Assembly (NCBI GenBank): GCA_913043025.1
Contig: CAJWLM010000021.1
Location: 1-48,836 of the forward strand
DNA length: 48,836 nt
Direction: 5' to 3'
Origin: an uncultured Rhodospirillaceae bacterium
GTDB lineage: Bacteria > Pseudomonadota > Alphaproteobacteria > UBA8366
The notes beneath the pieces were generated by a model that saw only the letters and a program-made list of their open reading frames with translations, searched no databases and was not told where the DNA came from. Shown one piece after another: positions 1 through 48,836 of the stretch (within the stretch, counting starts at the first letter, position 1; every line of letters begins with the position of its first letter). The translations under genes and the position numbers were made by a program.

Positions 1-260
1 TGAGTATTGCGAACTCCGCCTCCAACCGTAAGCGGCATAAAGCATTGCTCCGATGTGCCACTTACAACATCATAAATTGTGTCTCTATTCTCGTGGGACG
101 CTGTTATGTCTAGAAAGCATAGTTCGTCAGCCCCGGCCTTATCATAAACTTTTGCTTGCTCTATTGGGTCCCCAGCATCAACTAAACTCACGAAGTTAAC
201 GCCTTTGACAACGCGACCAGCGCATACGTCGAGACAAGGGATAATTCGCACCTTAAGCAA
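1..260 (-). CDS. hisF: Imidazole glycerol phosphate synthase cyclase subunit HisF (N-terminal part; cut by window edge)
   Basis: HisF, with the glutaminase HisH, turns PRFAR plus ammonia into imidazole-glycerol phosphate and AICAR in histidine biosynthesis. Only about the first 86 residues are inside the window. The translation opens [19 protein letters not shown], the family's N-terminal strand with the catalytic Asp of CLDV, and continues through [19 protein letters not shown] and a LTVGGG phosphate-binding loop. I place the start at a TTG codon (260..258), which gives the usual MLK opening and overlaps the end of hisA by 8 bases; a GTG at 251 is the alternative. It is the last visible gene of the hisB-hisH-GNAT-hisA-hisF operon, so it is probably translationally coupled to hisA. 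Confidence 0.93.
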
Positions 261-996
261 GCCTAGCTCCATCGGCTTTTTGTGAAGCAATTTTCAAGGC
301 GTCCTCCAAAGTGATCTTCCTGTCATACAAGGCGCGCCCCACTATCACCCCTGAAATTGGAGGAGATGCACAAATACGTTTTATATCTTCACTGCCTGAT
401 ATACCGCCGCTTGCTATTATTGGGGTTGCGACACGTTTTGCCAGTTCAATAGTCGAATCAATGTTAGGCCCTTTAAGTAAGCCATCCCTACTAATATCAG
501 TATATATAATCGCTGCAGCGCCCGCCGCCTCAAATTCTTCAGCAAGCTCTTCTGAAGTAATATTTGAAACTTCTGCCCACCCCTCTACCGCAACCCTCCC
601 TTCAATGGCGTCGATGCCCAAAACAATCCTATTTGACCACCTTGAGCATGCCCTCTTGACTAAGCTGGGGTTTTTCACAGTCACAGTGCCTAAAATAACA
701 CGAGCAACACCACTATTAAGCCAAAACTCAATCATACTTTCGTCACGTATCCCACCACCTAACTGAACTGGAATATCGACTGCATCGACAATCGCTGTCA
801 CAGCATCCGTGTTTACAGATCTCCCTGCAAATGCTCCATTGAGGTCAACGATATGGATCCATTCTGCACCGGAGCTCTCAAATGCGCGTGCCTGCTTCAC
901 TGGGCTTTCATTAAAAATAGTTGCGCGGCCCATGTCGCCTTGTTCCAAGCGGACACACTTGCCATCTTTAAGATCTATGGCCGGGTAAATAATCAT
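253..996 (-). CDS. hisA: ProFAR isomerase HisA
   Basis: HisA isomerises ProFAR to PRFAR, the step before HisF/HisH. The 247-residue product has normal family length and a complete TIM barrel: [14 protein letters not shown] with the catalytic Asp near residue 8, QLGGGIRD around 77-84, the second catalytic Asp in [14 protein letters not shown] around residue 169, and IASGGISG plus GVIVGRALY as the C-terminal phosphate-binding loops. Its ATG overlaps the stop of the upstream acetyltransferase gene in an ATGA arrangement, which suggests translational coupling. Assignment is secure. Confidence 0.97.
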
Positions 997-1586
997 TGAG
1001 CCTCCATTTTCCGCAAATCCTTAAAGTAATGATATCCGGCTATCCAATTCCCATCGACCTTTGCATATCGAGGGTGCTTTCCCCATCGGACAAACCCTCG
1101 ACTTTCGTAGAATGCTATAGCAGCGGCTTGAGTCTCTCGAACGTCGAGATTGAGCACCAGAAACCCTTCATCAACCGCTGCTTCTTCGACCGCCACAGCC
1201 AAGTTGCGGGCCAAACCATATCCACGGGCCCATGGGGCAACAAAATTCGTCGTAAGTTTAGCGGCTTCTGATTGTGCTTCGTTGTTACGAGTGGGCCGCA
1301 CAAACTGGGTCGCGCCGGCTACAACACCGTCCATACGCCCGATAAACAGCGAACGCTCGGGCACCTGTATTACCCCACGCCAAAAATTTTCTAGCCCACT
1401 GCGAGCCGGTGCAGCTAACCACCCGAAACCACCGCCCTCTAGGATGGATTGTTCTGTTGCTTCACACAAGTCTTGCAGGTCAAATTCATTAATTTCGGTA
1501 ACTTGCTCAACCAACATTTTGGGAGCGAGATCGCCTGCTTTTACATTCGAAGGCGCTTCAGTGGGATTTCTATATTTTCCAACCAT
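993..1586 (-). CDS. GNAT-family N-acetyltransferase encoded inside the histidine operon
   Basis: The product (197 residues from the start I prefer) is a GNAT fold protein. The acetyl-CoA pyrophosphate loop is visible as ARGYGLARNLAVAVEEAA, followed by the C-terminal signature FYESRGFVRWGKHPRYAKVDG. I chose the ATG at 1586 because an AAGG ribosome-binding site lies 7 bases upstream and it falls just after the hisH stop; an ATG at 1610 would overlap hisH by 13 bases and has no better site. It sits between hisH and hisA with an ATGA overlap to hisA, so it is co-transcribed with histidine genes. GNAT enzymes acetylate many amines; the substrate cannot be read from the sequence, and no canonical histidine-pathway step needs it. 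Confidence 0.85.
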   Translation of the reverse strand: MVGKYRNPTEAPSNVKAGDLAPKMLVEQVTEINEFDLQDLCEATEQSILEGGGFGWLAAPARSGLENFWRGVIQVPERSLFIGRMDGVVAGATQFVRPTRNNEAQSEAAKLTTNFVAPWARGYGLARNLAVAVEEAAVDEGFLVLNLDVRETQAAAIAFYESRGFVRWGKHPRYAKVDGNWIAGYHYFKDLRKMEAQ

Positions 1587-1597
1587 TTCGAACCTTA

Positions 1598-2236
1598 TCA
1601 GGGGCACCATCGCAAAAAATTATTTATAACAGTCAGGCCTGCACCCTGACTTTTCTCGGGATGAAACTGTGTACCAATCAAATTATCCCTTCCTACCGCC
1701 GCCGTAACTGTGTCGCCATACTCTACAGTTGCCAGTAAGTCAGCATCGTTGTCAGGTTTAAAATGGAAACTGTGAACAAAATAAACATCGGCCTCGGGCC
1801 CTAGATCATCAAAAATCGGATGGTTACATGCCCTTTTCAAATCATTCCAACCCATATGGGGTATCTTGAGTGATTTATCTGACACAGCTATCGGCCGCAC
1901 AATGCCAGGAACCCAGTTAAGGCCCTTGTTTTGGACGTGCTCTAGCCCAACCGTAGACATCAGCTGCATTCCCACGCAAATGCCTAAGAATGGCTGGCCT
2001 CTCTCAAGAACAGCAAATTCAAGGGCTTCAATTAGGCCATCAATGGCCGACAATCCTTCTTTACAATGGCCGTATGAGCCGACCCCAGGCAAAACCACTC
2101 GGTCTGCAGATGCCACCTCATCAGGCTTATTGGTGACACGTACATATGCCCCTTTATTTTTGATGGATTGGCACTCAAACGCTTTTGCAACAGAGTGTAA
2201 ATTACCAGAGCCGTAGTCAATAATTGCGACGGTCAT
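1598..2236 (-). CDS. hisH: Imidazole glycerol phosphate synthase glutamine amidotransferase subunit HisH
   Basis: HisH releases ammonia from glutamine and channels it to HisF. The class I amidotransferase triad is visible: Cys87 in FLGICVGMQLM, His192 and Glu194 in GTQFHPEKSQ. The N-terminus MTVAIIDYGSGNLHSV is typical. I set the start at 2236 because AGGAAAG lies just upstream; a longer in-frame reading from 2251 adds five non-conserved residues. The length of 212 is normal. It follows hisB by 21 bases and is followed by the acetyltransferase gene. Confidence 0.96.
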   Translation of the reverse strand: MTVAIIDYGSGNLHSVAKAFECQSIKNKGAYVRVTNKPDEVASADRVVLPGVGSYGHCKEGLSAIDGLIEALEFAVLERGQPFLGICVGMQLMSTVGLEHVQNKGLNWVPGIVRPIAVSDKSLKIPHMGWNDLKRACNHPIFDDLGPEADVYFVHSFHFKPDNDADLLATVEYGDTVTAAVGRDNLIGTQFHPEKSQGAGLTVINNFLRWCP

Positions 2237-2257
2237 AAGCTTTCCTAGCACAAACGA

Positions 2258-2857
2258 TCATAGTGAGCCGCCAAGCACACCTTTTGTTGAGGGAACTGAA
2301 TTCGCCTGACGCGGATCAACGCCTATAGCCTGTTTAAGCGCACGCGCAAGCCCCTTGTAGCAGGACTCAACAATGTGATGATTGTTATCTCCATAGAAAT
2401 TCTCGATATGTAAAGTAATTCCTGCTGATTGCGAAAATGCTTGAAACCATTCATTAAATAGCTCGGTGTCCATGTCACCAAGCTTCGGCCGGGATAAATT
2501 AACCCGCCAAACCAAAAACGGCCTATTTGAACAATCAAGCGCGACACGGGTGAGCGTCTCATCCATGGGTATAAAACTGCTACCATATCGATTAATTCCT
2601 CTGCGGTCACCAAGCGCTTTTGCTACCGCCTCACCAATCGCGTATCCTGTATCCTCAGTAGTGTGGTGAAAATCTATATGAAGGTCGCCTTGTGCTTTGA
2701 GTGAAACATCGATCAAACTATGGCGCGCCAGTTGCTCAAGCATATGATCAAGAAAACCTATTCCAGTGGATACGTTGTACTCACCATTGCCATCAAGATT
2801 AATTTCAACACGAATTTGTGTTTCTTTAGTATTTCGTTCAACGGTGGCTGTGCGCAT
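2258..2857 (-). CDS. hisB: Imidazoleglycerol-phosphate dehydratase HisB
   Basis: This is a monofunctional dehydratase of 199 residues, the normal size for bacteria in which the phosphatase is separate. Metal-binding histidine motifs are seen as [30 protein letters not shown] and [18 protein letters not shown]. The ATG is preceded by a strong GAGGAAA site. It is the first gene of the visible his operon on this strand and is divergent from hslV across about 210 bases, so the operon promoter should lie in 2858-3067. Confidence 0.97.
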
Positions 2858-2991
2858 GAATTTTTCCTCAACCGTATAATTGGTTCATCGTTGTACACCT
2901 ATGTAGAGAGAAAATAGCGGTCTTTCTAGCAATATAACTGAAAAGAGAATAAAAGAAGTTTGATATTGATACTAGCTTTCGTCAATCTCCT

Positions 2992-3019
2992 CTTGATCCT
3001 GACGCACAAATTACCACAT
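2992..3019 (+). promoter_or_regulatory. Candidate RpoH (heat-shock sigma) promoter for hslVU
   Basis: A CTTGAT hexamer at 2992-2997 is separated by 16 bases from CCACAT at 3014-3019. This resembles the alphaproteobacterial heat-shock promoter pattern (CTTG... and a C-rich -10) and lies about 50 bases before the hslV ATG. hslVU is a classical heat-shock operon, so the position is sensible. The match is loose and not tested. Confidence 0.4.
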
Positions 3020-3067
3020 GGTAGGTTTGAGTGATGAGATCGAAGACATCAAAGGTAGAATAGAACT

Positions 3068-3610
3068 ATGTCAGATCAATCTACTTTGCACGGGACTACA
3101 ATCCTTGCAATCCGTCAAAAAAACGAGGTTGTTATAGCGGGTGACGGTCAAGTAAGCCTTGGCCAGACGATAATAAAAGGCAATGCCCGCAAAGTGCGCC
3201 GATTGGGTGAAGGTAGTGTGATTGCTGGGTTTGCAGGCGCTACCGCTGATGCGTTTACGCTTTTTGAACGATTAGAGAGTAAGCTAGAACAATATCCTAG
3301 CCAACTTACACGTGCATGCGTCGAGCTTGCTAAGGATTGGCGTACGGATCGCTATTTGCGCCGATTAGAGGCTATGATGGCGGTTGCAGATAAATCCGTC
3401 TCATTAACATTGACAGGGAACGGAGATGTTTTAGAGCCTGAGGATGGACTAATAGGTATAGGATCGGGCGGACCATTTGCACTAGCAGCCGCACGCGGCC
3501 TTGTGCATGCAAGCGACCTCAGAGCTGAAGATATAGCCAAGCAAGCATTAAAAATTGCTGCAAGTATATGCGTCTACACAAACGAAAACATACTCATTGA
3601 GAAGTTATGA
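3068..3610 (+). CDS. hslV: ATP-dependent protease peptidase subunit HslV (ClpQ)
   Basis: HslV forms the double-hexamer proteolytic core of the HslUV protease, a bacterial relative of the proteasome beta subunit. In [10 protein letters not shown] the catalytic N-terminal Thr follows Gly9, so a nine-residue leader must be removed; this longer leader is common in alphaproteobacteria. Conserved [14 protein letters not shown] and the C-terminal [10 protein letters not shown], which contacts HslU, are both present. The length of 180 is typical. It overlaps hslU by four bases, so the pair is co-translated. It is divergent from hisB and probably heat-inducible. Confidence 0.97.
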
Positions 3611-4917
3611 TTGCTCTTACACCCCGCGAGACCGTCTCCGAGCTCGACCGTTACATTATAGGCCAAAATGAGGCCAAGCGTGCTGTGGCCGTAGCATTAA
3701 GAAATCGGTGGAGGCGACAAAATGTTCCCGAAGAAATGCGAGACGAGGTCTTACCAAAAAATATCCTCATGATAGGCCCAACAGGTGTGGGGAAAACAGA
3801 AATTGCGCGCCGTCTCGCAAAGTTGGCAGATGCGCCATTTTTGAAGGTTGAGGCCACGAAGTTTACTGAAGTCGGTTACGTCGGTAGGGACGTGGAGCAA
3901 ATCGTCCGTGATTTAGTTGATAATGCTATTCACATGACACGAGAAACACACCGCAAAGATGTTGTTGCAAGAGCAGAGTTGATGGCAGAAGAGCGGGTCC
4001 TGGACGCTCTTGTTGGCAAAGATGCAAGCGCAAACACTCGCAGTTCTTTCAGACAAAAACTTCGGAATGGTGAGCTCGATGATCGGGAAATTGAGCTCGA
4101 GCTCATCGATAGCGGCGGAGGTGGTATGCCCACTTTCGATATACCTGGTATGCCTGGTGCACAAATGGGCATGATTAACCTTAATGATATAATGGGAAAA
4201 GCGTTTGGAGAACGTACACGTAAACAGACAATGACGGTGGCAGATTCCTTTGGTGTTCTTGTAACGGAAGAAGGAGACAAATTAGTAGACGAAGACAAAG
4301 TCGTACGCGCTGCCTTAGAAAATGTTGCGCAAAATGGGATTGTTTTCATTGATGAGATTGATAAAGTGTGCGCGCGCGCGGAACGTAATGGAGCGGATGT
4401 AAGCCGTGAAGGCGTGCAGCGCGACCTTTTACCCTTAATCGAAGGAACGACTGTATCCACGAAACATGGGCCAATAAATACGGATCATATCCTCTTCATT
4501 GCTTCCGGGGCATTTCACTTAGCAAAACCATCTGATTTATTGCCGGAGCTTCAGGGTAGGCTGCCAATCCGGGTTGAGCTGAAAGCTCTTACGCGAAGTG
4601 ATTTTGAACTCATTTTACAAGAGCCGGAGAACAGCCTCATTCGCCAATATGAGGCATTGCTAAAAACAGAAAAGGTGACGCTTGTTTTTCAAGATGAGGC
4701 CATTACCGAACTTGCCAAATTAGCTGCCGAAATCAACGAGAACGTCGAGAATATAGGCGCTCGGCGTCTTCATACCGTTATGGAAAAACTTCTAGAAGAA
4801 ATTAGCTTCACTGCCACAGACCGGCCCGGTGAAGAGATACAGATTGATCGCGAATATGTACGTAGCAGGGTAGAGAACTTAGCGAAAGACGCCGACCTAT
4901 CCAAATTCATTCTTTAA
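3607..4917 (+). CDS. hslU: HslUV protease ATPase subunit HslU (ClpY)
   Basis: HslU is the AAA+ unfoldase that feeds substrates into HslV. Visible features are the N-terminal [16 protein letters not shown], Walker A GPTGVGKT at residues 57-64, the pore/sensor segment [18 protein letters not shown], an inserted I domain with a GGGGMP stretch near residue 175, Walker [11 protein letters not shown] near residue 250, and the C-terminal DADLSKFIL, whose last residues insert into HslV to activate it. The 436-residue length is normal. Its stop is five bases from the stop of the convergent HTH gene, and no terminator hairpin fits between them. Confidence 0.97.
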
Positions 4918-4922
4918 TTACT

Positions 4923-5309
4923 TCAATGTGGACTTTCCTCAGGCTTATGTTCTTTTTTTGAGCTAAGACATTCTATAAGGAATATTATTTTATCCTCAGA
5001 TAATGTGTGTATGCGATCAGCTAATAAATTAGCTAGTAAGGTGGCGTCAGGTGTTAAGTCCCCGGTGTCAACAACTACTCGCGGCCTTGAAATCGCGGCC
5101 AACTTTTGAATTTTTTCAGCATCATCCCATATGATGTTAAAATATGAACAAATTTGGTAGACCATAGGTTTACTCGGTTTACCCCGTTTTCCGAGCTCCA
5201 AGGCAGACAAATACGCCGGCGACACCTGCAACGCCTTTGCCATGTCAGAGAGTGTTACCCCTCTTTCGGAACGCATTTTTCTAATTTCCCGGCCAAACGG
5301 TGTCATCAA
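4923..5309 (-). CDS. XRE-family helix-turn-helix regulator
   Basis: This 128-residue protein starts with a Cro/C1-type HTH domain over about residues 5-60: FGREIRKMRSERGVTLSDMA, then the recognition helix VSPAYLSALELGKRGKPS. The rest is a short alpha-helical tail (about 70 residues) without a recognised sensor domain, possibly for dimerisation. It is convergent with hslU. The target is unknown; regulators of this shape often control their own gene or neighbours. No inverted-repeat operator was obvious in the short gap upstream (5310-5353). Confidence 0.85.
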   Translation of the reverse strand: MMTPFGREIRKMRSERGVTLSDMAKALQVSPAYLSALELGKRGKPSKPMVYQICSYFNIIWDDAEKIQKLAAISRPRVVVDTGDLTPDATLLANLLADRIHTLSEDKIIFLIECLSSKKEHKPEESPH

Positions 5310-5353
5310 TAATAAGAGCTTTTTTCTAAAAATCTGTTGAAGGAATTTTATTT

Positions 5354-5929
5354 TTAAAACCGTTTACGCTTCAATAGAATGTAAAGGGCACCAGTACCAC
5401 CAAGGCGCGGCGATGCGTAATCAAAGCCTAACACATGCTTACGCAAAGAGGGCTCATTTAGCCAGCGAGGGACCGCTTCTTTTAACACACCTACGCCACC
5501 ATCACGACCTCCCTTACCCGTAATCACTATCACACACCTCTTTCCTGCAGCTTGTTTATCTAATATAAACGTGTTCAACGCGCTATATGCTCTAGATTGG
5601 CTCATGCCGTGCATATCGAGATGTCCCTCGACCGGCAACTTGCCGCGCTTCAAACGCTCCCCTGTGCGCTTATCCAAGCCTACAAGCATACCATGCGAAA
5701 GCGGAACCAGCTGTGTTTTGACTTGTACACACTCACTTTCAGGAGAAAGGCAACTTGTCTTACTGCCCATTTGTAACTTCCTGTCAGACTTCGCCCCAGT
5801 GGCGTTTTGCACGGCAGATTTTTTCTCCAATGGGATTACATCGGCAACAACCTGACGCCAAAGTCCAATATCCTCATCATAATTTGATTCCTCTGGCTTA
5901 GATTTGTTTTGTTGACGCTTTTTTTCCAT
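5354..5929 (-). CDS. Smr/MutS2 C-terminal domain protein
   Basis: The C-terminal half (from about residue 100) is a Smr domain: HLDMHGMSQSRAYSALNTF contains the LDxHG motif, and VIVITGKGGRDGGVGVLKEA contains the TGxG motif, ending GALYILLKR. The N-terminal 95 residues are charged and look unstructured, including an alpha-type LWRQVVADVIPLEKK segment. Stand-alone Smr proteins are nucleases or RNA/DNA-binding proteins; the exact substrate here is not known. The mltA-smr order is the usual one in alphaproteobacteria. The gene lies 210 bases downstream of mltA, so it may have its own promoter in 5930-6139. Confidence 0.9.
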   Translation of the reverse strand: MEKKRQQNKSKPEESNYDEDIGLWRQVVADVIPLEKKSAVQNATGAKSDRKLQMGSKTSCLSPESECVQVKTQLVPLSHGMLVGLDKRTGERLKRGKLPVEGHLDMHGMSQSRAYSALNTFILDKQAAGKRCVIVITGKGGRDGGVGVLKEAVPRWLNEPSLRKHVLGFDYASPRLGGTGALYILLKRKRF

Positions 5930-6086
5930 CGTTTTCTAGAAACATTCATTCACTTCCCCCGAGACGTTTTCCAATTACAAGCACTCAAGACCGAGTTGGG
6001 GGATATATATTGGAATAGTTAACACAGCATGTATGCTTAAGAAAAGTTCTTCGGACGATTTCACATATCACCTATGGAATTTATAC

Positions 6087-6111
6087 CGCGGAAAATTATT
6101 AACTTTCCGCG
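6087..6111. repeat. 8-bp inverted repeat between mltA and smr
   Basis: CGCGGAAA at 6087-6094 and TTTCCGCG at 6104-6111 form a perfect 8-bp stem with a 9-base AT-rich loop. It lies just beyond the mltA stop on the minus strand. It could be a weak mltA terminator, although no run of T follows on either strand, or an operator for smr. The rest of the 5930-6139 gap shows nothing I can name. Confidence 0.5.
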
Positions 6112-6139
6112 CGATCGCATCAAAACCGTTCCGGCCACG

Positions 6140-7285
6140 TCATCGTGGAAGCAAAACAAAATATCGACCCGTGCTTTTCATGGTTCCTGCAAGCTTGAGG
6201 GCTTTTTTTCCAAACCCCCAAAAATAATCGCCGCGCACAGGACCCTTAATTGCAGCGCCTGTATCTTGCGCTACTAATAATTTCCGGAGCGGACGCGACT
6301 TATCGGTCGGCCAATGAGTAACAATCCATAGGGGCGCGCCAATCGGAATATAACGCTTATCAACCGCCATGCTTCGTCCGGCCGTCAACGGAACACCCTG
6401 TGCACCCATTGGTCCTTTGTTATCTGTTGTACGAAAAAATATAAACCGTGCATTCTCAGCCAACAATGCGCGAGCCTGATCTTGGTTTTCTTCAATCCAG
6501 CGCCGAATATGTGGCCAGGAAGCATGATTGCGTCTAAGATGACCGCGTGCGATCAGTACTTGCCCGATAGAGCGATAATCATGCCCATTGTGCGCAGCAA
6601 AACCGATTCTCATCACCGATCCGTCGCGTAACCTCACCCTTCCGGACCCTTGCACATGAAGAATATAAAGATCGATCAAGTCGTCGGCCCATGCTATTCG
6701 TTCAGCCTTGCCTTTCAGCGCACCCGTAGCAATGTCATCTCGTGTATAGTATGGTATGAACTGCTTTTTCCTTACCATTCCCACCAGCTTTTTGCCCGCT
6801 AATTTTGGATCAAAGCGAGCAAGATCGACGGTAATATGGTCATTCGGGACACCGTAGATCGGGGTCTGAAAGGAGTTCTCACGGCGCAAACTGCCTGTCA
6901 GCTCAGCCTCGAAGTATCCGGTAAACAGCCCTTCTGGCCCGTTTTTCCCGAAAACCAAATAGGGCTGAAACCACTTCTCAAAATAATCCTGCGCCTCATC
7001 GTCATTGGCATCACCAGCAGGCAAAGACAGACAAGCTTTGTGCCAGGAGTCGGGTTTTAAGGCTAATAAATTTAAAGCACTGCTACTATTTTTGACCATC
7101 AGCTTTTGACAGGATCCGCGGAATACACCTAAAGCATCTGAGTGATTATCATCAGCCCAGCCGGGAAGGCTTTTGAAATCCACCGGCTCCAACTTAAAAG
7201 GTCTTTCTATCTCCGACACGGGAGCGCAACTGAGGACACCAAGGACCAAAACGAAGGTAAACAGTTTTACAAGGTGTAAATACAC
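6140..7285 (-). CDS. mltA: Membrane-bound lytic murein transglycosylase A (MltA), lipoprotein
   Basis: MltA cleaves peptidoglycan glycan strands with formation of 1,6-anhydroMurNAc. The first 25 residues are a lipoprotein signal with lipobox VLSC, so it should be anchored to the outer membrane. The MltA domain is recognised by FTGYFEAELTGSLRRENSFQ, YYTRDDIATGAL and LHVQGSGRVRLRDG, and the C-terminal 3D domain by VAQDTGAAIKGPVRGDYFWG with the catalytic Asp in that last segment. The length of 381 is typical. The start is a GTG at 7285 with a poor ribosome-binding site and is the least certain part. It follows the Tim44-domain gene by 20 bases, a common alphaproteobacterial pair. Confidence 0.94.
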   Translation of the reverse strand: MYLHLVKLFTFVLVLGVLSCAPVSEIERPFKLEPVDFKSLPGWADDNHSDALGVFRGSCQKLMVKNSSSALNLLALKPDSWHKACLSLPAGDANDDEAQDYFEKWFQPYLVFGKNGPEGLFTGYFEAELTGSLRRENSFQTPIYGVPNDHITVDLARFDPKLAGKKLVGMVRKKQFIPYYTRDDIATGALKGKAERIAWADDLIDLYILHVQGSGRVRLRDGSVMRIGFAAHNGHDYRSIGQVLIARGHLRRNHASWPHIRRWIEENQDQARALLAENARFIFFRTTDNKGPMGAQGVPLTAGRSMAVDKRYIPIGAPLWIVTHWPTDKSRPLRKLLVAQDTGAAIKGPVRGDYFWGFGKKALKLAGTMKSTGRYFVLLPR

Positions 7286-7304
7286 AGGGGTGGACCAAGA
7301 TATT

Positions 7305-7979
7305 CTAATTTGAGCTCCGTGTCTCTACCAGCAACCAATTCGGGTCTTTCCCGCGTGTATCTCGTGCGAAAGTCCAAATATCGGTCACTTGGTTAACTGC
7401 TTCCGGGTCCCCATCAATAACCGCGCCAGATTGATCCCGACAAACACTTACTTGTTTACTCACAAATTTGACCGTGACCTGGGCTGTAGAATTAAGCAGA
7501 CAAGCCTCAATTACCTCCACGGAGTCAATTCCTACAAGCGAAGTCTCTTGTGTTTCACCTGCCCGCTTCCGCTGGGTGATAGCATGGTCAAAGTTTGCAT
7601 AAACGGACTCACTCAAGAGCGATTTAAGTGTACCGGTATCGCCGAGCGCAAACGCCGTGATTACCATTTCGAACGCGCTTTGAGCACCTGTTTGAAAGTC
7701 AGCCTCGTTAAACCCACTGTCTGCAGCCATTATTCTTTCTAAACCGGATTTAAGCGGTGTTGACATGTTAACATTATCATCCTGAGGGTCTAATCCGCTT
7801 GCTACTCGCGACTTTTCTGGATTTTTTTCTCGTTCTGTAATATCGGCACTGCGAGCAATGCCAAAGGGGTCACGTGACCCTTCTTGGCCCGTGCGCTTGC
7901 CGAGCACACTAACCAAGCGGAATACGAGGAACGCAGCTATAGCTGCAAAGATGATTACATCTACGTAGTCGCCGCCCAT
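7305..7979 (-). CDS. Tim44/TimA-domain membrane-anchored protein
   Basis: The 224-residue protein has one N-terminal transmembrane helix (DVIIFAAIAAFLVFRLVSVL, residues about 7-26), a charged linker, and a C-terminal Tim44-like domain of about 130 residues starting around FQTGAQSAFEMVITAFALGD and ending DIWTFARDTRGKDPNWLLVE. Mitochondrial Tim44 tethers Hsp70 to the import channel; the alphaproteobacterial relative (TimA in Caulobacter) is an inner-membrane protein whose role is not settled. Its position beside mltA, fxsA and secB is conserved in the class. Divergent from fxsA, with about 200 bases between. Confidence 0.92.
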   Translation of the reverse strand: MGGDYVDVIIFAAIAAFLVFRLVSVLGKRTGQEGSRDPFGIARSADITEREKNPEKSRVASGLDPQDDNVNMSTPLKSGLERIMAADSGFNEADFQTGAQSAFEMVITAFALGDTGTLKSLLSESVYANFDHAITQRKRAGETQETSLVGIDSVEVIEACLLNSTAQVTVKFVSKQVSVCRDQSGAVIDGDPEAVNQVTDIWTFARDTRGKDPNWLLVETRSSN

Positions 7980-8177
7980 TTTGTAAGGCCTTTCTTTTGT
8001 TCAAGGCTCAAACCAGCCTAAACACTGAGCCCAGTAATTTTTATCCAAATCAAAGTGTATGTCTTGCGTAAATCTATTTAGAACCTTAGGTTAAGGTAGT
8101 TGTCGATGCAACCGTTGCAATGACTTGGAAACCATTCTCATAACCTTACATACGGTCAGCAGAGCCAAAGGACAAGT
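7980..8177. promoter_or_regulatory. Divergent promoter region between the Tim44-domain gene and fxsA
   Basis: This gap must carry promoters for both flanking genes. The only marked structure I see is ACCTTA at 8083-8088 and TAAGGT at 8092-8097, a perfect 6-bp inverted repeat with a 3-base centre that could be an operator. No tRNA-like fold or T-rich terminator was found. Confidence 0.35.
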
Positions 8178-8693
8178 ATGAGGCTTCTGATTCTTTTAAT
8201 TTTTGTTGCAGTCCCGATTGCTGAGATAGCCATTTTTATTGAGGCAGGGAATTTTTTCGGGATTTGGACAACGCTTGCTTTAATTCTGATTACAGCAATC
8301 ATTGGCTCGGGAATGCTCAGGCATCAGGGGCTTCTAGCGCTCAGGAATACGCAGGAATCTCTGCACAGGAATGAAATACCTGTAAGGGAAGTCCTAACCG
8401 GCCTGTGTTTGTTATTTGCCGGCGTGCTTTTATTGACACCCGGGTTTTTGACCGATTGTATCGGATTTTTTTTATTGATCCCAAAATTTCGTTTATTTCT
8501 CGGCAACGCAATATTCGCTCAGATGAGAAGTCAAAGTTACACGCGGATATGGCCATCAAACGAAAGAACTCGCAACAGCGGCGACGACGATCGGCGGAAT
8601 ACGACTGTAATTGATGGCGAATTTCATGAAATTAATAATCAGGCCTTACAAAATCAAGATGAAGTGGCTTCTAAAAATGATAAGAACCCCTGA
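8178..8693 (+). CDS. fxsA: FxsA family membrane protein
   Basis: FxsA proteins are small inner-membrane proteins named for suppressing F-plasmid exclusion of phage T7; the normal cellular role is unclear. The protein shows the family N-terminus PIAEIAIFIEAGNFFGIWTT, a glycine-rich second helix (LITAIIGSGMLRHQG) and a third/fourth helix pair (LLFAGVLLLTPGFLTDCIGF, LLIPKFRLFLG), then a 55-residue hydrophilic tail with many Asn, Asp and Arg that is likely cytoplasmic. The length of 171 is normal. It is the first gene rightward, followed by the phosphatase and secB. Confidence 0.93.
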   Translation: MRLLILLIFVAVPIAEIAIFIEAGNFFGIWTTLALILITAIIGSGMLRHQGLLALRNTQESLHRNEIPVREVLTGLCLLFAGVLLLTPGFLTDCIGFFLLIPKFRLFLGNAIFAQMRSQSYTRIWPSNERTRNSGDDDRRNTTVIDGEFHEINNQALQNQDEVASKNDKNP

Positions 8694-8724
8694 TTTATTT
8701 TAAACACTTACCATTTGTATATGT

Positions 8725-9300
8725 GTGTATGATATGTATCTACTGCGGCACGCCCAATCGGAGTTTAATGTGATCTACGGTAAGACCCGCAAGGATCCTG
8801 GAATTCGAGACCCAAAGTTAACTCCCTTAGGCAAAAATCAAGCCCTGAATGCGGCGAAATCTCTGGAAAAATTGGGTCTGCGAAAAATCTTGTCGAGCCC
8901 GTACCGGCGTGCTTTAGAGACAGCAACTATCGTTGCCCGTCATTTAGACCTTAAAATCACAGCATGGCCAATCTTAGGGGAACACGCAGTTTTTAAATGT
9001 GACGTAGGATCGCCAAAAAGTAGGCTCTGCGCCGATTTTCCCCACGTTAACTTTTTAGAGCTCGTAACAGAAAATTGGTGGCCAGATCGAGAAGAAAACA
9101 CACTTTCACTGAACCATCGATGCAAAGAGTTTCGTCGCCACGCGGGTGATTACGACGTAAATACAATTGTTGTAACCCACTGGGGTTTTATTCGTTGTTT
9201 AACCAATATCCGGGCAAAAAATTGCGGGATACTTCATTTCAATACAACCAGTCAACACCCGGGTGGTGGAACGGTTGTATCTAACTGCAATTCATGTTAG
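8725..9300 (+). CDS. Histidine phosphatase family protein (phosphoglycerate mutase-like)
   Basis: The active-site loop MYLLRHAQSEFN carries the phosphorylated His in RHA rather than the common RHG, and the second catalytic His is in VVTHWGFIRCL. LSSPYRRALETATIVA is the conserved substrate-binding arginine region. The protein is 191 residues from a GTG at 8725 or about 188 from the ATG at 8734; neither has a clear ribosome-binding site. Substrates of this superfamily range from sugar phosphates to nucleotides and phosphoproteins, and nothing here settles it. It lies 31 bases after fxsA and 30 before secB, so the three may share a transcript. Confidence 0.88.
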   Translation: MYDMYLLRHAQSEFNVIYGKTRKDPGIRDPKLTPLGKNQALNAAKSLEKLGLRKILSSPYRRALETATIVARHLDLKITAWPILGEHAVFKCDVGSPKSRLCADFPHVNFLELVTENWWPDREENTLSLNHRCKEFRRHAGDYDVNTIVVTHWGFIRCLTNIRAKNCGILHFNTTSQHPGGGTVVSNCNSC

Positions 9301-9330
9301 CCACCGCCAACCTTATTTGAGGAATTACAC

Positions 9331-9828
9331 ATGGCTGACCACGGCGAAACACCGATTGAAAATGAGGAAATGAGCGACATAACGATAGAGGATGCCCCAC
9401 TCGATATTACCCATCAGTATATAAAAGATCTATCTTTTGAGAATCCACAGTCCCCGCGCTTTATAGTTGAAGCGGATGCAACACCGGAGATTGCTATCCA
9501 CATAAACGCTAAATCCAAACCGATTGGCGATCGACGATTCGAAGTCACACTGCTGCTTGAAGCCAACGCACGCTATAATGAAGAAGTAGTATTCGTAGCC
9601 GAGTTACATTACAGCGGGCACGTTGTAATTGGTGATGTGGACGACGAACATATTCAGCCGCTTTTATTGATAGAAGCTCCTCGTTTATTGTTCCCATTTG
9701 CACGGCAAATTCTATCAGATACCGTCCGAAACGGTGGCTTCCCTCCATTACTTTTGAATCCCGTTGATTTCATGGATATTTATGCCCAAGGCACAACTGT
9801 AACCGACGAAGACGAACAAACTGACTAA
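9331..9828 (+). CDS. secB: Protein-export chaperone SecB
   Basis: SecB is a tetrameric cytosolic chaperone that keeps precursors unfolded and delivers them to SecA. The 165-residue protein has the family core: YIKDLSFENPQSPRFI, the antiparallel sheet region with FEVTLLLEANARYNEEVVFVAELHYSG, then LLFPFARQILSDTVRNGGFPPLLLNPVDF, the most conserved stretch. The acidic tail (TDEDEQTD) fits SecA docking. The stop overlaps the convergent dnaQ stop by four bases. Confidence 0.97.
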   Translation: MADHGETPIENEEMSDITIEDAPLDITHQYIKDLSFENPQSPRFIVEADATPEIAIHINAKSKPIGDRRFEVTLLLEANARYNEEVVFVAELHYSGHVVIGDVDDEHIQPLLLIEAPRLLFPFARQILSDTVRNGGFPPLLLNPVDFMDIYAQGTTVTDEDEQTD

Positions 9829-9847
9829 CGCCGCCATATGGCGTTAG
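9825..9847. terminator. Hairpin at the secB/dnaQ convergent ends
   Basis: CTAACGCC at 9825-9832 and GGCGTTAG at 9840-9847 form a perfect 8-bp stem around a 7-base loop; the middle also contains the palindrome GCCATATGGC. It overlaps both stop codons, so it can form in either transcript. Neither side has a T-run, so classical intrinsic termination is uncertain. Confidence 0.45.
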
Positions 9848-10502
9848 GGATGCTGTCGACGAGAATTACATGGTCTGCGAGTTCATTATGACTAGCGCTG
9901 TGGGGACGCGCAGCTAGACGCTTTTTTTCCGTGTTGTTTTCTTTTTTTGATTTTTCTACGGTCTCTTGCAGGACAAGAGCTTGTTGCCGGCCGCCAATAA
10001 GCTCCAAATAAATTTCAGCTAAAATATGCGAGTCTAGCAGCGCACCATGTTGTGTTCTAGCAGTATTATCAACACCAAAGCGCCTACACAGAGCATCCAA
10101 ACTGGCGGGTGCGCCTGGAAACCGCTCTCTCGCAATTTTTAGTGTATCTACAGCTCGTGCTACCGGAATATCTGAGCAATTAATTCTTTTGAGCTCTGCA
10201 TTTATAAAAGCCATGTCAAATTCTGCATTATGTATTACCAAAGGCCGATCATCGATAAAATCAAGAAATCTCTGGGCAATTTCGGAAAATGTGGGTTTCT
10301 GGGATAAAAAAGCTTCAGAGAGACCATGTATCTTAAAAGCCTCTTCGGGCATGTCACGCTCGGGGTTGATGTACTGATGGAAGGTCCTTCCCGTAGGCAA
10401 ATGATTTTCAAGTTCTACGCATCCGATCTCCACGATCCTGTCTTTCCCAGCAGCATCAAGACCGGTAGTTTCAGTATCCAACACTATTTCAAATTTTGTC
10501 AT
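9825..10502 (-). CDS. dnaQ: DNA polymerase III epsilon subunit (proofreading exonuclease)
   Basis: DnaQ is the 3'-5' exonuclease of the replicative polymerase. The DEDDh motifs are all present: Exo I VLDTETTGLDAAGKDRIVEIG, Exo II IHNAEFDMAFINAEL, Exo III HGALLDSHILAEIYLEL with the HxxxxD pattern. The length of 225 is typical for a stand-alone epsilon. The last 50 residues are polar, probably the linker and tail that bind the alpha subunit. It follows coaE by 75 bases and belongs to the ppsR-maf-aroE-coaE-dnaQ string leading leftward from the proposed origin. Confidence 0.96.
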   Translation of the reverse strand: MTKFEIVLDTETTGLDAAGKDRIVEIGCVELENHLPTGRTFHQYINPERDMPEEAFKIHGLSEAFLSQKPTFSEIAQRFLDFIDDRPLVIHNAEFDMAFINAELKRINCSDIPVARAVDTLKIARERFPGAPASLDALCRRFGVDNTARTQHGALLDSHILAEIYLELIGGRQQALVLQETVEKSKKENNTEKKRLAARPHSASHNELADHVILVDSIPNAIWRR

Positions 10503-10577
10503 AAGTTTAACGCTCCATTAGGCGAGACATAGGTAAACGTTTGTACTTTTTCATAATTATGATTCGATGAGAATATC

Positions 10578-11168
10578 CTACCAAGGTCGTAATCTGTTAA
10601 AGTATCTTTTTAACTTGTTCATTGTATAGCGACGCCCAAGGTGGCTAGGAATAATTATATCTCCGAGCTTGCGTTTTTCATTATCTGGCATCTGTCTGGA
10701 TTTGACTGATTGAAATTTTTCAAAAGTCATACCGGAGCGGGATAACACTCTTCTGGCCTGTACCGAGGTTGGGGCTGAAATTACGATAGTCTGGTAACAC
10801 TCATGGTGTGTATCAGTCTCGAAAAGTAGCGGAACATCTATGACGACTAACGATATTTGCTGTGACCTACATCGCCTAAAAAAACGGTGCCGATCATATT
10901 TTACTATGGGATGAAGAATACCCTCTAAATCCTCAATAGCAGCATTATCATTGAAAACGAGTCTTCCGAGCGCCTGTCTATCTATGCATCCACTTTGATA
11001 CGCTTCCGGAAAACGGGTTCTGATGGCACCAAGAGCTGGACCATCTACTGCTAAAGCCGTGTGAACTGCTTGATCCGAGTCATGCACTGGAATACCAAGA
11101 CCTTTTATCATAGAGCTTGCTGTAGACTTCCCCATACCAATCGAACCTGTAAGGCCAATAATACGCAT
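10578..11168 (-). CDS. coaE: Dephospho-CoA kinase CoaE
   Basis: CoaE phosphorylates the 3'-OH of dephospho-CoA, the last step of CoA synthesis. The P-loop GLTGSIGMGKSTASSM occupies residues about 5-20, followed by VHDSDQAVHTAL with the acceptor-binding Asp, and LVVIDVPLLFETDTHHECY, which contains the conserved DxPLLFE motif. The length of 196 is normal. It sits 20 bases after aroE. Confidence 0.96.
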   Translation of the reverse strand: MRIIGLTGSIGMGKSTASSMIKGLGIPVHDSDQAVHTALAVDGPALGAIRTRFPEAYQSGCIDRQALGRLVFNDNAAIEDLEGILHPIVKYDRHRFFRRCRSQQISLVVIDVPLLFETDTHHECYQTIVISAPTSVQARRVLSRSGMTFEKFQSVKSRQMPDNEKRKLGDIIIPSHLGRRYTMNKLKRYFNRLRPW

Positions 11169-11188
11169 AAAATCACATTTCCGATTGT

Positions 11189-12028
11189 CTATTGCCCGAG
11201 AACATATGATCGCTGGTCGCTGGTAACTTCAGGACATACTCCATACCAGAGGTGAAAACCAACTTTAGCTTGGTATAAAAGCATTCCTAGACCGTCAACC
11301 ACCTGATTCCCTCTATTTTTTGAGGTCTTAAGCAGTTCGGTATTTAACGGCGCGTAAACAATATCATTCACAACTGCTGATCTTGGCAACATGGATAGAT
11401 CTATGTCGAGTGGCTCACACCCTGCCATGCCTAAATTGGTAGAGTTGACCAACAACCCGGCTCCTTCAAGCGCTTCATGCCTATCTTTCCAGCAACCGCT
11501 CACTGCATTTTTTATTCTGGTGTCGACAATTAAACCTTCTGCACGCGCTATCGTTCGATTGATAATCCGTATCTGATCTACCCCTGCATCAGATAGAGCA
11601 ACGGCAACGGCACGCGCAGCTCCGCCAGCACCTAAGATTACAGCAGGGCCTAAAGAGGGTGTCCAGGAGGAATTCTTGTGTAAATTCTCGATAAATCCGT
11701 ATGCGTCACTGTTGGTTCCCGATAGTGAACAGTCTTCACAAATCGTTATCGTATTTACAGCACCGATTCTTTCAGCTGTAGCATCAATTTTGTCGCACAA
11801 CGCCATTGCTTCCACCTTGTGCGGTATTGTCAAGTTTACGCCCCTAAACCCCAATGCAGAAATACCTCTAAGCGCCGGTGATAACCTATCAGGCGATACA
11901 GACAATGCATGATAAACGCCGTCAACTTCGTACTTGTTAAGCCAATAGCTATGCACTTTTGGCGACTTAGATTGACTTATTGGCCACCCGATAACTCCCG
12001 CGATCTTAGTTCTGTGATTCAGTATCAT
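11189..12028 (-). CDS. aroE: Shikimate dehydrogenase AroE
   Basis: AroE reduces 3-dehydroshikimate with NADPH. Substrate-binding motifs are GWPISQSKSPKVHSYWLN near the N-terminus, NLTIPHKVEAMALCD with the catalytic Lys, and NTITICEDCSLSGTNSDAYGF with the conserved Asn and Asp. The Rossmann loop is AVILGAGGAARAVAVAL and the adenosine phosphate region is INRTIARAE. The length of 279 fits. The start overlaps the maf stop by four bases. Confidence 0.96.
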   Translation of the reverse strand: MILNHRTKIAGVIGWPISQSKSPKVHSYWLNKYEVDGVYHALSVSPDRLSPALRGISALGFRGVNLTIPHKVEAMALCDKIDATAERIGAVNTITICEDCSLSGTNSDAYGFIENLHKNSSWTPSLGPAVILGAGGAARAVAVALSDAGVDQIRIINRTIARAEGLIVDTRIKNAVSGCWKDRHEALEGAGLLVNSTNLGMAGCEPLDIDLSMLPRSAVVNDIVYAPLNTELLKTSKNRGNQVVDGLGMLLYQAKVGFHLWYGVCPEVTSDQRSYVLGQ

Positions 12029-12636
12029 CCTTTCAAAAACCCTATTTGACGCAAATATCGCAGTAAGGGGAGAAGAGGTAGCCCAAGAATTGAGAAATAA
12101 TCACCCTTAACATTTTCGAAAAGCTGTGAACCCATTCCCTCCAACTTGTACGCCCCAACAGATTCGCACACTGAAGGTCCTAAAGCACCAAGATATTCAT
12201 CAATAAAAGCATCACTATAATTGCGCATCTGCATCTCTAATTTCTCCGCATTTTGCCATACGCATTCAGACGCCTTGTAAATCACCGTCATCGAATATAG
12301 GAAGTGAGGTTTGCCGCGGAGATCTAGCAAATGCTGCCTCGCTTGTTCCAAGTTCTCAGGCTTGTCGTAAGCTACGCCATTACATTCAAGTATTTGGTCA
12401 GCGGCTACGACATAGAAACCTGGATACTTATCGCTAACTATATCGGCTTTGGCTTCAGCAAGTTTCATGGCAATAATTTCTATCGGAGTGTTTGTACGTT
12501 TCAAAGTTAGCTTAATTTCTTTTTCATCACACAACGACGGTATACACCGGAATTCAACGCCGGCCTGTTCGAGGATCGAGGCTCGAGATTTACTTGCAGA
12601 CGCCAGAATCAGCGGATTATTATTTTTCACAGTCAA
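12025..12636 (-). CDS. maf: Maf-like nucleoside triphosphate pyrophosphatase
   Basis: Maf proteins hydrolyse non-canonical or excess nucleoside triphosphates to monophosphates. The protein begins ILASASKSRASILEQAGVEF; the family usually has an SxxR(R) motif here and the single Arg is present. VVAADQILECNGVAYDKPEN contains the catalytic DQ/E region, and YKLEGMGSQLFENVKGDYFSILGLPLLPLL is the usual C-terminal signature region. It is 203 residues. YhdE-type and YceF-type subfamilies differ in base preference; I do not assign one. Confidence 0.94.
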   Translation of the reverse strand: MTVKNNNPLILASASKSRASILEQAGVEFRCIPSLCDEKEIKLTLKRTNTPIEIIAMKLAEAKADIVSDKYPGFYVVAADQILECNGVAYDKPENLEQARQHLLDLRGKPHFLYSMTVIYKASECVWQNAEKLEMQMRNYSDAFIDEYLGALGPSVCESVGAYKLEGMGSQLFENVKGDYFSILGLPLLPLLRYLRQIGFLKG

Positions 12637-12638
12637 AA

Positions 12639-13451
12639 CTATTTTTCCAATAACTGCATGACGGCTGCCGCCGTCTCTTCGATTGATCTTCGAGCAACGT
12701 CAATCACGGGCCAATTGTAGTCCGCGAAGATTCGCCGCGCATCTGCTACTTCCCGCCTTACTATCTCAAGCTTAACGTAATCTGTCTCATTTTGCTGTGA
12801 CAGCGAGCGTAATCGATTGCGGCGTAGCTGAATTAGTCGTTCGGGGGAATTGGTCAGACCAACGATGAGTGGCGCATCCGCAGACTTCAGTTCGAATAAC
12901 TCTTTAGGAAGTGCTATTTCCGGTACATAAGGGACATTTGCCGCTTTTATCCCTCTATTGGCTAAATACATGCATGTTGGTGTTTTTGAAGTTCGAGAAA
13001 CTCCGACAAGTATTAAGTCTGCATGCTTGAGGTTCCAAACAGATTGCCCGTCATCATTTGCCATCGCGTAAGTCATTGCATCAATACGCTCGAAATATTG
13101 TGCGTTGAGCGCGTGTTGCAATCCCGCTTCACCTCGACTTTCTATTCCAAAGTAATTGGCTAAGGTCGCCATTGTAGGGTCCAGAACAGGTATGCACGGC
13201 ACCCTTAGAGATCTGCATCCATCTTGAAGCCTGATGCGTAAAGCATTGTCAACTATTGTGAACATCACTACGCCTGGGTCCTTTGAAATGCCATTAAGGA
13301 CCTTATCTATCTGCCCTACAGTGCGCACCAAAGACCAGTGATGTTCTGATGGTTCGACCGAGCCGAATTGCGCAAGGCATGCGCGGGCAACACTATGGAT
13401 AGTTTCCCCCGTTGCATCTGATACCAAGTGAAGGTCGTAGCGTTCGGCCAT
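12639..13451 (-). CDS. ppsR: PEP synthase / pyruvate-phosphate dikinase regulatory protein (DUF299)
   Basis: These are bifunctional ADP-dependent kinases/Pi-dependent pyrophosphorylases that switch PEP synthase or pyruvate phosphate dikinase off and on. The start at 13451 gives MAERYDLHLVSDATGET, the standard opening; an in-frame extension to 13493 adds 14 unconserved residues that run into the origin region. The P-loop-like GVSRTSKTPTCMYLANRG near residue 150 is intact. The length of 270 is normal. In Caulobacter and Rickettsia the gene of this family (RP001/CC0001) flanks the origin opposite hemE, the same as here. Confidence 0.95.
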   Translation of the reverse strand: MAERYDLHLVSDATGETIHSVARACLAQFGSVEPSEHHWSLVRTVGQIDKVLNGISKDPGVVMFTIVDNALRIRLQDGCRSLRVPCIPVLDPTMATLANYFGIESRGEAGLQHALNAQYFERIDAMTYAMANDDGQSVWNLKHADLILVGVSRTSKTPTCMYLANRGIKAANVPYVPEIALPKELFELKSADAPLIVGLTNSPERLIQLRRNRLRSLSQQNETDYVKLEIVRREVADARRIFADYNWPVIDVARRSIEETAAAVMQLLEK

Positions 13452-13494
13452 AATTATCCAGTTCTTTCGGGATGGTGTATTAATTAATGACAAA

Positions 13495-13503
13495 TGTGGA
13501 TGA
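13495..13503 (-). promoter_or_regulatory. DnaA box, one mismatch
   Basis: On the minus strand this reads TCATCCACA, one base off TTATCCACA (position 2). It lies 8 bases from the perfect box in the opposite orientation. Confidence 0.55.
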
Positions 13504-13511
13504 ACAAGGGT

Positions 13512-13520
13512 TTATCCACA
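13512..13520 (+). promoter_or_regulatory. Perfect DnaA box
   Basis: TTATCCACA, identical to the high-affinity consensus, in the ppsR-hemE gap. Confidence 0.8.
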
Positions 13521-13573
13521 ACTACTTCAATGAAACTGATTTTTATGCTGTAATACTCACAGATACGGATAGT

Positions 13574-13592
13574 GTTTTCCACTATGGAAAAC
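13574..13592. repeat. Perfect inverted repeat in the origin region
   Basis: GTTTTCCA at 13574-13581 and TGGAAAAC at 13585-13592 are exact complements around a CTA centre. Each arm contains a TTTTCCA that resembles a degenerate DnaA box. It could be a protein site or a small cruciform. Confidence 0.6.
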
Positions 13593-13649
13593 TTTATTAC
13601 ACCAAGTGTATAAAAAAGAGCCGGGTTGCTGCAATACACTTTATTCCCA

Positions 13650-13658
13650 TTATCCACT
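13650..13658 (+). promoter_or_regulatory. DnaA box, one mismatch
   Basis: TTATCCACT, differing from consensus only at the last base. Confidence 0.6.
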
Positions 13659-13728
13659 GTTCCTTTTTTGTTGGAGTAAAGAGTTGTTTCTTTTGATAAC
13701 CAAGGAGTCGCCGCCGCCATTATTATTC

Positions 13729-13737
13729 ATATCCACA
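13729..13737 (+). promoter_or_regulatory. DnaA box, one mismatch
   Basis: ATATCCACA, differing from consensus only at the first base. Weaker two-mismatch sites follow at about 13788 and 13796. Confidence 0.55.
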
Positions 13738-13867
13738 GCATATGGGGCTAATACACACTCACATATGGATACAATATGCATAGATTTAATCCACGTTATA
13801 CACCGTAAAACAACAACAACATCTTAAGGAATCAATTCTTAATTTGTTGTTTAGAAACCGGGTCATT

Positions 13868-14944
13868 ATGGAAAACAACACAAACAAGAATTTAATCTTG
13901 AGAAATCTTACGGGAAAACGGACATCGTCCGTTCCTATCTGGTTGATGCGACAAGCAGGAAGATATTTACCTGAATATAGAAAAATCAGACAGGCCAAAG
14001 GCTCGTTTCTCGATTTATGTTATAGTCCCAAATTAGCAGCTGAAATCACTTTGCAACCGGTACGACGGTTTGGATTTGACGCCGCTATTTTGTTTTCCGA
14101 TATATTAGTCATCCCAGATGCGCTAGGGCAAAGGGTCTCATTTGAGGAAGGATTAGGACCTGTTCTTGAACCGCTAACACCTCAGGAACCTCTCTTGGTA
14201 GATCGGGTTGATAGATTAAAAAACGACTCTTTACACAAATTGGACGCAGTTTATGAGACGATAGAGCGTGTTGCCGCTGAAAAAAAAGATGACTGCGCCT
14301 TGATTGGTTTTGCCGGCGGGCCGTGGACTGTTGCAACATACATGGTAGAAGGAGGATCAAGTCGTGATTTTCTAAAAATTAGGCGCTGGGCAACCTGTAA
14401 CCCAACAAGCTTCGGATCACTTATCAACACTCTCACTGATGCGACCATCGCTCACTTGGATGCGCAGATAAACGCAGGTGTTGAAGTGTTACAGATTTTT
14501 GAATCTCATGCGGGGGTCTTGGACTGCTTTGGGTTTGATCAATGGGTCATAAAGCCAACACGAAGAATTGTTGATACGATTAAAGGTAAACATCCTCATA
14601 TACCGATTATTGGATTTCCTCGGGGGGCTGCCGCTCAAATCCCTGTTTTCATATTGGAAACAAAAGTAGACGCTGTCAGTTTAGATCAGTCAGTGCCGCT
14701 TAATTGGGCTTCTTCAGAGATATCTGACAGTTTTCCTGTGCAAGGAAATTTAGATCCAATTTACTTGTTGGGCGACCCGGCGGAACTCTCGGTGCATGTC
14801 AGTAGGGTTTTATCCGCTTTTGCTAACAGGCCCTTCGTTTTTAATTTAGGGCATGGAGTGAATAAAGAAACGGACCCTAAATCGGTAGAGAGACTAGTTG
14901 AGATCGTTCGGGATTATAATCATAGGTCTCCTAAAGAAACTTAA
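13868..14944 (+). CDS. hemE: Uroporphyrinogen decarboxylase HemE
   Basis: HemE removes four carboxyl groups from uroporphyrinogen III to give coproporphyrinogen III in heme synthesis. Family signatures are VPIWLMRQAGRYLPEYRKIR near the N-terminus (binding arginines), FGFDAAILFSDILVIPDALG with the catalytic Asp, GFAGGPWTVATYMVEGG, and the C-terminal FVFNLGHGVNKETDP. From the ATG at 13868 the product has 358 residues; a TTG at 13844 would add eight residues without conservation. It is the first gene to the right of the proposed origin. Confidence 0.96.
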   Translation: MENNTNKNLILRNLTGKRTSSVPIWLMRQAGRYLPEYRKIRQAKGSFLDLCYSPKLAAEITLQPVRRFGFDAAILFSDILVIPDALGQRVSFEEGLGPVLEPLTPQEPLLVDRVDRLKNDSLHKLDAVYETIERVAAEKKDDCALIGFAGGPWTVATYMVEGGSSRDFLKIRRWATCNPTSFGSLINTLTDATIAHLDAQINAGVEVLQIFESHAGVLDCFGFDQWVIKPTRRIVDTIKGKHPHIPIIGFPRGAAAQIPVFILETKVDAVSLDQSVPLNWASSEISDSFPVQGNLDPIYLLGDPAELSVHVSRVLSAFANRPFVFNLGHGVNKETDPKSVERLVEIVRDYNHRSPKET

Positions 14945-15204
14945 TTCTAGTATCATCGTGTTCATCAACACTAGGTTTTACCGTAGCCCCAGCTTGTTTG
15001 CCCCGAAATTTTTGGTATTTTTGGTTTTTCGCTTGTGCCAGCTCGTAGTTTAGTTATATTGGCGGTGAAAATTCATGTCGTTCTAGTCGGCTCCAATTAT
15101 GGCTCCCTGCCAAATATCTCATAGAGCCAATTCTTTAATTTCCTCAATCCAGCGATAACAATAGGTGAAGTGCTGGACAACCCCTTATAAAAATCGAGCT
15201 TAAA
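14945..15204 (+). promoter_or_regulatory. hemE-rho intergenic region, probable rho leader
   Basis: The 260-base gap contains no protein-coding frame I can support; many alphaproteobacteria have hemJ here and this window does not. GTGTT at 14958-14962 and AACAC at 14967-14971 form a short hairpin after hemE followed by TTTT a few bases on, a weak terminator candidate. The remaining stretch should hold the rho promoter and leader. rho is autoregulated by its own leader in other bacteria; I see no motif that proves this here. Confidence 0.4.
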
Positions 15205-16476
15205 ATGAAATTGGAAGAAATTAGCCTCCATGACTTAAAACAAAAAACTCCAGGTGAGCTTCTTGCCTTGGCAGAGGAATTAGAAGTTGAGAACGCGAGC
15301 AATTTAAGAAAACAAGACATGATGTTTGGGATATTGAAGCAGTTAGCTGCTGAGTCAGTTCCCATAGTAGGTGACGGCGTCTTGGAAGTTTTACAAGACG
15401 GTTTTGGGTTTCTCAGATCTCCTCAGTCTAACTACCTGCCTGGGCCTGATGATATTTACGTAAGCCCAAGCCAAGTAAAACGTTTTGGCCTAAGGACAGG
15501 TGATTCCGTTGAGGGTCAAATCCGTGCACCGAAAGATGGGGAACGATATTTTGCACTACTCAAAGTGGGAAAAGTTAATTTTGACGACCCGGAGGCTGTG
15601 AGGCACCGAATAAATTTTGATAATCTAACGCCTCTTTATCCAGAAGAAAAATTAAATCTTGAAATTGAAAACGATGAGTCAAAGGACTTCACTTGCCGCG
15701 TGATTGAACTCGTTGCTCCCATAGGAAAAGGCCAGCGCGGGCTTATTGTGGCGCAACCACGTACGGGCAAGACAGTTATCATGCAGAATATTGCCCATGC
15801 AATTACGAGCAATCATCCCGAAGTTTACGTTATAGTTTTACTCATAGATGAACGGCCGGAAGAAGTTACTGACATGGCTCGCTCAGTCAACGGCGAGGTT
15901 GTAAGCAGCACCTTTGATGAGCCTGCAACTCGTCATGTGCAAGTTGCAGAGATGGTCATCCAAAAGGCTAAGCGGTTGGTAGAGCATAAAAGGGACGTAG
16001 TAATATTGCTGGACTCAATTACCAGACTTGCAAGAGCATATAACACTGTGGTTCCGAGCTCTGGTAAGGTCCTGACTGGTGGTGTGGATGCTAACGCTTT
16101 GCAGAGGCCCAAACGCTTTTTTGGCGCTGCACGAAACGTTGAGGAGGGCGGTTCTATGACAATCATCTCCACCGCTTTGATAGATACAGGCAGTCGCATG
16201 GATGAGGTGATTTTTGAGGAATTTAAAGGAACAGGCAATTCTGAGATAGTGCTTGACCGTAAGCTGTCTGATAAACGTGTATTCCCATCAATTGATATCC
16301 AAAAGTCGGGAACACGAAAAGAGGAATTACTGGTAGAAAAAGGCACTTTATCTAAAATGTGGGTTCTGCGAAGAATACTGCTACCTATGGGAGTCACCGA
16401 CGCCATGGAGTTCCTTTTAGAGAAATTAAAACATTCAAAAAACAATTCTGATTTCTTTGACTCAATGAATCAATAG
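15205..16476 (+). CDS. rho: Transcription termination factor Rho
   Basis: Rho is the hexameric RNA helicase that ends transcription at rut sites. The N-terminal domain ([20 protein letters not shown]) is followed by the cold-shock-like RNA-binding domain with [20 protein letters not shown], then the ATPase domain with Walker A AQPRTGKT at residues 183-190, [13 protein letters not shown], and the Q-loop/R-loop region [14 protein letters not shown] and [20 protein letters not shown]. The length of 423 is normal and there is no long insertion. Confidence 0.98.
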
Positions 16477-16531
16477 TGGTTAAGAACGCATAAAACCTAA
16501 TTAAAACGTAAATTTTACAGATTACAGAGTG

Positions 16532-16555
16532 TAACTATATACGTAGTTATTTTTT
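16532..16555 (+). terminator. Intrinsic-type terminator after rho
   Basis: TAACTA at 16532-16537 and TAGTTA at 16544-16549 pair around a 6-base loop, directly followed by six T residues (16550-16555). The stem is AT-rich and so weak, but position just after rho and before the convergent qor stop is right. Confidence 0.5.
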
Positions 16556-16558
16556 AAC

Positions 16559-17530
16559 CTACGGCGAAAGTATTGTAGAGCCCGTAGTGTTTCGTGACTC
16601 CAAAGCGCGATGAGCATCCGCAACATCTTTAAGAGCAAAAGTTTGTTTTATCTCAACTTTCAACCCGTTCTTAATATGATTAAAGAGCCAGCCGGCCAAT
16701 TCTGTCACGAGTTCATGGGTTCCAATGTGGCTCATTAGTGTTGGCCGCGTGAAAAATAAAGAGCCTTTTTGTGATAAAAGGCCCGGTTCGAAAGGCGGAA
16801 CAGGTCCCGACGCATTGCCGAATGAAACAAACGTTCCAAACTTAGCCAAGCAGTCTATGCTTTCATCAAAGGTTGATGCCCCTACTGAGTCATAAACTAC
16901 AGGCACCCCAACCCCGTCAGTTATATCCATGACAGTGTCTTTGAAGCTCTCTTCTGTATACACAATTGGGTAATCACAACCGTATTTACGGGCAATTTCA
17001 GCTTTTTCTTTACTCCCCACGGTGCCCACCACGATAGCACCAAGCTGCTTAAGAATCTGGCACGCAATCAAGCCTACTCCGCCGGCGATGGCATGAAATA
17101 AAACAATATCGCCCTTTTTTACAGGATGTGTGCGATGCAATAAGTAAGAGGCTGTAAAGCCCTTGAGCATTACGGCTGCAGCAGTCTCGTCAGTAACGTC
17201 GTGTGGTATTTTGACTACTGCATCAGCATTGATAACCCGTTTACTTGTGTAGGCACCCAGGCCGCCGCCCGCGTAGGCAACCCTATCCCCAACAGAAAAC
17301 TCCGTTACACCATCGCCCACTTTGTCTATGGATCCGGCAGCTTCCAGGCCGATCGCTGCAGGCAAATCAATCGGGTAGAGACCTGTGCGATGGTAAACGT
17401 CTATAAAATTTAAGCCGACCGCAGTTTGGTCTATCGAAATCTGACCGGGGCCGGGTAATTCTTCCGGCACGTCAACCACACGCATAACCTCGGGCCCCCC
17501 GGTCTCTAGAATGTGTATAGCGTAAGGCAT
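16559..17530 (-). CDS. Zinc-independent quinone oxidoreductase (QOR, MDR superfamily)
   Basis: The 323-residue protein matches NADPH:quinone reductases of the crotonase-independent, zinc-free MDR type: GPGQISIDQTAVGLNFIDVY with YHRTG, GLEAAGSIDKVGDGV, VMLKGFTASYLLHRT, and a Rossmann loop AIAGGVGLIACQILKQLGA (the AxxGxxG form of this family). The zinc-binding Cys residues of alcohol dehydrogenases are absent. It likely reduces quinones or enones with NADPH. A ribosome-binding site AGGATC precedes the ATG. It is 12 bases after the dienelactone hydrolase-like gene, so the two are one unit. Confidence 0.93.
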   Translation of the reverse strand: MPYAIHILETGGPEVMRVVDVPEELPGPGQISIDQTAVGLNFIDVYHRTGLYPIDLPAAIGLEAAGSIDKVGDGVTEFSVGDRVAYAGGGLGAYTSKRVINADAVVKIPHDVTDETAAAVMLKGFTASYLLHRTHPVKKGDIVLFHAIAGGVGLIACQILKQLGAIVVGTVGSKEKAEIARKYGCDYPIVYTEESFKDTVMDITDGVGVPVVYDSVGASTFDESIDCLAKFGTFVSFGNASGPVPPFEPGLLSQKGSLFFTRPTLMSHIGTHELVTELAGWLFNHIKNGLKVEIKQTFALKDVADAHRALESRNTTGSTILSP

Positions 17531-17542
17531 TTATATGATCCT

Positions 17543-18244
17543 TTATTTGAGATATTCAGAGAAACATTTCATGGTACGCTCATCTGCTATTTGAGAGGCC
17601 GCTGGATCAAAATTTACACCATCGTGGCGTGCAAAGGCGTGATCCACTTTTGGATAATTGTAAACAGTGATCTGGTTATTAGCAGCTAAGCATTCATTGA
17701 TATCAAGCTGTGTCTCTTTTGACACAAAGCTATCTTCTTCTGCTATGTGTAAAATTGTGGGGCTATTAATGCCATTAGCTTGCTGCAAATGATCTTCGAT
17801 CCCAACTCCATAGTAGCTGACATTGCAGTCTGCATCGCTGTCTAAAGCCATTTTGTACGCAAGTAAGCCCCCCAGACAAAAACCAACAGTGCCAGCCTTA
17901 CCATTACAACCATCGATTTGGCGCAAGTACTCAAGTGAAGTCAATAAATCTGTAATGCCCTTATTTACATCAAAACCTTTATATAACTCAAAGGCTTTTG
18001 CCCAATCGGCATCAGATTGATCGGCAAGCTGTATCCCCGGTTCTTGCCGCCAAAAAAGGTCCGAGCATAGCGCAAAATATCCCATCGCTGCCATTCGATC
18101 GCAATGGGCGCGCATATCTTTGTTAACACCAAAAATTTCTTGGATAACTAAGATACCGCCGTTACCGCCAGTTGCTTCGTTAGTCGGCACTGCCAAGTAA
18201 GCTGTGAATTGCCCATCAGAGCAATTAATGTTTATATCAGGCAT
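17543..18244 (-). CDS. Dienelactone hydrolase family protein
   Basis: The 233-residue alpha/beta hydrolase has the nucleophile elbow GFCLGGLLAYKMAL with Cys in place of Ser, as in true dienelactone hydrolases, the acid in ILHIAEEDSFV, and the His in KVDHAFARHD. VIQEIFGVNKDMRAHCDRMA is the strongly conserved N-terminal segment. The protein probably hydrolyses a lactone or ester; the exact substrate is unknown, as no chlorocatechol genes are nearby. It is the upstream gene of the pair with qor and lies divergent from mnmE. Confidence 0.92.
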   Translation of the reverse strand: MPDININCSDGQFTAYLAVPTNEATGGNGGILVIQEIFGVNKDMRAHCDRMAAMGYFALCSDLFWRQEPGIQLADQSDADWAKAFELYKGFDVNKGITDLLTSLEYLRQIDGCNGKAGTVGFCLGGLLAYKMALDSDADCNVSYYGVGIEDHLQQANGINSPTILHIAEEDSFVSKETQLDINECLAANNQITVYNYPKVDHAFARHDGVNFDPAASQIADERTMKCFSEYLK

Positions 18245-18334
18245 CTATTTCACCTAGAATATTTATAAAACAACAATAGTTAAACCGAGCATAGTTGTGA
18301 ATTACGGCATTGTCACCCATGTAGTGCAACTGGT

Positions 18335-19675
18335 ATGAACGAAACAATTTTTGCATTAGCGAGCGCGCCCGGACGAGCTGGTGTTGCTGTTTATCGGATT
18401 TCAGGCCCGAAGGCCGAGCAGACGCTACAGATTCTATCACGTTCTCCCACGCCAACGCCGCGGTCTGCGGTTCGCGCAACCATATATGACACCGAAAAAG
18501 GTGATCAAATAGACAATGGTATTGCTATTTGGTTCCCCGGACCAAAAAGCTTCACTGGTGAAGATGTAGTAGAATTACATCTGCATGGCGGCGCGGCAAT
18601 TTGCAGACGCATGCTTGAGCTATTAAGTTCTCAGCTACTTTTACGCCTCGCCGAACCAGGAGAGTTTACGCGCCGCGCCGTGCTTGCCGGCAAAATAGAT
18701 CTTACTGCGGCCGAGGGCATGATCGATTTGATTGATGCTGAAACGGAAGCACAAAGGCGGCAAGCCTTGCGGCAATCTCAAGGTGCGCTTGGGAAGATTT
18801 ACGACGGTTGGCGTAAAATCTTGCTTTCTTCTTTGGCGCACGTGGAGGCGTTTATCGATTTTCCAGATGAAGACCTTTCCATTGAAGAAGAGAGAATATG
18901 GGCCCCTATTGCGAAGCTGGCCGAAGAGATCTCAGAACACCTCAATGACAACGGAAGAGGTGAGCGATTGCGGGAAGGGCTTCGTATTTCAATACTAGGC
19001 CCACCGAACGCCGGGAAGTCGAGTCTTTTAAATTGGCTAGTAAAGCGTGATGCTGCGATTGTGTCTGAGCGCGCAGGAACTACGCGCGATGTCATCGAAG
19101 TATATTTTGATTTAGCCGGATATCCAGTCGTGTTTTCAGATACGGCCGGTATACGGACAGAGGCTTCGGGGATTGAGTCTTTAGGCATAGCGAAGTCTTT
19201 TGATCGAGCCCGGACATCTGATCTAAAAATAATCATGATTGCAGCCGACGAAACAGAAGCGTTCTCAGCGGTCGAGAGGTTGATTGATAAAAATACAATT
19301 GTTGTGATTAACAAAACAGATCTTGGAGAGACAAACATCATCGACATAAGAAAAAATTGTTTGTCAATCGAAGCGGTTATTTTTGAAATCTCTATTGTGG
19401 AAGGGGCCGGCCTTGAGAGCCTCTTGGAGGGCATAGCAGTCGCGGTTGATAAAAAAATTAACGCAGGCAACTCTCCCGCCATCAGCCGCGCGCGTCACCG
19501 AGAGGCGCTAAATGAATGCATTGAGGCGTTGAATAGGTCTCAGATTGAGGTGTTATTGGAGTTAAGAGTTGAAGATCTCAGAGTAGCTATGCGTGCACTA
19601 GGCAGGATTACGGGGACTGTGGATATTGAGGAAATTCTAGATTCTGTTTTCCACGACTTTTGCATAGGGAAATAA
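18335..19675 (+). CDS. mnmE: tRNA U34 modification GTPase MnmE
   Basis: MnmE works with MnmG to install cmnm5 groups on U34 of certain tRNAs. The folate-binding N-terminal domain is followed by a helical domain with an inserted G domain: G1 GPPNAGKS at residues 222-229, G3 DTAGIR, G4 NKTD. The C-terminal CIGK with the catalytic Cys is intact (last four residues). The length of 446 is typical. mnmE-mnmG-rsmG-parA-parB is the standard order to the right of alphaproteobacterial origins. Confidence 0.97.
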   Translation: MNETIFALASAPGRAGVAVYRISGPKAEQTLQILSRSPTPTPRSAVRATIYDTEKGDQIDNGIAIWFPGPKSFTGEDVVELHLHGGAAICRRMLELLSSQLLLRLAEPGEFTRRAVLAGKIDLTAAEGMIDLIDAETEAQRRQALRQSQGALGKIYDGWRKILLSSLAHVEAFIDFPDEDLSIEEERIWAPIAKLAEEISEHLNDNGRGERLREGLRISILGPPNAGKSSLLNWLVKRDAAIVSERAGTTRDVIEVYFDLAGYPVVFSDTAGIRTEASGIESLGIAKSFDRARTSDLKIIMIAADETEAFSAVERLIDKNTIVVINKTDLGETNIIDIRKNCLSIEAVIFEISIVEGAGLESLLEGIAVAVDKKINAGNSPAISRARHREALNECIEALNRSQIEVLLELRVEDLRVAMRALGRITGTVDIEEILDSVFHDFCIGK

Positions 19676-19724
19676 ATGGTACTATAACAGTAGCGGAGAA
19701 CCCTTGATCGGGCCATCTGAGAGA

Positions 19725-19754
19725 CCATGCTTGTTTCACGTGAAACAAGCATGG
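19725..19754. promoter_or_regulatory. parS: parS centromere site inside a 30-bp perfect palindrome
   Basis: TGTTTCACGTGAAACA at 19732-19747 is identical to the bacterial parS consensus bound by ParB. The symmetry extends seven more bases on each side (CCATGCT ... AGCATGG), making 30 bases perfectly palindromic. It lies between mnmE and mnmG, 2.6 kb from parA and about 6 kb from the proposed origin. The extended arms could also form a hairpin after mnmE. Confidence 0.93.
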
Positions 19755-19830
19755 ATGAAAACATCGCCTGGAGGATTAGGGCCCACTGGCAAAGTCTGGA
19801 TTTGGTTAATGTTATTTGTAAGGTTTTGAC

Positions 19831-21705
19831 ATGATGTCAGATAAAAAATGGGATGTGGTTGTAATCGGCGGCGGGCATGCCGGTTGTGAGGCTGCGTCTG
19901 CTGCCGCGCGCTGTGGGGCAGAAACTCTTTTGGCCACCCACAAGCTCGAGACCATCGGCGAAATGTCATGCAATCCTGCAATCGGCGGCCTAGCCAAGGG
20001 ACACCTGGTCCGGGAAGTTGACGCCCTCGGTGGGGTGATGGGGGCGGCCATAGACGTTGCTGGAATTCAATTTCGAATGTTAAATAAAAGCAAGGGGCCG
20101 GCTGTTCGGGGTCCCCGGGCGCAGGCAGATAGAAAGCTTTACCGTAAGGCAACGGCAGAAATATTACGGCAGCAAGCTAAATTGCATATCATGGCGCTCG
20201 CCATAGAGGGGCTGTCTATAGACAGCTCTGATCGCGTTACTGGTGTTGTTGCTCGGGGTGGTGAGACAATTCGTGCAAAAACCGTAATACTTACAGCGGG
20301 CACATTTCTCCGAGGTATAATTCACATTGGTGACAAACAAACCCCCGCCGGGCGTGCTGGTGAGGACGCAACCTATGGCTTGTCTGCGACGCTGGAGCGA
20401 TATGGCTTTGCCCTTGACCGACTTAAAACGGGTACGCCGCCCCGTTTGGATGGAGGGACGATAGACTGGGAAGGGCTAGAGGCTCAAAAGGGTGACGATC
20501 CGCCCCAACCATTTTCATTTATGACGGATAAAATCCAAACCCCCCAAGTTGATTGCCACATTACCTATACGGGCGAAGAGGGACACGAGGTTATTCGAAA
20601 AAATATTGACCGAGCGCCTATATTTTCTGGGCAAATTGAGTCTCGTGGACCCCGCTACTGTCCTTCAATAGAAGACAAAGTCATCCGTTTCGCTGACAAG
20701 GTTCGCCACCAAATATTTCTTGAGCCTGAGGGGCTCGATGATTCTACGGTTTACCCCAATGGAATTTCAACCTCTATGCCCGAAGATGTGCAGCATATGT
20801 TTCTGGCCACGATTCCGGGTTTAGAGCGCGCAAAGGTGCTGCGTTCAGGTTATGCAATTGAATACGATTTTGTTGATCCTCGCCAGCTGAAACACACAAT
20901 GGAAACAAAAAAAATTCGCGGGCTATATTTTGCAGGACAGATTAATGGGACAACCGGATACGAAGAGGCGGCAGCGCAAGGTATAATTGCGGGCATCAAT
21001 GCTTCGAGGTCTGTTCAAGCTTTAGACCCTTTTACGTTGGACAGAGCACAAGCTTATATAGGTGTGATGATAGATGATTTAGTTACAAAGGGAACTAATG
21101 AGCCCTATAGAATGTTTACCTCTCGCGCAGAATACCGGTTAAAATTACGCGCTGATAATGCAGATCAGCGTCTATCCCCCTTGGGGGAGGGCTTAAACTG
21201 TTTATCTAACGAGCGGATTAAGTGCTGGCACAAAAAAAGAGATGAATTAATTCATGCCCGTTTGCTTAGCGAACAGGTAACCGCCACGCCATCGGAGCTT
21301 GCGAGGGAGGGGATTGGTGTTCCTAAAGACGGAAAGCGGCGAACCCTAGAAGAAATTTTAGCTTTGCCAGGAATAAAAATACCCGCGCTTCTTCCGCTAT
21401 GGCCCGAGCTTTCGAAGCTGACGCCGGGTGTGGCTGAACAGCTGGAGATAGACGCTCAGTACAGTCATTACTTGGAGCGTCAAGATGCCGATATCGAGGC
21501 GTATAGACGCGATGAGACTCTTGAAATACCCGTTGATTTGGATTACGCCGAGGTGGGGAGCCTTTCTACCGAGGCGCGCCAAAAGCTTGAAGTGGCACAA
21601 CCTACGACCCTGGGGGCTGCGGCTCGCCTCTCTGGGGTTACACCCGCAGCAGTCATTGCATTGTTGCGATATGTTAAGCGTAAAAGCGTCTCAGACCGTG
21701 CCTGA
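19831..21705 (+). CDS. mnmG: tRNA U34 carboxymethylaminomethyl modification enzyme MnmG (GidA)
   Basis: MnmG is the FAD-dependent partner of MnmE. The dinucleotide-binding motif [21 protein letters not shown] is near residue 10, and TCNPAIGG-type residues appear as [34 protein letters not shown] and [14 protein letters not shown] are the family's diagnostic stretches, and [16 protein letters not shown] is conserved. The length of 624 is normal. Two adjacent ATGs (19831 and 19834) are possible; an AAGG lies just upstream. It ends four bases before rsmG. Confidence 0.97.
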
Positions 21706-21709
21706 CCCC

Positions 21710-22315
21710 ATGTCGCGCGAAACCTTTTGCAACGCGGTCTCTGTTTCACGTGAAACCGCTGACCGACTAGGGGTATACATCACCCTTTTAAAGAAATGGA
21801 ATAGAACCATAAATTTGGTGAGTTCGCGTAGCTTGGATGACCCCTGGAGGCGACATATCCTCGATAGCGCACAGCTGGCCCGTCACATGCCGAATAAAAG
21901 GGTGCGCATAGTTGACTTGGGAAGTGGCGCTGGATTGCCGGGTATTGTGCTTGCCCTGATCCTGCCGGAGGCCGATGTGCACTTGGTAGAATCTGACCAA
22001 CGCAAAGCCGCTTTTTTACGTGAAGCTTCGAGAGTGTTAGATTGCAAGATTAGTCTTCATGTGGGACGTATCGAGTCCGAAATCAATACAATAAAAAACA
22101 TAGATGTTTTTACAGCCAGAGCCCTCGCTCCCCTTCCAAGGCTTTTAAAGTATATTGAATCCACATTGAATGAGAAAAAAGTATGTATTTTTCATAAAAC
22201 AAAAGGTATAGATAAGGAATTAGATCGTTTGAATTCGGAGATATTAAAATCTGCGCTCGTTTTGGATAGCATTAGTGATCCGCGTGGGAAAATATTAGTT
22301 CTGGAGGTTGAGTAA
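21710..22315 (+). CDS. rsmG: 16S rRNA G527 N7-methyltransferase RsmG (GidB)
   Basis: RsmG methylates N7 of G527 in 16S rRNA. The SAM motif is VDLGSGAGLPGIVLALILPE followed by HLVESDQRKAAFLREASR; TARALAPLPRLLKYI is the family motif further on. The ATG at 21710, four bases after mnmG, gives 201 residues; an in-frame reading from 21485 would lie inside mnmG and is rejected. Residues near 11-16 (VSRETA) are encoded by a parS-like sequence. The product ends just before parA. Confidence 0.94.
   Translation: MSRETFCNAVSVSRETADRLGVYITLLKKWNRTINLVSSRSLDDPWRRHILDSAQLARHMPNKRVRIVDLGSGAGLPGIVLALILPEADVHLVESDQRKAAFLREASRVLDCKISLHVGRIESEINTIKNIDVFTARALAPLPRLLKYIESTLNEKKVCIFHKTKGIDKELDRLNSEILKSALVLDSISDPRGKILVLEVE
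21742..21757. promoter_or_regulatory. Second parS-like site inside rsmG
   Basis: TGTTTCACGTGAAACC matches the parS consensus at 15 of 16 bases (last base C for A). It encodes Val-Ser-Arg-Glu-Thr of RsmG. Location 2 kb from the first site and 0.6 kb from parA fits a parS cluster. Confidence 0.8.
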
Positions 22316-22316
22316 A

Positions 22317-23135
22317 GTGAATAGTGCCGACGAGATAAAAATAGGCCCAAAATCGAAAACGAGGGTGTTAGTTGTCGCCAATCAGAAAGGTGGTGTTGGA
22401 AAAACCACGACAACTGTAAATTTGGCAACTGCGCTTGTTGCCATTAAAAAGCGGGTGCTAATAATTGATTTTGATCCACAGGGAAACGCCACAACCGGGC
22501 TCGGGTTTGATCGGTCTCAAATAAAAACCTCCTCTTACAATGTTTTGATTGAGGGTTCGGAGTTTAAATCTGCAGTCCTCGCGACCGATATCCCGCGTTT
22601 ATCAATAGTCCCGGCCTCGGTGCATCTCGCAGGCGCCGAGGTAGAGCTGGTAAATGCTGAGCGCAGAGAATATCGATTAGCAGATGCCCTAGGAACATTG
22701 GGAGAGGGGGCTTTCGATTATATTTTGATTGACTCACCCCCGTCATTAAACCTTCTTACTATCAATGCTTTAACGGCTGCAGATGCAGTGTTGGTGCCTT
22801 TGCAAGTAGAGTTTTACGCGCTTGAAGGGTTAAGCCATTTACTCAGCACGATTGAGCGTGTCCGTCGTGCCTTCAATCCTCGGTTGGATATTCAGGGGGT
22901 GGTGCTAACTATGTTCGACCAACGCAATAATCTCTCGGAGATGGTCGCTGAGGATGTTCGCAGTCACCTCGGCGATAAAGTTTATAGCACCATTATACCA
23001 AGGAATGTTCGCATTTCCGAGGCCCCGTCGTTTGGTAAGCCGGTTCTTCTTTATGATCACAGTTGTGCTGGAGCTCGAGCATACATACATCTTGCAGGAG
23101 AGCTTCTTAAGCGCGAGCGGGCGGCTGCAGCATGA
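22317..23135 (+). CDS. parA: Chromosome-partitioning ATPase ParA (Soj)
   Basis: ParA is the Walker-type ATPase that moves the ParB-parS complex and segregates the origin. KGGVGKTTT with the deviant Walker A Lys occupies residues about 24-32, DFDPQGNATTGLG is A', and YILIDSPPSLNLLTINAL is Walker B. I take the GTG at 22317 as start, because GGAGG at 22303-22307 is well placed for it; a TTG at 22308 lies directly after that site. The product is 272 residues. It overlaps parB by four bases (ATGA). Confidence 0.96.
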   Translation: MNSADEIKIGPKSKTRVLVVANQKGGVGKTTTTVNLATALVAIKKRVLIIDFDPQGNATTGLGFDRSQIKTSSYNVLIEGSEFKSAVLATDIPRLSIVPASVHLAGAEVELVNAERREYRLADALGTLGEGAFDYILIDSPPSLNLLTINALTAADAVLVPLQVEFYALEGLSHLLSTIERVRRAFNPRLDIQGVVLTMFDQRNNLSEMVAEDVRSHLGDKVYSTIIPRNVRISEAPSFGKPVLLYDHSCAGARAYIHLAGELLKRERAAAA

Positions 23136-24025
23136 TTTCGACCGAGGAAAAAAAGGTTCGTCGCGGCCTTGGGCGTGGTTTGTCTGCGCTTTTTGGTGAA
23201 GAGGAGCGTGCCTCTTCGGCCCAAATGAATTCTGGTTCTTCAGAAATGGCTATCCACGTTTTGAAACCGGGTAAATTTCAGCCTCGTCGCCATTTCGACG
23301 CTACTGCTCACGCAGCGCTAGTTTCTTCTGTAAAGGATAAGGGTGTTTTGGAGCCCATACTCGTGCGGGAAATCGGGGGGTCACCCGATAGCTACGAAAT
23401 CATCGCTGGCGAGCGTAGGTGGCGAGCGGCCCAAGCAGCTGGGTTACACCAAGTACCCGTGGTGGTCAAGCAGCTGGATGATCGCGAAGCCCTGGAAGTA
23501 GCCCTAATCGAAAATCTTCATCGCTCGGACCTTTCCCCGCTGGAAGAGGCTGAGGCCTATAGTCGACTGCTAGAAGAGTTTGGCCATACCCAAGAACAAT
23601 TAGCAAAGGCAGTGGGTAAGAGCAGAAGCCACGTTGCAAATATGATCCGGTTGCTGGCGCTTCCCGATTCTGTAAAAAACATGGTTCTTGATGGTAGGTT
23701 GAGCGCTGGACACGCTCGTGCGCTAATTACATTTTCAGAGCCAGAGCTGTTAGCTTCGGAGGTTGTGGCGAAGGGTTTGAGTGTCCGACAATTGGAAAAA
23801 TTGATTCAACGCTCATCGAGTGGAACGGAAAAAAAGTCTAACGGCAACAATCAAAAGACAACCGGTTCCAAGGATCCAAATACAGTTGAGCTCGAGGGGA
23901 GTTTAAGTGATAGGCTTGGTTTGAAGGTTTTGATCGAAACAAAAGGAGAGGGTGGTACGTTGTCTGTGCAATTCCAAAGCTTAGAACAGCTGGATGATTT
24001 GCTTAAAATTTTGGGGCGAAATTGA
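23132..24025 (+). CDS. parB: Chromosome-partitioning protein ParB (Spo0J)
   Basis: ParB binds parS and spreads along the DNA as a CTP-dependent clamp. The N-terminal RRGLGRGLSALFGEE is the ParA-stimulating segment, KPGKFQPRRHFD opens the ParB domain, and GERRWRAAQAAGL is the CTPase/box II motif. IENLHRSDLSPLEEAEAY and a HTH at KAVGKSRSHVANMIRLLALP follow. A poly-polar linker precedes the C-terminal dimerisation domain. The length is 297. It is convergent with holA. Confidence 0.97.
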   Translation: MISTEEKKVRRGLGRGLSALFGEEERASSAQMNSGSSEMAIHVLKPGKFQPRRHFDATAHAALVSSVKDKGVLEPILVREIGGSPDSYEIIAGERRWRAAQAAGLHQVPVVVKQLDDREALEVALIENLHRSDLSPLEEAEAYSRLLEEFGHTQEQLAKAVGKSRSHVANMIRLLALPDSVKNMVLDGRLSAGHARALITFSEPELLASEVVAKGLSVRQLEKLIQRSSSGTEKKSNGNNQKTTGSKDPNTVELEGSLSDRLGLKVLIETKGEGGTLSVQFQSLEQLDDLLKILGRN

Positions 24026-24059
24026 AATTAAGTTCTACGATCTAAGGCGCGAATGTTTT

Positions 24060-25085
24060 TTAGCGGGCAGTTCGAGCAAGGGCGGCGACTTGATGCAGGG
24101 TCCGGCCGCAGACAGCGGCGTTTGGGATATTTGTTCGTTTACATTCCAGCTCGGCTTTGAGCAATAATCCCAAAGCTTTTAGGGTTCGCGGTTTTGTCCA
24201 AGAAAGCAATTGCAACCGAAACTGCCCTTTAGCTTTGAAAAATACCGGCGGGCGCAATTTTTTCATAGCTTGGTCTGGGGAATCGCCCTCTTGTATTTTC
24301 TCTAAAGCTAGCTGCAGCCTTACCACGTGTCCCGCTACAGCACGTAATATTGCTACAGGCCTGATTTCTTCGTTGAGGCATCTATTTATCGCTCTGTCGA
24401 CGGCTAAAGCGTTTCCATCAGCTGTGTGAAGGGCCAGATCAAAAAGAGTAAGTGCGGAATTATCTCCGATTATCATTGCCGCATCCTTTAAAGATACCTC
24501 TCCTCCGTCACCGACAAAAAGTGAAAGTTTCTCTAGCTCAGAGCGCGAAATAGCACGATCATTTCCTAAACTATTTTCAATGAAATTGCGCACGGTAGGG
24601 TTACAAGAAATGTTTCTGTCATCGAAAATGGTGTGTATCAATTGCCCAAGGCCACGCAGGTCGTCTGCATAACAGGCCAACGCCGCAACAGACTCTGACT
24701 TCTCAAAGAAAAGCCTAAGCTTGTTGCGAGGCTTGAGGTCACCGGCTCGTAAAATTAGCAAGGTGTCGTGATTTGACTCTTTCAGCGCAACCTCAAGAGT
24801 GTGTGATAATCTTTCACTTGCATCAGCAACAATAACTAAACGCCGATCCCCAGTGATCGAGAGAGTTTTTAGGGTGTCAGTAAGCACTGTTACATCATCA
24901 AGAATATCTTTCTGCGATAATCTCGAAACATTGAAAGGATCGTTGAGGTCCGAGGCGATCTGCTTAGCTAGAGCCATTGTTCGCTCGAGAACAAGGCCTG
25001 CATCAGGGCCGTAAATCAATACCGCATGTACATCTTGTGCACCGTTTTTGATAAAGGTGCTCACATGCCTGTTGTCAACTTTCAA
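24060..25085 (-). CDS. holA: DNA polymerase III delta subunit HolA
   Basis: The delta subunit opens the beta clamp during loading. The 341-residue protein has the alphaproteobacterial family pattern: AVLIYGPDAGLVLERTMALAK near the N-terminus, RLVIVADASERLS in the middle of domain I, and C-terminal ALLLKAELECKRTNIP, which is the most conserved tail segment. Like other delta subunits it has no functional P-loop. It follows lptE by 28 bases, the conserved leuS-lptE-holA order. Confidence 0.93.
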   Translation of the reverse strand: MKVDNRHVSTFIKNGAQDVHAVLIYGPDAGLVLERTMALAKQIASDLNDPFNVSRLSQKDILDDVTVLTDTLKTLSITGDRRLVIVADASERLSHTLEVALKESNHDTLLILRAGDLKPRNKLRLFFEKSESVAALACYADDLRGLGQLIHTIFDDRNISCNPTVRNFIENSLGNDRAISRSELEKLSLFVGDGGEVSLKDAAMIIGDNSALTLFDLALHTADGNALAVDRAINRCLNEEIRPVAILRAVAGHVVRLQLALEKIQEGDSPDQAMKKLRPPVFFKAKGQFRLQLLSWTKPRTLKALGLLLKAELECKRTNIPNAAVCGRTLHQVAALARTAR

Positions 25086-25113
25086 AATAAACTGCCGTCT
25101 ATAAGGTTTTCCA

Positions 25114-25641
25114 TCAGCCGCGACGCAAGTTATGAAAAAACGTACTTATTCTGAGGGTAATGTCATCAGCTATTTCTCTGGTCGCTCTATCAAAGGCATT
25201 TTTTTCTGCGCTCAAAGTAGCAAAATCAGAACTGATTATATTATAGCTGTTAATTGATCTTGAGCTTCCGCGAAATAGGACCGCGTTTGTTTTGCTCTCA
25301 CTCAATACATATTCTGCGTTAAGTGTGAGCTTTGCCCTAGTTGCTTCGTCAACGATGTTGAACCCAAGCTCAGTTTTAGTGGATTTAAGTTTAACATCCA
25401 GTTTATAGAAAGGTGACCGCGGTCGGCCATAGGGATTAAAACGATCAAGAAGTAGATTTTTGAGCGCCTGGCCAAGTCTGTCATTATAGTCGACTTTATC
25501 ACGCAAATTTAGTATTTGAACCTGGGCGAGGTCATCGTTGACCGCGTCGCTGCCGGCTTTTTTTTGATACAGGGGCTCGAAACCACAGCTGCTTATCGAT
25601 AAAAGGGCGGCGGCCAGCAGAACATTTTTAAATAACAACAT
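25114..25641 (-). CDS. lptE: LPS-assembly lipoprotein LptE
   Basis: LptE is the outer-membrane lipoprotein partner of LptD that inserts lipopolysaccharide into the outer leaflet. The N-terminus is a lipoprotein signal ([19 protein letters not shown]) with lipobox ISSC, the CGFxPLY start is characteristic, and the body has [18 protein letters not shown]. The 175-residue length is usual. Sequence conservation in this family is low, so the call leans on signal, CGF motif and the position after leuS. It overlaps the leuS end by 14 bases. Confidence 0.88.
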
Positions 25642-28186
25642 TTACCACCTTATTAGGTACAACAATGACTTTAATAGGTTTTTTGCCCGATAATGCCCGC
25701 TGCACGTTTTCATCTGCTAAAGCGCGCGCTTCGGTAAGCTCCTTATCACTATCCCGTGGAATTTCTATCTTGCCTCTCAGACGCCCATTTACTTGAATTG
25801 CGACTACTGCTGTCTCGTCTTCTAAGAGAGTTGGGTCCCATTGAGGCCATTTTGTTTGATACAAACACTTGTCGTTACCCATCCTCTGCCATAGCTCCTC
25901 AGCAATATGAGGAACGATGGGAGATAATAATTGTAGTATCGTATTATAACACTGTGTCCTCATCCAATCAGCATCTTCGGTTTCTACATGAAAATTAGAT
26001 ACGCAATTAGTAAATTCTCTTATTCGTGCTACCGCACGATTAAAATGAAATCTATCGAGATCGTTTGTGACGTTTGCGATGGTCTTATGCATTTCTTTGT
26101 GAAGGGGGCTTAACGAGTCAAAATCTTTGGGTGCAGATCTAGCCGAGAGATCGACTTTGTCTGAAAATCTTTCTATCATACGCCAGATTTTATTTAAAAA
26201 TCGCCAAGAACCCTGAATGCCGGCTTCGGTCCACTCTAAATCCCTATCGGGGGGACTATCGGACAACATATAAAGTCGCGCAGTATCTGCACCGTAAGCA
26301 TTGATGATTTCTGCAGGGTCGACAACGTTTCGCTTTGATTTGCTCATCTTTTCAGAGCGGCCTTTATTTATAATTTCACCAGTCTCTGCATGCTTCCATA
26401 CTTTGTCATCCTGGATGACATCAGAAGGGAAAAGCCAATTGCCAGCGACAGTTTTGTAAGTTTCGTGGCATACCATCCCTTGTGTGAAGAGGCCGGTAAA
26501 CGGTTCCTCGCAACTTATTAAATCTATTTCATTAAGGGCGCGAATAAAAAACCGTGAGTATAGTAAGTGTAGGACAGCATGTTCGACACCCCCAATATAC
26601 TGGTCAACGGGCATCCAGTAATCAGATGCCTCTCGGTCAAAGGGCTGGGCGGTGTGTTGGGGGGAACAATAGCGTGCGTAATACCATGAAGAGTCGAAAA
26701 ATGTATCGCAGGTATCTGTTTCCCGTCGCGCTGGTTGGTTGCATTTAGGGCAGGGCACATGTTTCCAAGTTGGGTGTTTCTCTAGAGGGTTCCCTGGGCC
26801 ATCGAAGGCAACATCTCTGGGCAAAATCACAGGTAAATCCTTGTCTGGAACAGCTACAACACCGCATGAGGAACAATGAATTACTGGAATGGGACAGCCC
26901 CAATACCTCTGCCTAGACACTCCCCAATCACGCAATCGGTAGCTTGTCTCAGCTTGTCCACGACCTAAGGCCGTTAGTTCCTTTGAAACACGTTTGAACG
27001 CCTGCTTTATATCCAGCCCATTAAGAAAATCGGAATTTATTAGAGTTCCGGCCCCCGCATATGCAGCATCACTAATCAGAAAATTATCTTCGGATTTGTC
27101 GACAGGGAGAATCACAGGCGTGACCTCGAGGTCATACTTCAGAGCGAAATCCAAATCGCGTTGGTCGTGTGCTGGGCAACCGAAAATTGCTCCGGTGCCG
27201 TAATCCATTAGAACAAAGTTAGCAATGAAAACTGGGAGGTCTTTGCTTTTCAAGAATGGATGTCGGGCAGTAAGGCCGGTTTCAATACCTATTTTTTCTG
27301 CATTTTCGATAGATGCCTCGCTAGTCCCAACTCGATTACAATCCTCAATGAAAGCTGCAATCTGATTGTCTGTTGAAGAAAGGTCTTGCGCTAACGGATG
27401 GGTCGCAGCTATTGCGCAAAATGAGGCACCGAATAACGTATCCGGCCTCGTAGTAAATACTTCAAGCGAATCGCCATTACTTAAACCGAAATTGACCCGG
27501 ACACCCTCAGATCGACCAATCCAGTTTTCTTGCATAAGACGAACTTTGTCGGGCCATCGATCAAGATGGGCAAGCCCTTCTAACAGAGATTCTGCAAATG
27601 CTGTAGTTTTGAAAAACCACTGATTTAGCAATTTTTTCTCGACAGGAACCCCAGTTCGCCAACCTTTACCGTCGATCACCTGTTCGTTCGCTAAAACAGA
27701 GTTCTCCTCTGGGTCCCAATTAACCCAGCTCTCCTTCCTGTAAGCGAGGCCAGCTTTCATCAAAGTTAGAAACAACCGCTGTCCTTGCTTGTAATACTCA
27801 GGGTCGCAAGTGGTGACTTCCCGGGACCAATCGATAGAAAGTCCCATTTGTTTTAGTTGCTGTCGCATAGCCGCGATATTTTCACGCGTCCAATCTGCTG
27901 GGTGAACGTTATTTTCGAACGCGGCGTTTTCTGCGGGCAAACCAAATGCATCCCAGCCCATGGGGTGTAATACATTAAAACCACGGGATCTTTTGTAACG
28001 TGCTACCACGTCACCAAGAGTATAATTGCGAACATGACCCATGTGTATGCGGCCAGATGGATAAGGAAACATCTCCATCACATAATACTTTGCACGGGTA
28101 TGATCTTCGTTCACATCGAAGCATTTGTTTTCGGTCCAAATGCGTTGCCACTTTTCTTCCGTGATTTTGAAGTTATAGCGGCTCAT
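25628..28186 (-). CDS. leuS: Leucyl-tRNA synthetase LeuS
   Basis: LeuS charges tRNA-Leu. The HIGH signature is [11 protein letters not shown] at residues about 41-51, and KMSKS is at about residue 612 within [14 protein letters not shown]. The CP1 editing domain is intact ([12 protein letters not shown] and [17 protein letters not shown]). The two zinc-like CxxC pairs in HCSSCG and PCPKCNQ are present. I set the start at the ATG at 28186 ([14 protein letters not shown]), with AGGTGA just upstream, rather than 28195. The length of 852 is normal. Confidence 0.97.
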
Positions 28187-28270
28187 TAGTTTCACCTATG
28201 CGGAGCATTTTAAATTTCAATTCGGTCTTAGGACAGAATGAGCTTGTGGTACCAGGTGCTTTGAATTTGA

Positions 28271-28783
28271 TTATTGACCTAGCTTAATACGCATTTGCCG
28301 AGCTCGTTTTAAAATTGCATTCTCAAGATCTGTACCAGTTTTTTGGTTAACTTTTGCTTCGATCCAACGTTCCCCCGGTGTTCGCCTCTGGCGAAAAACG
28401 GTGACCCGTAAACCATCGGCACGCAGCGCCTTGTCCAGAATATAAATATTCACTTTAAAACGTTCCCCCGGAGACTCAGGGGGAGTATACCATTCAGTAA
28501 TAATAACACCACCGAATGGATCGGCAGTATTGAGTGGTAGGAAAGAAATTGTATCAAGCGATGCTCGCCACAAATAACCATTAACTGAAATTGACGAGGC
28601 TTCGGACCCAGTCCCCTCACTTGTCCCAAATACCGCCTCAATCACTCCACCGTTTTTGTTTCTATCACCGCCAGCTGCTTGCAGTGGTTCAGATTCCCTG
28701 GTGCTAGTACCGTTATTATCCCCAGAGCAAGAACTCAGAAGCAAGACAATGAAAAACAAATTTACTATGTTATATTTTTTCAT
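28271..28783 (-). CDS. DUF3576 lipoprotein
   Basis: The 170-residue protein has a lipoprotein signal IVNLFFIVLLLSSCSGD with lipobox LSSC. The mature part has NGYLWRASLDTISFLPLNTADPFGGVIITEW, the conserved DUF3576 core, then a basic region. DUF3576 genes typically sit directly upstream of leuS in alphaproteobacteria, as here (84 bases to leuS). The function is unknown; the linkage to lptE and holA suggests a place in the envelope, but that is inference. Confidence 0.87.
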   Translation of the reverse strand: MKKYNIVNLFFIVLLLSSCSGDNNGTSTRESEPLQAAGGDRNKNGGVIEAVFGTSEGTGSEASSISVNGYLWRASLDTISFLPLNTADPFGGVIITEWYTPPESPGERFKVNIYILDKALRADGLRVTVFRQRRTPGERWIEAKVNQKTGTDLENAILKRARQMRIKLGQ

Positions 28784-28890
28784 AATGTCTATATGCAGGA
28801 AAAAAGGTTCTTAAATCTATAAAATTTTGAACCGACGCGGAAATCTTTTAGTCTCAGTAACACATTTTGCGGTTTTCTTTGGAGATTGCC

Positions 28891-29565
28891 ATGAGCCAAG
28901 CTGAAAAAGTTCGTGCTAATTATCAGCATGTTAAGCAGACCATAGAAAAAGCGGCAACTAAAGCCCAACGTAGGTTAAGTTCCGTCGAATTAATAGCCAT
29001 CGGAAAGACCTTCGGTGCGGATAGGGTGGAGCCCCTATTGCATGCAGGTCACAGGTGTTTCGGCGAGAACCGGGTGCAAGAGGCGGAATCAAAATGGCCG
29101 GCTATTAGGAAATCTTTTCGCGGGGTTGAGCTGCATTTGATCGGAGGGCTTCAAACTAATAAGGTTAAAGCCGCAGTTCAGGTTTTTGACGTTATTGAAA
29201 CATTGGATCGACCGCGGCTTGCAAGGGCTTTAGCAAAAGAGATTGCTTTGTCTGGCAAGAAGCTGACTTTTTTTATCCAAGTGAACACCGGAAACGAGCC
29301 ACAGAAGTCAGGAATTTCTCCGAACGAAGCTGATGCGTTTATTTATTTTTGTCGCGATGAGCTTAAATTGTCGGTGTCGGGCCTGATGTGTATACCCCCT
29401 ACAAATGAAGAACCCTCTTTACATTTCGCGTTGCTTCAGAAAATAGCCAAACGAAATGCCCTTGAAAACCTCAGTATGGGCATGAGTTCCGACTATGAAA
29501 TTGCGATACAATTTGGAGCGACGCATGTTCGCGTTGGCTCAGCAATTTTTGGTGAACGCGGCTGA
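28891..29565 (+). CDS. yggS: YggS/PROSC family pyridoxal-phosphate homeostasis protein
   Basis: These PLP-binding proteins keep vitamin B6 and amino-acid pools balanced and have no known catalytic activity. The PLP Lys is in ELIAIGKTFGADRVEPLL, followed by FGENRVQEAESKWPAI, HLIGGLQTNKVKAAV (the usual GxxQxNK motif), and C-terminal LSMGMSSDYEIAIQFGATHVRVGSAIFG. The ATG at 28891 has GGAG 6 bases upstream; a longer frame from 28867 is possible but unsupported. It has 224 residues. It is convergent with the L,D-transpeptidase-fold gene. Confidence 0.95.
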   Translation: MSQAEKVRANYQHVKQTIEKAATKAQRRLSSVELIAIGKTFGADRVEPLLHAGHRCFGENRVQEAESKWPAIRKSFRGVELHLIGGLQTNKVKAAVQVFDVIETLDRPRLARALAKEIALSGKKLTFFIQVNTGNEPQKSGISPNEADAFIYFCRDELKLSVSGLMCIPPTNEEPSLHFALLQKIAKRNALENLSMGMSSDYEIAIQFGATHVRVGSAIFGERG

Positions 29566-29566
29566 A

Positions 29567-29575
29567 GGGGGGGGG
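29567..29575. repeat. G9 homopolymer between convergent genes
   Basis: Nine G residues in a row lie directly after the yggS stop codon (29563-29565) and before the convergent stop codon. Such a tract is prone to length change by slippage and to sequencing error. As it is outside both coding regions, any change here would not alter a protein. Confidence 0.8.
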
Positions 29576-29577
29576 TC

Positions 29578-30075
29578 CTAAGTGGATACGATTAGGCAAT
29601 CGTTAGGCCCAATCAGCTTCAAAACATCTAATAAGTCCTTTTGTAACAACGCAATACAGCCTGCGGTGGGACTGTAATCTGGTTTAGCGCAGTGTAAAAA
29701 AATTGCACTGCCACGGTACGGAATTACCGGCCTATCGTTGTAACCTAAAACGACCACAATGTCGTACACGCTGTCCTTTCGCCACAACTTTTCATAACTT
29801 GCGTTGTAAGGAATTCTTACCGGTCTATTGTAATTCGGGTCAGAGGGTTCATCGCACCAGCCATCCTGAGGGAGTATAAATGACCTGGGCAGTTTCGTTT
29901 TTGGAGGGCTGTGGCGGTCTGAACGGAAAAGTAGGGAGCGAAATACGAATTTGCCTGTCGGCGTTGCACCGTCACCCTCTTTTTTGTTTGTGGTAACCCC
30001 TGCCCGTCCGAGAGCACACCGGTACTGTTTTCCAACCACAAAAAGATTGCCAGAGGACTTTACGAAGACATCCAT
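29578..30075 (-). CDS. L,D-transpeptidase (YkuD) fold protein
   Basis: The 165-residue protein has the YkuD active-site pattern: His in AIFLHCAKPDYSPTAGCIAL and Cys in the same segment with the SPTAGC ending (family HxxxxxxxxxSxGC). GVTTNKKEGDGATPTGKFVF matches the substrate-loop region of the group. I see no signal peptide or membrane segment, unlike classical L,D-transpeptidases, so export is uncertain. The group is widespread in Proteobacteria and its target is not settled: it may crosslink peptidoglycan peptides or act on something else. Confidence 0.87.
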   Translation of the reverse strand: MDVFVKSSGNLFVVGKQYRCALGRAGVTTNKKEGDGATPTGKFVFRSLLFRSDRHSPPKTKLPRSFILPQDGWCDEPSDPNYNRPVRIPYNASYEKLWRKDSVYDIVVVLGYNDRPVIPYRGSAIFLHCAKPDYSPTAGCIALLQKDLLDVLKLIGPNDCLIVST

Positions 30076-30132
30076 ATCAGAAAAATAGAAACGTATTGCA
30101 TATCTCTTATTTCAGACTCCCAAGCGGTCCGT

Positions 30133-31341
30133 TCAGGAACGCTCCTTTTGCCTGTTGCGGACCATATCTTCATATTTATCTAAAGCATCCAACATGATAT
30201 TCGGTAACTCGGTCGCAGCATTTTGGAAATTGCCAGCAGTCAACAGCGATGACGGTCTCTGAATATTACGCCTATGATCGTTTACAAAAATTTCCTTATC
30301 TATGGACGATGGTTTTAACCTTTTGTGGTTATTTTGGACATTGATAGAAGTCTTAGGTGTCGGTTTGCTCTTTGATCGATACTCTCTCACGAGGCTTTCA
30401 GATATAGATGTTGTTGCTAACAGAGATGTTTTGGTTTCTTGAGTCATTGCGCTTCGCAATCGATTGCTCAGATTGGTGGTGTCTGTTGTGTCGCTATTTG
30501 TAGTGGAATTTTGGGAAAGAGGCCGATTCTTCGCCGGGATTTCCCGACTTGGGACTGCTGATCGCGCAGCTAACAAAGCATCGGCTGCTTTGGAGTTCAG
30601 AGATTTTGAGCCAGGTATAACAGGAGCTTTCCCATTCGGTGGTATCATTATACCTCCGAACGCTCGCCCACGCTGGCTTTGCACAGGAACTATCGGAGCA
30701 CCAACGTAATTTTGGACGCGGTTTGGTGTTTCTGTATTGGACAGAACGCTTTTTGGGCTTGAGGCTGCTTGGCCTAGGATGCCCGATGATTTTTCCTGCC
30801 TATCTGAATTTACCGCAGAGGCGAGCTGTGTTGAGCTGGCGGGTTCTCCACCAATGCCAACAAATGCAAGTGCGTGTTCGCCAATATCCTTGCCCGTATC
30901 ATTTTCCAAGACGGCATTAAAGAGTGCACTTGCGAAGCCAGCACCGCCCCCGAATAAAGCCCCACCAGCCAAACGAGAACCGGGTTCTATTTGGTCATCG
31001 GTCAAAGCGCGATAAATAGTTGAAATAACGGGTATATGTTGTAACGGGTTTACAATATCCAGCAAATCACCGAAAGTGAGCCCGTCCTGACCGAATAGAT
31101 CTTTTGACTGATCTTCATTCCATATCTTTTCTGCTTCAGCTCGGGTGACGGTCTCGCCGGCGAATTGGCCTTCGATATCGGCGAAAGGATGATCAACCTC
31201 TTCTTGTTCTGTTTTTGTCAAAGGGGTGCTATTAGCTGTCTCATTGGGGCTGGCCGAATTGCTCTGAACAGATGCGCGATCGTTCACAGAGTAATTCGGT
31301 GATAGATGAGTATTTCCTAACGCGCTCAAATGTGTGTTCAT
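30133..31341 (-). CDS. Conserved hypothetical protein with a Gly-rich central domain
   Basis: I do not recognise a named family. The ATG at 31341 with a strong AGGAGAGG about 10 bases upstream gives 402 residues; reading back to 31593 adds 84 residues that overlap the response-regulator start and is rejected. Residues about 40-170 are ordered-looking: HPFADIEGQFAGETVTRAEA, then LTFGDLLDIVNPLQHIPVIS and a Gly-rich helix GGALFGGGAGFASALFNAV. The rest is rich in Ser, Thr, Asn and Pro and looks disordered, with a basic tail ending in DALDKYEDMVRNRQKERS. No signal peptide. I have a vague memory of similar central domains in Rhodospirillales proteins, with no function assigned. Confidence 0.75.
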   Translation of the reverse strand: MNTHLSALGNTHLSPNYSVNDRASVQSNSASPNETANSTPLTKTEQEEVDHPFADIEGQFAGETVTRAEAEKIWNEDQSKDLFGQDGLTFGDLLDIVNPLQHIPVISTIYRALTDDQIEPGSRLAGGALFGGGAGFASALFNAVLENDTGKDIGEHALAFVGIGGEPASSTQLASAVNSDRQEKSSGILGQAASSPKSVLSNTETPNRVQNYVGAPIVPVQSQRGRAFGGIMIPPNGKAPVIPGSKSLNSKAADALLAARSAVPSREIPAKNRPLSQNSTTNSDTTDTTNLSNRLRSAMTQETKTSLLATTSISESLVREYRSKSKPTPKTSINVQNNHKRLKPSSIDKEIFVNDHRRNIQRPSSLLTAGNFQNAATELPNIMLDALDKYEDMVRNRQKERS

Positions 31342-31580
31342 TCGTCCATCCTCTCCTTTATTATTTATGCAAAAGAGGTGCCAGCTATTTCGAAAAATAC
31401 CGTGGACTTCGGTAGCATATGATGCCCACATAGGGGCATGCGAAATGATAATCCGCCAAGAAAGCCCTGAAGTTGCTATACTTGTAAAAACAAACCAGAT
31501 TATTTTTACAGGAATAGGTTTGTGCAAATTTAGCGGTTTATATATTTTCACGATACACTGCCGAGCTGAGGCAATATAAA
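31342..31580. promoter_or_regulatory. Divergent promoter region between the hypothetical gene and the response regulator
   Basis: The 239-base gap should contain both promoters. Two inverted repeats are visible: ATGCCC at 31422-31427 with GGGCAT at 31434-31439, and ACAAACC at 31490-31496 with GGTTTGT at 31517-31523 (exact 7-bp arms, 20-base spacing). The second lies 58 bases before the regulator's start codon and may be its operator. No sigma-factor motif is clear. Confidence 0.4.
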
Positions 31581-32261
31581 ATGACAGGTACAAAAGTCCT
31601 AATTATTGGGGCAAATACTGCGCTACGAACCTCACTGGAAGAACAACTACAACTTCACGATGAGTTTGTAGCAATTGGAATTAATAGCCTTAAAGATTCT
31701 TTACGAATTATAAAAGAACACCGAATAGATATAATAGTTTGTGATGATCATCTGCCAGAGATGAAGGCCTGTGAAATCTTTGGGTTTTTGCGTCAGAATA
31801 GCTTCAACTTACCCATCATTATGTTGTTTGACTGCGCTGCTGATCCTGTGTTGTTGGAAAAATTTAGTGGTGGTAAGGATAGCTACATAATTAAGCCATT
31901 CAAGCTTAGTTTCCTTATAGAAAAGTTGCGTACAAGTTCCAGACATGAGGCTTTTAATTCGAGTTTAGAAATAGGCCCGTATAAATTTTTGCTTGGGTCA
32001 AATATTTTGACACATAAGATTACCCGGAAGACGGTGCGTCTTACAGAGAAGGAAGCTGCAATCCTTAAGCATCTCCATAGATTTAATGGAAAAGCGGTAG
32101 CTAGGGAAATTTTGCTCGGTGAGGTTTGGGACTATAGCGCCGATGTTACAACGCATACTATCGAGACACATGTATACCGGCTTCGACAAAAAATTGAAGA
32201 AAATCCGTCTTGTGCAAAAATATTGGTGACTGAACCTGGTGGTTACCGATTGATTTTTTAA
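31581..32261 (+). CDS. OmpR-family response regulator with a degenerate receiver
   Basis: The 226-residue protein has an N-terminal receiver (about 1-120) and a C-terminal winged helix (about 130-226) of OmpR type, shown by VRLTEKEAAILKHLHRFNGK, TTHTIETHVYRLRQKIEENP and VTEPGGYRLIF. In the receiver the phosphoacceptor Asp (VCDDHLPEM) and the Lys (YIIKPFKL) are present, but the N-terminal acidic pair that binds Mg2+ is replaced (VLIIGANTALRT instead of ...VEDD/DDD), and the switch Thr/Ser appears to be Phe (IIMLFDC). It may therefore work without classical phosphorylation. No histidine kinase gene is adjacent. Confidence 0.9.
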   Translation: MTGTKVLIIGANTALRTSLEEQLQLHDEFVAIGINSLKDSLRIIKEHRIDIIVCDDHLPEMKACEIFGFLRQNSFNLPIIMLFDCAADPVLLEKFSGGKDSYIIKPFKLSFLIEKLRTSSRHEAFNSSLEIGPYKFLLGSNILTHKITRKTVRLTEKEAAILKHLHRFNGKAVAREILLGEVWDYSADVTTHTIETHVYRLRQKIEENPSCAKILVTEPGGYRLIF

Positions 32262-32362
32262 AAGAATTTTTTCAATATTTTTTTCGTTCTGCAGCTTACA
32301 GATATTAAGAAATTGGGGTAGAGTTTCGAACATAGCGAACCCTAGAACTTTTTGTGTAGGAC

Positions 32363-33205
32363 ATGTCTGACTTCTCTAATTTCCACCTTCGGTTTTGGGG
32401 AGTACGCGGTAGTATCGCTTGTTCCCGTGATCAGGCCTCTCGATACGGTAGCAATACTCCTTGCCTAGAGGTCCGATGTGGAGAGCACTTAATAATATTC
32501 GATGCAGGAACGGGAATAGTTAATCTCGGGAGCGCTTTGTCGTGTAAGGGCCCTGTAGACACACATATTTATCTGAGCCACACACACCTTGACCACATAT
32601 GTGGTTTACCTTTTTTCAAGCCATTGTATAAGGGTAGAAACAAGATTCGACTGTCTGCTGGAAACTTGAAACCTGATTATTCTTTGAAAGAGGTATTAAA
32701 TCAGATGATGGCACCGCCGCTCTTTCCGGTTTCAACAAACATTTTTAAAGCTGATGTAAGTTATCGAGACTTCGTGGCGGGCGAGCCTCATGAGCCGTGG
32801 CCTGGCATACGGGTGTCAACCTGTCCTTTAAATCATCCCAATGGAGCTACAGGTTACCGCCTCGATTATAGAAATAATTCGATCTGTTACGTAACCGATA
32901 CTGAACATCAAGAAGGGATACTTGATACCAACCTCCTTCGGTTCATAGAGGGCGCGGACGTATTTATTTATGACTCTACGTACACCGACCAAGAATATAC
33001 TCGCTTTAAGGGTTTTGGTCATTCCACGTGGCAGGAGGGAATAAAATTGGCTGAGGCGGCGAACGTTAAAAAGCTTGTGATATTTCATCATGACCCCGAA
33101 CACGATGATAAGTTCATGGATCAGGTCGCACGTGACGCTGAAAATGCGCGGCCGGGAACGATTGTTGCTTGCGAGGGAATGACGCTGATAGCCAGCTCGG
33201 ACTAA
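32363..33205 (+). CDS. MBL-fold metallohydrolase
   Basis: The 280-residue protein starts with RFWGVRGSIACSRDQASRYG, a signature of one metallo-beta-lactamase-fold group, and the metal motif is YLSHTHLDHICGLPFF (HxHxDH). Further ligands appear as TCPLNHPNGATGYRL, VTDTEHQEG, IYDSTYTDQEY, and VIFHHDPEHDD. Relatives include phosphodiesterases and response-regulator-associated hydrolases; the substrate cannot be deduced. It lies 101 bases after the regulator and just before the methyltransferase gene; the order suggests co-transcription but is not proof. Confidence 0.9.
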   Translation: MSDFSNFHLRFWGVRGSIACSRDQASRYGSNTPCLEVRCGEHLIIFDAGTGIVNLGSALSCKGPVDTHIYLSHTHLDHICGLPFFKPLYKGRNKIRLSAGNLKPDYSLKEVLNQMMAPPLFPVSTNIFKADVSYRDFVAGEPHEPWPGIRVSTCPLNHPNGATGYRLDYRNNSICYVTDTEHQEGILDTNLLRFIEGADVFIYDSTYTDQEYTRFKGFGHSTWQEGIKLAEAANVKKLVIFHHDPEHDDKFMDQVARDAENARPGTIVACEGMTLIASSD

Positions 33206-33231
33206 TAAATGCCGTCTTTTGTAGGATGCTA

Positions 33232-34086
33232 ATGTCAAAGCAGTTGCGTCGATGGTGGCTCGGCTTAAACACCCTGTTTGGTAGCCAATCCCACGGCTAT
33301 TACATACCTTCTAAAGCTTCTAGGTACGATAGTCGTAACGCGGGAAATCTCAGTTATCAGCATTGGCGAACACGGATAAATGAGGCGGCATCGACGCAAG
33401 TTCAGTGGCTAAAGCTTGCGGATCGTTATGAGCGTGACCTCAGAAAGATTAATGGAACAGGGACAGAGAAAGCAAGATGGACGCAAGATTGGTTTCCACG
33501 CCTTGATGCGGTGATGCTATATTCTATGGTGAGACATTTTAAGCCTAAGCGAATCATTGAGATTGGTGTTGGCCATTCTACGAGGTTCGTGGCTCGGGCG
33601 ATACGTGATGAGGGTATTGAGGTTGTTCACATAGCCATTGACCCAGAACCTAGCAAGGAGATCCCTCAAGCCCCAAATCTGTGCTGGTTTGTAAAGCCGG
33701 TCCAGTGGGCAGGGAAGGAGATTTGGGGGAAAATTGGCCCTCGTGACATTGTGAGTATCGACTCTAGTCACATATTGATGCCTGGCAGCGATGTGGATTT
33801 TCTGTTCAATGAAATTGTGCCATTTCTAGCTGCCGGCGTTATTGTCCATGTCCACGATATTTTCTTACCGGATGATTATCCGTTAGATTGGCATTGGCGT
33901 GGTTACAACGAGCAATGTGCTGTTGCATCCTTTTTGGCGGCCTCGAATGCAGAATTAATGTTTTCAAGTCATTTTGTTTCGCATTATTTGAAAACCACTT
34001 TTTCGTCGACCGAAATTGCTAAACTACCGATTCAGCCACAGGCTCGAGAGTCATCTATATGGTTTCGAATTGCGTCAGGTGAATAA
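33232..34086 (+). CDS. Class I SAM-dependent methyltransferase (Methyltransf_24-like)
   Basis: The SAM-binding core is visible as RIIEIGVGHSTRFVARAIRD around residue 105, with HIAIDPEP as motif II and IVSIDSSHILMPGSDVDFLFNEI, VIVHVHDIFLPDDYPLDWHWRG in the later part. Length is 284 from the ATG at 33232, which has GTAGGA five bases upstream; the ATG at 33226 is a close alternative. The first 60 residues have an alpha-helical, Trp-rich start (RRWWLGLNTLFG). Related enzymes often methylate sugars in glycan clusters, so a link with the neighbouring glycosyltransferase operon is plausible but unproven. Confidence 0.88.
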   Translation: MSKQLRRWWLGLNTLFGSQSHGYYIPSKASRYDSRNAGNLSYQHWRTRINEAASTQVQWLKLADRYERDLRKINGTGTEKARWTQDWFPRLDAVMLYSMVRHFKPKRIIEIGVGHSTRFVARAIRDEGIEVVHIAIDPEPSKEIPQAPNLCWFVKPVQWAGKEIWGKIGPRDIVSIDSSHILMPGSDVDFLFNEIVPFLAAGVIVHVHDIFLPDDYPLDWHWRGYNEQCAVASFLAASNAELMFSSHFVSHYLKTTFSSTEIAKLPIQPQARESSIWFRIASGE

Positions 34087-34148
34087 ATCAATTACCGCTT
34101 ACCCCTAAAACTGATACAGCTCTTAGCCTCTCTGGTGCTATATTGACA

Positions 34149-34170
34149 AATTAGTTTTCTAATTCCTTTT
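34149..34170 (+). terminator. Possible terminator after the methyltransferase gene
   Basis: AATTAG at 34149-34154 and CTAATT at 34159-34164 pair around a TTTT loop, followed by CCTTTT. The stem is weak, but the site is between two convergent genes. Confidence 0.35.
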
Positions 34171-34220
34171 CTGATTTTACGCCGTTCTCATATCGGTTTA
34201 TTACAGGAGGAATGTTGCAT

Positions 34221-35399
34221 TTATTTGTAAGGGTCCGCCGCGTCACGCAGTCCGTCTCCTAGAAATTGGAAAGCAAGGACCACCAATATTACAGGTATTA
34301 CTGGCAATATCAGCCAAGGATATAGTGCAACGACATTGATATTTTGCGCCTCATTCAGAATGACACCCCAGCTGGTAATGGGTGAACGCAAGCCGAGTCC
34401 GAGAAAACTGAGAGCTGTTTCTGCAAGGATCATGCTTGGAATAGAGAGGGTGGCAGATGCAATGAGATGGCTCAAAAAGCTTGGAAGCAAGTGGCGCACA
34501 ATTATTCGGTTTGGTTTTGCTCCCATGAGTTGGGCTGCAACGCAGAAATCTTCCTCTCGCAGAGCAAGTAATTTTGACCGAACCGCACGCGCTAACCCTG
34601 GCCAATCAAGTAAGCCAAGAATAATGGTAATTCCGATGAAAACTGATATCGGGCTCCAATTAACAGGCAAAGAAGCTGACAAAGCCATCCAAAGCGGCAG
34701 TTCTGGGAAAGAGCGAATTATCTCAATTGATCTCTGAATTACAATATCGACGAGGCCGCCGTAATAACCGGCAAGACCACCTATTATCATTCCGAGCACT
34801 ATACTGATAATGATACCAATTAACCCCACAGTTAACGAGATGCGGGCGCCATAGATTATGCGTGAAAGCATATCCCGCCCTAACCTATCGGTACCGAGCA
34901 AAAATAGTTGACCCTTCTGGGATGGGCAAATTAAATGGAAAGAACTCTCGAACAAGCCCCAAAATTTGTAAGAGGAGCCGGGGTAATCTGGCGCTGAACA
35001 TAAAAACCGCAGGGCATACCTGTTTTTTTTGTCTTCGCTATAAACCCAGCGCAGCGCTGTTAAGTCTAGATCTACCTTTAAGCCGTAAACGAAAGGAACG
35101 GTTAACTGGCCCTCATGTAATATTCGTATTTTTTGCGGTGGAGCGTATAGATATTCAGTATGACGCGTGTGCAAATTGTATGGGGCGATTGTCTCTGAGA
35201 ACAAAACACTCACGTATACGAGCATTAAGAATGTCCCAGCTATCACCGCTAGTCTGTGGCGGCGGAATTTCCACCACATCAGCTGCCATTGTGAGGCCAT
35301 GTAGAAACGTTTTTTTTCGATACTGATCGGTGTCTTTTTGCTCGTTATAAATGGTTCTTTGTTCACATAGTGCGGTAAGCGGGAGGGTGGAATATTCAT
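34221..35399 (-). CDS. ABC importer permease, OppC/DppC/YejE type
   Basis: This is the second permease of an oligopeptide-type importer. The N-terminal cytoplasmic segment (about 45 residues) leads into a first helix (LAVIAGTFLMLVYVSVLF, about 51-68), then an unusually long periplasmic loop of about 120 residues, then GTDRLGRDMLSRIIYGARIS and five more helices. The EAA loop for the ATPase contact is EEDFCVAAQLMGAKPNRIIV. The length of 392 exceeds the usual OppC (~300) because of the loop, which is also seen in YejE-type permeases. It overlaps the next upstream permease gene by four bases and ends the eleven-gene run. Confidence 0.92.
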   Translation of the reverse strand: MNIPPSRLPHYVNKEPFITSKKTPISIEKKRFYMASQWQLMWWKFRRHRLAVIAGTFLMLVYVSVLFSETIAPYNLHTRHTEYLYAPPQKIRILHEGQLTVPFVYGLKVDLDLTALRWVYSEDKKNRYALRFLCSAPDYPGSSYKFWGLFESSFHLICPSQKGQLFLLGTDRLGRDMLSRIIYGARISLTVGLIGIIISIVLGMIIGGLAGYYGGLVDIVIQRSIEIIRSFPELPLWMALSASLPVNWSPISVFIGITIILGLLDWPGLARAVRSKLLALREEDFCVAAQLMGAKPNRIIVRHLLPSFLSHLIASATLSIPSMILAETALSFLGLGLRSPITSWGVILNEAQNINVVALYPWLILPVIPVILVVLAFQFLGDGLRDAADPYK

Positions 35400-36394
35400 C
35401 GTTGGAGGCCTTTATCAAGCCTAATTCTTGGGTCGAGGAACGTCAGTGCAAGGTCTGATATCAGCGTGCCTATTACGGTAAGAGCGGCAAGAAACATAAG
35501 GAATGATCCTGCTAAATACATGTCCTGGCTCTGTAAAGCGCTGAGCAACATTGGGCCGGTTGTTGGAAGTGACAGGACTACCGAAACGATGGCCGCACCA
35601 GATACTATTTGTGGCAGCATATTTCCAATATCTGCCACGAAGGGGTTGAGAGCGCTTCGAAGGGGATATTTAAGCAACGCCCTTAGCGGAGGAAGGCCTT
35701 TTGCGCGGGCAGTTATGACATATTGTTTTGACAACTCATCAAGCAGATTGGCTCTCAAGCGACGTATCATGCTTGCGGTTCCAGCGGTGCCTATTACGAG
35801 CACTGGGATCCAGATGTGTTGCATGACGGAGAGTGACTTCTCCCATGTCCATGGTTGATCAACGTAAATGGGGTCCATAAGCCCGCCAATTGAAACATCA
35901 AACCAAATATGAGCAAAATATTGTAAAATGAGAGCTAACAAGAAATTTGGCGTTGCCAGTCCGATGAAACCGATAAATGTTAGGCCATAATCACCTACGG
36001 AGTATTGTTTTACGGCGGAATACACCCCAATGGGAAAAGCAATGGCCCACGTAAAAATAATGGTTGTGAATGAAACGATGAACGTCAGTAAAAGGCGGTC
36101 TCCTACAACATCAGTAACAGGTTGGTCATGCTCAAACGAATATCCAAAATCACCCTTCAACATGCCGCCTACCCAATGGAAATATTGAACGTAGAGCGGC
36201 TTGTCGAAGCCATACTGCGATTTCAAAAACTCAAGCTTTGCCTTATCTACTGACTCGCCTCGACTTTGAAGTTCGGTAACTACACTGGTGAAATAGTCGC
36301 CTGGTGGAAGCTGTATGATTACGAATACGATGGCGCTAATAGCCAGTATCGTGGGTATCATCAAAAAGAGGCGCCGTACGATGTAGCTCAGCAT
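35396..36394 (-). CDS. ABC importer permease, OppB/DppB/YejB type
   Basis: The 332-residue protein has the OppB start YIVRRLFLMIPTILAISAIVF, a periplasmic segment with LEFLKSQYGFDKPLYVQYFHWVGG, four to five further helices, and the EAA motif as QYVITARAKGLPPLRALLKYPL, where the ATPase docks. The final part AGSFLMFLAALTVIGTLISD and DPRIRL is typical. It starts 9 bases after the binding-protein gene and overlaps the following permease, so the four importer genes are one unit. Confidence 0.94.
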   Translation of the reverse strand: MLSYIVRRLFLMIPTILAISAIVFVIIQLPPGDYFTSVVTELQSRGESVDKAKLEFLKSQYGFDKPLYVQYFHWVGGMLKGDFGYSFEHDQPVTDVVGDRLLLTFIVSFTTIIFTWAIAFPIGVYSAVKQYSVGDYGLTFIGFIGLATPNFLLALILQYFAHIWFDVSIGGLMDPIYVDQPWTWEKSLSVMQHIWIPVLVIGTAGTASMIRRLRANLLDELSKQYVITARAKGLPPLRALLKYPLRSALNPFVADIGNMLPQIVSGAAIVSVVLSLPTTGPMLLSALQSQDMYLAGSFLMFLAALTVIGTLISDLALTFLDPRIRLDKGLQR

Positions 36395-36403
36395 GGGATT
36401 TAG

Positions 36404-38335
36404 TTATTTCTTGTCATTTTTGGGGATTAACCAAAAGGTATCGGGTTCGTAAATGCCAAAGTGTGAGCCTGGATCCCAATTGTAAATACCTTTTCTGGGG
36501 ACGTTTTGGAGTTTCTTACTCACAACTACCGGCTGCAAAGTTCCTGAGATAAGTCCAATCGTAAACACCTGGCTCGCATGAATCTCGAGCATTTGATGCC
36601 AAACCTGCTCGCGCTTCTCTAGCGTTGTTGAGTTTCTCCACTTTTGCAGAAGCGACAGCAATTTTTTTGCGGGCGGCATATCTGGCGCAACGCCGGCCTG
36701 ACCATTTGTCTCTCGATACTGACCCCAAAGTGGCCAATGATACTGGGTCTGACGAGTTGGAGCTAATTCGGCAGGACTTGATGAAACCGTTGGCAGCCCA
36801 TTTTCCAGCCCGGAAAAAAGAGACATTACTGTTTCGCCCGAATAAATGCGGCTGCGTATCACGTTTCTGTGCGATGGTTTGATCAATAGTTTGACACCGA
36901 TTTTTTGCCAGCTGTCGTGCACAAGCTCTAAAACATCTGGTTCTTCAGTGCTTTCGCCAGCGGTCTCCACAATAATCTCCAGGGGTCTGCCGTCAGGGAG
37001 AAGCCGTATGTTCTGCTTGTTATATTGTGTAAGGCCGATTTCATCTAACAATTGGTTCGCAAGATCCAAGTCAAATTGAGCATAGGCCTCTCGATATTTT
37101 TTCTTATAGAGCCCGCTGGCTGGTAGCACAGTATTCTGGCCCTCTATTGCCTGTCCGAAGTACAGCACCCTGTTCAGTTCGCGTCTATGAATACCTAGCG
37201 ATAAGGCGCGTCTGAACCGTGCGTCTCGGTTCAGCTGGCGCCAAATAACGTCTTTAGCGTTTAGGTTGGGATATAACGCCATATGTGCACCTTTCGCGTT
37301 TCGCCAAAGGTGGACGTTGTAGCCGGCCCGCTCTTCATTATTTTTAAGAAAGGTGTAATTGTCAAACCGCAGATAGCGCGCCTGTAAATCGGCGCCCCCG
37401 GTTCCCGCTTGTGCTGGAACAATTTTTTTATCTACAATATTCATTACAATTTGATCAATGTAGGGGAGCTGGCGCCCCGCCTCATCTATTTTATGGAAGT
37501 AAGGATTCCTTTTAAAAATAAATCGCTCTGACGGTCCGTTCGTGGTGTTGACCCATGGTTGAAGGGTTGGGAGCTTAACATTGTTATTTTTGTAGGGGTT
37601 GTCTAATTTGTTGTGCAAGGCAGCCCAATTTCGCGCTCCCTTCTTCAACGCATATTCTGACAAGGTTGCTTCTGGCGTGTAACGTGCGTGGAATTTCTTC
37701 AAATAATGGGCGGGACGAAAAATGAAGGGCGGACGGGCGCGCGCTAAAGAGTGCAAGAAGTCAGGGTTAGGTTTTGACCATGCAAAACGCACAGTATGTT
37801 TGTCGATCACTCTGAATTCCGGGAGTTTACCATCGGCACGCATTACCTCCGGGGGCCCAGAAGGTGATAACATAGGGTTGTTCGCGATGTCTTGCCAATA
37901 GTAACGGAAGTCTTCTGAAGTGAAAGAATGCCCATCAGACCATTTGTGGCCGGGGCGTAGGTGGAGTGTGTAAACCCTGCCATTGCGAATTGACACACGC
38001 CTTAAAATATCTGGCACCAGATCGAATTTCTTATTGTACTTCATCAACCTTGCGTAACTATAGACCACAATAAGCCGTATATCTTTTGGCCTTGCCATCA
38101 GTAATTTAAGGGTGCCCCCATGGTATCCTAGACTTCTCTCCCCGTGCCTAAAGGAAGTTATGTGGGGGCTATGCGGAATTCGTTTATAAACGTTGGGAAG
38201 AGTTCCGCTAGTAACGAAATTCTCGAGCGAGGGTGTCTCAATCAGGGTAAGGGGACGCTCAAAATTATTGCTTTTGGCGTTGCCAACAGGCAAAACAGAA
38301 AAAAAAATGATGCCTAAAGATATAAAGGTTCTCAT
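36404..38335 (-). CDS. Periplasmic solute-binding protein, SBP_bac_5 family
   Basis: The 643-residue protein has a cleavable signal (FISLGIIFFSVLPVGNA, first 20 residues) and no lipobox, so it is a free periplasmic protein. The family 5 hinge motif appears as LHLRPGHKWSDGHSFTSEDFRYYW near residue 120, with later FRRALSLGIHRRELNRVLYFGQA. At 643 residues it is longer than OppA/DppA (~540) and is closer in size to YejA-type binding proteins. Ligand type is probably a peptide or a related conjugate; sequence alone does not tell. It overlaps the ATPase gene by four bases. Confidence 0.9.
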   Translation of the reverse strand: MRTFISLGIIFFSVLPVGNAKSNNFERPLTLIETPSLENFVTSGTLPNVYKRIPHSPHITSFRHGERSLGYHGGTLKLLMARPKDIRLIVVYSYARLMKYNKKFDLVPDILRRVSIRNGRVYTLHLRPGHKWSDGHSFTSEDFRYYWQDIANNPMLSPSGPPEVMRADGKLPEFRVIDKHTVRFAWSKPNPDFLHSLARARPPFIFRPAHYLKKFHARYTPEATLSEYALKKGARNWAALHNKLDNPYKNNNVKLPTLQPWVNTTNGPSERFIFKRNPYFHKIDEAGRQLPYIDQIVMNIVDKKIVPAQAGTGGADLQARYLRFDNYTFLKNNEERAGYNVHLWRNAKGAHMALYPNLNAKDVIWRQLNRDARFRRALSLGIHRRELNRVLYFGQAIEGQNTVLPASGLYKKKYREAYAQFDLDLANQLLDEIGLTQYNKQNIRLLPDGRPLEIIVETAGESTEEPDVLELVHDSWQKIGVKLLIKPSHRNVIRSRIYSGETVMSLFSGLENGLPTVSSSPAELAPTRQTQYHWPLWGQYRETNGQAGVAPDMPPAKKLLSLLQKWRNSTTLEKREQVWHQMLEIHASQVFTIGLISGTLQPVVVSKKLQNVPRKGIYNWDPGSHFGIYEPDTFWLIPKNDKK

Positions 38336-40230
38336 ATTAGCTTTTGACCTCTTTGATCAGTGTTGGCAGCTCTAACAAAATGTCCTGCGCCTATTCGGCG
38401 AAGCGTTAACTCACTGAAACCATCATCGCGAAACGGGCCCGGCCAGGCTGCAGGTTCAGATATACGCTCACCCAATAATTTATCAAAATCAAGAGGCTTC
38501 TCTAGATCTATATCTGGCACGGCCGAAATTAACTTTTGGGTGTAGGGGTGGGTAGGGCGTTTGAACAAATCCTCCTTTGAGGCTATCTCGACTAACCGAC
38601 CACGGCACATCACTGCGATTCGATCAGCAATATACTTCACAACGGCAAGGTTGTGAGAGACGAATAGATACGTAAGGTGTAATTCGCGTTGCAAGTCTCT
38701 CAGCAAATTGAGTATTTGCGCCTGTATCCCTACGTCAAGGGCAGACACAGGTTCATCACAGATTAGAAGCTCGGGCTTAAGTGCAAGAGCTCTTGCTATA
38801 CCGATACGTTGACGTTGACCTCCAGAGAAGCTGTGTGGATATCGGCCTAGTGCTCCTTCTTCGAGCCCAACCAGCCGTATGAGCTCTGAAGCTATCTCGC
38901 GTCGACTCGATCTGCTTCCTACCTCATGAATGATTAAAGGCTCGACGATGATGTCTAGGACCGTCATTCTAGGGTTAAGCGAACTGAACGGATCCTGAAA
39001 AATATATTGTATTTTTTTTCTGAATTGGGACAAATCAGAGCCAGAAAGGGCTAACACATCAATTTCGTGGTTGCTATCCAGGAACGTAAGGGCACCTTTG
39101 TTTGGTGCTAGTGCGCGTACAATCAACTTTGCAAGAGTTGTCTTGCCGGAACCGCTTTCCCCAACAAGTGCTAGGCATTCCCCGCGGTTAATATCAAAGC
39201 TTACTTCATTGACGGCCTTTACTGAATGGTTAAGGCTTTTCCGCAGCCATTTGTTTCTTTTTAAATGAAAAACCTTATGGAGATTGCGCACCTTCAAAAG
39301 GGGTTTTTTTGTGCCGTTTGGTAAACGAGTTTGGGTATTTGCTGCATTGGCAGAAAAATAATTTTCATGGTTTCGCTCAATGCCATGGATGGGTTTCAAC
39401 CGTTCATTCCGAATCAGGCCTATGCGCGGCACTGCTTTAAAAAGTGCTTTCACATATTCATGTTGGGGATTGCGAAAAAGATCATTGCGGGTGCCAGATT
39501 CAACAATCTTTCCATTATGAAGCACTATTACTTCGTCGGCCATATTTGCAACCACACCCAAATCATGGGTGATAATTAATACCGCCATGCCCAACTCAGA
39601 TCGCAGGTCTCGTAGCAACTTTAGGATCTGTGCCTGAATAGTGACATCTAGCGCTGTAGTCGGTTCGTCAGCGATCAGTAAAGCTGGTTGACAGACGAGC
39701 GCCATCGCAATCATAGCTCTTTGCCGAAGGCCGCCCGAAAGCTCAAAGGGATAATAGTCGACGGCATCAATTGGATTGGGGAACCCTACTCGCTTTAACA
39801 TATCACGTGTTCTACCAATGGCCTCACGACGGTTACAATTTTGATGTAATTGCAGGGTCTCAATGATCTGATCACCGATTGTATGAAGCGGAGAAAGGGA
39901 AGTCATTGGCTCTTGGAAAATCATCGAAATACGGGCGCCGCGGATATTACGCATTATCTTAGAATTTGGTTCTAATTTTGCTATATCGACTGTTTTGCCG
40001 GTTGCTGCAGGGTCAGAAAATAGGATTTGACCATTTTCAATGGATGCATTCTCTGGAAGAATACCCATAATAGCCTCTGCGGTGACAGACTTCCCAGCAC
40101 CAGACTCGCCAACAAGCGCAACGCAGGAGCCAGCTTCTACACGAAGACTTGCTCCACTAACGGCAACAACCCTGCCTGTCGGAATATTTAGGTTAACATT
40201 GAGGTCATTAATGCGCAGCAGTTCTTTCAT
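38332..40230 (-). CDS. Fused double ABC ATPase of an oligopeptide-type importer
   Basis: Two complete nucleotide-binding domains sit in one 632-residue chain. The first has Walker A GESGAGKS (residues 41-48), signature ELSGGLRQRAMIAMAL and Walker B ALLIADEPTTALD; the second has Walker A GESGSGKT (about 356-363), signature FSGGQRQRIGIARAL and ELLICDEPVSALD. Each ends with an oligopeptide-type C-terminal extension (HEYVKALFKAVPRIG and HPYTQKLISAVPDID). This DppD-DppF fusion is like GsiA or YejF. Its ATG overlaps the stop of the upstream gene by one base (TAATG). Confidence 0.95.
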   Translation of the reverse strand: MKELLRINDLNVNLNIPTGRVVAVSGASLRVEAGSCVALVGESGAGKSVTAEAIMGILPENASIENGQILFSDPAATGKTVDIAKLEPNSKIMRNIRGARISMIFQEPMTSLSPLHTIGDQIIETLQLHQNCNRREAIGRTRDMLKRVGFPNPIDAVDYYPFELSGGLRQRAMIAMALVCQPALLIADEPTTALDVTIQAQILKLLRDLRSELGMAVLIITHDLGVVANMADEVIVLHNGKIVESGTRNDLFRNPQHEYVKALFKAVPRIGLIRNERLKPIHGIERNHENYFSANAANTQTRLPNGTKKPLLKVRNLHKVFHLKRNKWLRKSLNHSVKAVNEVSFDINRGECLALVGESGSGKTTLAKLIVRALAPNKGALTFLDSNHEIDVLALSGSDLSQFRKKIQYIFQDPFSSLNPRMTVLDIIVEPLIIHEVGSRSSRREIASELIRLVGLEEGALGRYPHSFSGGQRQRIGIARALALKPELLICDEPVSALDVGIQAQILNLLRDLQRELHLTYLFVSHNLAVVKYIADRIAVMCRGRLVEIASKEDLFKRPTHPYTQKLISAVPDIDLEKPLDFDKLLGERISEPAAWPGPFRDDGFSELTLRRIGAGHFVRAANTDQRGQKLI

Positions 40231-40835
40231 TAGAGTCCAAGATCTCGGTATTTGTCTGCATAAGGTGTTTTTGAGCGCGGGTCTTCCTCATGGACGGAGG
40301 CAACATCCCCTCGAAGAGCCTTGAAGTTTGCTGAGGTTGAGGGATCTATTTCTAAGTTCAACATATTAGCCTTTGCCTCAATTTCAAAAGCAATCTGTGT
40401 AAAACCTTCTAGTGCAGAGTCGAATTTTAATTTCTGGCTATCAGCTTCGACGGTTAACTCCATCCAACTTCCTTTATCTAATACAGTGCCTGTTTGAGGA
40501 CGATCTTTGGAGGTCGTAAAATAATATAATTTTATAGATGTTAAGCGGTCCCATCTGAGCCGTTTTTTCATTATACCTCGTCGAGTTACTCCATTTTTAT
40601 CAAACTCAAAGGTGGTCCATTTTTGTTTAAGCACGTGTATGCCGTATGCAAAAAAGAATAAAGCAAAAACCCCAAAAATTCCGAACATTATTGGCCCCAA
40701 ATCTGCGAAAATCATGGGTAGACCAAAGAACAGTTGCCCAATTGAAGCCCGAACGAAATCGCCCATTAAGCTGCGCCTTGAATACCTGAACTTGTTAGAG
40801 GCAGTGATTGATTTTAAAGGATGCGTTTCAATCAT
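40230..40835 (-). CDS. Membrane protein with a PH-like domain, unknown function
   Basis: I do not recognise a named family. The 201-residue protein has two transmembrane helices close together (about residues 32-46 LFFGLPMIFADLGPI and 50-68 FGIFGVFALFFFAYGIHVL), then a segment that resembles a bacterial PH-like domain: WTTFEFDKNGVTRRGIMKKR, LRWDRLTSIKLYYFT and SWMELTVEADSQKLKFDSAL. The tail is charged. Its partners in the operon are the polysaccharide deacetylase upstream (8-base overlap) and the ATPase downstream (1-base overlap), so tight coupling with both is likely. Confidence 0.78.
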   Translation of the reverse strand: MIETHPLKSITASNKFRYSRRSLMGDFVRASIGQLFFGLPMIFADLGPIMFGIFGVFALFFFAYGIHVLKQKWTTFEFDKNGVTRRGIMKKRLRWDRLTSIKLYYFTTSKDRPQTGTVLDKGSWMELTVEADSQKLKFDSALEGFTQIAFEIEAKANMLNLEIDPSTSANFKALRGDVASVHEEDPRSKTPYADKYRDLGL

Positions 40836-41586
40836 TTTGGGACTTCAATCTAATTATTTCACGGATGCTTTTTAAGGTAACATGAGGATTGGACTGTAGA
40901 GCCCTAATAAATTGATCGATAAACTTCCAACTATCTTCATCCATTTGTTTATGGTGGGTAAGTAGACCAGTTGGTGAAGAATATTCAGCATTTATTCGTT
41001 TTGTTTTCAGTGTCCTTACGGTGTTCTCTAGAATAATCCCAGCGCCTGTAAAAGCACGGTTTTTTTTCCATGATATCGGGTCGATGTGAGTATTTATGTT
41101 TTGTAGGCAATCTAACTCGTGATTGCCGTATCTAGAAAGCGCATGAAAACCTGAGTCAACCAAGCAGCGGCTATGTACCATTGCAATCCTGTTCCACGGG
41201 GGCGCAAGAACGGAAAGGAATTGTTTACCGAATATGTCCGATAGGATTTCTTTGCCGATAGATAAATCTCTATTAACTTGAGCACATGTTCGATTGATAC
41301 CAAACTCGCTTTTTTTAGACGGAGCAGTCTCATAATTTCTGTGGGAAAACCCGTGCTGGATAATATCTATCTCTTCGTAGGCCTTAATGTTTTCAGCGAT
41401 CTGAGGTTTAGCCATTTTGGGAATAACAGCGAGCGAGAGAGGCGCATCACGTCGCAGTTCCAATAGGCGTTCAAACCTCGGCCCTGGCGCTTCAAGGTCG
41501 TCGTCGCGCCACCAGAAACACGCTTGGTTGCCAGCTTGACCCCACTTTTCAAATTCCATTTCAAGGTCAAACCAATCTGCTTTCAT
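40828..41586 (-). CDS. Polysaccharide deacetylase (NodB/CE4-like)
   Basis: The 252-residue protein has the NodB-homology pattern in an atypical form: the first metal motif is CFWWRDDDLEAPG (instead of TFDDG), the His pair is DIIQHGFSHRNYE, and the later SVLAPPWNRIA holds the conserved Arg-type region. CE4 enzymes remove N- or O-acetyl groups from sugars. No signal peptide is visible, so it probably works on a cytoplasmic or nascent glycan intermediate. It overlaps both neighbours (ATGA with the upstream glycosyltransferase gene, eight bases with the PH-like gene). Confidence 0.88.
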   Translation of the reverse strand: MKADWFDLEMEFEKWGQAGNQACFWWRDDDLEAPGPRFERLLELRRDAPLSLAVIPKMAKPQIAENIKAYEEIDIIQHGFSHRNYETAPSKKSEFGINRTCAQVNRDLSIGKEILSDIFGKQFLSVLAPPWNRIAMVHSRCLVDSGFHALSRYGNHELDCLQNINTHIDPISWKKNRAFTGAGIILENTVRTLKTKRINAEYSSPTGLLTHHKQMDEDSWKFIDQFIRALQSNPHVTLKSIREIIRLKSQND

Positions 41587-42713
41587 TGAGTTTCCAAACA
41601 GTGTTTGATTTTGCGTGCAGTATTAATCGCGCCGTGGACATTTAATTTGTTTATTATCGGTGGTTCTAATGTAAGGGCCTTTTCTATGGCTGAACCTAGG
41701 GTTACAGTGTTCAAATCTTTCTCATTAACTATTACTGACATTTTTCTATCCGCTAGTACTTTAGCCCTCAATGGCTGTTCTGTCTGACCATATCTACCAA
41801 ACGGCACTAGAACATTGCGGATACCCGTGACCAGTATATCCATTACTGTGTTGTAGCCGGCTTGGCTAATTGAAAGTGTAGCTTTCGCGAGCAGTGCGCG
41901 AAAATCGTGCCTCAGACCCTCTATCTTGATGTGTGGTGCGGACTGAAAGCTCTCCTTGTGTGTTTGTGGAAAATTTGGTCCCGTTAATATTCTCCACCGC
42001 CAGTTTTTACCGACGCTACTCTGGGCTAGCGATAGGGCTGTTGAAATTAACAAAAAACCGGTAACACCTCCGCCAACAGAAACGACAATTTCTCCATTCG
42101 ACATATTTTCGACTGTCCCGGCTGGCGGCGCTACGTAGCCCGTGTAGTGAATCTTTTCCATAATTTCAGAAGTGTGTGAAAATGTATGATCCAGCTTTAT
42201 AAATTCCGCGTCCCCATGCACAAGAACTCCAGTGAAATAGCTATTAATTATTTCAACGATTTTTTGATTCCGCACTATGCCTTTCTTGGGAACCAAAATA
42301 TCGCGAACCGAGCAAAGTATTGGACCAACTGGTTTAGCGCGCTCAAGAAGTGGGTAGATTTCAGAACGGAATGACCATCGCCCAAAGGGAAAGCTCTCAA
42401 TAAGCGTTAAGTCAGGTCTAACTTTTTCATAAGCGTCAAGGATCGCCTTCCGCCTATTATTTCTCCAGGCCTCGGTTACTTCAGCACCAGTCTCATCAAT
42501 TATTGTTGAGAAAGAGGCATCTGCTGAGAGGGCGGGGGGAAGTTGGAGGGTATTTATTGGGCCGGGGTCAAACAGCGCATTTGGTGCGCCGCCGTTGACC
42601 AGGGTAACTGCGAGGCCTGATTTGGTCATTGCTTTTGCTATCAACGCAGCCCGCATTGAATGCCCAATGCCGAGAAGATGTTGAACGTAGAAAAAGACCC
42701 TTTGTTCTCTCAT
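41583..42713 (-). CDS. GT-B glycosyltransferase, MurG-like
   Basis: The N-terminal loop is VFFYVQHLLGIGHSMRAALI, a GH-x-R type acceptor loop, and the C-terminal donor site contains ISQAGYNTVMDILVTGIRNV and LVPFGRYGQTEQPLRAKVL, the MurG/GT28-type signature with the EQxxRA pattern. VVSVGGGVTGFLL is the Gly-rich loop before domain two. The ATG at 42713 gives 376 residues; a TTG at 42722 adds three. It is paralogous in layout to the gene at 45715. Donor and acceptor are unknown. Confidence 0.88.
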   Translation of the reverse strand: MREQRVFFYVQHLLGIGHSMRAALIAKAMTKSGLAVTLVNGGAPNALFDPGPINTLQLPPALSADASFSTIIDETGAEVTEAWRNNRRKAILDAYEKVRPDLTLIESFPFGRWSFRSEIYPLLERAKPVGPILCSVRDILVPKKGIVRNQKIVEIINSYFTGVLVHGDAEFIKLDHTFSHTSEIMEKIHYTGYVAPPAGTVENMSNGEIVVSVGGGVTGFLLISTALSLAQSSVGKNWRWRILTGPNFPQTHKESFQSAPHIKIEGLRHDFRALLAKATLSISQAGYNTVMDILVTGIRNVLVPFGRYGQTEQPLRAKVLADRKMSVIVNEKDLNTVTLGSAIEKALTLEPPIINKLNVHGAINTARKIKHCLETQ

Positions 42714-42737
42714 TGAAGCCAAAAAACCATCACAACT

Positions 42738-43337
42738 TTAACTTTGGGGCTCTTGAACCATGGGAAGATCTAACTGATGAACACTTGGTGTACCATTTTC
42801 TGCAAGTTTAAAGAGATGGATACAGTCGTCTTTTAATTTCTGAGGAGGTTTATTTGTCATGTCCCAGTTTACAGCAAGAGCGTAAACAGCGCGGATTACA
42901 CCTTTGTGACAAACTGCGACCGTGTTTTCCCTAGTTTTGGCTCGTTCAAGCATGAATGGACTCAACCGTTTTTGCACTTCCCGGGGGCTCTCCCCACCAG
43001 GCGCTCTAAAATCTAATCCCTTTGCTTCCCATGCTTCCATCAAGTTTCCAAGCTCAGCGCGAAGCTCATTTAACGATTTGCCTTCCCATTCGGACCAGTC
43101 CATTTCGACCAACCGATCGTCTGTAGAAATATTCCCACCAAAAAGAATCGTTGCCGTTTCTTTTGCTCGAACAAGCGGACTTGATACTATTAAAAAATCT
43201 TTGAGCTTATCAGGCACATGCCAATTATCCACTTGCATTCTGCCATTGTCGCTCAAGGGAATATCGCTGCGGCCTTGGACTAATCTGTTCTCGTTCCAAC
43301 TCGTCAAGCCGTGTCGCACTAATGCTAAAATCGTCAT
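42738..43337 (-). CDS. Histidine phosphatase within the glycan operon
   Basis: The 199-residue protein has the RHG motif (ALVRHGLTSWNENRLVQGRSDI) and the catalytic loop VDWSEWEG-type sequence VEMDWSEWEGKSLNEL, with a second His in VAVCHKGVIRAVYAL. The family includes phosphoglycerate mutases and CobC-like or sugar-phosphate phosphatases. Its place between glycosyltransferases suggests removal of a phosphate from a sugar or lipid-linked precursor; that is inference. It lies two bases from the next upstream gene and 24 bases before the MurG-like one. Confidence 0.9.
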   Translation of the reverse strand: MTILALVRHGLTSWNENRLVQGRSDIPLSDNGRMQVDNWHVPDKLKDFLIVSSPLVRAKETATILFGGNISTDDRLVEMDWSEWEGKSLNELRAELGNLMEAWEAKGLDFRAPGGESPREVQKRLSPFMLERAKTRENTVAVCHKGVIRAVYALAVNWDMTNKPPQKLKDDCIHLFKLAENGTPSVHQLDLPMVQEPQS

Positions 43338-43339
43338 GT

Positions 43340-44458
43340 TTATCGCTCTACCTGAAGTTGGCTAAGAACCCAATTTAATTTTTTAGCCGCCGCACCAAGG
43401 CTATGATGCTTTGAAATCCTGTGTGTGGATTCTGCACTGAGGTTCTTACAGTGGTGTGGGTCGCTGAGTAATAAACGAAAATGGTATTCGAAATCTGTTA
43501 TCTCACCCTCTTGGCATAAATAACCACTTGCACCATTTTGGACAAATTGCTCTAAGCCCGGCCTTTTGCCAGCGAGAACAGGTAAGCCCGATGCCGCCGC
43601 TTCTAAAAGTGCCATGGAACAGCCCTCCTTAAGGGCGGGCCAAGCCGTGAAGTCTCCCGCCGCATAAAGTTCAGAAAGAGAAGAACCAAACAAAGTTCCG
43701 AGAAATCTTATATTATCAAGTCCCTTGAACCAACTCTCTACTTTTTTGCGGGCCAGCCCGTCACCAGCGATCAGTAGGGCCCATTTCTGATGGCGGAGTT
43801 TCAGGGCACATTCCGCCAGCAATTTATAGGATTCGGCCTTTATGTCGTTACGCATCATAGCAACGGTAACGACCCATGGAATATGTATAGGTAGCTTCAG
43901 AGTTGTTGAGAGGCGCTGTCTTGCTCTTTCGCGCATTGATGAAGTTATTTTGCGCTGGCGTACGAATGGCGGCATCATAAAAAGTTTATGACCACACATT
44001 AGATTATGGCACAGGCTATTAGCATCCAGCGGATCGAAACATATAAGCTTGTTTGCGCGTAGAATTGCGCTTTTAGCCTCTGCAAAGCCTGGTGCCCATG
44101 GGCCACTCGTTTGTTTTGCAGCATAACTTGCGTCGGCCACTACGTATGGTATGCAAAAGTAATCCGACAAAGCTGGGCCTATTAGATCAGGGGCTTTGTG
44201 GTAAAGGTGATAAGTAAACCAAACATCCGGGGGTTTTTTCGTCAACTTTCGGATTGCGCGTGCTCGCGCATATTTCGCTTTCAGAGCGATTGCCGACCAC
44301 CGCTGCCCGTAACGGTCGTAGCTTCTAAAGTGTGAGGCTAGCGTTACTTCATGGCCTGATTTTTTGAGTGCACTTACTATAAGACGAGCAAAACTTCGAT
44401 CACCCGAGGGGGTTGGGTGATCCGGCGATTTCATGGGTGCATAAAACGCTATTCGCAT
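43340..44458 (-). CDS. GT4-family glycosyltransferase
   Basis: The 372-residue GT-B protein opens RIAFYAPMKSPDHPTPSGDRSFA with the Gly-containing donor-side loop of GT4, and the retaining active-site Glu pattern is PALKEGCSMALLEAAASGLPV in the C-terminal domain. IPWVVTVAMMRNDIKAESYK is the typical nucleotide-sugar loop region, with a WALLIAGDGLARKKVE strand. No signal or membrane segment. It overlaps the upstream GT4 by ten bases, so the two are translationally linked. Confidence 0.9.
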   Translation of the reverse strand: MRIAFYAPMKSPDHPTPSGDRSFARLIVSALKKSGHEVTLASHFRSYDRYGQRWSAIALKAKYARARAIRKLTKKPPDVWFTYHLYHKAPDLIGPALSDYFCIPYVVADASYAAKQTSGPWAPGFAEAKSAILRANKLICFDPLDANSLCHNLMCGHKLFMMPPFVRQRKITSSMRERARQRLSTTLKLPIHIPWVVTVAMMRNDIKAESYKLLAECALKLRHQKWALLIAGDGLARKKVESWFKGLDNIRFLGTLFGSSLSELYAAGDFTAWPALKEGCSMALLEAAASGLPVLAGKRPGLEQFVQNGASGYLCQEGEITDFEYHFRLLLSDPHHCKNLSAESTHRISKHHSLGAAAKKLNWVLSQLQVER

Positions 44459-45705
44459 ACTTTAAATTTTGCGGTTGGACTGTCGGATAACAGTTGCGCC
44501 AGTATATCGAGGTTCTGTTCTGCATCAAAATGCATTCTAACTCGCTCTTCGCCTGCTTTGCCAAACTTGAAACGTAGGTCGGGTGAAGTTATGAGTCTAA
44601 TTAAGCCCTCTCGGAGCGCAAACGGGTCGTTTGGAGGGACCAATATGCCTGTTTCTGAGTGAATAATAAATTCTGGGATAGCTGAAATGTTTGTTGAAGC
44701 AACTGCTAGGCCTTGGCTCTGAGCCTCCATCAGAACGTTTGGTAGGCCGTCCTGATTGCCATAATCATCGCGTCTACAAGGAAGAACAAAAAAGTCTGAC
44801 TGTCGGAGTGCCATTATTACCTTGTTAGAGTCTTGTGCTCCGCGCCAATGTATGAAATCTGATATACCAAGAGATTTTGCGTGGTTCTTTAGTTTTTTGG
44901 TATGGGGTCCGTCGCCAATATGAGTCCACTCCCAACACAGATTATCTGGCATTGACGCTAATGCTTCCAAAAGAACATCAAACCCCTTTTTTTGAACGGT
45001 TCGGCCAACGGAGATTAATTTCACTGGAGGTTTTGATGGGGTTCCGTCATTTTCTGGCACTAGCAATTTACGGGGTTTAAATCTCTTAAGGTCAAGTCCG
45101 TGATATAGCATAAACACTTTTGACGGATTTTCTGCGAGCGATCGCAACTTAGCCGCTCCTGCTTTGGAGCAAACAGTTGTCCATTCAGCGCTATTAATTT
45201 TTTCGGTCAATTCCCAGTCAGGACTAGTCCATATATCGACAGCGTGAGCTGATAGCGAAAATGGTAATTCTCGCATAACTGATGCGTACCGTGCAACTGA
45301 AGCTGGCGCATGCAGAAAATGCGCGTAAACTTTGTCGATGTTCGGCCCCACTTCACTGGCTAAAATACAAGCTTGTAGAAAACGGCGTACTCGATTTCGC
45401 GTCCTATCACGGGCGAAATCCTGCAGGAACATTTGGATAGCCGTGCTATAACCGGCTAACTTCTGGGCTTTAAACCAACCATTAAAAGCACGGACTGGCT
45501 CGGCATGGATATATTCGGGCAAGTATTTTATTGGAGCCTTGATTTCAGCATGGATGGGGTGCGTAATTGAACTGGTTGGTCGTCGGAGTGAAACCAGCTC
45601 AATCTGTAACCCGCGGCGCTCTAGGCCCATAATTTCTTGCGATATGAAAGTCTCTGTGAGGCGTGGATAACCTTTCACTACAATTAAAACGGTTTTTCTA
45701 GGCAT
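44449..45705 (-). CDS. GT4-family glycosyltransferase, colanic acid/EPS-like
   Basis: The 418-residue protein starts VLIVVKGYPRLTETFISQEI, a loop common to GT4 enzymes of colanic-acid/EPS type. The C-terminal domain has KLISVGRTVQKKGFDVLLEA and the catalytic region DDYGNQDGLPNVLMEAQSQG (EX7E-type with a Glu near the end). It is nine bases from the first operon gene and overlaps the next one. Retaining chemistry is inferred from the family. Acceptor and donor are not determinable. Confidence 0.9.
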   Translation of the reverse strand: MPRKTVLIVVKGYPRLTETFISQEIMGLERRGLQIELVSLRRPTSSITHPIHAEIKAPIKYLPEYIHAEPVRAFNGWFKAQKLAGYSTAIQMFLQDFARDRTRNRVRRFLQACILASEVGPNIDKVYAHFLHAPASVARYASVMRELPFSLSAHAVDIWTSPDWELTEKINSAEWTTVCSKAGAAKLRSLAENPSKVFMLYHGLDLKRFKPRKLLVPENDGTPSKPPVKLISVGRTVQKKGFDVLLEALASMPDNLCWEWTHIGDGPHTKKLKNHAKSLGISDFIHWRGAQDSNKVIMALRQSDFFVLPCRRDDYGNQDGLPNVLMEAQSQGLAVASTNISAIPEFIIHSETGILVPPNDPFALREGLIRLITSPDLRFKFGKAGEERVRMHFDAEQNLDILAQLLSDSPTAKFKVCE

Positions 45706-45714
45706 CTCGTCAGC

Positions 45715-46950
45715 TTAACTTGAAGCATTCATAAAATAGGGACCGTCCTTAACTGGCCAAGTTGGGTCTAAAAGTTTTTCGACATGGTGATTGAGTTTGG
45801 TGAGTCCGTCGAGAAGCCCTGGAATAGTTTGCTTGCTGGGGACTGGTTGTCGCGGTAGATGCCTCAATGCTGTGGCCATAGAGACCGGTTCAGAAGTGGT
45901 TTGAACATCTATCATCGAAATGAGTCCAAGTTTATGAGCACGCTCAGCTCTAATGAATTGCTCTCGGCGCGGTGCGGTGCGCGGCAAAACCAAGGCCGGT
46001 TTGTCAAAGGAGAGAATTTCGCAGAAAGTATTGTAGCCACCCATTGCCACGACTCCCACAGCTTCATTCATAATGTTTTCCATGCGTCTATCGAATGTTA
46101 AAGTGGTAACACGGTCGATATTTTGAGACCTTCGTGCAAATGCACGTTGTTGCTTCCCTGGCATTAATGGGCCCAAAACAATTAGAGCTGGATAAGGAAT
46201 AGAGTCATCTATTTCGTAAGCCCCCATAATGGTATCAACAAAGTTAGCTCCGTCACCACCACCGCCAGGCGTGACCAGAATAAAATTTTTGCCTATGGCT
46301 TCTTTGATTTTATTAAAGTTGGGCATACATCCTGCTGTCGCCGAAGCGGTGCGGCGAAGATAGCCCGTATAAACGATTTTTTTATGTATTGTTTTTGGCA
46401 GGTCGAGTTTCGATAGTGGTTCATAGATTTGGGGAATTCCGTAAATCCATATCTCTGAATAGAGATGTTCAAGCGCTATCACAGCATTCTTCTGCTTCCA
46501 TTCCAATTTAAGCTTTTCGGGATCGTCGAGAACATCACGCAACCCAAGAACGCAGGGGGTATTTACAGAGTTCAGTTGTTTAAGGGTGCTTTTAATCTCA
46601 CCTCCTAGCCCCAGAGGTTCTTTATCAACGATGAATAAGTTCGGCTGAAACATGCACGCAGTTTGATAAATAATTTCAGTCCGGCGCTTTAAAGTGTCAT
46701 TTAAAGGGGTTGTTTTGTCCTGAGATGTATATCTCCCGGAGGAAAGTTTTTTTATGCACGGTATTGAAACAACCTTTATTTTTTGGTCGAAACTAAATTG
46801 TTCCAAAACCGACGATCCAGATATTATTAAAACTGATAAATCATCATGATTAGCAACGAGCTCTTTGGCTATTACAGCACTGCGGCGCAGGTGTCCGAGA
46901 CCGAATGTATCGTGACTGTATATTAATACTCGGTTGGGAGAATGTTGCAC
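45715..46950 (-). CDS. GT-B glycosyltransferase, MurG-like (first gene of the operon)
   Basis: The 411-residue protein starts with RVLIYSHDTFGLGHLRRSAV, the GHxRR acceptor loop, and the donor site is VVAMGGYNTFCEILSFDKPA followed by LVLPRTAPRREQFIRAERA, a clear EQxxRA pattern. VTPGGGGDGANF is the Gly-rich loop. The start is a GTG at 46950 with AGGGA six bases upstream. It is the first gene of the minus-strand run and is divergent from the ABC exporter across 191 bases. Confidence 0.9.
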   Translation of the reverse strand: MQHSPNRVLIYSHDTFGLGHLRRSAVIAKELVANHDDLSVLIISGSSVLEQFSFDQKIKVVSIPCIKKLSSGRYTSQDKTTPLNDTLKRRTEIIYQTACMFQPNLFIVDKEPLGLGGEIKSTLKQLNSVNTPCVLGLRDVLDDPEKLKLEWKQKNAVIALEHLYSEIWIYGIPQIYEPLSKLDLPKTIHKKIVYTGYLRRTASATAGCMPNFNKIKEAIGKNFILVTPGGGGDGANFVDTIMGAYEIDDSIPYPALIVLGPLMPGKQQRAFARRSQNIDRVTTLTFDRRMENIMNEAVGVVAMGGYNTFCEILSFDKPALVLPRTAPRREQFIRAERAHKLGLISMIDVQTTSEPVSMATALRHLPRQPVPSKQTIPGLLDGLTKLNHHVEKLLDPTWPVKDGPYFMNASS

Positions 46951-47141
46951 CGATGATCCCTGCGTTGCGTTTAAATTGTGGTACAGGAGTAATGGCGATT
47001 AGCCAATTTGATTATGTTCATAATTACATGATCTGCATAATGAAATTTTACGTCGAAACCGTTTACCCCTTAGCGCGCCTAATATAATGTCTTCTAATGA
47101 TTGTTAGGGGAAAATTTTTTTCGGTTAGGCTGAAATAGTAT
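46951..47141. promoter_or_regulatory. Divergent promoter region between the glycan operon and the ABC exporter
   Basis: This AT-rich gap should hold the promoter of the eleven-gene minus-strand operon and that of the plus-strand exporter. I see no clear operator palindrome or sigma-factor motif, and no tRNA or small gene. A short shared region would allow common control of both units. Confidence 0.4.
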
Positions 47142-48836
47142 ATGGAACCCTCAATTTTTAAATACATTTTTCGCTACAGCTCCAAGCAGCAACTGTACTT
47201 GGTGTTGGTAATAATATTGTACTATCCCTTTCTCTACATATCCCTTGAATTGCCAAAACTAATTGTCAACAAAGCAATTGAAAACAATACCGGCGGCCCG
47301 CCTTTTGATTTAAATATTTTTGGTTTTGATATCCAATCAGGGCTCGAGCAGATAACATTCCTTGTAGTTCTTAGTGTAATGTACCTCGGTGCTGTTTTTG
47401 TTAATGGTGGGTTCAAATATTACATAAACGTATATAAGGGTCGTATGGGAGAGCGATTGCTTCGGCTCCTGCGATATCAATTATATAATCGAATATTAAG
47501 GTTTCCTCTTCCGCAGTTCCGAAAGGTCAGTCAAGGGGAGTTAATTCCAATAATTACTGCAGAGGTTGAACCGCTAGGCGGTTTTATAGGAACTGCCTTC
47601 GCAGACCCGCTATTTTTCGGCGGACAATTGGTAATCATTATTACCTTTATAGTTTCTCAAGACCCAGTTTTAGGGGTGGCAGCCATCTCACTGTATCCGG
47701 CCCAAATTTATCTTATTCCTAGACTACAGCGTAAAGTTAATAAGTTAGCCAAGGCCCGAGTGCTGAACGTCCGGCGCTTGTCAGACCATATAAGCGAATC
47801 AGTATCCGGGATTATCGAAGTGCACTCCCATAATGCAAGCCAGTATGAGCTAGCAAAATTTGCTATCCGTCTGGCCCGTATTTACGACATTCGCTATGAA
47901 CTTTTCCGACGAAAATTTTTCATAAAATTTCTCAATAATTTTATTGATAAGTTAACACCATTCTTTTTCTTTTCTATTGGGGGATACCTGGTAATTAAGG
48001 GTGAATTAACATTTGGCGCCCTGGTCGCAGTACTCGCAGCTTATAAAGAATTGGCGGCTCCGTGGAAGGAACTTCTCTCTTGGTACCAGCAAAAAGAGGA
48101 TATTCGCATAAAATACCAACAAATTGTCGAGCAGTTTGATCCGCCAAATATAGCCAAACCAGAATTGATCTTGGAAGTGCCGCCAAAGATTCCACATTTA
48201 CAGGGCAATGTTCTAGCTAATGTGAGCTTGTGTGATGACAATGGTGTTTTCATTTTGAAAGATACGAGCTTGTGTATGCCGCTCAATCAACATGTCGCCG
48301 TTCTCGGAAACGCAGAGAGTGGCAAGTCGGAACTGGCGATGTTGTTGGCACGACTTATTACGCCAAGTCACGGGAAAATTACCATAGGTGGTCAGGATAC
48401 TGCGCTTATGCCTGAAGCAATTACTGGCAGGCGCATTGCCTACGCCGGTCCTAATGGACATTTGAATAGCTGTTCCATCTATGAAAACTTAGTTTATGGG
48501 TTGAACCATATTTCCAAGGGATCGCCGGTTTTTGATATGCATAAAACATCAAATTCCTGGGGAGATAAAGAAACACACCGGTCGGGCAGCGCAGACTGCC
48601 TATTCGAACCCGATTGGATTGATTGCTCAGCCGCAGGAGTTTCGGGGCGGGAAGAGTTGCATGCGCGTATTTTGGAGGTTTTGAATGAAATTCAACTTGA
48701 TCGTAAAATTTTTAAAATGGGCCTGCACGGAAAGATAAATCCGATTAACCAGCCTGACATTGCAGACAAGATGATCATTGCACGTAAGGCTTTTCAGGGG
48801 CGGCTGAGGTCGAATGCGAACCTTGCAAGATCTGTC
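47142..48836 (+). CDS. ABC exporter (fused membrane and ATPase domains) with an inserted loop in the ATPase; cut by window edge
   Basis: Exactly 565 codons are in the window with no stop. The N-terminal region (about 20-290) is a type-I-exporter-like membrane domain with hydrophobic stretches such as LVLVIILYYPFLYISLELP, TFLVVLSVMYLGAVFV, LVIIITFIVSQDPVLGVAAI and FFFFSIGGYLVIKG. The ATPase begins about residue 355 with Walker A GNAESGKS at 389-396. The Q-loop position reads IAYAGPNGHLNS, where the usual Gln appears to be Pro (about 437). The next 125 residues, rich in Asp/Ser/Trp (MHKTSNSWGDKETHRSGS), reach the window edge with no LSGGQ signature yet, which is further than the normal 50-60 residues. 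A glycolipid flippase/exporter role is inferred from the neighbours. Confidence 0.85.
   Translation, partial: MEPSIFKYIFRYSSKQQLYLVLVIILYYPFLYISLELPKLIVNKAIENNTGGPPFDLNIFGFDIQSGLEQITFLVVLSVMYLGAVFVNGGFKYYINVYKGRMGERLLRLLRYQLYNRILRFPLPQFRKVSQGELIPIITAEVEPLGGFIGTAFADPLFFGGQLVIIITFIVSQDPVLGVAAISLYPAQIYLIPRLQRKVNKLAKARVLNVRRLSDHISESVSGIIEVHSHNASQYELAKFAIRLARIYDIRYELFRRKFFIKFLNNFIDKLTPFFFFSIGGYLVIKGELTFGALVAVLAAYKELAAPWKELLSWYQQKEDIRIKYQQIVEQFDPPNIAKPELILEVPPKIPHLQGNVLANVSLCDDNGVFILKDTSLCMPLNQHVAVLGNAESGKSELAMLLARLITPSHGKITIGGQDTALMPEAITGRRIAYAGPNGHLNSCSIYENLVYGLNHISKGSPVFDMHKTSNSWGDKETHRSGSADCLFEPDWIDCSAAGVSGREELHARILEVLNEIQLDRKIFKMGLHGKINPINQPDIADKMIIARKAFQGRLRSNANLARSV

Follow-up and report, generated by a model that had tools for sequence, protein, structure and literature searches.

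The 416-bp gap between ppsR and hemE, with transcription divergent at both sides, is predicted with near certainty to be the chromosomal origin, oriC, of this uncharacterised alphaproteobacterium, which places the origin to within a few hundred bases. The whole reading, in which this origin is opened via two core DnaA boxes and a run of deviant triplets next to them, is probable. As an origin, the gap is of the expected kind, and its placement makes it a further member of the already known hemE-ppsR origin type; the variant is the triplet element, a deviant kind that, judged from its sequence, reads CHA on the top strand and 3′-GDT-5′ on the bottom strand with a free middle base. This sequence element is common to many alphaproteobacterial origins and departs from the published middle-adenine trio rule. 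If DnaA reads the element, there would be more than one code for bacterial origin recognition and opening, with one residue to swap.

Location of the predicted origin between ppsR and hemE

The stretch of DNA that was analysed (the window, 48,836 nucleotides) corresponds to the whole of contig C21, one of the 65 contigs that make up the 3.08-Mb draft genome. Since ppsR and hemE both score above curated NCBIfam cut-offs, the gap is delimited by these two genes (Table 1). The initial annotation had called it the largest non-coding stretch, which holds for the internal gaps among the accepted genes of the window; on the right, the contig closes with 1,886 bp containing an open reading frame that continues past its end. 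The divergent transcription that had also been reported is confirmed, with ppsR on the minus strand and hemE on the plus strand. The gene order is secB, dnaQ, coaE, aroE, a maf-like gene, ppsR, the gap, hemE, rho, two extra genes, mnmE, mnmG, rsmG, a parA-like gene, parB and holA. Between rho and mnmE, the minus strand (16559-18244) carries a quinone-reductase-like gene and a gene for a YghX-like hydrolase, both under the model cut-offs.

For the comparison with relatives, 118 hemE upstream regions were assembled (30 + 28 + 60; 32 from the same order and 86 from elsewhere in the class, L122 being excluded). The order sample comprised 59 relatives, 50 of which have HemE; 30 loci were analysed at first and 3 more were added later. 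The class sample comprised 98 genomes with HemE, of which 2 were already in the set, 28 gave new loci, 57 were later additions and 11 were left out, mostly for weak or partial matches. A divergent ppsR was found upstream of hemE in 30 of 30 loci, our own included, with gaps of 348-536 bp. In the set of 118, it was found in all 32 same-order regions (again with our own) and in 65 of the 86 other class regions.

Table 1. Coordinates of the features in and around the ppsR-hemE gap
Feature	Position	Strand	Remarks
ppsR (COG1806, DUF299)	12639-13451	-	Left flank; NF003742, 325 bits, above curated NCBIfam cut-off
Predicted oriC, ppsR-hemE gap	13452-13867		DnaA-box cluster, lowest GC, skew minimum, divergent ppsR-hemE
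DnaA box TCATCCACA, 1 mismatch	13495-13503	-	Faces the perfect box; invariant in 3 same-genus sequences
Perfect DnaA box TTATCCACA	13512-13520	+	Invariant in 3 same-genus sequences
DnaA box TTATCCACT, 1 mismatch	13650-13658	+	Not kept in two same-genus genomes
DnaA box ATATCCACA, 1 mismatch	13729-13737	+	Invariant in 3 same-genus sequences
Core DnaA box 1, TAATCCACG, 2 mismatches	13787-13795	+	Commonest form in the order is TAATCCCCG
Core DnaA box 2, TTATACACC, 2 mismatches	13796-13804	+	Directly abuts box 1
Five triplets, putative deviant DnaA-trio-like element	13808-13822	-	Top strand AAA CAA CAA CAA CAT; from conservation, motif search and triplet scans
A+T-rich stretch behind the triplets	13823-13856		By eye; window skew minimum at its first base
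hemE	13868-14944	+	Right flank; TIGR01464, 383 bits, above curated NCBIfam cut-off
parA-like ATPase of the origin region	22308-23135	+	Best model under its cut-off
parB, origin-proximal partition gene	23132-24025	+	TIGR00180, 194 bits, cut-off 58

The gap contains four DnaA boxes with at most one mismatch versus 0.23 expected, a count that none of 2000 dinucleotide shuffles reached, and 16 boxes with at most two mismatches versus 2.43 in dinucleotide shuffles. When the contig was divided into 416-bp windows in 20-bp steps, at least three boxes with at most one mismatch were found only in windows overlapping the gap. These results show that the clustering of DnaA boxes in the gap exceeds chance. 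The perfect box and the three one-mismatch boxes are at the positions given in the initial annotation, and as origin evidence it is their cluster that stands. The rarity of the perfect box was rejected as evidence, with 21 copies in the genome versus 27 of the reversed control word, and the box at 13650-13658 is not kept in the two same-genus genomes. Two GANTC sites had been listed as well; both are present (13705 and 13829), and there is no enrichment, with 0.85 sites expected from the window density. The GANTC sites and the box at 13650-13658 thus carry little weight for the origin call.

The GC content of the gap is 0.353 versus 0.455 for the window, with 0.45-0.48 in slices of contig C3, and at 50-bp steps the 400-bp stretch with the lowest GC content in the window lies here (0.35). 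Neither a perfect CtrA site (TTAA-N7-TTAA) nor an IHF consensus was found in the gap; a CtrA site with one mismatch lies at 13839-13853, and such sites occur at chance level in the window. Judged by these sites, there is no support for control by CtrA or IHF. GcrA is encoded in the genome. No Rfam element above chance level was found in the gap by a scan limited to 13000-15300. The left half of the gap has a TTTTCCACTATGGAAAA palindrome (13575-13591), which is kept as GTTTTCC...GGAAAAC in the genus. Behind the perfect box, on the ppsR side, a short CTACTT (within 13512-13533; CTACAT and CCACAT in sister genomes) forms a second weak triplet-like stretch.

The cumulative GC-skew minimum of the window lies at 13823. 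The third-codon-position skew changes sign from the left to the right of the gap in genes of both strands, which argues that the skew pattern does not come from gene direction alone. The best two-segment split of the window falls at 12,800 and does not pick out hemE sharply, and the split is stronger in one of 11 control windows taken from contig C3; therefore, the window skew alone is not decisive, and the origin argument is carried by the skew minima together with the sign pattern of relatives. In 329 kb of one contig of the same-genus genome G002, the cumulative minimum lies at 387,443, at the end of the core element described below, whose orthologous triplets begin at 387,428; the HemE match begins at 387,494. 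All ten slices to the left of hemE in G002 have negative skew and five of the seven to the right have positive skew, the other two being one at -0.011 and the short last one at -0.045; the best two-segment split of this contig is at 472,701, away from hemE. Four single-contig relatives from the order were sampled in 20 slices each, and three of them switch skew sign at hemE: in G017, the six slices as far as hemE are negative, the next 10 positive and the last 4 negative; G020 has nine negative, 10 positive and 1 negative; G038 has nine negative, one at -0.0004, nine positive and one at -0.003. When the 40 kb around hemE are considered, the distance of the minimum from the gene is about 0.5, 4 and 5 kb, respectively, in these three genomes. 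The fourth relative, G013, showed no pattern in its 20 slices, 14 of which contain runs of N; its skew is uninformative, and the scaffold order may be unreliable. The sign change that had been expected at the gap is thus seen in the window minimum, in the G002 minimum and in three of the four relatives, and the split statistic does not place it sharply.

Origins next to dnaA are common in bacteria, and the window covers a single one of the 65 contigs of the draft, so the true origin could lie near dnaA or elsewhere, with the ppsR-hemE gap being a regulatory region only. The dnaA gene of this genome is on contig C3, where all eight slices, covering 150 of 199 kb, are negative. A skew change next to dnaA, which the initial annotation had named as evidence against its own proposal, is therefore absent from these 150 kb. 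In G002, dnaA lies 83 kb to the left of hemE amid negative slices. These results make an origin outside the gap extremely improbable. Taken together, the gene pair, synteny, box cluster, low GC and skew minimum support the proposed chromosomal origin between ppsR and hemE, and the location of oriC in the gap is well supported.

A conserved core of boxes and triplets next to hemE

In the alignment of three same-genus gaps, the longest nearly invariant block is 13785-13825, on the hemE-proximal side, and not any of the four boxes with at most one mismatch. This core is the most conserved element of the gap and was overlooked by the initial annotation. It consists of TT, TAATCCACG, TTATACACC, GTA and five triplets, followed by A+T-rich DNA, and the bottom strand of 13808-13821 contains only T and G. 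The spacer GTA (13805-13807) could be one more triplet. In the whole genome, the core has one match at up to three mismatches, and the reversed control has none. A motif search of 30 order loci, in which one site per gap was forced and which was seeded with four family instances, placed the core 81-162 bp before hemE with 15.7-49.9 bits versus at most 6.9 bits on the other strand. This search replaced a first hand-made core score, which in 11 of 30 gaps had its best site outside the core or on the opposite strand. For the class as a whole, the claim relies on the box-plus-triplet pattern, since low scores of the 40-column order motif were frequent among 29 further loci of the class.

From this layout and from B. 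subtilis, we infer how the origin would be opened. DnaA would bind the cluster of strong and weak boxes in the gap, and from the abutting, co-oriented boxes at 13787-13804 a DnaA filament would extend rightwards onto the bottom strand of the triplets (3′-GTT-5′ units), which is presumed to be the DnaA-bound strand. Strand separation by the filament would then proceed into the A+T-rich stretch that precedes hemE, the likely site of further opening, where the helicase would be loaded. That the triplets act as an unwinding element is rather likely.

The triplet pattern and DnaA residue 187 in Alphaproteobacteria

The class-wide pattern was defined as a DnaA box (no more than two mismatches) followed, after 0-16 bp, by four CNA triplets (one mismatch allowed). 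It was found in 45 of the 118 hemE upstream regions on the hemE strand and in none on the reverse strand, versus 0.6 in dinucleotide shuffles. CNA ranks first among 112 triplet patterns, none of which was chosen beforehand (45 forward, 0 reverse, 0.3 in simple shuffles). When boxes with up to three mismatches were allowed, the CNA run was present in 65 of 118 regions (27/32 in the order and 38/86 in the others; 3 on the other strand), and 53 regions had no run even so. The middle base, which was not used in the selection, is A in 107, T in 83, C in 68 and G in 2 of 260 triplets on the top strand. In an unselected 30-row alignment, the first-position C is present in 23, 22, 23 and 23 of the 30 rows (columns 24, 27, 30 and 33), and the canonical middle T on the top strand in 27 of 120. 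Canonical trios with this middle T gave a weak signal when searched as such (CTA in 3/118 at one mismatch), as did NTN without mismatch (28 forward, 24 reverse, 8.8 shuffled). For NTA, shuffles are the only valid control: the repeat is its own complement after a shift of frame, so the reverse strand cannot serve.

Outside the class, 26 dnaA loci (about 3-4.5 kb, both strands) contained the box-plus-CNA pattern in six, one of them (L269) CTA-like, which is too few to compare middle bases. In Caulobacter-genus genomes, the run is absent by eye in 5/5, though the hemE-ppsR pair is kept; the sample comprised seven stretches, of which L284 (G588) has neither gene and that of G568 has hemE and ppsR at opposite ends of the record. 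Sequences of the basal unwinding system (BUS) have been predicted over a tree that includes proteobacterial classes (excerpts of PMC8287927). In open-licence literature, including portions of PMC10225481 and PMC10797057, we found no CNA-type trio stated for Alphaproteobacteria, which does not prove novelty.

The gap could be oriC without DnaA reading the CHA run, which would then belong to hemE as an A/C-rich leader or as a promoter element, such as an enhancer of translation, and opening would take place elsewhere in the gap. A/C-rich leaders can aid translation, and the distance from the triplets to the hemE start is only 45-60 bp. The run also stays with hemE where no divergent ppsR was found, with perfect (CNA)4 in 6 of 21 such regions (1 reverse, 0 shuffled), and Caulobacter has hemE without such a run. 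However, neither a three-base period in which the middle base is free nor a nearby DnaA box in fixed orientation would be required of a leader, and the skew minimum falls on the run or at its end in two genomes, where the C content of the run itself helps to set the exact base. This reading is unlikely. It is also conceivable that DnaA binds the triplets of oriC without base recognition, that only the boxes and a low melting energy matter, and that the pattern is simply what melts easily. The nearly free middle base and the A+T-rich DNA behind the triplets agree with this, yet the position-1 C raises the melting energy and is nevertheless kept in about three quarters of the unselected alignment rows, and we regard binding of this kind as quite improbable.

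We favor triplets that are recognised by DnaA, and the residue at position 187 bears on how. The B. subtilis structure shows a contact between Asn187 and the amino group of the middle trio adenine (excerpts of PMC10721633). Alignment to PDB 8btg places a Tyr at this position in the DnaA of this genome, and Tyr, Phe or His is found there in 52 of 60 other alphaproteobacterial DnaA. The residue is aromatic in 28 of 29 genomes with the CNA run (24 Tyr, 3 Phe, 1 His and 1 Val) and in 24 of 31 genomes without a detected run (22 Tyr, 1 Phe, 1 His, 6 Ser and 1 Arg). One set of 34 class DnaA rows stands for 33 genomes (L258 repeats G066, and L252 is our own genome); the 30 of the second set were selected mainly because they lack the run, and five of them are Caulobacter-genus genomes. 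These five and one more genome of their family have Ser at position 187 and no CNA run. The DnaA of these six (L329-L333 and L335) is only 42-46% identical to that of our lineage; identity is also low in G098 (47%), G046 (41%) and G156 (46%), and is 61-98% over the matched part in the other genomes. Among 26 rows outside the class that are labelled as belonging to the same phylum, there are 7 Asn, 7 Ala, 6 Thr, 4 Gln and 2 Ser, and no aromatic residue. This pattern would be consistent with a changed reading of the triplet, with the caveats that the rows are related by descent, that Tyr occurs without a detected run and that Asn is not found throughout the rows from outside the class.

The DnaA of this lineage, with its aromatic residue at the position of B. 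subtilis Asn187, may thus recognise the triplet in another way. With an unwinding element of (CHA)n on the top strand and 3′-GDT-5′ on the bound strand, the neighbouring pair 3′-TG-5′ is invariant and the B. subtilis specificity base is free; alternatively, this conserved pair could be what the DnaA pocket captures. A changed base recognition by DnaA is offered tentatively, and the aromatic residue in 24 of the 31 run-less genomes argues against it. In B. subtilis, A and C work as the middle base of the trio, and G and T impair opening (excerpts of PMC10721633); the middle thymine in our own genus argues against the mechanism, as do the Caulobacter genomes without a run, the 53 of 118 regions without one and the two mismatches in each core box. 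It is possible, and here too we remain tentative, that many, perhaps most, Alphaproteobacteria open their chromosome by a distinct triplet code read by a Tyr/Phe187 DnaA and that the Caulobacteraceae, which have a divergent DnaA with Ser187 and no CHA run, have adopted a further code.

Comparison with the origins of Caulobacter and B. subtilis

The gap resembles the Cori type of Caulobacter, whose origin is known experimentally, in its divergent flanking genes, its clustered weak DnaA boxes and its raised A+T content. It is 416 bp long versus roughly 520-540 bp in Caulobacter-genus genomes, and parB lies about 8 kb beyond hemE, compared to about 10 kb in Caulobacter. Cori has five CtrA sites and one IHF site (excerpts of PMC1914354), whereas the gap has no perfect CtrA site and no IHF consensus. 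In addition, the CHA run is present here and, by eye, missing from the five Caulobacter-genus genomes, and DnaA position 187 is Tyr here and Ser in Caulobacter. Origins at hemE-COG1806 (ppsR) are described for Caulobacter and Rickettsia in the same excerpts, which, like the Caulobacter-genus genomes, agree with the initial annotation that ppsR and hemE are the pair at the Caulobacter origin. The criteria given there for this origin type are hemE and COG1806/ppsR as boundary genes, a gap of 200-1000 bp, enriched DnaA boxes, A+T above that of the genome, a GC-skew switch, and IHF and CtrA sites. We found the gene pair with its 416-bp gap, DnaA-box enrichment relative to contig windows, the raised A+T and the skew switch, and did not find IHF and CtrA sites as in Caulobacter. 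Since not every criterion is present in every genome (PMC1914354, in part), the absence of these sites bears on regulation and not on origin status.

The core resembles the BUS of B. subtilis, as far as the excerpts of PMC8287927 describe it, in having two co-oriented DnaA boxes, a short spacer, a box-distal triplet repeat and then A+T-rich DNA, and the first base G and the third base T of the trio are kept on the presumed bound strand. Canonical DnaA-trios are 3′-GAT-5′ with a conserved middle adenine, which the published search requires (excerpts of PMC8287927). Unlike in the B. subtilis trio, the middle adenine occurs in only 83 of 260 triplets of the class set and in 0/5 in our own genus, and Asn187, the reader of this adenine in B. 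subtilis, is replaced by Tyr in our DnaA. The limits of that search, which ask for one or two DnaA boxes (the better one with no more than two mismatches) not more than 16 bp from the triplets, cover the two core boxes, with two mismatches each and the spacer GTA; three or more trios with a middle adenine (3′-NAN-5′), which the published rule demands, are absent. Therefore, the core, which would work like a BUS, is not filed as canonical. Deviant trios without a middle adenine were suspected by the BUS authors (PMC8287927, in part), and the distinct triplet code, if true, would be the deviant trio that they suspected.
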